Both the position numbers and the translations under genes were made by a program. A stretch of DNA of 64,000 nucleotides from Clavelina lepadiformis (taxonomy: Eukaryota; Chordata; Ascidiacea; Aplousobranchia; Clavelinidae): the NCBI RefSeq assembly GCF_947623445.1, contig NC_135243.1, forward strand, positions 22,700,479 through 22,764,478. Direction: 5' to 3'. The notes under the pieces were generated by a model, which searched no databases, had not been told where the DNA came from, and was given only the letters and a program-made list of their open reading frames with translations. Below, piece by piece: positions 1-64,000 of this stretch (position 1 is the stretch's first letter; the number at the start of each line of letters is the position of its first letter).

Positions 1-3000
1 CCCATTGTAATGCAAAATTCCTTTGCAAAGTTACAATGATTAAGTAATATCGCTACTGTGTTGTTCCCATTGAAAAACATAAACAAAAGATTTTATTATG
101 TGTTAAAAATGCTAATGCTCCATTTTTTGAAACTTATGTCTTTCCTATTATAGGTTACTCCTTTCACAATTGGTCTGGTCAAATATCGATACAAATTTTC
201 GACAATACTTTATTCGAACAAAATAGTTTCTATTATTAACCATTCTTCCTTCTGTTATCGTACTGTAATAACATCGTAATACCATTTCAGTACATAATTG
301 AAATTTTGTTTTGCATAATCTATTGCCTACTGTATTGCATTTACATGTCTACAGAGCTATTATCTGCTAGGTAACATATCATAAAAACTAATGCTCAATC
401 ATCAAACATGAGTCCATCAAGCAGATGAATAGGTCAACACGTAGATCCGGGATACAGTTCAACAAAAAATAGGTCAACACTTGCATTTTCAACAAAATCG
501 AAGTAAGTCGGCAATTTCCATTATTAAGTGCAGGCGATCAAAAAAATCTTACCACCCAAAACAATACGGCAACCGTAATTCAGAAAGGGTTTATTTTAAT
601 ATGTGTATAAATGGACATACTTCCTATATGTATATATTATAGGTATGCATTATATATATATCTACCTCCTGCTGTTGTTTTATGTCTTCTCTTTGAAATT
701 CCTCCTCTTCACTTCTTTGTAAATCAGCTCCATCAAAATTAATGCTTGATCCCGGATGAATAACAGACATCATTCATATCACGGCATGTTTACTTTAAAA
801 TTTATCTTATACTGTTTTAAAAGCAGGAAAAAATTCATATCAACCGCTTAAACTTTCGGGTCTAGTTGGCTATACAAGTACACAACCACAGGATGCCTTT
901 GTATACTAGATTGCAGCTGCTCAAATTGTGACCTCATATGGTTGTTCACTTTTATACTAGACCCAAATTTTCTACAATTCTAGTGCATTGACAATTATAA
1001 TTCTCAACGCACTAATAGGCCTATACAATAATAGATAAAGCATGTGATAGATTAGGCCCTACACCTACAAGTGAAATTGCCGCTTTCAGATTGTCTAGTA
1101 TAAATTTTTAAAAAAGCTATCCACGCAGCATACAAAAAATTGACTCTGGTGATCTAAGCCCCTGCTCCAGAGCTCTGATTGTACAGTACCGGTACGTTCA
1201 GGGTCCAACGTCCTGATGTTAGACAACACAACGACTTACAGCGATTCCCATGCCGTAACTTTCCTTATCTGATAACGGTTTTATTATGCAAACATTCCTA
1301 CAATTTTCACAATAATCCTTGTGACAATCATTCACTTTATGTAAAATCAATTTTACCCTATTTAAACAAGTTTCTTCCCCTTTGTAAACATAGGCTGGGC
1401 TAAACCACAAAATCTTCAATTTTAATTTTTGTTTTGGTCGCGCGTGTGAGGTCAAAGGTTAAGTGTCCGTTATTTCGTTAAAGTAAAACATTCCAAAGGA
1501 AATTTTTACTCAATTTTATTTTATTTTAGAATAGGAGATTATCTAAACACAACGGAAATTTATCGTTTCGAAACAAATATTTTTAAAATTGTTGGAATAA
1601 TCTATTGAACGGTTGTTGAAATAATCTGTTATTAAAAAACAGAGTGCAAGCATGGATATCCTATAAATGACTTTATAGGAGTGATTTATAGGATATCTAT
1701 AAGTGGGAGTAGTGAAGTAAGCAATTGTAAGTCAATTGCTAACCTTTTGCGTTCCTCAAACATAAAACTCAGAAAAAGTGGGGCAAAAAAGCATTCTTAA
1801 CGATGGTTGCTAATATTTTTGTAACCATGCAATTATAATTAATTATCATATCAAAACGTATTTGATTATCGCGAAAGATGCATTCAAGTGAAAGGCTACA
1901 TTGATCTGGCTCATTCCTGATATACAATGAAGACAATTGAATATCAGCCCGCTAGGAGTCTGGAGCCCAATATAATGAAGGCGCTGATGTTCAGGGTTAG
2001 CATCAATGATCGGCTCTTCACTCCATCTGATTGAGAGAGAGCAGTTTGTTTGATCAGACTTCCACTGAAAATTAGCAATCAGTAGAAGTACGTAAATGAA
2101 CAGTAACAAAATCGGAAAACGTCAGTATAGAATTACATTTGTATAAACTTGTCTTGACTTGACAGTGTCTTCTTAACGCAAATTACTGGACTCGTTTGGA
2201 CCAACTAGTGAGCTAATTAACATTATAATAAATTCTGAAAAGTCTGAGTGAATTTTTTTAAAAGAGCCAAAAAATTCTTTAACTGGCCATTCGGAAAAAT
2301 TTTAAGCGATACTTTTTAAACCAAAATTAAGGTGTATGTTATGTTATGGTTATATTTACCTAAAGTGCGAAATTACTATTATATTCCTGAATAAAAAAAT
2401 TACTGTCCCATTCAACACTTCGTCCGCTAGAAAGCGGCAGGACACCACGATTATTTGCCCAAAAGATGTGTGTTTTTCTCTTTAGTCCCTGTTTGCATTT
2501 CAAGTGGTGGATCAGTAGGTGGTGGACCAGGAACAGCTCAACAACACATACATATAGTAATGTCTTCCGTCGCGTTGCACTAAGTTACAAAAGGTCAAAC
2601 TGATATCGAATAAGTTTCTGTGTTATAGCATTTACACGTTCTCTTGCAGTATTACTTTGTAAACTGTAAGTTAATCACTTAAGCAACATCAACAGCTCGT
2701 ATATCACCGGTCATTTTAAGTGCAAGCATCAACTATCATAAAACCGCAATAAATAAAACATAACTTCAAGAATATTTTCAATCTGAGTAATTTTAATTAT
2801 AATTAATATGCAGTAGTTCAACTATTTTTTATGATTTAATTTTGACATCAACTCAAAAATTTTTAACTTATCTACGCAGCAAGATGTAGCTACAACCCGT
2901 ATGGACAATTTGACGAGTGGGCTAAGCGCATGCACATGCGAACGGTCGAGCTTAGGCTCTTAACCATAAAGAATTTCATCCTAGTATTTACCGTAAAAGT

Positions 3001-3736
3001 TACTGTAAAGTTTGTTATTTACTATTTACTGTTATTTACTTATTTCGTTTGAAAAGATCTAATTGTAGTATGCAGAGGAATTTTATGCCTACTTAAGTCC
3101 AGCCGAAAACAACCCCAACGATTTGGCAATAATAGAGTTTATTTAAAACTTTGTGAAGCCTCTAAAGTTAAGCCTTCGTACCCGAGCTCTTGTTACATGA
3201 GAGTTTCAGTGATATGTATACCACAGATGAGAACAATACCAACGGTAATTCCCTACCGGTTACCACATAACAATCCGAAATCAACATGTTGATATAGCAC
3301 GTGTAACATTTTCAAAGCTTCAGATTCACTTGGTTGGTCATTTGAACCCAAGCATTTGAATCATTTCGCCTCTGGCAGTATAGTAAGCTAACTCTATCGT
3401 AAAAACTATGGCGCTCAGGATGATAAAAATGGAAAAATGATTCCGATACTTCGATTAAATCACTTTCAGTTTAGTCATACGCAGGACGTGTTATGAGTGC
3501 TTATGCTGCGTACATTAGTGCAACACTTTGCAAGATATGTGTTTACGTCAAATTTGCGTGGGTGTGTATTGTTTAGTCATACTCATAAATGACTTGGACA
3601 AATAAACCACACAGCTATGATACCCTTTATTAATTACGTGGTTACGGTTTCTTTTAAAAGAGTCATTTCGTAGCTTTGCTGTGCATTTGGTTAACAAGCA
3701 TTTTACCAGACAGGTTTTCAGAGAGAGATTAAAATC
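1..3736. other. AT-rich region with no supported gene
   Basis: I looked for exons with conserved frames and splice sites on both strands and found none I can defend. The open frames here are short and lack recognisable domains. The only structured item is the perfect inverted repeat at 1655-1697. The region may hold 5' regulatory DNA or untranslated exons of the phospholipase gene downstream, but nothing in the sequence proves it. Confidence 0.5.
1655..1697. repeat. Perfect 14-bp inverted repeat (hairpin)
   Basis: The arms at 1655-1668 (gatatcctataaat) and 1684-1697 are exact reverse complements, separated by a 15-base loop. The loop itself contains a partial echo of the arm (tttatagga). No gene is adjacent. 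It could be a remnant of a foldback element or simply an AT-rich palindrome. Confidence 0.7.
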
Positions 3737-3793
3737 ATGGAGAATCTTGAAAACCTGGAAAATAGCATCCATAAATCTTTTGACGAAATACAG
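3737..3793 (+). CDS. Candidate upstream first exon of the phospholipase gene
   Basis: An ATG at 3737 opens 19 codons rich in Glu, Asn and Leu, ending in CAG followed by a good donor (gtgaga). The exon ends in phase 0, and the phospholipase exon at 5458 starts in phase 0 directly after an acceptor, so the two could be spliced in frame to give an N-terminal extension. The intron would be 1.66 kb, long for this gene. There is no homology to support it. The alternative is that translation starts at the ATG at 5458. Confidence 0.25.
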
Positions 3794-5457
3794 GTGAGAT
3801 GTTTTGCTGATACAGTTTTCAAAAATTGGTTGATACTTAGGCAACGTTTTTTGAAATTTTTTATTATTAAACTGCTATGCCGCGTATGGTTTATATAACT
3901 AGATGGCACTCATTGAAATTAATCATCTATATGAATGCGGATGCAATATAAAATCAAAGATAATGTAAACGTTAGGGTCAGGGTGTTAATACGGATAATG
4001 GAACACTTGATTATTACTGTAGCCTACGACTTTTCCATTAAACAGAAAACCAGGAATAAAACAACTTGAAAACACTGAATATATATTTGATTCTGCGCTT
4101 GACAAGACAATAGAGGTTATTACATTAACATTAAACAGCGTCATACAAATATATATAGGCCTAGTGGCATAGTGCCAACAACAGAACGCAAAGTAACATT
4201 ATTTTAACTCGGGGTGCAACTGAGGTAGGCGTATTTCAACAACTTACCACATTATTGTATTACATCCGTTTGCTATAAAGAGAGGTGTACAAAACAACAT
4301 TGCGTTGGTATATAGGCTTGTGATAAATATATCAATTAATGTAACATAAAATTGTGTACGACATAGAATTCTCGTCTATCGAATCAGCAAAGCATAACAC
4401 TTTGTGACGTAATCGATGCTTCCCCTGTGCGTGCATTTTGATTTATTCAGTCCCTTTTTGGTTTCTACGTTCAACGCCGCAACATGTCTTTATGCTGTTG
4501 CTGTCACAATGTTCTATCTTGATATATTCGTTCAAAGAAGCTTCAAATATAATCAGATTATACAGTTGTCGAGGTGTACAATTGATTCTAAGATTAAGAG
4601 AAGCGAAACAACGACCTGAGACTCATTTATTATCGAGGACTACAATTCAACAAACAAACATTGTAATTGAAGTGGTCGTCCTTATAGGTTAAGGAACGAT
4701 AAACCCCATTTCATTACAGGCTTATATACAACACGCTGCCATTTGGAAAATTGCAAGTCTGAGTCACGTGGAAAACATCAGCCGGTGATTGGTTTATTTT
4801 TTTCAAGTAATTTATGGACCCACCATACCAGCACCATCGAACTTTTATGCTTGTTTGACAATTTGTCATAATCATTTGCATAATTACGTTTCTCTGAAAC
4901 TCTGTGACGCGCTTTCGCGTGATAACAAGCACAACTTTTTTGTAGATTTTTTAGTTGTTACCGTAATTCCAACGCTGGAGTATAATGCAAATCGCGTGAT
5001 AGAAATGCAGATGACTTGGCCGGTAGGCCAAGTGCTTTGACTTGTATTCAATACTACAGCACTGTATTGCCAAAATGTCAAAATTGCCGGAAGCATTAAA
5101 ACTGTTGATTTATTGACACTGTCAAAATTACATCACTTCCGAAAACGATATGAAAATAATTGGAAAGCAGATATTTGTATTCGCATATATGTATATGACA
5201 CTCATTAGTGCGAATGTAGATATAATCTTGTCTGACTTTCATACATAATTATGACGTATGCTTATATTTTCACAAAATTCAGCCTGGATATGCATGTTAT
5301 AAGCGTCATGTTTATAACATGTAACGCTAGGCATGATAGCCTATGACTATAAATTCCATATAAAAGTGAAAGCTGCATAAGCTACGTGTAAATTCAAACG
5401 TAAACTATCTACATGTGATTTCTGTCATACACGTTTTTCCTTGTGCTGCTGTTGTAG

Positions 5458-8400
5458 ATGCCTTTCAAACCAAAAGTTGTGTTAAGCGTCACCATTATAC
5501 GTTACAAAGGATTGAAACCGAGGTCTTTCTTCCAAAAAAGTGAGTAACTTACAACAAGTAAATACCGGTATTTTCTAAAGCAACTTGTGCAGCAACCGTA
5601 GCCTGTACCGTTTTCCTGTGTCTTTGTTTTAGCATTTAATTACTGGTATGTTTTACATAAAATTGCTTAAGACAGTGTAATAAAATTAGATCTTGTTTTT
5701 CCGGACTATATTATGCCAAAAACAAGTTTGTGAAACATAAAACAATGCAGCTTAAATAGTTTGCTTGAAATCTTTCATAAACTCTTTTCAGAGCTCATTT
5801 TTCTAGCTATGTAGGCTAACCTATAGCCCAATTAATAGTGTAATAATTTACAATCGATACAAGGTTTACCAGCCTAAAATTTTGTTTAGTTTTCCGCAGT
5901 TTCAAGCCTCGTTTTCACGTATCATGCCCAAAACTAGAGCATTTGAAAGAATTTGTTACAACCACTCACACTCACAGTTCGGAAAACCAGGATACTTGCG
6001 ATGTCAACGAAACCTTTCATTTTGTCATACCGGATGATATTGGGAACGGGGATTTCCCTTTAGAGGTACTAACATCGACGTTCTTTTGGAGTCGAGTAAA
6101 AGGAACAATATTTCCATAAGGTTTTTATCATAGATTCATTTGGTTAAACTAGAAGATGTAAAGGATGGATTAGCAAGGATTGATGTATCTCAAACCGCTC
6201 TAGGAAAAAAGGAAAACTTAACAATACAGTACGACAAGGTTAGCTGGGTCTTTAATAACCCCATCTAATGATTGTACTCTATTTTCATTATCTTAGTCAC
6301 CTTATAAAGGCCATGTTTACACTGTGTAATGTGCTAATTTCCCGAAAAATATACGGGATGTAAGCATATTGTTACGGGATAACTTTCGTTTGCCCATTTT
6401 GTACAAATTGTCCCCGAAAATTACATTGCCGATAATTACCCTACACTTGCATTTGTAAACACTCTTGTACCTTGTGCAATAGTAGCCCAAGTTGGCCAAG
6501 TGGTTTTTAATGACAAATCTAATGACGTAGCTAATAATGACGTATCTTTAACTGTTGTTTTTTCTTTAGTACCACGGTGACGTTGAAATTTCTTATAAGA
6601 AACAATTGAGGTAAGCGGCCAGAAACGTACAATATACGTAACTGTCAATACACCCCAATGAATTAATAAGGGCTATTGACGCATTGACAACAAACGATTG
6701 TACTGCGTCGTAACTGCCATTCTGACAAAAACAGACACTATTCGTTTCGTCACTATCATCGTTAGCGTAATTTGTGAAATAATAATACATCATCAAATGG
6801 CATTCATCAAATCATGTAAGAAGAATCATAATTTCACAACCCAGAAATATCTTGGACTTAACTAAACACAATCCATTACACAAACTCTTAAATTATCCTA
6901 GAAAGTATGAACAAAATTTAACGTAACGCTTTAGTTTGAGACCTCGTTTATTTAAATAAAATCATTATGAAAAAATTTGAGAAAAAAAAATAAAACTTTT
7001 GAAACTTCGAACATTGTTGGTTCAATTTAAAAATTTTGGTACTTTTGGAAGTAATAACAAATAATAATCAAGAAATTGCCTCAGTTGTGGGATGCTTTAC
7101 ACGTGGTTTAGGACATTCCGGAGTAATAAATAGAAGATAAAAGGACCAGATTATTCTGATAAGCATGTACGCGGTTTTCTTTTAAAAAGCGAAACATTCT
7201 CGAATTTCTATTGATGTTATGAGTACTTTCGTTGTGGTGTTGTTTTTAATTAACTAATTTTTGTCAATTCTCATGGATCAATTTGCAAACAATTTCACGT
7301 CATAATGATGTTGTGCATTCGAAGGGAAAATCCCGACTTCCGGCTCGGGCTTGGCTTAATTGAGGAAGAGAAAGCGTTTAGGTTGAAGAGGATCCCAAAA
7401 GTGTATGATGCCTTGCAAGGGATTATGAAGGACCAGGCTCCGAAGGAACCAACTCAGGTAGAAAGAACAAAGAAGTGCAACCACAACCAACCATTAGTAT
7501 CAGCATTGGCCGTGTTAAAAACACTAAGTGACGAGGCTACAGAGAAAGCTCTTTCGATAAGATTTGATGCTGGGGGCTAAAGGGAATTACCCTGTTTTGT
7601 TTGCTTCGGTTTTCTCCAAAAAACCTCACAAACATTCAATTACTTTACAAAACGTACTGGACTCTGCCCTGCGCAGATTTCAGGCAGACGTATCTAGCAA
7701 AACCAATAAACCAATGTTTAAAGTCAATTATTTAATAACTAATAATAATTTAGTTAATTATATTTAATTTATTTATTAGTTTTATTACAATAATTATTAT
7801 TTCAGGGTAAAATTTTAACGTTTTCTGTCCATAAATGCCTTTATTAACCTTTTTCATATTAACCTTTATTTTTAAGTAACTAATAATTAACTAATGAAAC
7901 AATTAAGTTTCATTCTTTATAAATTTTTTTAATATTAACCTTCTAGACGCCGATCATATCAGTCGTTGGTTCCGGAGGAGGATATAGGGCTTGTGTCGGG
8001 ATGTCCGGCGCGATGTCCGCGATAAAAGATGCCGGACTTCTCGACGCACTCACTTACGTATCCGGTCTATCCGGATCGTCATGGTAACGCTTTTAATCCA
8101 ATGAAGTGCTCTTGCAACTTCGCGAAAAATAACTTCTATTTCTTATGCGCTTAAATTCCAGGTATTTGACCACTGCGTACGCTCGTCGTGGCGTGGAGGC
8201 GGACGAGCTGGATGAATTTCATCATGAACTACAAAAGTCTGTTGACTACAACCTCTACGACTCTTTGCTGGACTTTGGATTAGATGAAAAATATTTGTAA
8301 GCCTCTGTAAGATGTCTATAACACATAGACAACATAGAGTTGATGGAAATCTTTAACGATTCATATAACCCAATGTAGTGTTTCATCTAACTTTTTGCAC

Positions 8401-11400
8401 ATTCAGACACATTTCCTTCCACCTTTTACGGAAACAGCACATTAGATATAGATCGATGAATTAACTATTGCGTTAGTTTGAGACCAAAACGAATTACTTC
8501 TTTCATAGGGTAACCTACCACTATTTAAAGAGTTTGTTTGGACAACCAACAACCTTCGTCGATTTTTATGGCTACGCTGTTGGCCACAGGCTGCTTGGAG
8601 AAAAGGTGAAAGCATATTATAAATTTAAACACCTAAATCGAATGTAAATAACAAAATCAATGTCTAGAAGTGTGAACGTTTGAAATGTTAACGCGCTGTT
8701 AATTCTTGTAGCTTACATTACAAGATAAGTCCTTTACGATTATATTGGAACAGTTTTAAAACCATTTTTAACGACATTTCTTTAAAATATCGGTTTGTAG
8801 AAATGGGGTTCTACTCTTTCCGAGTTGGCTGATTACGTTAAGAGTGGAGATGTACCGTTTCTTACGGTTGTAGCGCTGCACGTGAAGGACACGGTCGCAT
8901 CCAGCGATTTTCACGGTGAGTTTTACAAAAACTATTTACAGAACAGTTTTACAGAACTTTACAAATAAAACCAACTTGAGACAAACCATGAGCAAAACGT
9001 GAAAATATAATGTTGCCATCGCTAGGCCACAAAGAGGACGCCATAGAAATCAAAACAAAACCAGAATATAAGCATTTACTATATAGACTATAAGCAACAA
9101 ATGTTCTGTATCAACTTTTAATTGAACATGTAATTTAAAGTTTTTTCTACCTTTGGTTTAGCTTACGTTGAAAACTGCCCGTTTGAAGTTGGTCTTCCTC
9201 ATTATGGAATTGGTTTCGAACCATCCAAGTTCGGTTCCGTTTGGAACGAAGGGTTTGAAGTCCGGCAGACTCCCGAGAGCCCGCTTCACTACTATTAGGG
9301 AATGTGTGGAAGCGCCTTTGCTGTGCTCCTCAAAGATGTGTTGTTGAGAGGTAGTGAAGATCAGGAACAGTTCCTTCATGATATCGGTGAGGTTTCATTC
9401 CTGCTTAAGTGTAGTCCTATAAGTGTTCAAACAATATTTAGCTCAGAAGTGCCTATGCAATATGTCAATCTCAAAGTTGCATATCATAAACTCATCATCA
9501 TAAACACGTAAACATCATCGTAAACATCGTAAATAGTAAACATCATAAACCTTCTTTCGATATTTATTTAAAATCAATTTTTCGTTTATTTGTCGAACAA
9601 GCAAGACGTTCTATTGTGTTATTATATGTTTTGTCACGCAAAACGCAGATTTTTAAGCCAGGTCTGTAGCTCCTTTCACAGCGAACCGCCACACCAGAGT
9701 CACACCTGAGTGCTGCTGAGAACTTATATTTAAAAACTGAACACAATATAGTCGTCGACTTAAAGTTGAAATTTAGAAGAGGAACGATCACTATAAAAGC
9801 ATAGAGCAGAGAAAACGACCTGTCGCCAACACACGCTAACCGAACTACCTTGACATAGCTAAATGTCTAGATCAGGAAAGCGACAAGATATCAATATAAT
9901 CAGTAAGAACAAGAGAAGCTAGCAGCATAATGGGGAGGTGCGGGGAACAAAATGCGACCAAAAAAAATACAATACCATACTATATATACTGTAAGAAACG
10001 CTACAAATCACAGAAAAAAAGGTAGGCCTACAGCAAAAAAATATATAAGCCACAAAGCATGCAAACAAACCAAACTTATGCTGCACAAACGAAACACACA
10101 AAGAATAAGTAAAGTGTAATGAAAAACTCTTGATATATCAAAGAAACATATAAAACAGTAAATTAAAATATAATAACTCGAAAGTGCTGAAACATGTTCA
10201 ATTCTGGTGAAGTGTGGTCACATTAGTTACAGTTTGGTAAGTCAAACTCGTTGAATATTTTTTGTTTAAAACAAACTGAGCAGGTAAAAACCTATGGATA
10301 GAATTAGTATTTGATACAAGCGCTTCTGTATCTGTCGATCAACTTCAATTGCCGTCAAAGTAGCTTGAAAGCTCAAAACGTTTGGTTTGAGAAAATATCT
10401 GGTTTGCCATTGCTCTAGCTTTTACTATTTACTGTATTCCTTAATAATTGCACTCACTAGATTTAAAGATGAAGGTTTAAACTTTTCAAATTTTTAGGTT
10501 TTATTTTATTATTAATTTATTCATTAATTTATTTTTTCTTTTGAAGATGAACTCAGAGATCGGAGTCATCATGAAAAAATGGAGGTGAAGTTAACGCACA
10601 GTTAACGCTATTTCTGGGGAAATTAGGTTTGAGAGAAAAACGTAAAAACTTTTACATTTTTGTATAGAAACCGACTTCATGCGGCAATGGTTTTGGAGAT
10701 TTGTTTCGAAAAACCTTCGATGCATTTCTGGAGTAAGTTTTACAAATTTTGTTAAAGTGTCTTAATTTAACTAGATACTGCAAACCCTAAAACTAATTAG
10801 CCTAGTTTGGTGTAAAACAACGTCTTTTTCGAAACGAAATATTTTTGGACAACATTATAGGCCTACAACGTTAAGCCACAAACTCAATATTCGACTTATA
10901 TTTTTACAGGAAACTGGGAATAGCTGGCAGTAGAAATGGTTGGTTAAAACGCACGGCTGAAATCTTTAACATCTCTCGAAATTACGCTTCGATCAAAGCA
11001 TTTCAGCTAAACCCCTTTCCAGTTGCTGAACCGCATTCAGGTAAACGAATAAACAGAACGATCGCGCTAACTTTGTTAACTATTACACAGCATAGCATGA
11101 ATGAATGAATAAATAGATAAATAATAATGAAATAAATATAAACATCCAAGTAAATAAAAGCATTCACGATTTTTAAGAGGAAGAGCGGTCGGTGTTGGAA
11201 GAATTCGGAATTCGAAAAGCGAAACCAATGTCTACTGAAGACGAGATAATATCAATTGTGGATGCAGGTTTGTGCTTAAGACATAAACTAGCGATGTATG
11301 ACACGATTCTTCTTTCTTTTTAACGCTTGACTTTGGCGACCGCCAAGAAATGTTTGGAGACCACAATTTGGATTGATTGAACCTCAAATTATTGTCGATG

Positions 11401-12989
11401 TAAAAGTATAAAGATTGAACCGTTGGACCAATTTTTACAGGCCGTTTAGGCCCCCGAAATTACCTTAAAAAACACTGGACGCGACTATTTATAACTCAAC
11501 TGATTTTGGATCAGTTTCTCTGGAAAGCTGAATCTTATTGGAAATAGCTAACTAGTAGAATGATGAATTGCTAACTAATTGCGATAAAATAAAAACAGGT
11601 GTTTTGAAAAATGTCTGCGTGGAAGCGGTGATGAGACCACAGCGGACATCTGATCTGGTTCTGGTGATGGATTTCAACGAATATGACTCCGACAATTTCT
11701 TTGACTACATGGTAACATTTTGACTACAGTTTCAATACCAAATTACTTGTATTTCAAAACGATTTTTTACCAAATCCTACCACCCTCCACAAAGTAAAGT
11801 GTTGGCAAATACTTTTTTTCTTAGGTTATCCGTCAAGGCAAACAAGGTACATATTGTAACCCTCTCCCTTCTAACAATTGAAACCTAACCCTTATTCTAA
11901 TTCTTAGAATAATCGGGTTTGAATTGTCGAGATAAATTTTCCTTGCAAAGGTTGAATACACTTACCCTTGCAGCATAACAACCAGTTGAACCACTTGTTT
12001 GGAACCATTGGAAGACCTTCAGTTTAAGCTTTTCAACTCAAAGCTTTTCAATTAAAATGCATCAACCCATATAAAATTTTAATCATATTGCCATTTTGCC
12101 TTGATTCGTTAAATTTTTTGAGTTTCCCGGAATTTTTAATTGAACAATTTTTTATTGTTATCGATAATTTTTTCACATTTTTAGCCGCTCCTGGAAGCTG
12201 CAAAGCAGTCCTGGCAACAAGGCATCCGCTTTCCTCCTGTGGACTTCAAGACAGTCGTAAATCTTCCTCCTAAAGAACTTCTCGTGTTTGAAAGCACAGA
12301 CGATGAATGTCCTACCGTGATGTGGTTTACTCTCTGCAACAAGAAGTTCAGGAGCCTTAAAGATTACAAACCGCCACGTGGAGGTGCTATTGAGTCCTTA
12401 ATGCCTTCCTTTCAAGTAGTTAAAATGAGCTGTCCAAGTGCTGCTTAAATTTAGTAATAAGTTTAAACAAATTAAGTTTGTTTGCATTAAAAAGACTTTT
12501 TAAAGGTAACTAACTACTCATGGTAAACTATTGACTATTAGCTGCACGAAAACAACGATTTTGAACTCAGTTGCTGCGATTTTGAACTCAATTTTGTTCT
12601 TCTCGCGAATATATATAACAGACGTCAGAAAACACAAAGCTTTCAACGATTTTTCCGTTTTCGACAAAGGCAGCGCCTACAAGACCTTCCATTTGCATTA
12701 CAACAAGTACCAGTTTGACCGACTCCATTCTCTCATGTATTACAACGTCTCATCCAATATAGAGGTATAAACACGCATGACGTCACATGCAACTTTGAGC
12801 ATTTGTTGGTGTAAACGTGCATATACCGATACTTCAAGTATGAAATAGAGCCTGTTATGTTTATTGTAACAAATGGAATGGGTTGTAGCTCTACTAGACT
12901 TTTTACTTTTGCAGGAAATAAAGGTGCAAATCGCAAAGGCTGTTGCCAGGAAGGAGCGAAGGCTGAGCAAATTGAACAACAACCTGTAA
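5458..12989 (+). CDS. Cytosolic phospholipase A2-like (group IV), 19 exons, with an in-frame stop
   Basis: Group IV phospholipases release fatty acids from membrane phospholipids after calcium-dependent binding through a C2 domain. Exons: 5458-5539, 5633-5645, 5900-6065, 6134-6238, 6570-6610, 7325-7457, 7947-8083, 8162-8296, 8509-8605, 8801-8915, 9162-9350, 10547-10584, 10668-10732, 10910-11040, 11178-11267, 11599-11711, 12185-12383, 12622-12764, 12915-12989. All phases agree and give 689 codons, near the usual size of the family (about 750). Residues 1-90 resemble a C2 domain (VNETFHF). The lipase domain has the oxyanion-hole motif GSGGGYR (188-194), the nucleophile Ser222 in GLSGS and the partner Asp537 in VMDFN, and it ends in the typical (F)DRLHSLMYYN region. 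Codon 387 (9296-9298) is TAG where homology continues on both sides (PLHYY-stop-GMCGSAFAV). As it stands the product would lose Asp537, so this may be a null allele, a young pseudogene, a readthrough case or a sequence error. Exon 2 (13 nt) is the least certain part. Confidence 0.85.
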
Positions 12990-15900
12990 ATTTGCATCCA
13001 TTGTTGTACAGCAGTTGACGTTTTTGTAATGGATGCTATTATTGTGGTGTAGTAATGGTGTTATTTGTGCCGTAATATTTATAATCCTGTTAAGCACAGT
13101 GTGAAGTAGCATAAAATTAAGCCAGTATAAGTAATTGTATATAAGGTATTTAATAAAATATAAAAAGACCGTAAATAATACGCTTGCTGCAGTTTCTCAC
13201 ATCGAAGCAAATACACAAAAGTTTCAAGTTTGTTAGCGCACATCCGGCTTTTTAGCCTTGCGCAATACACTTATCAGTTCTCTATTGCGACAAACATAGT
13301 CTGTAGTTTAACGAGATGTTTAACGAAGCATTCTTAAGTCGATAATACCATTTAAGCTTTACAAGCATTTGACAAACAACCAACGAGAAGGAAAGCCCCC
13401 GTTAATAAATAACCCGGCTACAAGCAAGATGGTGCAAGGCGAGAACAAATAAGAAACTACAACGTCAGAACTTGACTATGACAGAATGCTTTAACTAAAA
13501 TTGGAAAAGACGTAATGGACACATTTAACCGGCGATTCTAATCTGAAACTAATTTTTCATGGCACGGTTATACATTAAACCCATTAACAAAAGATGACGA
13601 CATAATAGGGAACTGCTGAAATCGATAAGCGTGACGTAGTTTCGAAACTGGTCATTGACCATGTGCTTGTCCGTTATGTCAATAACATCGGCCACAATGT
13701 TTCAAGTTAATATCTATTCAAGATCAAAATATATATCAAATATTAAATACTTAAAGAAAACATAAAAACACTATCTCGTTTGTATATTAGTTCAAGGTGG
13801 AAGTTGTTTGTCGTTTATCAATATATTTGCTTAAATTTACGTCAGGGGGAATTATTTATCGATCGGCACCCGTTTCATTGTGTGCAGAATGGTGGCATTA
13901 TTCGTTCACAGGTGCACAACACGTAGTGCAGGCGTTATAATGGAAAAAAACCTTCTACGGTTTTGCAAAAACAGAAAACTGCCGATTTCTATGGAACTGT
14001 TTAACCTAAATTTTACATAAAATACGCGTCATTGTATTCCCAACCAGTTCTGCTGCAAAGACCCTGCCCGCTATCAATGTGAAGATTTAGGTTTTTGTTT
14101 TGCTTTTGTCTTTGGCGATTACCCTGTTTTATCTCGTCAGTGTATGCACTTCACAAGTTGCCTGCAATGGGTTGAATTTGAAATACGGAAACCTCTTCAA
14201 CACAAAAGAGAATATCTTTTGTCTTAAACCTAATTCCTGTTACGTTGATTGACGTTTGCACTCATGAGTCTCTAATCCCGCGATTGTAAAGTTGATTCGA
14301 GTTGAGCGTAGTTTGAGTAACGTTGTACCGGCACAAACTGAAATTTGATCCCACGTCGAAGTGAGATTTTAATTCAATCAATTGATGGTTTTTATTTCAT
14401 TCCAATGTTCCGCATCTATCTTTCGGTGCTATCGCCAAACCCTTATTTCTTGTAGTTAACAAGAGACTTGTTTGTTTTGTAAGAGGACCGCTGTCTTCAA
14501 CGCTGATGTGCAAGAGAAATAATGAATTGCACTTGTTTTAAACTTTTAACTAAATTGGGGGTTATTAAAGGAAGCATTTATTACTTGTAGTAAGAATTCC
14601 AATTTGTTTTCTTTCAGGTTTGCGCTTTGCTCATCATGTAACTTTCTCACTCAACAGAAAGTGAGATAAATAGGAGAAATTGCATCCTAATAACTGAAAA
14701 AGAACCGAGCTTGTAGATCATTTTTCATTCCAAAATATTTAACGCCCCCGCATATATCCCCATATACTTCCTGTTTTTTTGTGGCGGAGTTTTCCAGTCA
14801 ACATTGTTATATCTGAAAGTAAACCGAAACTACTGTATGGGACAGGAGAACAATTGTGGTTTTTATCAGAAAGAGCAGAACTTTAACAACTTCGAGAAAC
14901 CTAATAAACGCACTCTACAAACAAGTCGCCTATTCCTTTTTCTCCTTTATTATGCTACTGTATATGCCTATATGGTTATCACAATGGCCCCCTCCAATTG
15001 TCACAAAACTCAAAAAGACTTTTTTAATGCATTGCTGTCATTTTCTATATTAGTATACCGTGTTCTGCTAACACGTTATTGCTCTACTGGGAACATTGGC
15101 AAGTATGCTGTGTTTTTCGCATCGGCGTGTAGTTAATGTTGTGCCTGTTTTGTTGTTGGTCAACCGATCGCAAGAGACCGGCACCTACATTTTCTGATAA
15201 ACATATAAACAGAATCGATGGATGTACTGATAGAGAACAGGATTAGAGCGTCGTGAAGGAAGAGAAATGAGCAAAAGGCCTATAATCCATCCAGTGGTTT
15301 TAACTTTGTTGTCTTGTTTATTGCTTCACGAAAGTGATAATATTAGCACCTATAGTCCAACTATGCTTACTACGTTAGAAGAATGTTGTTTACAGAAAAA
15401 GATTTCGTTTAAAATGTAAGAGATTAAGTGAGTATTTATTCTAATGCCTTCTCTTAATGTCGTTTGGCTTGAGACTGTCAACTACAAAATAAAGTTCTAA
15501 CTTCAATGTAGTCGTACATGCAGTCATGTCGTACAACTAAAACATACTTTTCGACTGTGTCAATAGAAAAGATAAATGTGAAAACCCGACGGTAGATTAA
15601 CAAATACGTGAGCGTTTTACATGAACGTGAAAACATGAACATTTACTAACAAACTTCTTTATAGTTAAGGGTGGTTGAACCGTGTTAGCCCAGTACATGA
15701 TAAAATATAAAAGCAGAGGTTTATGGCAGCACTCCAGGGGTAAATTTTTATTTACTCGACACAAGCTCACTAAAGCATCAGCTTGCTTCATCAGACCTAT
15801 TATGAGATGGCTTTAGTAACAGTTTTTACAAAGGCAAGGTCTAAAACTAGTGCAGCATTCGCATTTCTACGCCATATTGCTACTTCACATGTCTCGTTTC

Positions 15901-17582
15901 CTTACATTATTTCTTTTCTGATATTAGAATCTAATTCATTTTTAAGTCGTGTTTTGCTCGTAATTGTGACCAATTACTTTTTAAACACACTTGAAATGTC
16001 TTTAAACTTGAGTTTTTCTCAAGTACAAGTACTCTAAGTACCTCCAATACTTCCAAGATTAGCCAGTAAGCGATAGCGAGTTGCTGACAAGTGACGTGAC
16101 GTAATTCGTGTAAAAACTGCTCTCTCGTTTTGAGAAAAAAGGAAAAAAGTCCCGGGAACGTTTTTAAAAGCACGTTTAGTTAGGTCGAAGCCAAAGGTTA
16201 CGTTACGGAACTAGAAAATGGTCAAGGGCTGGAGTCAGACAAGCACCGATCCAACTGAAGCTATTAGTTGAATTTATCATTAAAAGTTTCCGCTGAAAAC
16301 TTTCTCAGCTTTTAGTGTCACGTTGCTATGAAACGGATATCGTAAAAACGTAGTTTGAAGTGTTTGCGCACTGTGTGGTTCTAGCTTTTATGACGCTCAT
16401 ATTCAGATAGTTAACTTCATTGCTAACGCCTTGACTTCTAGATAACCTACTAGTAGCTTGCAAGCGTTGGGTTAAATATGGACTGCGATTTGTTTAGTAG
16501 CCGTCTAGAAAGCTATCATTTCCCGTGAATGATATCAGGTTATTTATGGTATCGGTCATAATATCACGTTTGTGACGTAGCTGAAATCTATCATTCATAA
16601 CAGCCGCAGCCGAAACAAGCCTACGCAATTAATCGTTGTAACAATTTGCTGTAACTACAAGACAGTCCCTTTAAATGACTTTTTGCGGTATTAGAAGGCA
16701 TATTTCCAACTCAAACCGCATTTTAACTTGCGTGATGGATCAATCATGTTGTTTTGCTGGTACCGTATTTGTTTGGCTGTGTTCAAATCGACGTTGTTTG
16801 CCAGGGCATTTATGACCAGTGCTGTGTGCTAGGGTACCGATCAGTTTGTTGGTGTAGCGCAAAATGAACAGAGATTGCGGCAGGTAGACCTAGGTTATTG
16901 GCAGCAGCACAGAATTGTCCTGACCAAACCGATTCAAGGTTGAAGTATGATTACGAATGCAGAACTATTAGGCCTGTGCAATGTAAGAAATCCGATAGAG
17001 AATTGATGAGAAATTTATTTATGTCAAAAATGGAAAGCCCCATGCCAGAAATAAAAACATTTAAACTCCATTACGTGGCGTACGGATTTTAGCCTTGGGT
17101 ACTATCAAGGCCCATTGCGTACGATGTAGATGCTGAAAAATGTTAATGGCCAACGAGCCGTGACGTTCAAGAACAGACAGGTTTGTTTTTAGCTTGAACG
17201 TCCATTTCTTGCTAGCCTAGTTCAAAGATGTTACAGTAACATTGACCAGGTTATTTGAAAGGGTTGGTTGTGGTGTGCTTTTCAGGTAGCAGTAAGCGTT
17301 TGCGATCAAAAATATGAAAAGCATGGTTGGCAGCGTCGAGGCCGTAGTGTAGACTGTTCGGCTCGTAATGTTAGCTTTTATATTTTTCTTTAAAGGTCGT
17401 TTCGTTTTGTTTCAAGTGGGTAGGATAATAACTGACTGGTGCCACGACTGGTACCATAAACGAAAGCAGTAGTGTTTACAAACCGCATGAACCGATTACA
17501 ATTAATAAGTAACCACTCTGTTGTACACAGTCTCTGTTTTAGGTAAGTGCTGAAGGTAGGAACTGTAACATTGATACAAGTA
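12990..17582. other. Intergenic region, no gene seen
   Basis: The region between the phospholipase stop and the IRF start holds only short unrelated open frames. A likely polyadenylation signal for the phospholipase lies near 13151 (aataaa). A dispersed repeat copy is at 15670-15795. A pyrimidine-rich acceptor-like site just before 17541 may begin a 5' untranslated exon of the IRF gene. Confidence 0.5.
15670..15795 (-). repeat. Dispersed repeat, copy 1 (minus orientation)
   Basis: Read on the minus strand, this stretch starts tgatgaagcaagct, then has gcttgtgt, a run near gtaaataaaaa, the block ctggagtgc, and ends near gggctaacacggttcaacc. The same blocks occur in the same order at 19712-19869 on the plus strand. 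The order of blocks and the shared end mark a repeat family of about 130-160 bp. It has no coding capacity. It may be the 3' end of a retroelement, but I cannot assign a class. Confidence 0.6.
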
Positions 17583-20500
17583 ATGACTGAGGGCAATATT
17601 CGTCTGGCTGAGTTTTTGCGTGAAAGGTGTGCAAGAGGCGAATACGGTCTCAAATATCTGAACCGCGAGTGCACATTGATTTGCATACCATGGACTGTAG
17701 CTCCGAAGCAGACTGAAGAGTTACCAAACGAATTTCAGTTATTTCGGGTGAGTTCTTATCTGAATTGACCGGTACAACAATAGGTTTTGAAATATGCCCA
17801 CCGAATATGGCATAAACTATAAAAGGCGGGGAATTCATTTACTTTCTCGCATGCTTAACACTTCGTGCACTTTGAATACAATGGGTCTGCAAGGAATTGA
17901 CAAGTTTTCCATGCTGACGTGTGCATGGAATATTTAGTTAGGGCAGCGCCCAATTTAGCCAAAGGAACAAAACCCCGACGTCATACGTATGCTTTGCTAC
18001 ATTATCATTGTCATATCCAGTGTAAATGAAGCTGTTTTTGTTCTGTACTATTATTACGCGTTGCTCATTGTATAAAACCATTGTTCGACTTTCTTTAAAA
18101 TAACACTAACCAACCCGTATGCTTGAACAGTTGAAAGCATTTGCATGAAGACAAACAGACGACTGTAAGATGACGTACGGTGAGGCTATTTAAGCCTGCA
18201 TCCGTTTCCGCATTGACTAAGGAATAGCTCCAAGTGCTGTAGTAAATTTCACAATTGTTTTTTTTTCGAAATCAACACGAGAAAAGCGGCTGTTTTTCCT
18301 AAACCAAACTTTGCTAAGATCACATGACGTGACTTTGACTAACTTGATCCGCGTTGCCATAGACGTGGAATCTAACTAAATTAATTTTGTTCAAAACTAA
18401 GCAAGTTCTTTTACTTAGGCATGTGGTATTTGAAAGTATTTTTTGCTCGCGCCTGGTTGGCGTCTGAATTGGCTTGAAATATGCCGGTTTGTAGAACCTA
18501 ACCGCCTGTCTTTAACAACGTGCTGCGTGACATACTTTCGGACAAGGTGAAATGGTCACTTTTAATTGCTTAATGTTGTAATTATTATTAACAATGGAAA
18601 TACGCTTCAAAGTTTAGTCACGAAGTTTTTTGTTAGATCAAACTGTGTGCATGTGCCTTTTTGATCTATTGTAGTTTCAGTTCCGCAGTCAATTATGACG
18701 TCACATAAGTTGTTTTCTCGCCTTGTGTCGCTTGAATGGTTATGACGTCATGTTTTCTTGTACATGGACGTTACAACCAAGCATGCTCGACGTGGAATGA
18801 ACGCAACGCTGCATAATGACACCATACATCGTCTATCTTTAGCCTTGCGGGGCTTCATGGATCGGTTGAGTTTCTATTGTTTCATTTTATCACGGAAAGA
18901 TTTTGCTTCTAAATCGGGGATAAAGATCCAGATATAAAAGGCGACATTTTATCAGATGACTAAAATAAACACGACGCTCTTCAAGGGTGCACAATCTGAA
19001 ACGGTTACAAAGAAATTATTGATTTTTCATGTCGACGATCAAGGCTTTGTATCGACGATTGTCGTAAAATTTTATTCCACAAAAATGCAACTTCGGTTTT
19101 TGGCGATTTTCGGTTTCACTTTCGTTCATTTCTAAAGCTTTGATTGCTTTGAAAGCTTCGTTTGCAGCTTTGATTGCCCTTAATCTAACGCAGACTGTTT
19201 TGCCAACAAACGAGCCATTACAGCGTGTCAGATTAATTCTACAACTACTGATTAGCGCAAAATAAAAACAAAAGATTCTCCGACAAACTTTGCAAAAAGC
19301 CTCAATGTACAGTATATGAGCTAAACGTTTACTTATGATGACGTCATAAAAGCTTTAAAGATCAACGTTCTCCGTGTAATTTGTGGGGGTGGTTACAATA
19401 ATTCTTCTGCAAACTTGAAGCTCTTATAATCGCTGTTTCGTTTACAAATTGCGCACAAAGTAACATCTGTTTACTTTACGTTGATGCAACATGGACACAT
19501 TTCATGATAAAGCTCCAACGAACGCCAGAATAAACAAGCAAGTTGCGGCACAAGTGTGGTAGCCATTGTCATGCTAGTTGCGTGATGTTGTATGGGCGCT
19601 TGTTCTCGTCCTTTTAATGCCGTTCATATTTCGCCTGACATGCCCTATCTATATGCTCTGTCACGATATAAGATGGCACTGTAGGATGAACTGATGTACA
19701 TCTCTTAGTACACTTGATGAAGCAAGCTTATGCTTCCGAATGCTTGTGTAGACTGTAAGTAAAGGAATTAAAAACAAAAGCTCGCCCTGGAGTGCCATCC
19801 TATATCTTGCTTTTTTATTTTACTATATAGCCTACTGGTTATACTGGGTTAACGCGGTTTAGCCACCATCAACTTTGCTTTATCACGGTTAACTTAACTG
19901 TTGGTCTTGGATATTAGGAATTTGTTTAAAGTCCGGTCGTAAAAATGAATCATAGAAGTGCAAACAATATCCCGCCGAAGAAATTGAAATACTGCGCCAG
20001 GCAAAGTAGTGTCGTTGACCTTTTTACCTATCATCCCCACTTCAACCCTATGCCATAAGGCTATAACCATAAGGCTCATGGTCTCATTTAACGGCCAATT
20101 TCGTCCGGTTTAAAAGCTCTTTCGGCTGCACATGCGGTTGTTGACATGTAGGTCTCCAAGGAACTAGAGAATATTTTTTGCTGAAACGTTTATGCCAAAA
20201 ACTTAAGGAATCGATAGAAAATTAGTCACACCACGTCACGTGTGGTTGGCGTTTCTGGGGTGAGAACGTAACTATTTGAAATCGTTTATTTTTTGAATTA
20301 AAGAATCTTCAACTTTCACTTCCAGGAATGGGCCGTGCTTTCCCATCAAAGACGTCACAATGGAGAAATGGCTGAAATAAACGAGGCGCCAACTCTGCAA
20401 AAACATAGATTCCGGAATGCACTTTCCAGGGCAAACGGTATCAAAGTTCGTCAGGACATCGCGATTGACGGTGGTCGGGTTTGTGAATTCGGTAAGCCGA

Positions 20501-23500
20501 GTCAGCCAAGGTTTGCTTGTTTGGTTCACTTGTATCTCTCGTTCGTTCGCTTTGCGTGCCAGCAAAATTTTGCGCTTTTCAAACGTTTAATCGGGCATGA
20601 CGCAGCATTTTTTGCCTCCGAAAAGTGAAACGTGACAGACGGATAACAAAAACTAAAAGAAGCGAAACATGAAATTCTGAATGCGGAAACAAAATGACGC
20701 GACAGTAACACAGTTTATTACGTAAAAATGTAGCAGTAGGCATCACGGGCTATTTGCATACAAGTAACTTGCCACAAGGACGGCAGTACTTAAAGCGAGC
20801 CCCTTTTTTGTAAGACAGTGACGTTGGTAGCTTATTTTAACTATTGTTAAAGTTACTCTTAAGCTTCAAAGCTAAACGCATATCGCGCCGCGTACTAACT
20901 AAAGTAGAACAACTCAAAATAAAATGAAACAAAGTTGATTTTGCATGAACGAAAGCCAAGTGCTGTATTTGTGTAGTAAGCGATATAAGCGAGTTTCTCG
21001 TGTCGCCAATTCCTTTCGAGCAAGCCAGACACAAAAACCACCTTCTGGTGAATGGTTCTATACAACATGCAAAACTCCTTCTACACAACGACCGCATTAA
21101 CTTCCTATTTTACGCCGCATAATGCCAATCGATTTCGAAGAATGAGTTTTTGTTTTACACGCATGTGCTGCACCCGGCTTTTTCTTGTTGTAGAATGGAG
21201 TTATTTGCGTTTGTGTAAGCTGATTTATTTGAATGTAACTAAATGATTTGCATTTACGGTTTAGCAGTTTGTCTGAATGCATTATCATGAGACGATTTGT
21301 TTATAAAACATCGTTCAAAACTCCCCTCATTTGCCCAATGCCTCTCTCCCCCTGAGTGCCACGCTTACCACAATAGGTTGAGAATCACCGGCTCGCAGAT
21401 GCACGTTCTTCCCATGGCACATGTACGAAATCATACACAGCAACTCCACATGCATTATGCACACGTTTTGCACTCACGTTTTCTCAAAACGTTCAGGAAA
21501 TTGTAATAAAAGGTTATGGAGGCCACGTACAGCCACTTAACTGAAGAATAAACAGCCTTGTTTCACTTGCAGTTCCGTCAAGACGACCTTCAGAACAGCG
21601 GACCCTCAAACCCGCCTGTGAGGTGAGCCAAGGTAAGGCTGCTGTACACGTTCAACTAGCATTAGCTTATACATATGGTGCAATGTGGACGCTATCATTG
21701 GTTTCTGTGTGAAAGCAGTGAACGTTTGGTTTTAAAGCGACGTCATTTTTCATTTTTTGCTTCATTCTGATCTAGATAGATGTGATGCTGGAAGCTTTCT
21801 CTCGGAGATGGACATGGATTATCGCCAGGTGGAATTTAGTCCGCGTCCGTGTGAAGGAAACGGATTGGGAAGCGAATATCTTCCGCAGGACATGCCCCAA
21901 TTTTTCCAGGATTACGCAGCCCAAACGGTACTTGGCAGTATACCGAAAATTTCTCTGTCTCATTGAGAGATACGCAAAATCGTTTATTTTAACTGTCAGC
22001 TGCAGCCCCAAACAATCACATCGCATATTAAGAGATATTGTCACACGATGAAGCAGCATGCTAAAACCTTACTCCAGTAATGCTTACTCTAAGTTAGTCG
22101 TAGATGACTCTTTATCTTAGAGTCTTGGATAACCACGTTAAGAATCGCGTCGCGTTAAGAATGAAAGCGTTAAAACTTCAATACAGCAATATAATGATTG
22201 ACTTAACTGCTTGACAGTCAGAACAAGACGACTTGGAACGCTTGCTCGATGACATGGTGCCTGACGTCACGGCTCCGTCAATCAATCAGCAGACGTACGG
22301 TGCTTCCATCTGTCCCATCGCTTCCTCGGATGAGGCCGTCCATTTTACTGTCAAGCTCAGGTTCCGGCAGGAGGAGGTTTTCCGCTCCCACGTCACTAAT
22401 TTATACGGATGCAGGCTCTACTACGGACACAATACGGAGAATATCTCCTGGCTTCTGGAGAAGGGCAACCTCTTCAACCAAGTCCGTCCACTCAAATACG
22501 ACAAGGACACACTCTTCGGTCCGGAGATGCTGCAGCAGATAAAGGTTTTTAACGGGAATTAGTTTTTCGGTTTTTAGTTTGCAATACAGTACGAAAATCA
22601 AAAAAAAAAAAAAACAAATAAAAAAATGTGTTTACATCGGAACTTGCGCAATCATGAGCTCGGTAACCGGAGTTCGAGCGATGAGAAACCATTACCGAGT
22701 TTAAACCATGCACTGACTTTCCTCAGTCCGGAAATAAAGATTATGATACCGTAAAATTTTTACCTGTGCTTAAGTTTTACTGATGCTAACACAAGTAAGT
22801 AATTAAGTCCAGTTACTAATAAGTTAATAAGTATCCAATATAAGAAAAAATAGTTAATAAAATAAAAGATCAAGTTGACTAAGATTGTTTTTAACCAACC
22901 ACTAGCTAGCAATGCTAAAAACGTCAGTTACCTGTACTCAACTTTCGCCAAACTTAACGATTACCGACACTAGATGGAGCAATTTGCTCAAATGTCATTC
23001 TTCGTCTTTGTTGTACTACAGCTTCCAAATCCGGATCAGTTCATGAAGTCGGCGCTCCAGAAGAACAAAACTGACGCCATCCTGAACAATATGGACCGCG
23101 GCTTGATCCTCTGGCTCGACCATAATCTATCCATGGACAGACGGGGAGTCCCCGATGTTTATGCCATGCGTCTTTGTCAGACTCGGGTAGGTAGAGTTGA
23201 ACGAAGTCAGTTGCTTTGAGTCAAGTCGGGATTTGAATCCAGCAAAAACGTTTCCTTGATTTTATAGATTTTTCCAGTTACTGAAGATGAGAATCCGGTA
23301 GAACCTCTTGCCAGACAACAGGTGAATTGTTTTTGAGCGGGAAAACTGTTAAAATTTGGATTTAATACGCTCGAGATTGTCATGTATTATTGGTAGTTAC
23401 TATGGTATACTAGTAACAGTCCTAATACAAACACCTACTTCAATTTTGTAATTTTTGTTTGTCACAATCTGCAAATTGAAGTTGTAAATGCACTTTACTG

Positions 23501-23825
23501 TATTATGAACTTTTTGCCTTCGTTTCAGTGGACCAAGATATTTGACGCTGAAATGTTTTGCCGCCAGTTGGCGCTAACGGAAAATCCCTGTAACCCTTGC
23601 CCGAAGTATCCAAGACCCTCTTTCACTTTATCTTTGGGGCAGCGCGTGACCGATACTCAGAGTCCTCAAATTTTGGTGTCTGTTACAGTCACCATTCAAC
23701 GAGCCCACCAACTGGTCCAAATCGGTGTGGACAACTCGGCTGACGTCAAGATATCTAACGCCACGTCACTAGACGAGACTGCACGGTCATTGGCACGAGC
23801 CTTGAAGGAAATGCAGATAAATTGA
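17583..23825 (+). CDS. Interferon regulatory factor-like transcription factor, 8 exons
   Basis: IRF proteins bind GAAA-type DNA sites through an N-terminal winged helix and dimerise through a C-terminal IRF association domain (IAD). Exons: 17583-17747, 20326-20491, 21573-21617, 21776-21927, 22218-22544, 23022-23186, 23268-23321, 23529-23825, giving 456 aa with matching phases. Residues 1-110 form the DNA-binding domain: LAEFLRERCARGEYGLKYL, then IPW, EWAVL and KHRFRNALSRANGI. The IAD starts near residue 195 (VHFTVKLRFRQEEVF, GCRLYYG, LFGPEMLQQI) and continues with MDRGLILWLD, VYAMRLCQTRIF and DVKISN, in the family's order. Only two of the five family tryptophans are clear (W37, W57); the others appear as F11, Y25 and Gln. 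The third exon's donor is set by phase: GCC-T|gtgagg fits, while the stronger-looking gtgagc five bases later would break the next exon's frame. Intron 1 is 2.6 kb and carries three CRE palindromes. Confidence 0.9.
18696..19346. promoter_or_regulatory. Cluster of three perfect CRE palindromes in IRF intron 1
   Basis: The 8-bp palindrome TGACGTCA occurs at 18696-18703, 18743-18750 and 19339-19346, all inside the first intron of the IRF-like gene. This is the known binding site of CREB/ATF bZIP factors. Three copies within about 650 bp are more than expected by chance in AT-rich DNA, so an intronic enhancer is plausible. Function is inferred only. Confidence 0.4.
19712..19869 (+). repeat. Dispersed repeat, copy 2, with a flanking inverted repeat
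   Basis: This copy matches the repeat at 15670-15795 in opposite orientation (tgatgaagcaagct, atgcttgtgta, ctggagtgc, actgggttaacgcgg, tagccacc). In addition, gatataagatggcact at 19665-19680 is matched, with one mismatch, by the reverse complement at 19791-19806, so part of it can fold into a 16-bp stem with a loop of about 110 bases. It lies in IRF intron 1. Confidence 0.6.
22637..22749 (+). repeat. SINE-like dispersed repeat, copy 1
   Basis: This sequence in an IRF intron shares a series of blocks with 48410-48520: aacttgc, gagctcggtaacc, gttcgagcgatga, gactttc, tcagtc, then ataaagattat. It contains a good match to the RNA polymerase III B box (gttcgagc) but no A box at the right distance. 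A long A run lies just upstream (about 22600-22626). It may be a truncated tRNA-derived SINE. Confidence 0.55.
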
Positions 23826-24928
23826 GACTTGTTGTCACTTGTTGCATTTGCCAAACTATGTGGTATGACCACGGATTTTTTCGGCTTTGCCCTAAAATTA
23901 GGGAACGTTTCTTGCTCATGTTTATATGTTTGTTGTGGTCTTATTACCTGGATTTAAAAGGCGGGTTTTGATTGTGTTTAAAGTTTAATTATTACGTAAT
24001 GAAAGATGTATTTTTGCGCGGTTTAGGCGGTGTTCTGCGAGATTTTTCACGCTCACTTTGAATCCAGTCCAATCCAATCGGTAAACCAGTTACCAAAATG
24101 GGCAGAATGTTACTAAAATATTAACACGCTTTCGCCATTCATAATATTTGGCTTAGCATAATGTAACGTGGTTTCTATTACCTAACCCTATAATAGAAAC
24201 TCTTTCAAAATACCTGCTTTGGATTTTTGATACTTGCGGTTTTGTATTCTATCGTTTATCGCCCTTATCATCGTCCTACCAACCCGCTGTAAAGTAACCA
24301 CAACCAGTCACAGTTGCATCATAGTTTAGGATCGAGCACTTCAATTTTTTGTAAATATTTTTGTGTTTTTTAGTCTTTGATGTATTGTTATAATAACTTA
24401 CGCCAAAATCACGTGATTTCTGACCGGCATTAGCAGCTTTTGTTTGCTTTTGTCTATTTATCGTCTGATTTGTTTCTGATTTGAGGCGAACAACCCGCCG
24501 CCCAATTAAAGATAACACAGCCAGTTGGGTGTCATTTTTCGTCAACAGTACAACAATGAAACATTAGTAGAAAAGTTGACATAAAGCATATGTTTATTAC
24601 AAAGGTTCAACGAATGAGTATCCACTTATACTATGGAAGTGTCAGCTGGTTAGTTGTGACTTGGACAATGTTAAAAAGTTATCAGTATTATGCATATAAA
24701 CACTTATTCGTGTGAAAACTTAAAAATATATCGTGTCATAGGCTTTCGTTCAACATAACTGCCCTGCAATGGCTCTGGTTGCCCCTGGTGACGTGGATAG
24801 ATAGGTGGCACACATTTCTCTAAAACCACCCCTTGCGGATTCCGGTCGATTTAATTTTAGCCGGTAGATGTCATTAGTGGTGCGCACAAAATCTCGCCTG
24901 AACTTTTCTTTTTCTCGTGCGGAGTATA
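23826..24928. other. Spacer between convergent IRF-like and unrecognised genes
   Basis: Convergent 3' ends face each other across about 1.1 kb. No open frame with recognisable protein content is present; an 89-codon minus-strand frame at 24276-24545 is low-complexity (Lys, Asn, Thr) and not supported. Confidence 0.5.
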
Positions 24929-26094
24929 TCAACCCCATCTGTTTCCTGTCTCAAAATATAACAGCATTTATTGCACAGTACTTTACAAACCCCACTTCGT
25001 TACGTCATTCATTCTAACGAAACGCGTTACCTCAACAAGGGAAGATCTGAATAGTAGATGAGACCTTTCTTCACAGCGACTGGTGGTCTTTGAAACTTGA
25101 CGATCGGAAACGGTGTGAGCATAGTACTACCCATCTGCTTCGGGGTGCCCGAACTGAAAGAAGGCGAACTTAGCTGGCTGAAAGACAGGAGCAAAAATTT
25201 TAAAGTGCAATGGGATAAATTGAATCAAATAAATTGATAAATGAAGCAACAGGTACACAGACGAGTTGTTTAGATTGCAAGTCATGCTTTGGATCAGGTG
25301 ATGACTTAGTCATGATGTATGTTTATTGACAGACGACGTGTTCAATGCATAGATATCTTTTTATAATTAAATCGCAGGTTTGCTTCACGTTTTAGCGAGA
25401 GTTGGATATCTAGTAGTTATATATAAGATATCTATGGTTCAATGCCGTTTAAGAACGGCGCATGATTTATTATTTCTGATGTTTTGATGTTGTTGTTATT
25501 TCATCTTTTTGATAAAATTGTTTGTTATTATTGCTGATTGATTTAACAGTTTAAAGACGAATATTTTAACAGAAATGTTCGCCAGCTGCCATAGCAACAC
25601 TCACGTGATCGTGGATGAGCAACTCGGAGTCGACGCATTGCTTCTTGTGTCGTCAATATCTTCGTCAACGTGTATACGAGGGAAGGCCACGTCATGATCC
25701 TCACGCACTGCGTCTAACTGTTCTGTAATCACGTTCGCCATCTTCTGGCTACCTCCTCCGATGCACCATCCGCTAGGTGCCATGCGCAAGTCTTTGATGG
25801 TGTTTAAACTCAGCGATGGTGCGAGGTCGTTCCACAAATGAGGAACGAAATTTCCGCGGCTGCAAACAATTAATACAAATTTGTATTAAAGCAACAAGAA
25901 AACCAAACAATGAATCTAATTTCAAGTGGTTTTGTGTGGACTTTTCAAGGATTATAATCCTAACCAACGCACCAACACAAACGGTCATACTCTTAAAAGC
26001 TTGATTCATGGTTGAAAATGATAAAACTACTTTAAAACTGACAACAAAACCTTTTTCGCGGGGAATGCAGGACCACATAGGACGTCACACTCAT
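24929..26094 (-). CDS. Unrecognised small gene, 4 exons, about 151 aa
   Basis: I do not recognise this protein. Exons on the minus strand: 26051-26094 (start MSVTSYVVLHSPRK), 25605-25859, 25031-25177 and a last short piece ending with a TGA at 24929-24931. The first three join in phase 2 with good GT-AG sites. The middle exon encodes NFVPHLWNDLAPSLSLNTIK, then a segment with SGWCIGGGSQKMANVI and an acidic stretch near the exon end. The third encodes Pro/Ser-rich sequence, then FPIVKFQRPP and KKGLIYYSDLPLL. There are no membrane segments or signal peptide. If the last intron is retained, the protein ends three codons earlier at a TAA. The consistent phases and non-random composition support a real gene; the function is unknown. 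Confidence 0.6.
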
Positions 26095-29000
26095 TTTGTG
26101 AGGTTTTGGTATAATCTTATTCGTTTCCGGAATGGAAGCATTATGACGTAATAATGAAGTGGTGTTCCTGGTGGACTGAAAACTTCTTGTTGTTGAGCGT
26201 GGTAGCACAATGCCTGCAAAGTTTGAAGTTAAGTACAATGATGAGTGAAAATATAAGTATACCGTAGTAATGCCAGCAGTTATACGAAAGGGGTATTTTA
26301 AGTAATGTGGTAAGTAGAAATTAACTGGAAATTGCGCGTAACTTTTCACATTTTAATCTGTTGTGGCTAGGTCAGGCTATAATATCCTGGACTTCTGTAA
26401 ACTTAAGCTACACAACTTACTAATTTTACGTGGTGTTTTCTCCGATGTTCGATGTCGTTGATGATCTGAAATGTCATGATTTTGTAACATGTTTGAATAA
26501 ACATATACTGTATATTTTTTGAAAAGTTTTGATTACTAATATATATAAGAGTTGTCAGTAAGTAGGCTACATCAGTTGATTAGTGCTTTAGAAGAAGTAA
26601 TAAGTGATTTAGAACAAAGGTTATAACTTATAAGTTAGGGTGTGCTTAGTGTACATTTTGGTTATGTAGGATTAATATAAAGTTACATTGAGATTGAAAG
26701 GTTGATTTAGGCTAAGCTTAGGTTACTACTTGTATACCGTTACTTTTAAGTTTGAAAAAGAACCAATATAACGTCAGTTGCTACAAAGTTTAAACGAAAA
26801 GTTTTTCGGGGAGAAATAGTAAAAAATTATTTTCTGAAGTCTACTACACTTTTTGGTATTTTAAGGCTGAGGGGGGTAACCATATAAGTTTAGTAGGCAA
26901 TCTCGTACTAGTTCTGGTTCTATGATACAGGTTGCCTGCATTAGAAAGACACAATATATTTACCTTTGCTTATAGTCACTATGTAGTATTATATAGCCTA
27001 CTGTACATCAAAGCAATCAGTATTAAAAGTTACCTTCTTGTTCATTCATATTTTCATCTGCTGCATTCATATTCGAACTCCCTCGATAACCGATAAAGTA
27101 AAATTTCTACAGCAGCCTACAACGGCAATGTAAATGTTTAGATGGGCTGTAGCAAATTTTCAAGCAGGTTTTTAGTATCTCAACTTGCTGGCAAATTAAA
27201 ATTTACTTCAACCTTTTCCGTGAGAGATACTTCCAAGAATCATAAAGGATGTTAAATCGAAAATATGCCTAAATGTATTGTTTATTACATTTTTGCCGGC
27301 ATGTTGCGTCACACACGTTGGTGACTTATTACAGCTAGCGCAAAACGAACCGATGTGAGAAGCAAGACACATTTTTCATTGTAACCGTGTATGGAGTTTC
27401 TTGTGTCGTGTTAAAATTGTTTATAAAACAACTGAATTAGCGTTTAGGCGTTCAGAGATAGAAAATTGAAAGCGAAATGTCTTGGCTTAATGTTGATTGT
27501 ATTGAAGATACAGTAATAGCCACTCTCCTGATATTTTAAAGGGTGTGACATCGATCTGGCTGGGGCAAATGTAGTTGTTGGCTATTGTGGTACACCGCAT
27601 ATCGAATTGACTTTCATTTGAATCAAAGGCAAAAAATATCCTAATCGAAATTGTCGTTCCCGAACCAAATCGAACTATTCCTTTTAAAAATAACTCATAT
27701 GCGCATGTTGTTAGTTATTACTGACAATAGAAATCAAATAAAACCACAATCGGAAGATAACGTCCTTCACTTGAGTACGTGATAATAGCTGGAGGCATAT
27801 GTCTAGCGCTACATGCTAATCTTGCATTATCTCTGAGGAAAATATGAGCACCCTCTTCAAGTATCGTAATTAACTTAAGCGAAGGCGCGTAGTCCTGGAG
27901 CGAATAACCACAAGTAATTCGGGTGTCGTGAGACTATAATTATCCCGCTTCGTTCGGTTGCAAATAAGATGGTGCTTGCGTCCTACAACCCTTGAATTTT
28001 TTCCATATGTTGAGAGTCTGAGACTTGCGAAAACGTTATTAAATTAGATAAATTTTGTCATTATTTCTATGCGCTGATTGCCGGCAATTCTCACCGCTGT
28101 AATTGCTAAGGTTCTTTCATGTAGCAGTGCACGTGCGTTAGCCCACAGCGGTGTCAAAGTCCACTGCATTGCGTCAAAAAATGATTTCTTGACCAAACTG
28201 ACTGCGGAAAATGACTCCTCACTTGTTTACCAATTTCTGCAACCAGTTCAAAACGAATATGCTGGAATTTCATGGCGGGTTTTGTAATTACGAAAGCTTA
28301 TATGACGTATTATTGCTCCACAATCGAAATAAAATTGTAAAAATTGGAACAAAACCTTCCTCGAAGGAAATAACATCAACAAAGCATTCAGTTAAGAATT
28401 GCAGTCATACGCGTAAAGGTATTCTTTTGTTGTAAGAAGTCCTGGAAGCCATTTTGAGCTTATTCCAGTGATGAAATTAAGCTGTTATTTTGTTAACAAA
28501 AAGCATTGAAGTAAAAATAACCCCTTAAATTCTAATTGCAGCAAGATTTCCTATGACGTATTTAGGCGAAACTTCGTAAAGGAAAAACAAGAAACTCATT
28601 ATTTCGTCATAGAAAGATGAGAAAGCAACAGTTATAGAGTGCGCAATAATTATTGAAAATTTCCTACCATCAGTAAAGGCGAGGACCGATTTAATCGCAT
28701 TTTTCCATCTGCTAACTACAAGAGCTACCTGTTTTTGGTTTATTCGGCGTAAACCGAATTTTGTGTGTACGCAGCGTCATGTGCTGACTACGCTGGTTGC
28801 AAGCCTACCATGGCCTTTGTTTGCCGAGGTGATCGGAGCGGCAATTAAGATTTCGATGGCAGGAAGCGTCCCAAACCAGCAAGCTTGCAGTTTTGTTGGT
28901 AAACATTTGACCACGCTGTTGACATGCGGAGGATCACTTCACGCATTGAGATAATTCTTGATTGAAGCGGAATTACACAAACCAAGTTACCGGCACCTAG

Positions 29001-32000
29001 GCTTAAAACATACCCATAATATAATTTAATTCCTCCAATTTAAAGAATTGTAAGTATGTAACTACGCTTTTGAATAGAATTGTAACCGGGTAACAAACGA
29101 TGCTGTAACTGCGCATATCAACAAAAGTACGGGAAGTCCAATAGCGCACCAAAGAATTTATTCTACACACAAACACACCGAGAACATCACTCTACAACAC
29201 TATGCAGCAATAATAAATTATTACGTCACAAGCACTACTTAGGGGAAAAGTAAGAACAAGGGCACGAAAATATACTTTAGTCGGCGACTTTGGTTTTGAG
29301 GAGCAAAATTACAAAATAAGTCTTGGTAATTCCTTTCCAAGCTTAGGCATGACATAGGCAAATTCTATATATATTCATATACAGTGTATAACTATATATA
29401 TAATATAAAAGAAAGTTTTATCTGAGTGAAATACGTAAGGTAAAAAATAGATCTGAAAACGGTAGGATTAGGCATGGGAGGAGGGGTGTGAAATATACGT
29501 TTTTATTAAAACGTACAGCTCACATATCTGGACACCAATTGTACGTGGGAGAATTCTGTTCTCAAAGATTTTGTGATAATAATAATGCGCTAAAAAGCGG
29601 CAATCAACGATAACGAAAACAGACACAAAAACAGTATCATACAAATTACTTAAGAATTCAGTGTATGGGCAAGTATGACCTCAATAAATTAAGATTAGTG
29701 TTTAAATGAAGTTAGAAAAAGCTGCAAGCGTAAAAACGAAGCCCCCTGATCGGTCAGACGTGTGAGAAAGGGGACACGACGGTTTTCACGCAGCCAGCCT
29801 AAACTACAAAGTACAAGATTCATCGAAAAAAAAATGCAACGCCCCGAATATCATGTTTCAAAATTTTCTTTACATATTTCTTTCGGTGACGTGTACAAAG
29901 ACATAAAGAAGCAAAATTCTTGAAGAATCCATGTAAAAGAATGCAATGGGTTTGCACAGTTCCACAGATAAAAAACGGCATTGGCTAAGGCGTTTATACG
30001 ATACACCAAAGTTATTTTGTATTTTCATAACTTATGTAATTCAAATCTTGAAGTAGAATGATTGAATTTAAGGATTGTGCGTAGATATAAATACTTAGGA
30101 AAATGCTTATTGGAGGCAGTTAATTTTAAGTTAATTAAACTTAAGTTAATTTTACATCTTTTTTTCTATATTTTGAATTTTTTAAAAACCAGTAAGCGAG
30201 GCTGAAAAAATCTTCAAAGTTTCTTTTAGTTTTTACGACTTTTTGATCAAGAGAAAAACCTAATCAAGCATCAGGAAGTTTGTCCAGCATTCAAATCTTA
30301 AAACGTCATGGATTTTAAAACTCGTCAGGGCGACCAATGCACACCCAAAATGCTTTTCTTTGTAAAAAAAATCAATTTTTAAAATTGCTTTATAGTAGGT
30401 TTAGGGATCACTTAACTACACGTACAAGATGCAAGCAACGGCAAAAGGAGAGAAAAATCATTTTTGCTAATTTACGTTTTGTTCCCCAGCAAAGCTTGAA
30501 ATTTGTAAATACAAAATTATTACAAAAACAATGACATAATAACAGCAGGGTGAAAAATGAGAACCAAAGAAATTTCCCGTTCTACAATCGATAAACTCTA
30601 TGATCCCACAAAATAAAACAGACCACACCATTTGCAAAAACTTTTCAGCTTAATAACGTTGAAGCTAACAATTCAGTAAAAAGCTCTCAATGCATTTCAA
30701 GCCATTCATCTAAAGGCGAAAGTTACTCAGCACGCCATGGAATGTGAAGCGATGAATTTGAGGCTATGACAAGGGTTAAGATATTTAACAGGGGGTATTC
30801 CGGGCCCCACTTGCCCAGAAGTGACAGTTACCCAAGTACGTACTAAACAATAAACCCCCAAATCCCAATGAATGAATGCATGTTGTTTTTTTAAGAGAGC
30901 TGTGTTTCTTGAAAGACGACTTGGAGCAGTTTCTGAAGTCCAATGGTGAAGGAATCTACGAAAAGAAATTTTTTTTATTTTATTGCTCCACGATTATGTT
31001 ATGGCCAAGAGATAAGTGACAAGTACCACGAAATTTTGAGGCAAAAGAAATTTATTAAGGAACAATATGGTAATGACGCATCGCATATGCTGCGTAATGC
31101 ACTCGGTGTGCGCGCATTTTCCTTCCTCTCCAACTACCACCAATTTCCCGTTTCACCGAGCCATGCTGCAAACCCAGGAGCTTTATACCAACAACCAAAT
31201 TCCAAAATATAAATCATTAATCACTGATCGGACAGCCTTGCACCAAGAAATGTTAAATTTTGATGGATAACTCCCGACAACTTTACACAAATTAACCGCT
31301 AAAGCACGTGGTCAACACAAAAATCACTCGCTACCACGTGACCAGACGGTTCCATTGTCTGCAGGTGTCTGATGGTTGGGTCAGGTATACTTTGATGGGG
31401 TCAAATGGCGCGGGAAGGTATTGCTAACCTTTGTACAGTATAAATTGAGTATTCGTTTCTAAATTTGTTCAAGAATAGCTTGAACTTAGGTGAGGTCATG
31501 TACTTCGTTACAGCGGGAACGACCTTGCTGAGATCGGTTGAGGAAACGGGGGTGAACAAACCCGCGAGTAAATTCAAAGTTTAACGACTGACCTTTCAAC
31601 CAATCAGAGAAAGCATTCCGAATTTTTGTAACTACTTAAAACTTCAAGTCTATGCGCTGATGGAGAATATGACGGTCTGACATCGCGTCAATTATAATTA
31701 TTCTTTTCAGCTTATTTCGATTAGTTGAATGAAGATAAATTCGTCTTAATTAATGAATCATCATTACACCAAACACAAACGGGTCTCAAGGCGAGCGATA
31801 CACGTATTTAAGTGGTTAAGTATAAAAACACAAAATTATTAAAACAGCTTATCCTGAGGCAAACCAGGCCACAATGAATAGCGTGGAACTCCCAATACCT
31901 AGAAATAGACATTGTGTCGTAATAGAGGAAGCTTAACTGGCCAACAATCGCGGGTTACGACGCTACGACGCTACCTGTCCAATACTAATAGCTACGGTCT

Positions 32001-33758
32001 ATAAACGGCCAACGATCTAGAATCTAGAGTAGACGCTTGTTTCGGAATTACGTCATATACGTCGCTGATGCAACAATTTATCAGACTAGCAGTGGGCTTA
32101 CTGGTTGAGTGTTTACATACAAAGAATGGAGATTCCATTCATGACTTACTACAATGGGGCACAAAGTCATTTATCTTTGACGGGTTTTGTCAAATTTTTT
32201 CTCCTATGACCAATTTCCTTAAGACAAGATGATGCAAGAGAAAAACAGAAATGTCTTGTAGCGAAAACAAGATATTATTTCGTCATATCATCCGAATCCA
32301 ACCACAAATTGGAGCATAATCACTAAAATCATGAAAACAGCTATCGTGTACCACTGTTCTTATTACGATTACACCGTGCACCATTTTGTATATAAATAAT
32401 TACACTGCCATTGTAAGTCGCTGGAGTGGCACCTTTGGCTTTGCTGGCGTTTGAAAGAATGCTTCGCGAATTGGTCGATACACGGCGTCATACAGGACGT
32501 TTAAATAATGTTTGGGAAACTTTACACAATGGCATCTTTGTGCTAGTAGTTAGTACATTTTCTACTTAAATACTTAATAATATACCCGGACGCTAACACG
32601 GCAGTATATCAAGGATCTGACTGGGATGGTTAATTACAAGAAAAGTGAATAGTTTGAGGAAAGTGCGTCACAACTGGTGAAAGAAAAACCCAACAAATTA
32701 AATTACTACGACATGGTTATTTGTGTGATTTTATCTCCTGGATATTTGACAATCGAGTGTTTGGTTTCTTTGAAAAATGTTGGGCGTACAGCAACAGATT
32801 TCAAGATTATTCATCAGTTCATTTGAATAATAGAAACTCAGGAAGACGCTCACGTGGTTTCATGAATCATGCATGAATTATTGCCCTTCGAAGCGGAACT
32901 AAATAGCTTTCATTTCTCATGAGAATCCGGTGGCCTTAGAGGCTTCCTGACATAGTTTGTATGTGAAATTGGGTTAATCCTTTTCTCATATTATTTAAGT
33001 CTTTTTTCCCATAACTAAAGAAAACACTTTGGAGGATTTTGTAGACAGTGGTTCATTGGTCAAAGCTATAATCTTTGATCTTGGTCTTAATTTGAATTAA
33101 AAAAGTTGTGCAGATAATGAACAATTTTGTCTTATTTCGCAAAGATTAAACCAGTAAGTAGCAAAAACACATTTTGGTTTAAAACCTAAAACTTCCCACA
33201 ACTACAGTACAGACAAAGAGAAACCCAACAACCTTTTAACTAATTATCATGCAACACTAACACGCGTTAAAACCAAAACCAACTTTGAATAAAAGTTCTT
33301 GAAACCTTGCTTGACTAACAACTAAGTTGCCACAAAAACGTAGAGTGTTACAACACAGTTTACCAATATACCATTTAGTTGGCTTCTTGAAAAACAACGC
33401 GTAATACTTTTTGAAGAAAGATTGTGATCCTGTCTGTTTTTACACAAAATTACAGTAATTTTTACGAGACTTCATAAATGAGATATGGGGCTAAGTAGCA
33501 CAACACACTGTGGATTACGAAATTGGTGTGGATTGAAAGTGATGTACAAACAGCGTAGACAGTATAAATGGACATCACGGATTATAATAAATTCCCTAGT
33601 AGTAGTACTGCATAATGCTTATTCATAAAATCTAGCAATATATCTACTTTACTTAGCCTGGTACGCGACCTATGTTAAGCGATTATATGAGTTTAATTTC
33701 ATTAAGCTACAGTAGAATTAATACCACACATAACTAGTTGACAAAGCACAATAAAACA
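26095..33758. other. 7.7-kb region with no supported gene
   Basis: Short open frames are present on both strands, but none has recognisable domains or convincing chains of splice sites. One plus-strand stretch at about 30896-31013 reads as an acidic helix-like segment after an acceptor-like tttttttaag, but it could not be joined to other exons. Stretches around 29370-29410 and 30120-30150 are simple AT-rich or palindromic sequence. Confidence 0.4.
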
Positions 33759-36700
33759 CTAAACTAGAATCAACATAAAACGCTTACTTAAGCCCTTGTC
33801 CAACCACTTAGGTTGTACGTGCTGGTAACGGACTCCAATCAAATAAACTGGGATGCCAGTGAGCACGATTAGCATGCCGATGCCACACTCTTTCGGGGCT
33901 GCGTAGACGGCCATAATGACCAGAAAAGCCGCAGCCACGAAGAAAGTAATAGGAAGAGCAATGTGCATCTGAAAGAGTTACATAGAAACGGAATTTGAAA
34001 ATCGCTGGCCTATCTTTTGCAATCAAATTTAAATGTTATATAATTTTTACTACAAAAGATAGTACAACATTATTAAACAAGTTTAATTATGTGACATATT
34101 ATTATATAACACCGGGTGGTATAAAACTATTACTATTGACAGACGTAATTGCATTATTTTTTTTGTAAATTTTCTCTACCAACCTTAACTGGCCTTTCAA
34201 GATCAGGGTACTTATAGCGCCAATGTAGAAGGCCCAAGATGGCCATGCCAATGCACAACCAATTGAAGAAGCTGAAGTAATTGATTAAACTCCAAATATC
34301 TCCTGCTACCAGGTAGAGTAGAGACAAGAGACACTGCAGAATGCAAGTACAGCAATAAATACGCAACTTAATGCGAATTGTCATTAGAAGGTCCCATTTT
34401 CTATTAGATGCCGCCTTTTGGCCAAGTGAACAGAAAAATAATTTACAACACGTACATTGAAAATAATTGCCGGAACTGGTGTGAATTTCTTGGTGTGAAT
34501 CATGGATAAAATGTTTGGTAGTTGCCCTTCCCTTGCACCGACAAAGAACAATCTGTTTGCAAAATAACATTGAACAGATTGAACCCAACTTCTTCTAAAC
34601 ATTAACTGGCATGACAGATAAGTATCATAGTGAGTTAAAATTTTCATTTCAAATTTACCTGGATGATGTGAAAATTGATCCGTTGACAGAACCGAAGCAG
34701 GAAAGTGAAACAAAAACTGGAATAATCCAAGTCATCACACCCAAGGTTTTATCGCCAAAAAGCTGTAAATATTACACGGTCGTTAACGTGTGCAATTATT
34801 GCTGTTGACTTTAACTACTTGAGGCAACAATAGCATTTGTTGAATGTGTGCTTTTAATCTTCTTATCGCAAATTAAAACACACTTTTCGCCGCATCAGCA
34901 GAATTTAGAAACAAACACATGGTAAATAACAGATTCAAAATCATTATGTACTTGTTGAATATGAAGACTTGTATAAAATAACACTTCAAATATTGACCAT
35001 GTAATCAAAATCAAATAAAAAACCACACTGAGTGCAGATGAAGGGCAAACTTGGAGTAGATTAAAGTTAAACAACAAATGTCACGTTAAGCGTTCTAACC
35101 ACAATAACTCACCACTGCTACGGCGTTCGAAATTCCAAATTCTCGTGGTGTGAGGACGGTGAAATATGCAATGTTAGCTGTGACATAAATAAAGGAGACC
35201 AATGGAAGGGAAATCATGATCGCTCTTGGCAAGTTCCTAAAAAAAAATCCAGAGTGTAAGAGAAGAATACTTGGTTTTAACCTCAAGTCAGGATTTTATT
35301 TCAAAAGTTTAAACTGATTTTTAGCATATTTTAAGATTTCAATTCAACTTACTTGTGTGGTTCTTTCATTTCTTCAGTCACAAAGTTTAGGTAATTCCTA
35401 CACAAGAAATAAAGACAGACGTTAGCCACAACAAAAAATTTACATCTTAGCAATGTTGTTGTATGTAAATATAATGCAACCAGTTCAGTAATGTGTACAG
35501 AGCATGAGTCACGCTAACACTTTAAAAGCCTTGTCTGAGTAGGTTTCAACAAACCACTCGTCAGAAAAATTGAACAAACAAAATAGATACCACGTAGACC
35601 AATAGAAAAACTGTTCCGACTTCAAACTACACATTCAAGCCATTTTATTTAGTGGCATAAAGTACACTTCAGAGTACTTATTGAATGCTTACCATCCTCC
35701 ATATGCATAGAGACTGCTGTAAAATGCCAGGACAATACGCCCGATGTCACTCGTGGTGTTTCGAAATGCTTCCACCGGTGTCAAGTACAAGAAGTGCCCT
35801 GAAAGAAGTTAAGTTAAGCTGCATACGTTATACGACACAAATTCAGTAAAAGTACTTCAAATTTAGCTTAATGTATATTACCTATGAGAATAAATTAAAC
35901 AACGCAAAATATTGCAAAGGTTAACACATAGAGTCTTATCATGAAATATTCTCATAGCAAAGACTTTAAAATAAAATTAATATTTTTACAACACACATGG
36001 AACTATCCAAGAGTCATGTTTTTAATGAAGTTCTACAATCAATGTATAGTTATCAATCATCGCAAAGCAATTTACACATTGTATTATGTGGGTTAATATG
36101 ACTTGACACACACCTTTAATTTTAACCAACCAGACTGAGGGACAGGCTGAAGGTCTGTATGTTACGTTTATGACATGTTTGGATAGATTAAATGAGTGTT
36201 ATGTTGACAGAAGGAGATCTGTCGTCAAGTTACTGAGAAACATATTACCTTGGCAAATTCTTACAACTCCAATAATTACGATAAGGCAAAGGGCTAACAA
36301 CTTTGCAGCAGTGAAAACATCTTGGACACGAGTTGCCCATCTTACGCTGGCGCAGTTGACCAGAGAAAGAATAACTGTAACAAATAAGCAACAAACATTA
36401 AAGTATATAAGTTAAACAGTAATTTACTTGAAAATTTACAGCGATTTATGCAAGTTTACATGTTCACTTGCAGTGCCGTAGTAATTGTTTTGATTTGCAA
36501 AATTACCAGCGTTGTATTTACTCTTAGACAAGATGAAACTGCTTAGTTATAACAAAATGTTGCAATCAACACAATGAGTGCAGCAGAAATAAACATATTA
36601 TACATATAATCTGATTGACAAATCCAAACAGCTTCATATCTTTTAAACTATAGATACCTATGTTTTTGTACATACGCCGAGCAATTCTTACGAGCAAAAA

Positions 36701-37372
36701 ATAAAATGACTTAACAATGACAAAAATACATAAGAAAAAAATTTGCTTACAATGAACTTAAAGCATTAAACACGTATCAGTTATATTGTATGAAAATAAA
36801 AATAATAGAAGGGCACAAACCAAACAACAGTGTTATACATGAAAACAATAAGTAGATTTGTGAAGCATACGAAATGTTTAAAACTCACTTATGCAAACAG
36901 CAGCAAACAGTCGTATTGAAGAATCTGGAAGCAACTCGGGACAGTTTGGAAAGAAAGGTTGCACCAGATAGTTTGAAAACGTCAAAGCAATAGCAGCTTG
37001 CGAGGTGGGCCTTATAATGAGCAAGGCAATCCACAGTCTTAGGAAGGCTGGCAAGGGGCCATAAAATTCTCTGATGTACGCATAATCACCTCCAGATTTG
37101 ACAATAGTCGTCCCCAATTCAGCATAACACAAAGCTCCGATTGTGGAAAAGAAACCGCCGAGGGACCAAACTATAAGACTAAGTCCAACTGAGCCACATT
37201 GAACAAACACACCAACAGGTGAGATAAAAATTCCAGAGCCGATAATTGTACCGACGATTAAGGCACAGCCATTTACCAAAGTAATTCTTTGTTTTAGGAC
37301 AATCTTACTGTCCCCGGGCCCATCACTGCTGGATGGGTTGGAATTTTGCGAACTTACGGATTGTCTACTCAT
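33759..37372 (-). CDS. L-type amino-acid transporter light chain (SLC7 family, LAT1/LAT2-like)
   Basis: SLC7 light chains exchange neutral amino acids across the plasma membrane, joined to an SLC3 heavy chain by a disulfide. Exons (minus): 36889-37372, 36249-36374, 35693-35798, 35353-35397, 35113-35236, 34659-34762, 34456-34552, 34184-34333, 33759-33968. All phases agree and give 481 aa, the usual length for the family. TM1 carries the substrate-binding motif [12 protein letters not shown]. The Cys in FPNCPE between TM3 and TM4 matches the heavy-chain disulfide position. Later exons read [38 protein letters not shown] and [19 protein letters not shown], which is closest to LAT1/LAT2 as I recall them. 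The start is the ATG at 37370-37372; the in-frame sequence before it has no ATG. A possible donor in the last exon (ggcttaa|gtaagc) could give a different C terminus. Confidence 0.9.
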
Positions 37373-40300
37373 GGTCAATACTCCGAGTTTTAACGGTCAG
37401 AAATCGCGATGTTTATTCTTTAGACAACTGCACCATCAACAAATTGTGTTTAATTTGTAGTCATACCTGTAGTTTGAATTCTGGCTAACACGGCTATCTG
37501 GAGAGAAAATAAAAACGCTTTTAAATACCACTTAAGTTAGTAGGTGAGCCATCTGTTTCGTTTTTGTTTTCACCATTCATGGCTTCGTAATTCTTTATTT
37601 AATCGCTGCACAGAAGTCGTTCACGCCTCAGAGACTAATTAACTAACGTACGGTACTAACGCAAATACACTTGGTAACTGGAGTAGGCCTATAATTCCTA
37701 TCAACAACATTTCTGTCATCTTGACTTCTGTTTTTAGATTAAAAACTCCAATTTCAGTTTAAAATTGAACTAGACTGTAAAGACTTGACTTAATCAACAG
37801 CTCCAGAAATCAAATGTAAAAAGGCAGCTTAAATTTACGGTACCTGGGCTGTATTATATTATTCGGACAAATAGACACAAACTTAAGTGTCATGCAAAAT
37901 ATAAAGTACACGATTACAATCGCTAGCTGTTTGGTTTTGGGAGGCTAGTTGAACCAACAACTGACAGACCGATAAAACTAGTCACTCTAGTGATTACTCG
38001 CTGACCAAGCACGATCGACTTCTAACAGCTGCCACGTGCCCACGACACACACGCTTTTTTTCTCAACTGGGAAGAACACGGCCGTTTCTCGTGTTTTTAT
38101 ACTGACACGATTTTTTGTTTGTATTACGCCAACAGGGTAACCCAATATCTACATTTAAAGCATAAAATATCCACTTCACGACGTAAATGTATAAAGTACT
38201 TACAAAAATGTTAAAACATAAATACGAAAACTGTACAACATAGCGTTTTATTGAAGTAAAAGCACCTTTTTAAAATCAATAAAATCTTTGTGATACGCTA
38301 ACCTCCGCAGAAACGTCTGACAACAAAAGTCTGCTACTTTTCTGACAGTTGACACTGATCAGTCACAATTAGTGGTACCGTAATACCCATGAAAGGTTGC
38401 ATCATGGATCGTTTTGAAACTTTACGTAAGGACTGTTTCTTTCTCCACGAAACTACTTAGGTTGCTTTGTACTAGAACATACAAAACAATAATTGAACTT
38501 TAGAGTGGTTGGTAGTTACTGACTTTTAATTGTTGGAAGCTTACTTAGATTTATTGGGTTACAGAGAGAAATAGAGTTCAAATTTGGAAAATTGTTATAG
38601 GACAAAATGTTTCACAGGAATTTCACACAGCGAACAAATTTTCAAGAACCATAAAAGCAACAGGTTCGATTAGTTAGATGTTCCTCACACTACAAATAAA
38701 AAAGCAAAATACAGTCTGGGTCTGAGCAAAAATTACAAATCGAGTCTAATACAATTATGAACTGTCTCAAGCGTCTACCACAATTGTAACCATAACCACT
38801 AGCGTACGCAAGGAAAGGGTTGGGGACAAACCGCCATCATTTCTTGACACTTCACAAGGGCGACGGCAAACCGTTTTGTGTTGGTACCGTAAGTAATGTT
38901 TGATATTCTAACACTTACAAGGCAAGAAAACTTTTGCTTTAATATACTTGCTTCAATATTTTCTTTACAACTTTAAAACAGTATCAAATTAATGTTAGAA
39001 TTCAAATTATAATTGTGCTTTGGAAATGGGAAAATGGTACAAATATGCGTCAACTGTGCGTATTTTGTCTACAACTTATATCATGGCCGGAAGCTTGGCT
39101 TAAAGATCAATGGAGTCAAATCAACCAAATGTAATGACAATGTTCACATAAAAATAGACAATGGGAAGCCATCTGGGAAGCGAAAATTATTGAGGACAAG
39201 AAATACAGCTCCATTAAGTATAAAGTATAATAAATGTCATCGCTGTCTTCAAAAGAATACGGCAGTTCGATTGACGACAATGCCTGGGGCTAAATGGGAA
39301 CAATTGTTGTAGCCCGTGAAAGAATGATTTTCGCATTTTTAAAAGCGTTCTTATCTTATATAAAAAAAAAACAATAGAAGTTTCACATGTCTTTCTGTGA
39401 GACATTTTATTTATGTAGAATATTCGACTAATGAGGATCAGCTGTCTGCCACTGTCCATAGCTTTTAAAATAATCTGGCAATTAAATAAAATCCAATGTA
39501 GTCTGATTTGTTTGTCTAATACTCTAACAGGAGGCGTACTGACCGCAAAAAATTTTGCAGATTGCGCTGTGGCAACATTTATCCCATTTGCACAGTTTGT
39601 TAACGGAAACAGAATAGATACTTACCGACGTCGTTGGGCGGTATGTTACTCATTTGCAAAATTATTCAAACAGTCGTCACCGGGTTATTTATTTACATAC
39701 TGTACTGCTTTGATAATAAAAACCTGAATCACCGTAAACATATCTGGTACCTAAACATCGCATGTTACAGGTCTCGGTTAGGCGATTATGATCAAACAAA
39801 GCGATGTTCTTCAAACCGTACTTGGCACAGACAGGTTAGCGGGTCAATGACCTCAGGTCATAACGGAACGAGGGAAGAGATTAGAAAAGTCGTTGTAAAT
39901 TACCAGTACTGTGTCAAAGAAGGTATTTTTTGCAAGATTAAACCTTAATGTTCAGGACCGTAAAGAACAGGAATTTGATGTCACAATCTTAAGGAACGCA
40001 TACAAAGTATATTTATTTATTTTTTACTACAACTAAAGCTATTAGTAAATAGTAATGCACTCACCAACTAAACGAAGGCGCTATCTTGTGCGCCGTGTAC
40101 CGGGCGGAATAAATTTGTTCAAATTAATAACTAAAAAATCAATCAACAGCTGTCTGATTGAACAAAAACAGTTTGTGCACCCAAAGTTTTTGTTGAGCTT
40201 AAACACACACATGATGATGAATTATCAACATATTGAAAAACATATTTATGATTATAAGCTTTCAAAAGGGATGAAGTAAGTTACAGTACTCAAAATGTTC

Positions 40301-41036
40301 AAAATCTGCTTAGTTACAACAAACGCGAAACGCCACAAACTATAAAACGATGTTAAAAATGAGATTGAAAAAACAAAAATTATAAAACATTGAAAATATG
40401 ATGAAAATCACAATTAAGGCAGGTATATTTAATAACATTAATACGAAGAAATAACTTAGACAGTTATTTCTTCTGATTGAAACGCAGCACATTCTGAATA
40501 TAAGTAAGAAAAGTAGAAATATCAACGCTATTTGTTTAAATTATGAAAACGGCTACCAAGATAGACGGTTGAAATATTTGCAACTGAAGGCACAGTTTAA
40601 CTGAACATTCATTAAAAATTCAAACTAATTAAATACACAAAAGCATCAAAAACGTACAGGTTACAGGTCTAAACCTAACACCCATAAAAATTCAAATAAA
40701 TTAAATTGATCAGGAAAAGTATAAACCACGTTTTCTAGTACAGTCCGGCTTTAAGGAGGAAGTGGTAACAAACAATAAGCGCCGTAAAAACAATTTGCAA
40801 AATGGCATTTTAGAAGCTGAATTGTATTAAACAGACATCTGTTTCTTACCATTACAATAATTTAAGAGTGTTCCATGACAATTGACAACTTTTGCGCCTT
40901 TAATTAATTGCACAGGCATTAAATAAATAAACAACTGCAAAATGGTATCTTTGTAAGAAAGCTTCAACAAATTCAAATAATATGTGCACTTCTAAAAAGT
41001 TTCAGATCACGAACTTGTTTTAGCCTAGATTAGCCT
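37373..41036. other. Spacer between the transporter and the SERHL array
   Basis: Contains the transporter's 5' flank and the 3' flank of SERHL unit A. Only the open frame at 39034-39312, listed separately, looks possibly coding. The remainder is AT-rich with no recognisable gene or repeat. Confidence 0.4.
39034..39312 (+). CDS. Possible small Cys-pair protein (weak)
   Basis: An open frame of about 92 codons starts at the ATG at 39034 (an in-frame TTG lies upstream at 39013). It is basic and has two Cys-x2-Cys pairs, ICVNC near the start and KCHRC near residue 70, spaced as in zinc-binding proteins. A region KLLRTRNTAPLSIKYNKCHRC loosely recalls small RNase MRP/P-type zinc proteins, but that is only an impression. 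No splice partner was identified. It may be a real small gene, one exon of a larger one, or chance. Confidence 0.3.
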   Translation: MVQICVNCAYFVYNLYHGRKLGLKINGVKSTKCNDNVHIKIDNGKPSGKRKLLRTRNTAPLSIKYNKCHRCLQKNTAVRLTTMPGAKWEQLL

Positions 41037-43896
41037 TCATAATTTTGAGATAAGACTTCCAGATCTCAATCCTGGTCTCAGAGGTCTTTGAAGTAGTGAC
41101 GTCATAGGATGGATGACTCTTTCAGGGTGACATAAATGAACGTGATGTTTCCCTTTGACTTCAATATATCCGTAATACTGAAGAATCGGATACTTACTTA
41201 GTAATTGTAAATAGATTAATTTAGGCGTTTTACAGACTTCGCACTTAGATAAGATACATTTAAATAAATTGAAGAGATCAATATGTTCACAGATGAACCG
41301 GAAATCGTTGAAAGTAAATATCTCTGAATTGATTCAAATGAAACAGCAACACATTATGTAATACCTCACAATTGTTAAATCCATCTCTGAAATAGCTGTT
41401 GAACAGTTCTGTTAGGTTGGGCTCTTTGTTTTTCAAGTCCCCATTGTCTGCACTGTAAGACATTAGTTTGCCTATAACCATTTATCTCGATATTACAAAA
41501 TAAACATGTGTTTGATTTTGATGTGACATGATGTTACAGTATCATATTCTTGTAAACATTAACTGCAATATTTCCCCAAATTTCTTCAAAAACGTTTTAA
41601 ACTAATATTTTGATTATACTTTTTACAAACAGCAGCAGAACCTACTGTAACAAAAGGTAATACAGTATAGTGAAAACTGAAATATAAAATGTAGCAGTAC
41701 TGACATAATGTGTATTGTTTCAGCGGCAATTCGAGTAAGAAAATCCAACACATTTCCAGCATACACTGCGTAAAGCTCTTGATATCTATGGCGACGATCT
41801 CTTCTATATTCGTACATTCCTGTCATCACACAAAGAACCTTAGAAATTTCGATGACCACCAACAAAAGTTCACAAATTATGCAGTTGCATTCACATGCAA
41901 TTTTATCAACGTTTTTATTTCTAATTATTAATTTTTGTCAATCATTAAACAAGAACCATTTTTAAGTCGTCTAGCTCCTCTTTCTAAAAGCACATCTACA
42001 GTTTCACCAGTCAAAGATGGATTTGCATTCAGCAACCTGAACATATAACCACGCTATGTTAGTCAAATTATCTCTATTTCACAAAACAATTGTAGTCGTC
42101 TTGTCTATAACTCAATTTCATGTGTATAAAGTAGGTGGTTTTGGTTTTATACAGTCCAGCAGGCATTATGCACTGTCTAATTTTTTGGCTGATGACCCAG
42201 TAGTATTACTAATTGACTAACTAACCTAGTAGCCCAGGTATAAATACGTTACAGGAGCAATAAGGTCACATTTTTAGCAACAATGAACTCACCTTTTCTT
42301 AGCATCTTGGTAGGAATAAGTTTTTGAGGGTTTGTCATAACTCTCATGTTGATAGTAGTCAACAACAGAGGAACGAAACTGTTTTATTTCATTGCCCTTC
42401 GCATAAAATAAAATTAGACATCACCTGAAAAAACTTTGCAAAAATTTTGCTGTTTTTTTATTGCTAGATCCGTAAAAGACTCAATAAACAGATTTGGCAT
42501 AAACTGAGTACCACGTTTATAGGAAAGAAGCCAACTTCATCCAGTAAAATAAGTTTGTCCACTTTCTCAGGAAAAGAACCTGCAAACTTAAAGTAAAGAA
42601 TATTTTTCCGTTATGAAATATATTTTATATGAAATGTATTTGATATGAAATGACTATAAACAGTCAATCATTAACCCTAAAACATTCTTTCTCAACGCCC
42701 AGTTGCCTGGTACTTATCTGTAAGAACATTTTAATAAATGTATTTTTAACTAAATTTATATTTTATCGTGATAATTATCATCAGGAATCAAACTCAAGCT
42801 TACCATTGCCCCAATGACAGCACCTAAAGAAAAAAAATCTTAGTTGCAAACTTTTAATTGACTTTTGCACTTGTGTCAACCGCTAAAATGTATACCATCA
42901 TAACTACAGCACTGTCACAGCTACATTAATTTCACACTTAAATAAAAAAATAGTAAACATTTTTACCCAAACTATGTCCAATGAAGCTGAAAACTTTCCA
43001 TTCAAAGTCTAAATATAAGAAAGATGATTGTGCAAATTACTAAAACTAAATAGTACTCGACATACCAATATCTAACCAAAAACTAACTACGATTACATCA
43101 TGGATAAAACTTTATGACCAATAATTAAATAATATAGTAAAAATAAAGTAAGATACAAAAGAAACTTCACCTGGATTTCTGAAATTGCATTAATTACTTG
43201 CCTTAGTTGCTTAAAATCACTTACAATTTGCTAATCTGTAAACAAGAGCTGCATAATCAAAGGTTGTGTAGAACATGCCGGGTGGAAAATCTGAAGACAA
43301 ACCATGACCAGGCAGATCAATGAAGACATAATATTTATCTGAAAAAGTAACTTTTTCTGCTGATTTCTTTCAGAAATGTGCATAATATGGCAAGGCCTTT
43401 ACAGAGTTGTAACAAATGGCCAAAAACTTGACATTGACTTTTGCACAAAAATGCAAACTACCATGATAACAATTCACACAAAACTAACCAATGATAAATA
43501 TATATCAAAATATGTACAGTAAAACATAAGTACATCCAGCGAAATCTTGTTAACATAAAATGTTAAATAAATCCAAGTAACCTAATTAGAGGTCCAGATG
43601 GTAAAATGCACAATAAGACCAATTTTTTATATATAACAACAACAGATAACTCAATAACAAAAAGTGACACAATCGATTCCTTCAATTTTCAGTTAAATAA
43701 GTTTCTACTGTATATATCCTACATGAGTATGCGTAAGAATGCTAACCTGCAGGTAGCAGAGGAATCAGGTTGTCAAATGTATTGCAATTATCCAACCATC
43801 CATGGATGCACAAAACAGGTGGATTTGTTGAATCGCCGAGAATTTTGCCGGCAATTATTCCCCATGGAACTGGAATCTCTATTTCCTTGGTGAGTC
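41037..43896 (-). pseudogene. SERHL-like serine hydrolase, unit A (probably decayed)
   Basis: SERHL proteins are alpha/beta hydrolases of unclear substrate. Unit A has ten recognisable exons: 43747-43896, 43225-43338, 42967-43008, 42804-42823, 42512-42586, 42293-42397, 41957-42036, 41705-41819, 41365-41452, 41037-41177, in the same order and largely the same phases as intact units B and C. It keeps the LCIHGWLDNCNTFDN oxyanion region, the GHSLG nucleophile elbow and the C-terminal KGKHHVHL with the catalytic His. Three defects show: no first exon with an ATG is found at the usual distance of 90-120 bp upstream of exon 2; exon 7 needs a one-base frame change near 42360-42361 to keep homology; and the likely catalytic-acid position is Asn (ADNG) where B, C and E have Asp (DG). 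A transposon lies 46 bp upstream of exon 2. A sequence error in exon 7 is possible. Confidence 0.75.
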
Positions 43897-43941
43897 CTGT
43901 TGTAACAATTATAACAGGTGATTTAGATATTAATAAAAGTA

Positions 43942-46606
43942 ACACTGTGCTGCGTTAATTTTTAGGTTACTAAAGTATTGACGGTTCTTAGTGTACTTTT
44001 TGATGCTGAATCCAAAACTGTTATCCGTTTTCTTCAATCAGGTCTAGTTTTTTGGCAAATTGCATTTGAAATTTTTGACAACTTCAGCTTTCAGCGTTTG
44101 CGATTGAGATTTGTGGTGTCATAAAAATGATTTAGCTTTTGAATTAAGTTTTGATGAAACTTCAGTGACATCACAATGAGAAGAACATAACGAATGCACC
44201 TGGTGCTTGAAAAGTTAAACATCTGAACTTGTTTTTACAGGCTAGTTTAGTGTGCAGTTTAGATGATTTGTTTTTACAGTACAATGAGAAAGTGCAAAAA
44301 TGATCCAGACAGGTTCTGTTACATATGTGGCAAGGTCACCCTGCGCAGTCGCCAAGCAAAAATTACGCAGTTTGTTAAGAAAGCATATTATGCGTATTTT
44401 AGATTAAAACTAGGCGATCAGGACAAGGCATTTGCTCCGCACATATGTTGTAGAGCATGCGTTGAAAACTTGAGATTATGGAGCCTAAAGAAAATAAAGA
44501 GCCTTCCTTTTGGTATTCCTATGGTATGGAGAGAAGGAAAAGACCATGTCACTGAATGTTATTTTTGCATGACCAACTTACAAGGTATGCTGATACTTGC
44601 ACTGTATGGAGGCATTTTCATTAATTGCTTGATTTAAGAGTAACAGTGTTCTTTTTCATTTTAGGAATAAACCGGAAGAACAAACAACATGTGAAGTACC
44701 CTGATGTTCCTTCAGCCATGAAACCAGTACCACATGGCCCTGGTATTCCTGTTCCAGAACCACCTGGAGAAATAAGTGAAATGGAGTGTTCTTCATCTGC
44801 AGAGAGCAAAGCAAGTGAACAAGACACATGGGATGCAGAGCAAAGTACAAGCCAACCGAAGCCTCTTACACAGCTTGAGCTGAATGACCTAACACGAGAT
44901 TTAAATCTCACCAAAGAATCCGCTCAGCTCCTAGGATCACGACTACGTGAGAACAACTTGCTAGCTCCATGCACCACATATTTCTGGTATCGGTATAGAG
45001 ATAAAGAGTTTAGAAAATATTTCAATTATGACGAAGACCATTCCCTAGTATACTGTCAAGATGTTTCAGGATTAATATCAGCTTTGGGCATAGTCTACAG
45101 TTCGGCAGAATGGCGATTGTTTTTGGACTCATCTGTAAAGAGTTTGAAGGTAGTATTACTACACAATGGCAATAAGATTGGTTCTGTTCCTGTTGGACAT
45201 TCAGTGAAGCTCACTGAATGCTATGAAGACATGAAATTCCTTTTGAAATCTCTTCAGTATAGCCAACACAAATGGAAAATATGTGGTGACTTAAAAATGA
45301 TTTCAATACTTCTTGGGTTACAGGCCGGTTACACTAAACATCCATGTTTTTTGTGTCTGTGGGACTCGAGGGCTGATGATCGCCACTACACACAAATTAG
45401 CTGGCCACCCAGAACAAGTTTTACACCTGGTTTTAAAAATGTCAAATTTGCTTACTTAGTTGATCCACAAAATATTCTTTTGCCACCTCTCCACATTAAA
45501 CTTGGTCTCATGAAAAACTATACCAAAGCACTTGATAAAGATGGCCCAACCTTCAAGTTCTTACAAATGAAATTTCCACGTATCTCTGAAGCGAAGCTAC
45601 GAGCAGGAGTCTTTGATGGGCCACAGATCCGTGAGCTGATGAAAGACGAAGGTTTTACTGCACACATGAGTGCAGTAGAAAAAAGAGCATGGACAGGATT
45701 TCGAGCAGTAATTTCAAACTTCCTTGGAAAGCATAGAAGCCCTGATTATGAAGCACAGGTTAAAGAGCTGCTTGAAAGTTTTCAATCCCTTGGAGCCCGG
45801 ATGTCTGTGAAAATGCACTTTCTGAGTTCGCATTTAGATTACTTTCCTGACAACTGTGGTGACTACAGCGAAGAACAGGGAGAGAGATTCCACCAAGACC
45901 TTCGCCATATGGAAGAAAGGTACCAAGGATACTGGGACGTAAACATGCTTGCAGATTACTGTTGGTGCTTAAAAAGAGATCTTCCCAATTCCACACATAG
46001 AAGAAAATCTTTGAAGCGACACTTTTTGTCAGCATAAATCATTTGTATTTATATTGTTATTGCATTTAATGTCGTAATATCATCATGTGCCGCACAACGC
46101 TTTCTGTGTTAAGCTATTTTGAACACTTCGTTTTTATTTCACACATTGATGTTGGCAAGTATTTCACATTTAAAACACATTTGTGATGTTAAGTGTTTAC
46201 GTGTCTATAGTGTAACATATTAACTTCTACTTTTAGGTTGAGCGCCGTTGAACAAAATTATGTGTTAGGAAGCTTTCTTGGTTAGTTGTAAGTGCCTTTA
46301 TTTCAACTGTGTCATTATATTTTTTTAGTATTTAAAATGGCTGTCATTGCAAAAACCTTACATTCAAATAAAAATACCATCTTGCGAAAATTGACAACAT
46401 GCATGACCAATTAAGCTACCACAGAAATTAGTTTCTTTGTGCACAATAATGACCAAAGCTAGCATAATTAAATATGTGATAGAAAAAAAACTTGACCTGA
46501 TTGAAAAAAACTGGTTGCATTTTTGAGTTCAGCGCAAAAAATCGATTCAGAAACAGTTAAAACATCTTTGACCTTTGAAAAAAAATTTTCAAACGCAGCA
46601 CAGTGT
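43942..46606. mobile_element. DNA transposon with 15-bp TIRs and a transposase-like gene
   Basis: The 15 bases at 43942-43956 (acactgtgctgcgtt) recur as an exact reverse complement at 46592-46606, bracketing a 2.67-kb stretch whose only gene is the two-exon transposase-like gene. Beyond the perfect 15 bp, both ends continue into short T-rich sequence. I do not see a clear target-site duplication, so the exact ends may be one or two bases off. It lies 46 bp upstream of SERHL-A exon 2, where that gene's first exon should be. The superfamily is not assigned. Confidence 0.7.
44284..46037 (+). CDS. Transposase-like protein, 557 aa, two exons
   Basis: Exons 44284-44584 and 44665-46037 join in phase 1 across an 80-bp GT-AG intron to give 557 aa without stops. 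The first 100 residues hold a Cys/His cluster (C12, C15, H53, C55, C56, C59, C92, C95), probably a zinc-binding DNA-contact domain. A Pro/Ser/Glu-rich linker follows (residues 110-170). The core looks like an RNase H fold: strand WRLFLDSS (Asp255), KICGDLK (Asp309), an insertion with CFLCLWD and a His (C328, C331, H341), and a late helix EEQGERFHQD (Glu507). These acids are my candidates for a DDE triad. I recall similar multi-copy, unnamed proteins in other invertebrates. The start follows an acceptor-like tttttacag, so the in-frame ATG at 44263 is less likely. Being intact within TIRs, it may be recently active. Confidence 0.75.
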
Positions 46607-49062
46607 ATAATTTATCAATAAAGTTGCAATAAATTTATATCATATATGACAAATAGTGCAATAGTAGTAATATTTTGTATTTTGCCTACACAGCAAAATT
46701 AGTAGGCTGTCATTATTGCACCAAATAAAATGTATGTATAAAGTAAATTTATTTAATTGATATAATTATAGCCTAACCAAAATCTATGACACTTACAACT
46801 AACCCTAACAGAATATAAATGAGAAAACCATACTTAAATAGTAAATTATTACTAACAGTAAATAGTAACAGGTAATTTTTTTGCTGACATGATTTTTATA
46901 ATGGACAACCTAAACAATGGGTAACACCATTCAGAATAGGTGAAATAAATTACTGGTTAAACAATAAAAGTTCAGCATTTTGGCCGCTTTAACTGTCAAT
47001 TATCACAAAAATCACCTCTGACAGATGTACCAGAATATGTCAAAGTTTCTTTCATTGTTTCTTTCTTGAAATTAAAAATGAATTAGCTGGAAAAAATCAC
47101 ATGAAGAATTTCTTGCATGACAGTGACCAAAAACCTGTTCCCATTAAACTAGAAATAAATAACTAAGGCAGTATTCATCTCACAGAAAAAATTTGTGATT
47201 TTGAAATCTGCATTGTTTCTTTTCATGCAACGCATTCTAATTAAAGAATGACCTTTCATTAAACAGCATTATTATGATAAATTTTGTTCAACAAAACAGT
47301 TTGACCTCAAATGACCAAGCCACACTAGCGCGTGTGGTTCCTAAATCACCCAGAACTGAAAAGCAATTAAGTTAAACTATGTTTAGCCTTGACCCAGCTC
47401 AGCATAACATAAAACTTGAAATAACAAATTAAGCTGGTTTTTACACCCTTGCCGTGGAAACAAACTTGGCAAAGAGTATTCAAGCATTTGACCACATACC
47501 AACCTTAAGGTACTGATATATTACTACACTTAACATTTGAAGTAAACAGAACAAGGTTGACAAGCTTTCTTGTTTAAGAATTAAACTTCACTTGATAAAT
47601 CCAACACTGACAGCCACTCATTTTAATCCAATATGCAGCGATGCATGACAAATTTAAGCAAATATCACTCCACTGGTCTATCAACACTGGAATATAGTTT
47701 TCAATGAGAAATTGTTCATGTAAAGACACAGTTTTACTTGCTTGTATTAAACAAACAAGGCAAAGTTTGTTGTTTTAAAGACGATACTTTATAACAAATA
47801 TAAAACGACTTGGATATTTTGAAGAATTGACGTTACAAGTGCCAAATGTTAAACTTTGCATGCACGATTGATCGTCGAAAACTGCCATAGGCTACTTTCC
47901 ACTGAAGCTTCCAACAGGAAGCAAGTGGTAAAAAACAGTAATTTTGTTGTGACTGCGCCAAAGTGTGCTTTGGTACTGATTTGATGATTCCTCATCACTT
48001 AAGCTCCAAATGAATTTATTGCAACTGGCGCTTTGTCAGCTTTACTTCTCTGGCAACCTTTAAGACTCATTTTCATTATTCTATCTTTGCTTCCAAAGCA
48101 AAACAGGCTTTGACCAGTTCCCATTTTAATGATATTTCATGAACTGAGATGAGAAATTTGTACTGGGGAACACCCCAAAAAGAGAAAGGTTTTCAACACT
48201 TACGAAGCCACACCGCTTTTAGTTTTTCAAGGACTACCTACTCCATTAGACGATTTGGTTTGACAAAAAAAACATTTGTAGAAACCATACACGCATGTTT
48301 ATAAAAGTTATTAATTTATTATTTACAGACCAACAATACGTTACAGTACTTGAAATTTTGGCAATACGATTGAAAAAATGAAAAACCCCCAAAAAAATGA
48401 GCAACAATCTCAACTTGCACAATAGCTAGCTCGGTAACCAGGGTTCGAGCGATGAAGAATCAGTGTCCAGTTTAAGTCGTGGAATGACTTTCTTCAGTCG
48501 GAGGATAAAGATTATCATACTTAACCATGAATTAAACCACTAAATGAAAATGATTAACTGATTAAGCAAAGACATCAATTGAAATAAACGACTAGTTACA
48601 GCTACTTACTGTTTTGCGGTATTGTGCAATGTATTGAACATTTTACTTTTTACCACGTTTTCTTGTCCAAACTGGGGCTTTTTTCAGGTCAGTTAGCTGC
48701 AGTGATTCGTGCGAAATGGTTTTTGGAATTTTAATGACCTCCGCGAACCGGTTGTTAACAAGCGTATGTATAGGCCTATGTTTCACTTCGAGCACTGCAT
48801 TCCCGCGTTTAATAACATGCTATTATTAGCCCTAATAATTATAGTAACGTTACAACTTGCAAGCACACGTGTTTACAACGCATTGTGCAGTGACAATACG
48901 GTAGAACTCGCATATAATCTCGTATAAAACGGATCCATTCATCATTGCAAAGAAATCGATTGTTGACAGTACTATTGCTATTGTCACAGAAGAAAGAGTG
49001 CGTTATTCTTCACACTCGATTCGATCTTTCACTTGTGAATTGTGATATACAGGTATCGCGTG
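46607..49062. other. Spacer between the transposon and the first hAT element
   Basis: No gene was found. I searched the minus strand here for a displaced first exon of SERHL unit A (ATG followed by a phase-1 donor) and saw none. It contains the SINE-like repeat at 48410-48520. Just before the hAT element, at 48890-48930, a short stretch (cggtagaactcgcatataatc) resembles one end of the pogo-like element, but no partner end is visible. Confidence 0.45.
48410..48520 (+). repeat. SINE-like dispersed repeat, copy 2
   Basis: Same family and orientation as 22637-22749: aacttgc, tagctcggtaacc, gggttcgagcgatga, gactttcttcagtcgg and ataaagattatcata. The B-box-like gttcgagc is intact. The two copies differ at many positions, so neither insertion is recent. 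Confidence 0.55.
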
Positions 49063-49070
49063 TACTATAC

Positions 49071-49690
49071 CAGGGGTGGGCAAACTACGGCCCGCGGGCC
49101 GCATGCGGCCCGCGGGTCCATTTTCTGCGGCCCGCCGGCACTTGCAGAAACTCCTACTCATCACTTATTGTTTTAATTAAACAGGTTACATGACAAAATA
49201 TTATTCCCTTTACGAGTGTGTTTTTCTCTTCACTTTCAGTGCGTAAACACACACACGTCAGTCGCGCATGTATTGCAACATACACTTCTCACGCATTGCT
49301 TGATTCAATTGTTTGATCACAAAATACAATTACGGTAGCGGCTACCGTAATACCGTAAGGCGTCAGTCGCGCATGTATTGCAACATACACTTCTCACGCA
49401 TTGCTTGATTCAATTGTTTGATCATAAAATACAATTACGGTAGCGGCTACCGTAGGCCTACCGTAACCGTAAAACTGTGAACAGTTGCACAAGTCTCATT
49501 AAATTTTGTGATGATGATTGCATAGATTTAAACGTAACTGAGTGTGGAATACAAAAATTGTGTTTAATATGAATATGCGTTTATTTACACACCGGGTAAA
49601 TTTTCCTACTTTGTAATGAGAATGTGCGGCCCGCCGGCTGCAACATTTTTTCAAATGTGGCCCTCAGTACAAAAAGTTTGCCCACCCCTG
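49071..49690. mobile_element. Non-autonomous hAT element 1 (620 bp)
   Basis: Ends are caggggtgggcaaac at the left and its reverse complement at the right, bounded by a perfect 8-bp target duplication TACTATAC (49063-49070 and 49691-49698). The 8-bp duplication and CAGGGGTGGGCAAAC-type ends are typical of hAT elements of the Charlie kind. There is no transposase; the interior is dominated by a 105-bp tandem duplication. The palindrome gccgcatgcggc lies at 49098-49109, 27 bases from the left end. Confidence 0.93.
49256..49465. repeat. 105-bp tandem duplication inside hAT element 1
   Basis: Two near-identical units start with cgtcagtcgcgcatgtattg at 49256 and 49361. Each ends in ggtagcggctaccgta, itself a palindrome. 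The second unit differs by about one base plus a small change at its end. Such internal duplications are common in non-autonomous hAT elements. Confidence 0.9.
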
Positions 49691-50171
49691 TACTATACTG
49701 TACGGATAATTAATACATTAGGACCTAGCGAGCCTGCGTGCTGTGCTTAGGGTCAGTTTCGTATATAACGGATAATCGCGTATATCGATCATCTGCATTG
49801 TACAGTAGGTGCGTTTATCTATGTATATCGGCCCCGGGTTAATATGGCATGCTGCTAGTGAGAGAACCGGATGTTAAAATATTTGAATCACGCCACTGTT
49901 TGGCTGCACACGTTTCATAAAGTTTTCAAGAAATCAGATTGCATATAGTTACAAATAATATTAAAAACTCATTGATTATAAAATAATCACTTTGCAATTC
50001 CTGTCTTTAATCACAATTAATGTAAAACACACTACAAAAGCACATTAGCAATTGCACATTACAAAAGATAAACAAAAAGTAATTAGTCAGTCAATTTATG
50101 ACTTCTTGCAACAATTCAACCTCCTTGAATGGGACTTTACAATAGTTTTAAATAATTATTGCAAGTAGCTG

Positions 50172-53100
50172 TCATAATTTCGAGGCTGAGCTTTCAGATC
50201 TCAACCCTGGCCTCAGAGGTCTCTCAAGTAGTGACGTCATAGGATGGATGACTCTTTCAGGGTGACATAAATGAACGTGATGTTTCCCTTTGACTTCAAC
50301 ATGTCTGTAATACTACATTGAAAACAAAATTAAGGCTTGATTGTACAATATGGATATATATGACATAGGCTATTTAACGACGTATCGAACTTTCAATAAC
50401 ATAGGTATCATACTTGTAGGGTTATTTCGTATACTAGGATATATGACATAGGCCCAAGGTGGGCAAACTGTGGCTCGCCGACATGTTTTTGTGGCTCTTC
50501 TAGCTGAATAGTAATATCCATTATTGTTCATTATGCATGCATTGTTTATCGTATTTGTATTGACACTACTGATTTTGTGGCTCGCTCTGTAGTATTCCGC
50601 AAGTGACTCTTTCGTTGAACAAGTTTGCCCACCCCTGACATAGGCTATTTAAACAAGAAACACACGTTTAGTAGGAAAACTAAAATTTAACATCTGCAGT
50701 ACTCAACTAGAACCTTTGCGTTATACAAATATAATGACCATCATTGAGAACACATACAACGGTAAAAATATACTCTACCTCACAATCATTGAAGCCATCG
50801 TCCATAAAATAATTATAAACTTCCATTTTTTTAGCATTAAGATTCTTCGTGATGCCATCATCAGCGCTGTAATCACACGAGTATTGCATTAAACTCATAG
50901 CATTTGAATACACTGGTATAATGGTTAGTATTTTCAGTTTTTCACGAAGCCATAGGTGATAATGAAAAATAAACGATTCAAAACCGATAAGGCACATGTC
51001 CAACAATACAAGAAAGATAGTTTATGTTATGTTTGCACTAAATTTCTCCTGTGATAATAAGCACTGTGATAACACCAGTTGTGCATTGACTCCAATTAGT
51101 CCAGTGATGAACACTATTGTGCACTTACATACAAAGTAAAGTTATCTATTCATCTGCAGTTCTACGCTGGGTTTTATAAGTGATAAAGCCAATAATGCAA
51201 GAATACTAACATTATGTGCATAGTTTCAGCAGTAATACGAGATAGAAAATCCAAACCATTCACAGCATAAACTCCTGTGGGTACATGATAGTTATGTCTG
51301 AAATCTCTCAAGAATCTGTAAGTACCTAAGCAACATAAATTTAGTTTGAAAACGAGGTTGTTGATGTGTGTATTGGGTGCACATGCTCACTTCAAGTCAT
51401 TACTTGTACTGGCAATTGTAAATAAAACAAAGTTTCTACCATCTTCCAATTTTTTAACTCCTCTTTCTAAAAGTATATTTGCAGCTTCTTCAGTTAATGA
51501 TGGGTTTGCGCCTAGCAACCTGAAATAAATACACCAATTTCTTTGGATACCTTATAATTACAGCAATGACAGCAGCTTTTTCAAATACACACAAGGATTT
51601 TGTTTTCTAAAAGGACAACTTTAATGGATTTAGAACAACTTCAACGCAGCAATGAATCTGCTTAAACTTATGAACCTTGTCTGAACGCAACAGGTCAATA
51701 AATGTTGGCAACTTCAGATCAATAAAAACAATTTTACCTCTCTTTAGCTTTTTCATAGGTGTACATCTTGTGAGACCTGTTGGACGTTTCATGTTGAAGA
51801 TAATGTTTGATTGACAACCGTAGATGTTGTACCTCTAGACCCTTAAACAATATCTCTGTCAATCTTGAGTGTTTAATTTCTTGGTGCACATCTAGTTTAT
51901 AACCACTAGTTAGTTACTGTAATTGGTACTTACTCATTATCAGGCTTGGGTAATTTGAATACTGTATTGAAATACGAATGAATACAGTTTAAAGAGTATT
52001 GGTATTTTAATACATTGACAAACAATTCATATTTGGATACATTAACAAAGTATTTTCAATTTTTCTTGGTATGATCCGCCTTTTCACCATATTGTTTAAC
52101 GCCAGAGTGAAATATTGAATCAGGCGTGAATAAAGGCAGATCTTAATTTTATCTATTCTATGACATCACATAGGCTATGGACACCACTGCATGTGAATTG
52201 AAAAACACAACAACTGCGGGCCCTGTGCCAGGAGCCCAGGACACCATCACTTGAATTCAGTGAATTTTGCTTTTATAAGGTTCATTTTAATAGCAACAAT
52301 GCTGTTTTTTGTCAACATTCGATTTATTTGCAAAAGTAATGGGTTCATAATATTCGAGCACACGTTATTGGAAGTGACTATTTCACCTTACGTAATTCAA
52401 GCAACCCGCTGTTAAAGACAGGTGGTTAGATTAGGAGAATTAATGTGAAAAAAGTTGATTTTAGTTATTTAGGGTGTAATTGAAGGTAGATTTAGGTTAG
52501 ATCAAGGTTACTATGTTATAATATTGAAATGAGGTTAACAAGAAACTGTAAAAAGTAGCTTCGAATGAACAATGTTTTCCGCTGAAATAGTGCGAGCCTA
52601 AGAACCTTGTTGTTTCTCAAAGAGATAAGAAAAGTTATTCCTAATGTACGAATCTGTTATAGGCTAGACGATTCCATTAGTTTTTGAAAATTCTTTTGTT
52701 ATAAAGCATTACTGTGAAGTTTTAACATTGATTTATCCCTAGTGTATTCATAAACGTATTTATGAATACAGTTGGTGAGTATTTGTATTCGAATACATTT
52801 TAAATCAATGTATTTGTATTTGAGATAAATGGAATCGAATACTTTCTGGCTGTATTCGCCCTAAACCTGCTCATTATACAAATAACTATATCTACTTAAC
52901 AACAAACACATCCTAATGTTATATAGTTTTAAATTCTGTAAGTTACGTTCTAGTTTTTCTATTTTTCACAAAATGTACTCACCATTGGGAGCGGGTAGAC
53001 CCCTCCCACGTCGAGCAAGATCAACTTATCCACTTTCTCCGGAAAAGTTCCTGCGTACTTTTCAGTAACTTGAAATTAATAACTTAATCATGCAAAATAC

Positions 53101-55110
53101 TTTACTCTAAAAGTAAGTTTTAGACATATATTTCATGCTGATTATTCTTGCTGTTTGCCATCGTTGTAACAGACTTACCACACAACATATGTTTCCTCCT
53201 AAATCAAATAAAAATGTCCATTTAGAAAGCAATTAGATAAAATACTCAAAGTTTCGGTCTGCCATTAGCAAAATGCATCACAAGCTTATAATATAACAAA
53301 AGATAGAACTTACCCATGCTGTGTCCAATAAGGCTGAAAACTTTCCATTCAAAGTCTAGAAATAAACTGAAATTATACTTTAAAAATTCATTTGAATTCA
53401 TTTTAAAAATACATTGCAACACAAATCATAAACATAAAGTATAAAGTTTATGTACAACATAAACGAGTATAACATGACGCAAGTTCTTTTTAATGTATAA
53501 TACTTATAACTGAAAAGGCACAATATATTGCAGTATACTGTATGGCATATATATACAGTAGAATTCGTCTTATCGACTTCGGCTATATCGACAATTCGCG
53601 TATATCGACACTTTTTCGTTGGTCCCAGGGAAATTCCTATGTTTTAAGTACATTCGAGTTCACCTATATCGACACCTTTTTTGATCCCCCAGAGCATTTT
53701 GTTCGTTTATAGAGACAGTTGTAGTTCTTCTTTTCACTCCGTGACGTAATCCCACTTATGACATTATCGTATGACGGTTTAGGTTGCCTAGTCGTATTTG
53801 AAATAATCATGATGTCACTATGAATTATTACGACTTAAGCAGTGTCCACAAATCGTCATGTTAGACGCAATGGCATGTTGGCAGCAATCAGGAAATTAGA
53901 TTGCTACCTCAGAAGCAGCGACGACAACCAAGAAGTCTTACATTAGCTAACAAATTCAGCAACATGTGTTGAACAAAGCTGTCGCAAAAAAAACAGAAAA
54001 AAATTAGCGATTTTTTTGCAAGGAAGTAAATACTGTACCTTACTGTAGTAACGCCATATTGCTCCGCGTCAGTACCATCTGCATCCGCATTACATGTAAA
54101 TACAACTACCATTATTTTTCACGATCTTGTTTGTGTTGTTCTTTGCCGTAGTGTACGAGAAAACATAAAATTAAGCGGCAGTGCTGATTAGAGTGCACAT
54201 TTGACCCTTACCAAGCCTTTACATTGAGCTAAAACCGGAATTTAAGAACAATTTACATTGATTCGCCTATTTTGGCACTTTTTCTTCATCCCCTTGAAGT
54301 GTCAATATAGGCGAATTCTACTGTATATATACATATATTCATGTAGATGATAAACCAATATGTAATATTAATTAAATTAATATTAATGTAATCGATTGAA
54401 TATACAACAATTATGTATAATATATATAATTATATATAATTATAATTAACAATTATATATAATTATAACACAATTAGGTATACTCACACGTAACATCAAA
54501 TTACAATGTAATTTATCCAGCACTCACAGTCAGTTAGTCTGTTTATAAGAGCGACAAAATCGAAATGTGTGTAAAACATCCCAACAGGAAAACTTGAAGA
54601 CAAGCCGTGACCAGGCAGATCAATGAAGACATAATATTTATCTGAAAAGCAAAATTCAGTCTACCTCAACAAAACTGTTAAAAGGAAAAAAATATTTTGT
54701 GTCTATTTATTATGTAATGCTTATTTCATCTAGTAAAAACGTCCTTGGCTATTTCACAAAAACATTTAAAAACTGTATTCGTTTGTTTAAACTTACCACA
54801 GGGTAGCAAGGGAGTCAATTTATCAAATGTATTGCAATTATCCAACCATCCATGAATGCACAAAACAGGTGGATTTGTTGAATCGCCGAGAACTTTGCCA
54901 GAAATTATTCCCCATGGAACCGGAATCTCTATTTCCTTGGTGAATCCTAAAGCAGAAAAAATGTAGGTAAAATGGATGATTAAACACAGCATTCAAAACC
55001 AAAAAAGTCAACTTTTTTAACTTTAAAAACATAAGTTAACTCCTAGTGACAGAATGACCAATTTCACCTGCATTTGATGACTCAGTGTGCGAAAAACTTT
55101 CATCCGACAT
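50172..55110 (-). CDS. SERHL-like serine hydrolase, unit B (complete, 320 aa)
   Basis: An alpha/beta-hydrolase of the serine hydrolase-like family; the substrate is unknown. Exons (minus): 55068-55110, 54797-54946, 54528-54641, 53314-53355, 53179-53198, 52983-53057, 51738-51832, 51440-51519, 51211-51325, 50779-50866, 50172-50312. All phases agree and there is no internal stop. The N terminus is MSDESFSHTESSNA. The oxyanion motif is LCIHGW, the nucleophile is Ser115 in GHSMG, the likely acid is Asp247 or Asp248 (IADDG), and the catalytic His is His285 in GKHHVHL. No signal peptide is seen; the family is generally placed in the cytosol or peroxisome, and no peroxisomal SKL is obvious, although the last residues are SKL. 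That C-terminal Ser-Lys-Leu is a canonical type-1 peroxisomal targeting signal, so peroxisomal import is a real possibility. Three mobile elements sit in its introns. Exon 5 is only 20 nt. Confidence 0.92.
50454..50637. mobile_element. Non-autonomous hAT element 2 (184 bp)
   Basis: Left end ccaaggtgggcaaact, right end agtttgcccacccctg, flanked by a perfect 8-bp duplication ACATAGGC (50446-50453 and 50638-50645). The left end has drifted from the cagggg consensus. It lies in the last intron of SERHL unit B and has no coding sequence. Confidence 0.9.
51941..52869. mobile_element. Non-autonomous hAT element 3 (929 bp)
   Basis: Left end caggcttggg, right end cctaaacctg, with a perfect 8-bp duplication CTCATTAT (51933-51940 and 52870-52877). 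Subterminal regions at both ends are rich in gaatac/gtattc motifs in inverted orientation, as in several hAT families. It lies in intron 6 of SERHL unit B and encodes no protein. Confidence 0.85.
53556..54323. mobile_element. Non-autonomous pogo/Tigger-like element (768 bp)
   Basis: Both ends show cagtagaattcg as an exact inverted repeat, flanked by TA on each side (53554-53555 and 54324-54325), as expected for Tc1/mariner-pogo elements. Subterminal sequence repeats tatcgaca-like motifs. There is no transposase frame. It lies in intron 3 of SERHL unit B. Confidence 0.85.
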
Positions 55111-55980
55111 TTTTCAATTTCAGTTGTAAATGATTCTTTAAAACCAGTATTTACAGAAAATGTTAAACCTAGACTCCTTTAAGTCAAACACCTGTCCATG
55201 CTATGTCAAGTCCACTACACCCCCCTATATATAACCTTGTGACAATAACAATGACACTTAGGAATATGCTGTGGTACTTATGGCATGTGTACTGATATAG
55301 CACATAATGTAAACTTAACATAATAACTTTACGCATTCGCTGTCGTAGATGGTCAGTACAAACAATTTGGTTTACATAAAACAATTGTAATACTCATATG
55401 GTAAATATTTTATCAAAATAACAAAAACAGAATATATTGCAGAACGAATCCAGTAACAAAAATCAGGATACGTAGAGTTATATAAAAATATGAGTGAATG
55501 ACAAATACAAGCAGATTAAATGACTCTGAGAGAAAAAGTACGTCATCAACGTCTAAAATATGTGACTGTGACTGAGAATTTTAAAGTAAACATTTTGATA
55601 CAATTTATTGGTAAAGTTGCAAAAAGAGGAGAAACAAGTGGATAAAAAGTAGTTTAATGCATGTAAGTGCTGAAAACTGGTGCATGACCTCAAAAGCTTC
55701 ACATCTGGCAAAAGTCACTTCAAAATAGTAGAAGAACTGCTTGAACATATAAACACACTACTAATATGACATTAACAATCCACCAATAACAAAATGATGT
55801 TCTTTGGCCCTAAGTACATTTAATGTAAAAAGAAACATTCTGGTAAAAAGAAACACAAAACATCATATATAATATAATGGTTCAGGAATTTATTACCTTA
55901 AAAGCACATACAAAAACATACCAAAATCATATCCAATATTTTTAACTACAGTATTAGATATATTTTCAATGACTACAGAT
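55111..55980. other. Spacer between SERHL units B and C
   Basis: About 870 bp separates unit C's stop codon from unit B's start codon, so B's promoter and C's terminator must both lie here. No repeat or other gene is visible. Confidence 0.5.
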
Positions 55981-58900
55981 TCACAACTTTGAAATTGGCA
56001 ATTCAAGACGTAATCCACTTCGTATTGGTCTATTCAGAAAAGATGTTAGAAGTGAAATTATTCTCTCGGGTGCATCTAAGTGCAAGTAATGGCCTCCTTG
56101 TACCACTACACCTTGATAGAACTAAACAAAAACAATTAAAGACCTATGCAATCAAAAATACTAAATGCGGAGCAAAAACAGGTGTAAAATGCTATATGCT
56201 GCTGATTTATTCGATCATTTTTAGATGAACCTCAGATAAAATGTTTTTCAAAAGTCATTGTTAATTTTTCACAGGTTACCAGTAAGTTAATGACACTTCT
56301 ATTAAGGTTGGAAAAATTTGGTCAGCTAATAGCAGCTTGCGACTAAAACCAACAAGCAACAAAAGATTTTGTTAGCCAATAGCCGAAAACCTTAATCACT
56401 TTACTTCTACAATACTTTGTTTTCCTGGTAAACTTTGTGGTCTAGCACGGCAAAAATTGTTAATACAACACTTTTCATCACATTTCTTATGAATAAATAT
56501 TTGATTTATGGGAGCTAACGACCAATGCCATCTGGCTAACGACTGAGGAAATTCGGCTAAATTCCCAGTCCTGATTTCTGTAACCCACTAAAATACTTTA
56601 AAACTATAAAATTAAAAATTAAAATTGCCGCTTTTCATCATTATCACGAAACAAGGTGTATAACTAAGCAAAATTGCTTCAGACTTCAAATTAGCTTATG
56701 ACCTTAAGCATGTCACTGACCTCACTGTGTCGAAATGATTGCTCTAACGATGAACTCACAAAGCTTCGAAGTTCCTTCGGCACAGATCGTTGCATGACAC
56801 CATCATGTCCACTATATTGACACAACACAAACATAAGGAATATGAAGAATATGATGTGGAGTTTGCTCTTTGCATAGAAAACAGACATACCAAGAGTAAA
56901 AATAACAAGGCTGGTCATTTATTTATCTTTGTTGTCTTAAAAAACACGATGTTCATAAATAGAAGGTAAAATATCTGCAAAAAATTTTAACGCCGTTACA
57001 AGTTGTCGGCTTACTGGATTACTAAGCTTTCAGCTTTAATGTTGCTGACAAACTGAAGTCCAGTGTTGTAACTGACATCTATGAAGGAGTTAGTACTTTG
57101 TCTTATATCATGACGAAACACATAACCTGCAATTAAGGTAACAAAAAACACAACTTTGAAAATGTAGAACTCATAAGAACACAGACAACACAAAACCAAG
57201 CATTTTTTCTTACTGGTTCCTGAAATGTCATAACACACTGAAATGTTATAAAATGAGCATGCAATAAAAACAGAATTAACTCTAAAACTGAACAAAAACT
57301 TGCCATCCTCCATCTTTTTACATCCTCTTTCCAGAAGAGCATCCGCTATTTCAACAGACTTAAGTCCAAAGTTTCTGTCTAGGAGCCTGCAATTTTTATG
57401 AAAATTAGTTCGTTATAATTATAATTAGATAATTAATCGATAACTAATAATTAGAACTAACTAACTAACTAATAATAACTAACTAGATAACTAATTATTA
57501 GATCGTCAATCAAACAGGTGGTTGAACTGATAAAACAGTGCAATCTAACTTCTAGCTGGGAGCAACTTCACGCTCTCCAAAAAATCAAAACACAAATGAA
57601 ATAGAAATGAAGATCACGCAAGAGATGATAAAAATTTAGCTCCAAGCCGCGTACCGTTGTCTGAGTTTGTCATAAGTCGTCTTCTTTGGTTTCTTTTTAT
57701 TCAAGGTATTATAATATTGTATTCGACCTTTAAGCCACTGTACGTCAGGCTTCTATTACAAGTTCCAAATATATATTAGACTGTAAGCCAGGCATGCACA
57801 ACATACGGTCCGCGGGCCGCATGCGGCCCACGAGATATTCCGTGATTTCGCTCATTCAGGCATTTTCTCCACGGTTACAGTTACATAATCAACGAATCCG
57901 ATGCTTTACCGCCGCTAAGCGTTAAAAACAACTAGATACTGTAGTGCGAGAGGCAACCGTCTCTTGACAGTAACCATCTTCTCAACGATATCTCTTATTC
58001 AACGGTTAATCGGTCACATTATATAAAGTAGGCTACACGTTAGTTACAACAACGTTAGCACGCGGCCCGCGAAAAATATTTTTTCCGTAAAACGGCCCGT
58101 GTACTGTTTTGAGTTGTGCATGCCTGCTGTAAGCAAAAGAAAATGGGTAAAATAACGGGAATAAATTAGTTCAAAGTTTAAAGTTGTGCTTGACTTGAGT
58201 ATAACATTGTATGTAGCATTACTGTGACATATAAAGTTTAATGTTTATGTTAAAGCAAGACAAGCAAAAAAATATTTCAATCGATTTTGTTACTCACATC
58301 CAAGCCATCGATGTATTCGTTGACATAAACAACACCATCCAGACATATTGTCTTGTCTACTTTTTCTGGAAACGTGCCAGCGTACTAAAAGCAACTTAGT
58401 TACTGATTTAGCAAACGTTTTGTGTGTGAAAAAATATAGAAAGGCAGTAAAACATGTTGATATCTTTATTTTTCTGGATTTATTGTTATGTTTATAAAAA
58501 TTAAAATGCTTATGCAGATGTTCTACGTAAATGCGCCAGGCTCAATTGTTTGTGAAACTAAATACCATTACAAATATAAAATGACCTAATACTTACAAAA
58601 ACAGAAATTATTCCACCTAAATAATAGTCCTTCATGATATACAGAAAACCTTATGCAAAACTCCCAGACACTTATAACTCATAAATCAATATTTCCGCAA
58701 AGAATTACCACGATTATGACCGAAAACCAATAAACTTTATACATTTTTACTCTTACTTCAGTTCTTTACTTTATACATCTTTCAAACTTTATTTTACACC
58801 TATTTTTTACACCTACAAATAAATCTTTGCAAAACAACAAAACGACTCACTACACACCAAGACTATGGCCCAAAAGATTGAAAGTCGCCCATGAGAAGTC

Positions 58901-60361
58901 TAATTGTATGACAAGCATTAATTAATTAATTATGATTAATTAGTCGATTATTATGACAGAACTCATATATCATTGCAATCAAAACTAATGGCTAAAACAA
59001 CAGAGTTTTTAATTTTTCTTTAAACATTTTTAAATTTTTTTATGAAATCCATTGGGAAATGGATTTTGGGCGAAACCAAAGTGACTTACAGTTCGCGATC
59101 TGGTCAACAACAAACACGTAGTGATCTTTCGAGTAAAACATTCCTGGAGGAAGATGGGAAGAGAGACCATGGCCCGGAAGATCAATGAAAACGAAGAAAT
59201 TGTCTGAAAAGCAAAATGGGAGCACGTTTTCCTCACAATTTAAAATATGAAAGAGAAAATGGTTACGCTCGAGTAAAATTGAACCTATAACCCGCCAAGC
59301 TTGGTGGAGCTTTTTTCCACAATTCTGAAAAAGAATTTCTCTTGTATCTTCTATATCAGTGGTTCCCAACCGCGGCTCTTAGAGCCGCATGCGGCTCCAA
59401 GGTAGCTTTCTTGCGGCTCTCAATGACCCCTGAAAATCCTCCAAAAAAATAAAAAATCTAATTGTAATAATTAGGGCGATTATTTTTTGACTTGTCAAAA
59501 AAAGTCAAAAATTGGTCAAAATTTATAGCGTTAGGTCAAAATTGTTTACAAATTTTTCATTTTACATCTTACAGTTACACCTTGTAGCCTACTTTATACT
59601 GTTGTGAATGGTCCATTGTCTACTTATTGCGAATCATAAACCGCCTCCTGAATCCTAAACCACATTTGCGCCTCGCTTTGACAAAGTTGTTAAAGCTCAA
59701 AGCCAATGCCAAGTTGGACATTAAATTGATTTGTGTTATTTTTCCTGTTAGTGTTGCTATTCGTTGGTACATGATTTCATGCTTTAAAATTTTCGTTATA
59801 ATTACTTGAGTGTTTTCATGCGGCTCCATACGTACTATGAAGTTTGAAATTCGGCCCCGACACCAAAAAAGGTTGGGAACCACTGTTCTATATGATGAGT
59901 AAAAATCTCTACAACTAAACATATTTGCTCTAAATTTGACAAAGTCTAATTTGTGAAAAGTGACCAATGTTTATCAAAACTGACCAACATTGATCAAGTA
60001 TATGTAACGTGTTTAATACAAAAAATCAACACTGGTAATACACAAACTAAACCTTTTGGTAGCATAGGAATCAGGTTGTCAAATGTATTGCAATTATCCA
60101 ACCATCCATGAATGCACAAAACAGGTGGATTTGTGGAATCGCCGAGAACTTTGCCGGCAATTATTCCCCATGGAACTAGAATCTCTATTTCCTTGGTGAG
60201 TCCTGAATAAAGTTGCAGCCAATTAACTAAACACAATGTCATTAAATATTATTGGGAATTAAAAACTTAACCAACAAAACCTTGTGTTTGTAACAAAGCA
60301 TTTGACAGTAGACGCACTTACCACGTTTTGAGGAGCTAATGTACTCACAACAGCCAGTCAT
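55981..60361 (-). CDS. SERHL-like serine hydrolase, unit C (complete, 320 aa)
   Basis: Exons (minus): 60322-60361, 60053-60202, 59090-59203, 58858-58899, 58597-58616, 58298-58384, 57655-57737, 57304-57386, 57015-57126, 56721-56811, 55981-56121. Phases agree, with no internal stop, and the total length equals unit B (320 aa) although individual exons differ by a codon or more. Start MTGCCEYISSSKR; oxyanion motif LCIHGW; nucleophile in GHSLG; likely acid in GHDG; catalytic His in GGHYLHL. It ends in Ser-Lys-Leu, as do units A and B, a possible peroxisomal signal. The intron after exon 8 uses a GC donor (gatg|gcaagt) instead of GT. Outside exon 2 the protein is well diverged from B, so C is an older paralog. 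Two hAT elements sit in its introns. Confidence 0.92.
57789..58126. mobile_element. Non-autonomous hAT element 4 (338 bp)
   Basis: Left end caggcatgcacaac, right end its reverse complement, with a perfect 8-bp duplication CTGTAAGC (57781-57788 and 58127-58134). The palindrome gccgcatgcggc is at 57816-57827, 27 bases from the left end, as in elements 1 and 5. It lies in intron 6 of SERHL unit C. Confidence 0.93.
59357..59885. mobile_element. Non-autonomous hAT element 5 (529 bp)
   Basis: Left end cagtggttcccaacc, right end its reverse complement, with a perfect 8-bp duplication TTCTATAT (59349-59356 and 59886-59893). The ends are of the classic hAT cagtggttc type. The palindrome gccgcatgcggc is at 59384-59395, again 27 bases in. 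It lies in intron 2 of SERHL unit C and has no transposase. Confidence 0.93.
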
Positions 60362-61773
60362 TGTAGGTAACTTTAGAACAAAATTAACAGTTTATTGCAA
60401 AACTTTTTCATCTACTGGTAATTCCTAAACAAAATTAAAATAATGTTCAAGTTGTTCATATTTTATCAGTAAAACTTTTGCTTCAAAATTGTAATTATTG
60501 CATTTAACAAAGGTTTATAGTTTACAGAAGTCAACACTTAACCAAACAAGAAAAAAAGAAAAGCAGGAAAACTGAAGTAAAAACGACGCTAAAATTGTGG
60601 GCAGTTATGTCAAACAAACGTTTTCACACAACAACAATCATAAGATTTCTGTCATTGTTTGTTTAACACCTCATGAAAATCTCCAATCCAATTTGAAGCT
60701 TTTTTAATACAGCACAGAATTTAAACATATATGTTGGGTTAAATGCTTTTGTGATATTTGTAAAACAACACAATATAATAGAAATACAAAATGTGTATTT
60801 GTAATATGACTAATAGAAATATTCGTAACAGAAATACGCCCTATATTGAAGTATTACTCAAGTGCATTAGGCAATCACAGAAAAAGTAGTTACTATTCTA
60901 TGTATGCTTTTTGTGAAATTTTTAGGCGTCTGTTAGCAGCAAAAACAACCAAATACACCTTCCTACATAAACTTATAATATATAATATGATTGTACATAA
61001 GTTTGGCTTGCACATATGACTGGCTAACCGTTATACGTATCAATGTGATTTGGTTGGAAGAAAGTACATCTTGCAAAGTATCTGTTTTTATCGGTTGTGG
61101 GAAACCTGATTCAGGAACTCACAGTCAGAATTAAGGAGACGCAAACTAGTGCTCGTGGTCAACAATGTATAAAGACACAAAATAACAGCACTGTTGAAAT
61201 CAAGTCAAAAACTTGATAGAGCAAGTCAGATGAGTCAACATAACATGCGTCAGAGTTTAGAAAGATTTTTCTCCATTTCAAACCTCGATGGTATTTGAAA
61301 AAGGAAGTTAATGTGCTTCGAAACTTTTTTCTCGACAGGTCAAATACACATGATGTCCTCCCTTCAATGTGACTAGAATATAAAATTGAACAGAAATATT
61401 TGAGATTGAAACAAAAAACTTTTTTTTGTGTGTTTTTCACGACAATAAATGCGCCGTTCACTTACCTGCATCAGTTTGTTTCATATTAACAACTACATCA
61501 AGCACTACATCAAAAATCTATTGTCCAAAGCATCGAAAATTACATTATTTTAACAATCTCCAAAGCAAGACTTATGCGTAGCGCTATAATAGTTGTCATG
61601 ACGTCACGGCTATCTCCAAATTGGTCTCATTGATATTTATTTCAGAGAAGTGTAATTTTTTAGAAAAATGTGCAAATCTATAACCTAAAGTTCCATATTT
61701 TTCTGTCACGACTGTGATAACAAGAATGTAATAACTGTGTAACATGTAACATGACTGTAATAAGAATGCTAAC

Positions 61774-62054
61774 CTGCAGATAGCATAGGAATCAGGTTGT
61801 CAAATGTATTGCAATTTTCCAACCATCCATGAATGCACAAAACAGGTGGATTTGTGGAATCGCCGAGAACTTTGCCGGCAATTATTCCCCATGGAACAGG
61901 TATCTCTATTTATTTGGTGAATCCTCTGGACAAATTAACCGAAAGCAAGTTTATAATAAACTAAGATGCAGAAAATGGTACGGCTTTACTGAATGAAGCA
62001 AAAAAATTACATACTTGTGGAAGATGAACTTGTACTGGAAATTGGTTTGTCCAT
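61774..62054 (-). pseudogene. SERHL unit D: orphan exons 1 and 2
   Basis: Exon 1 (62015-62054) encodes MDKPISSTSSSST with a phase-1 donor, and exon 2 (61774-61923) is nearly identical to exon 2 of units A-C and keeps its splice sites. Its fifth codon position reads TAA (61910-61912) where the other units have GAA (TKEIEI becomes TK-stop). No exons 3-11 follow before unit C begins. It is a 5' fragment left by unequal exchange or partial duplication. Confidence 0.85.
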
Positions 62055-63226
62055 TTAATTCTAAATGAGGTGAAATTCTACTCATGAAACAAAACTACAA
62101 ATAAATACAGCTATTGCATTTATCAAAATGATAACGCATCAATACTAGGACATGTTGCTTCTGAAAAAAACTAAAACACAATTAATGACAATTAGCTAAT
62201 GGTGAAATTACAGTGGTACATTTTTAAATACATTTTCAATGTTGAAAATGATATACATTTATACATCTTTAATAATAACAATATCAAAAGTGACAACAAT
62301 TAAATCAAAAAACATTGTCAAAAACTGAAAAAAACTCCTATGGCGATTTGAAATTATTAAGTGAATAATGTCGTTGTGGAGCATTTTTTGCAAAACGCAG
62401 CATGTAGGTCATAAGATATCAAAAACAATTTTTCAATGGGAAGACTCCATAACTGGAGTGTTACACTAACAGTTTATGACACACACACGTCTGTTTATGA
62501 CACACACACGTCTGTTTACAAAGCAAACAAACAGTAAGTTTTGCTTTTAGATGGCAAATGTAGGCTGTGAACTTTGAACTGCCAAGACACTTCATTGACA
62601 AATAAACTGCAAACTTATAAAAATACGTGATAAAATATTTAAAACATGAATAAGGTTAATTCATTTTAAAATTTATTCATTTAGCTCAGGCATAATGAAA
62701 ATGTTTTCACCAAGAGCCAAGTGAGAAGACCGACATGATACCGGACCAGACCGCATGAGAACTTCGATATGATCGCGGGCCGAATACCTGCTTTGTTTTA
62801 ATATGCTACAATATAATAAGCTCAATCGTGGCACAGCGATGCAAGCTGGACAAACTAATATTGAGGCCATAGTTTGGTGACCCTTGATTTAGATCGATTG
62901 TTACTAGCTGTTTCGGAAGTAGAATATTTTAAAACTATTAAAATTATGCTTGTTGTAAATTTGTTTGTTGACAGTAGCATTTTAAAAACAAAAAATTAAG
63001 ACAGTTGTCTCACTTCAATAACAGATATTACATAACTGCACTATTATTTTAAAATTACTTTAGTGATTTCTTAAAATCCAAGTTGACAAGACTTCCCTAC
63101 ACACAAGATATATCAAAGATGCACATTGCTACATATAGTAAGTTCAATGGACAAATATCAAGACATTTCGAACAACATCTAAGCACCAATGCATAGTCAG
63201 GCATCAAACTCATTTCACTACAGACT
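62055..63226. other. Spacer between SERHL units D and E
   Basis: Non-coding. It contains a two-copy 21-bp tandem repeat (gtttatgacacacacacgtct) at 62472-62513. No other structure was recognised. Confidence 0.5.
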
Positions 63227-63962
63227 TCATAATGCTTTTGAAGCATCTGCCTGGTGCCGGTTTATACCGGATCTCATTGGCCTTGATAAATGCATAGAAA
63301 CATGGTCAATCAGTCCACTAGGATTGCAGAGATGAATGTGATGTTTTCCCTCTACATCTACACGGCTGTAATACTGAGAAATATAAAGTAAAAATTTGTT
63401 AAGTACATGGATCACAAAATTTTGCCAATTTATAAAAAAAATTGTGTCCTACTTAAGCAGTTAATCGTGTCGTGTAAACAATTATAAACTCTAGCTTACT
63501 TCAGCAGATTTAAATCCATCAAAAATTAGCTCTGACACCACACGCTGTCTTTCTTTAGGAATAGTATTAAAAAGCCCATCTTTTGCCCTGGGTAAGAACA
63601 AGGAAATTGCGAAAAATGGTCGACGTCGGACAAATAATTTACTAGTTATGTAAAGGGCAATTCTTCTGAGAAAACATCGTGCTTACGTACATAATGTGCA
63701 TAGTTTCAGCTTGAATCTTAGAGAGAAACTGCGAAACACTCACTGCACTGATTGCAGTGGGATGTCTGTAGTTGTGACGAACGTCACGGACGAAAACGTA
63801 CTTTCCTTAAAATGTAAAACATTTTGGAGCTCTGTTGATAGCTATTGATATAGTATCTGGTATGTTATAAAAATTAAGTTACCGTCTTTAAGTTTTTGTG
63901 CACCCCTTTCAAGCAAGATGTCTGCTGCTTCTTCATTCAGAGATTTGTTTGCCGTAAGAAGC
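63227..63962 (-). CDS. SERHL-like serine hydrolase, unit E (3' part, cut by window edge)
   Basis: Four exons corresponding to exons 8-11 of the array genes: 63883-63962 (LLTANKSLNEEAADILLERG), 63691-63805, 63500-63587 and 63227-63373. Phases match the other units. The acid region reads AKDG and the catalytic-His region GKHHIHL. The C terminus is longer by two codons and ends SKAL rather than SKL, so the possible peroxisomal signal seen in A-C is lost. The 5' exons lie beyond the window. Confidence 0.88.
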
Positions 63963-64000
63963 CTAAAGAAAGATTTTTTCCCTTTTCAAATACTAAAATT

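Follow-up and report, generated by a model that had tools for sequence, protein, structure and literature searches.

A recently mobile DNA transposon with Chapaev3 features and an intact transposase gene in the genome of Clavelina lepadiformis

The window, a 64,000-nt stretch of Clavelina lepadiformis DNA, contains a 2,663-bp transposon with its own intact transposase gene, which we assign with high confidence to the Chapaev3 group, a group of the CMC (CACTA-Mirage-Chapaev) elements placed with Transib and RAG1 and reportedly named by Kapitonov and Jurka in 2007/2008. The assignment is made by the defining features given in published descriptions of the group and not by a tree or a protein alignment, and it makes the element a new family of a known group and a distant relative of RAG1, the enzyme of antibody-gene assembly.

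The element's boundaries were set by its copies. A DNA search of the same genome with positions 43942-46606 as query gave 159 candidates, the best 40 of which were scored, so that copy counts are lower bounds. At least 24 near-full-length copies across this genome, the window's included, have both the ends and the protein gene, matching the query from base 1 or 2 to base 2665 at 98% or more, with a mean pairwise divergence of 1.1%, a recurrence well above chance expectation; shorter and interrupted copies are also among the matches. The identity of the full copies ends at the same bases, TWA-CACTGTGCTGCGTT ... AACGCAGCACAGTG-TWA, which fixes the extent of the element (Table 1) and bears out the original prediction that this is a DNA transposon bounded by terminal inverted repeats. 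The inverted repeat said to bracket the gene is indeed present, as pair I2 (43928-43956 with 46592-46620), which includes the exact 15-bp ACACTGTGCTGCGTT. Of these 15 bp, 14 are the element's end as claimed; the outermost base on each side (A at 43942, T at 46606) belongs to the duplicated target, and the element's own exact inverted repeat is therefore 14 bp long. Imperfect inverted similarity of 72% spans about 112-122 bp at each element end.

Table 1. Coordinates of the element and its parts in the window
Feature	Position	Strand	Evidence
DNA transposon, very probably Chapaev3-type, 2,663 bp	43943..46605	+	Boundaries from 24 near-full-length own-genome copies; empty site from another copy, L030
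5′ terminal inverted repeat CACTGTGCTGCGTT	43943..43956	+	Inverted-repeat pairs, copy comparison
3′ terminal inverted repeat AACGCAGCACAGTG	46592..46605	-	Inverted-repeat pairs, copy comparison
5′ imperfect inverted terminal region, about 72% to 3′ end	43943..44053	+	Query 1-112 vs 2544-2665; pair I1
3′ imperfect inverted terminal region	46485..46605	-	Own-genome DNA search; pair I1
Left target-site copy TAA	43940..43942	.	Flanks of copies compared; consensus target ATWAT
Right target-site copy TAT, one mismatch to TAA	46606..46608	.	Flank comparison
Transposase exon 1, residues 1-100 and first base of codon 101	44284..44584	+	Reading frame; conservation of the cluster
80-bp GT-AG intron	44585..44664	+	Inferred from the frame
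Transposase exon 2 with stop, RNase H-like core and C-terminal part	44665..46037	+	Alignment; predicted fold of L052

The flanks were read at 38 sites, namely the window and 37 fetched loci, which left 34 distinct sites once L037, L039 and L045 (each without one exact end) and L024 (same flanks as L023) had been set aside. An exact 3-bp TWA duplication (TAA or TTA) is found at 28 of the 34, an exact 4-bp TTAT duplication at two (L010 and L028) and an imperfect duplication at four (the window, L035, L042 and L044). Comparing insertion sites, as had been proposed for finding the duplication length, thus gives 3 bp, unlike the 5-bp duplications made by Transib; the original reading had found no obvious duplication at the window because this copy's own is imperfect, with TAA on the left and TAT on the right. 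When flanks are paired between different copies, three-base matches are expected at 14.2 of 34 sites, a high figure explained by the target preference, which fixes the outer T and A. The middle base is the informative one, and at the 28 sites where both sides read TWA it is always the same left and right (A at 12, T at 16; Fisher p 3e-8). An A precedes the duplication at 30 of 34 sites and a T follows it at 31 of 34; further out, A at -8 (26/34) and T at +7 (21/34) are favoured symmetrically but less strongly, in the numbering of the flank comparison. One copy, L030 (G000:C4:18429068-18433718), sits within a tandem array with units of about 229 bp. When its flanks are joined through a single TTA, the junction is 100% identical over 60 bp to two adjacent units and 92-98% identical to others, so that these units represent the pre-insertion empty site with the target present once. 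A second empty-site match, of L043 to L038 at 93%, differs in the target triplet itself.

The ends and the gene recur jointly in the genome, as had been anticipated. Among 73 candidates found with the 5′ 150 bp, the best 40 were scored, and 37 of these are loci with gene sequence in the whole-element search; two further 5′-end copies (L064 and L065) hold decayed internal gene pieces of the element, and one (L066) is a 234-bp 5′ piece only, with the gene absent from the 3.3 kb fetched. The gene is fully intact in 12 of the 24 near-full-length copies of the window family. A one-base deletion in exon 2 is common to nine copies (L023-L031, at eight distinct sites), L014, L015 and L017 have a stop or frameshift in the gene, and the pairs L040/L041 and L043/L044 each have an internal deletion in common at different sites. 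Since copies with a common broken gene or deletion lie at different sites, their transposase came from other copies. Judged from these sequences, this is a real cut-and-paste transposon with recent past mobility, defined ends, a 3-bp stagger and mobilisation in trans. The open reading frame of the window copy is intact, as it would be in a host gene domesticated from a transposase and surrounded by repeats through chance, a reading whose probability is close to nil: it is contradicted by the 24 near-identical full-length copies, which lie at different sites, end alike and are mostly flanked by exact duplications, and with an empty site in existence it is refuted for the window copy.

The intact two-exon gene and its 557-aa spliced protein were correctly predicted, and the length and splice dinucleotides of the intron are identical in all 24 near-full-length copies. 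Exon 1 encodes the expected conserved N-terminal Cys/His cluster, made up of putative zinc ligands (C12xxC15, H53, C56xxC59, H88, C92xxC95). Exon 2 encodes D255, D309, C328xxC331, L376-H377, H485(4)H490 and E507, with 198 residues from D309 to E507 and both the CxxC and the H(4)H between them. In an alignment of 15 rows, all from the window's own genome, no row departs from D309, the two cysteines, H377, H485 or E507, and D255 and H490 have one exception apiece, so that every residue of the DDE, C(2)C, LH and H(4)H motifs is retained in 14 or 15 rows; the three acids of the original prediction were therefore placed correctly. Compared with the subfamily copy L035, exon 2 has a dN/dS of about 0.9 (dN 0.035, dS 0.039), which gives no sign of selection within the window family. 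Comparison with L052, L055 and L057 shows saturation at synonymous sites (pS 0.81-0.88, pN 0.29-0.37), and these values are consistent with purifying selection between lineages.

We modelled the fold of L052, a single-frame relative 58% identical to the window protein, with 14 other members; exon 2 of the window alone, run through AlphaFold2 as a single sequence, reached a pLDDT of 40.5, too poor to use. The predicted L052 fold is an RNase H-like core with a zinc-binding insertion as in RAG1 and Transib, in agreement with the fold and CxxC insertion proposed from the window sequence, and it superposes on RAG1 and Transib (HzTransib, 6pqx). In the model the first catalytic D is in strand 1, the second directly follows strand 4 and the E belongs to the last core helix; this placement and the superposition support their clustering, and through this relative the model supports a RAG1/Transib-like fold for the family.

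These observations bear on the reading of the element as a member of PIF/Harbinger (PHIS), for which TWA duplication is classical and whose compact DDE transposase lacks a CxxC/H(4)H insertion. The long D309-E507 interval with its CxxC and H(4)H is unlike such a compact DDE domain, and the RAG1-like fold of the relative, the CACTG ends and the lack of a Pfam transposase match point the same way. Canonical Harbinger is also described as making a 3-bp duplication (PMC12730594), and we nevertheless consider this reading to have a negligible chance of being right: the fold and the order of motifs refute it, except in the case that the copies were moved by a separate PIF-type transposase.

Profile searches contributed little to naming the protein. 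The window protein matched no Pfam family, transposases included, at E up to 10 and gave no usable match in NCBIfam and PDB sequence searches, and no Pfam family rose above its cut-off in the 15 members. Matches to zf-AD at the N-terminus of six of the 15 members (best E 0.0032) fall below the Pfam cut-off and a single weak ZSWIM1-3_RNaseH-like match (one member of 15, E 0.16) is no stronger a case, and neither was assigned; the zf-AD matches raise the possibility that the Chapa domain and the insect ZAD domain are related. The only PDB sequence match to the N-terminal profile was the RAG1 N-terminus, at a weak E of 1.1. A BFVD structure search gave nothing below E 0.001, and no relatives were confirmed in viral contigs or in bacterial and archaeal genome contigs. 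The profiles for EnSpm (PF02992) and Chapaev (PF06918) were silent in the window's own genome, but were silent in the control genomes too, so that their silence is no evidence of absence. Databases list such proteins as 'uncharacterized', presumably because Pfam misses proteins like that of the window. This family outside Pfam can now most likely be read as a named group's transposase.

Ten further lineages (L046; L048, L056 and L061; L050; L052; L053; L054; L055 and L060; L057; L058; L059 and L062) occur in the same genome, where protein searches gave 93, 88 and 87 matches among 1,753-1,879 first-look candidates with the best 77-93 scored. Pairwise identities in the 15-row alignment, among these lineages or with the window, are 43-68%. 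A single open frame spans both the N-terminal and the core part at 10 of the 15 loci from other lineages, and at the other five (L059-L063) the N-terminal part is incomplete or missing in the longest frame. Both ends were found at ten loci (L046, L048-L053, L055-L057), with CAC...GTG termini in all; the ends read CACTG throughout the window family and at most of the related loci, with CACTA at the 5′ end of L050, whose ends were located by comparison with its partner copy L051. Exact 3-bp TWA duplications flank L050, L053, L056 and L057, exact 4-bp duplications flank L046 (TAAT), L048 (TTAT) and L052 (ATAA), and none is found at L049 (no exact direct match), L051 (TTG on the right, TTA on the left) or L055. 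A simple end scan found no ends in L050, L054 and L058 and no exact duplication in L055, and at L059-L063, where the flanks are too short, no duplication was seen. The 4-bp duplications at L010, L028, L046, L048 and L052 thus occur both within the window family and across lineages, and may reflect a variable stagger or an extra end base.

Partial forms are also present among these lineages. At 23 places (e.g. G000:C8:4074870-4075868), the L059 lineage is matched only over residues 163/164-496 of 496, at 90-91% identity and with an open frame; these may be derivatives shortened at the N-terminus, or single exons of a form that has two. The L050 family has internal-deletion derivatives (e.g. G000:C2:16416957, C5:15665617, C6:13781849) that retain transposase residues 1-215 and 432-565 (or to 549) at 96-99% identity.

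Set against published descriptions, the combination of features is that of Chapaev3. These elements are described as having CAC...GTG termini and C(2)C, LH, H(4)H and DDE motifs (Zhang et al. 2014, PMC4079192), and we find the terminus CACTGTGCTGCGTT in the window family, CAC...GTG at the ten other-lineage loci, and all four motifs in the window protein. The TWA duplication is described as 'always' lying between A and T (PMC4079192); here TWA is exact at 28 of 34 sites, and the flanking A (30/34) and T (31/34) are frequent rather than constant. In the same source and its Table 1, Garfield and Merrow have two-exon transposases of 556-562 aa in elements of 2,289-2,455 bp, most other Chapaev3 transposases are single-exon (Conan, 461 aa), and elements measure about 1.9-2.5 kb. 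The window's two-exon, 557-aa protein and its single-frame relatives fit this range; the element, at 2,663 bp, is slightly longer than Garfield and Merrow, and its exon 1 has 100 codons vs their 75-78, with another intron position. Chapaev3 is further described as having an N-terminal zinc-finger (Chapa) domain in common with RAG1, and as giving rise to deleted derivatives (PMC4079192, PMC4411706); the conserved C/H cluster, with its match to the RAG1 N-terminus at E 1.1 and sub-threshold zf-AD matches in 6/15 members, may correspond to that domain. In protein length, exon mix, motifs, termini, TWA target and deleted derivatives, the family thus resembles Merrow, Garfield and Conan as described, and the suggestions of an unnamed family and perhaps a new superfamily give way to a named group (PMC4079192, PMC4411706). 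Chapaev3 is described as distant from other Chapaevs (PMC4411706), for which DUF1280 (PF06918) is Pfam's model (PMC3985635), and PF06918 is not matched by the window protein at E up to 10; canonical Transib is described as having no identifiable domain besides the core (PMC4411706).

Two other placements near Chapaev3 were weighed. A CACTA/EnSpm element sensu stricto would likewise have CACT ends (CACTG here, CACTA at the 5′ end in L050), a 3-bp duplication and C(2)C with H(3-4)H (PMC12730594), but the window protein has no match to Transposase_21 (TNP2, PF02992) in Pfam at E up to 10, the window element is short and single-protein, and the fold is nearer RAG1/Transib, in a comparison whose rows include no CACTA structure and which therefore speaks little against this placement; the silence of PF02992 in the genome is a weak point against it, the controls being silent too. 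We regard this placement as very improbable. Somewhat less remote, although still decidedly unlikely, is a separate unnamed lineage within the wider CMC/Transib (CMCT) assemblage whose Chapaev3 features are due to common descent. It would accord with the failure of any Pfam family to reach its cut-off, with the intron position unlike that of Garfield and Merrow, with a comparison to Chapaev3 made by description and not by protein letters, and with the C(2)C and H(3-4)H described also for ESTA, Lanisha and Plavaka (Kojima 2025, PMC12730594). Against this, the specific resemblance is to Chapaev3 in the A-TWA-T target, H(4)H, LH, protein length and the occurrence of both one- and two-exon genes, and ESTA is described as duplicating TA (PMC12730594).

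With the element taken as Chapaev3, the predicted structure is that of a Chapaev3-type transposase with a RAG1/Transib core, in agreement with the grouping of Kapitonov and Koonin 2015 as described (PMC4411706), and a young, well-bounded family with intact copies is now available. We propose that a single transposase would bind the inverted ends and pair them, the N-terminal domain probably recognising the ends as suggested by RAG1 and Transib. The RNase H-type active site D255-D309-E507, supported by conservation and the predicted fold, would then cut the element out, with C328/C331-H485/H490 as a putative zinc site stabilising it, and by analogy with RAG and Transib the donor flanks may form hairpins. 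Joining into ATWAT at strand transfer points 3 bp, occasionally 4 bp, apart would duplicate TWA.

The element could also be a distinct branch beside or within Chapaev3, still mobile in a genome where at least eleven such lineages coexist, whose protein is co-linear with RAG1 in its N-terminal zinc cluster, DDE core with C2/H2 zinc site and C-terminal domain; we think this unlikely. In the protein, the N-terminal cluster and the core stand too close together to accommodate the RING finger and nonamer-binding region of vertebrate RAG1, and unlike the RAG1 system, no open frame of at least 100 aa is listed in the element beyond the transposase exons and no RAG2-like gene was seen in it. If true, it would be a living relative of the V(D)J recombinase without RING, nonamer-binding region or RAG2, in which hairpin chemistry would be testable with a 3-bp and not a 5-bp stagger.

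Beside the element, at 43742-43945 on the minus strand, lies a frame reading ...PPVLCIHGWLDNCNTFDNLIPLLPAG, which we take to resemble an alpha/beta-hydrolase exon, serine hydrolase-like; a 67-aa piece of it had no Pfam match. Visual inspection places the transposon about 45-50 bp upstream of the apparent splice acceptor of this frame, and it probably sits in an intron of that neighbouring gene, in antisense orientation. Elsewhere in the window, positions 36878-37378 on the minus strand hold an exon of an amino-acid permease gene (AA_permease_2, E 3.8e-18).
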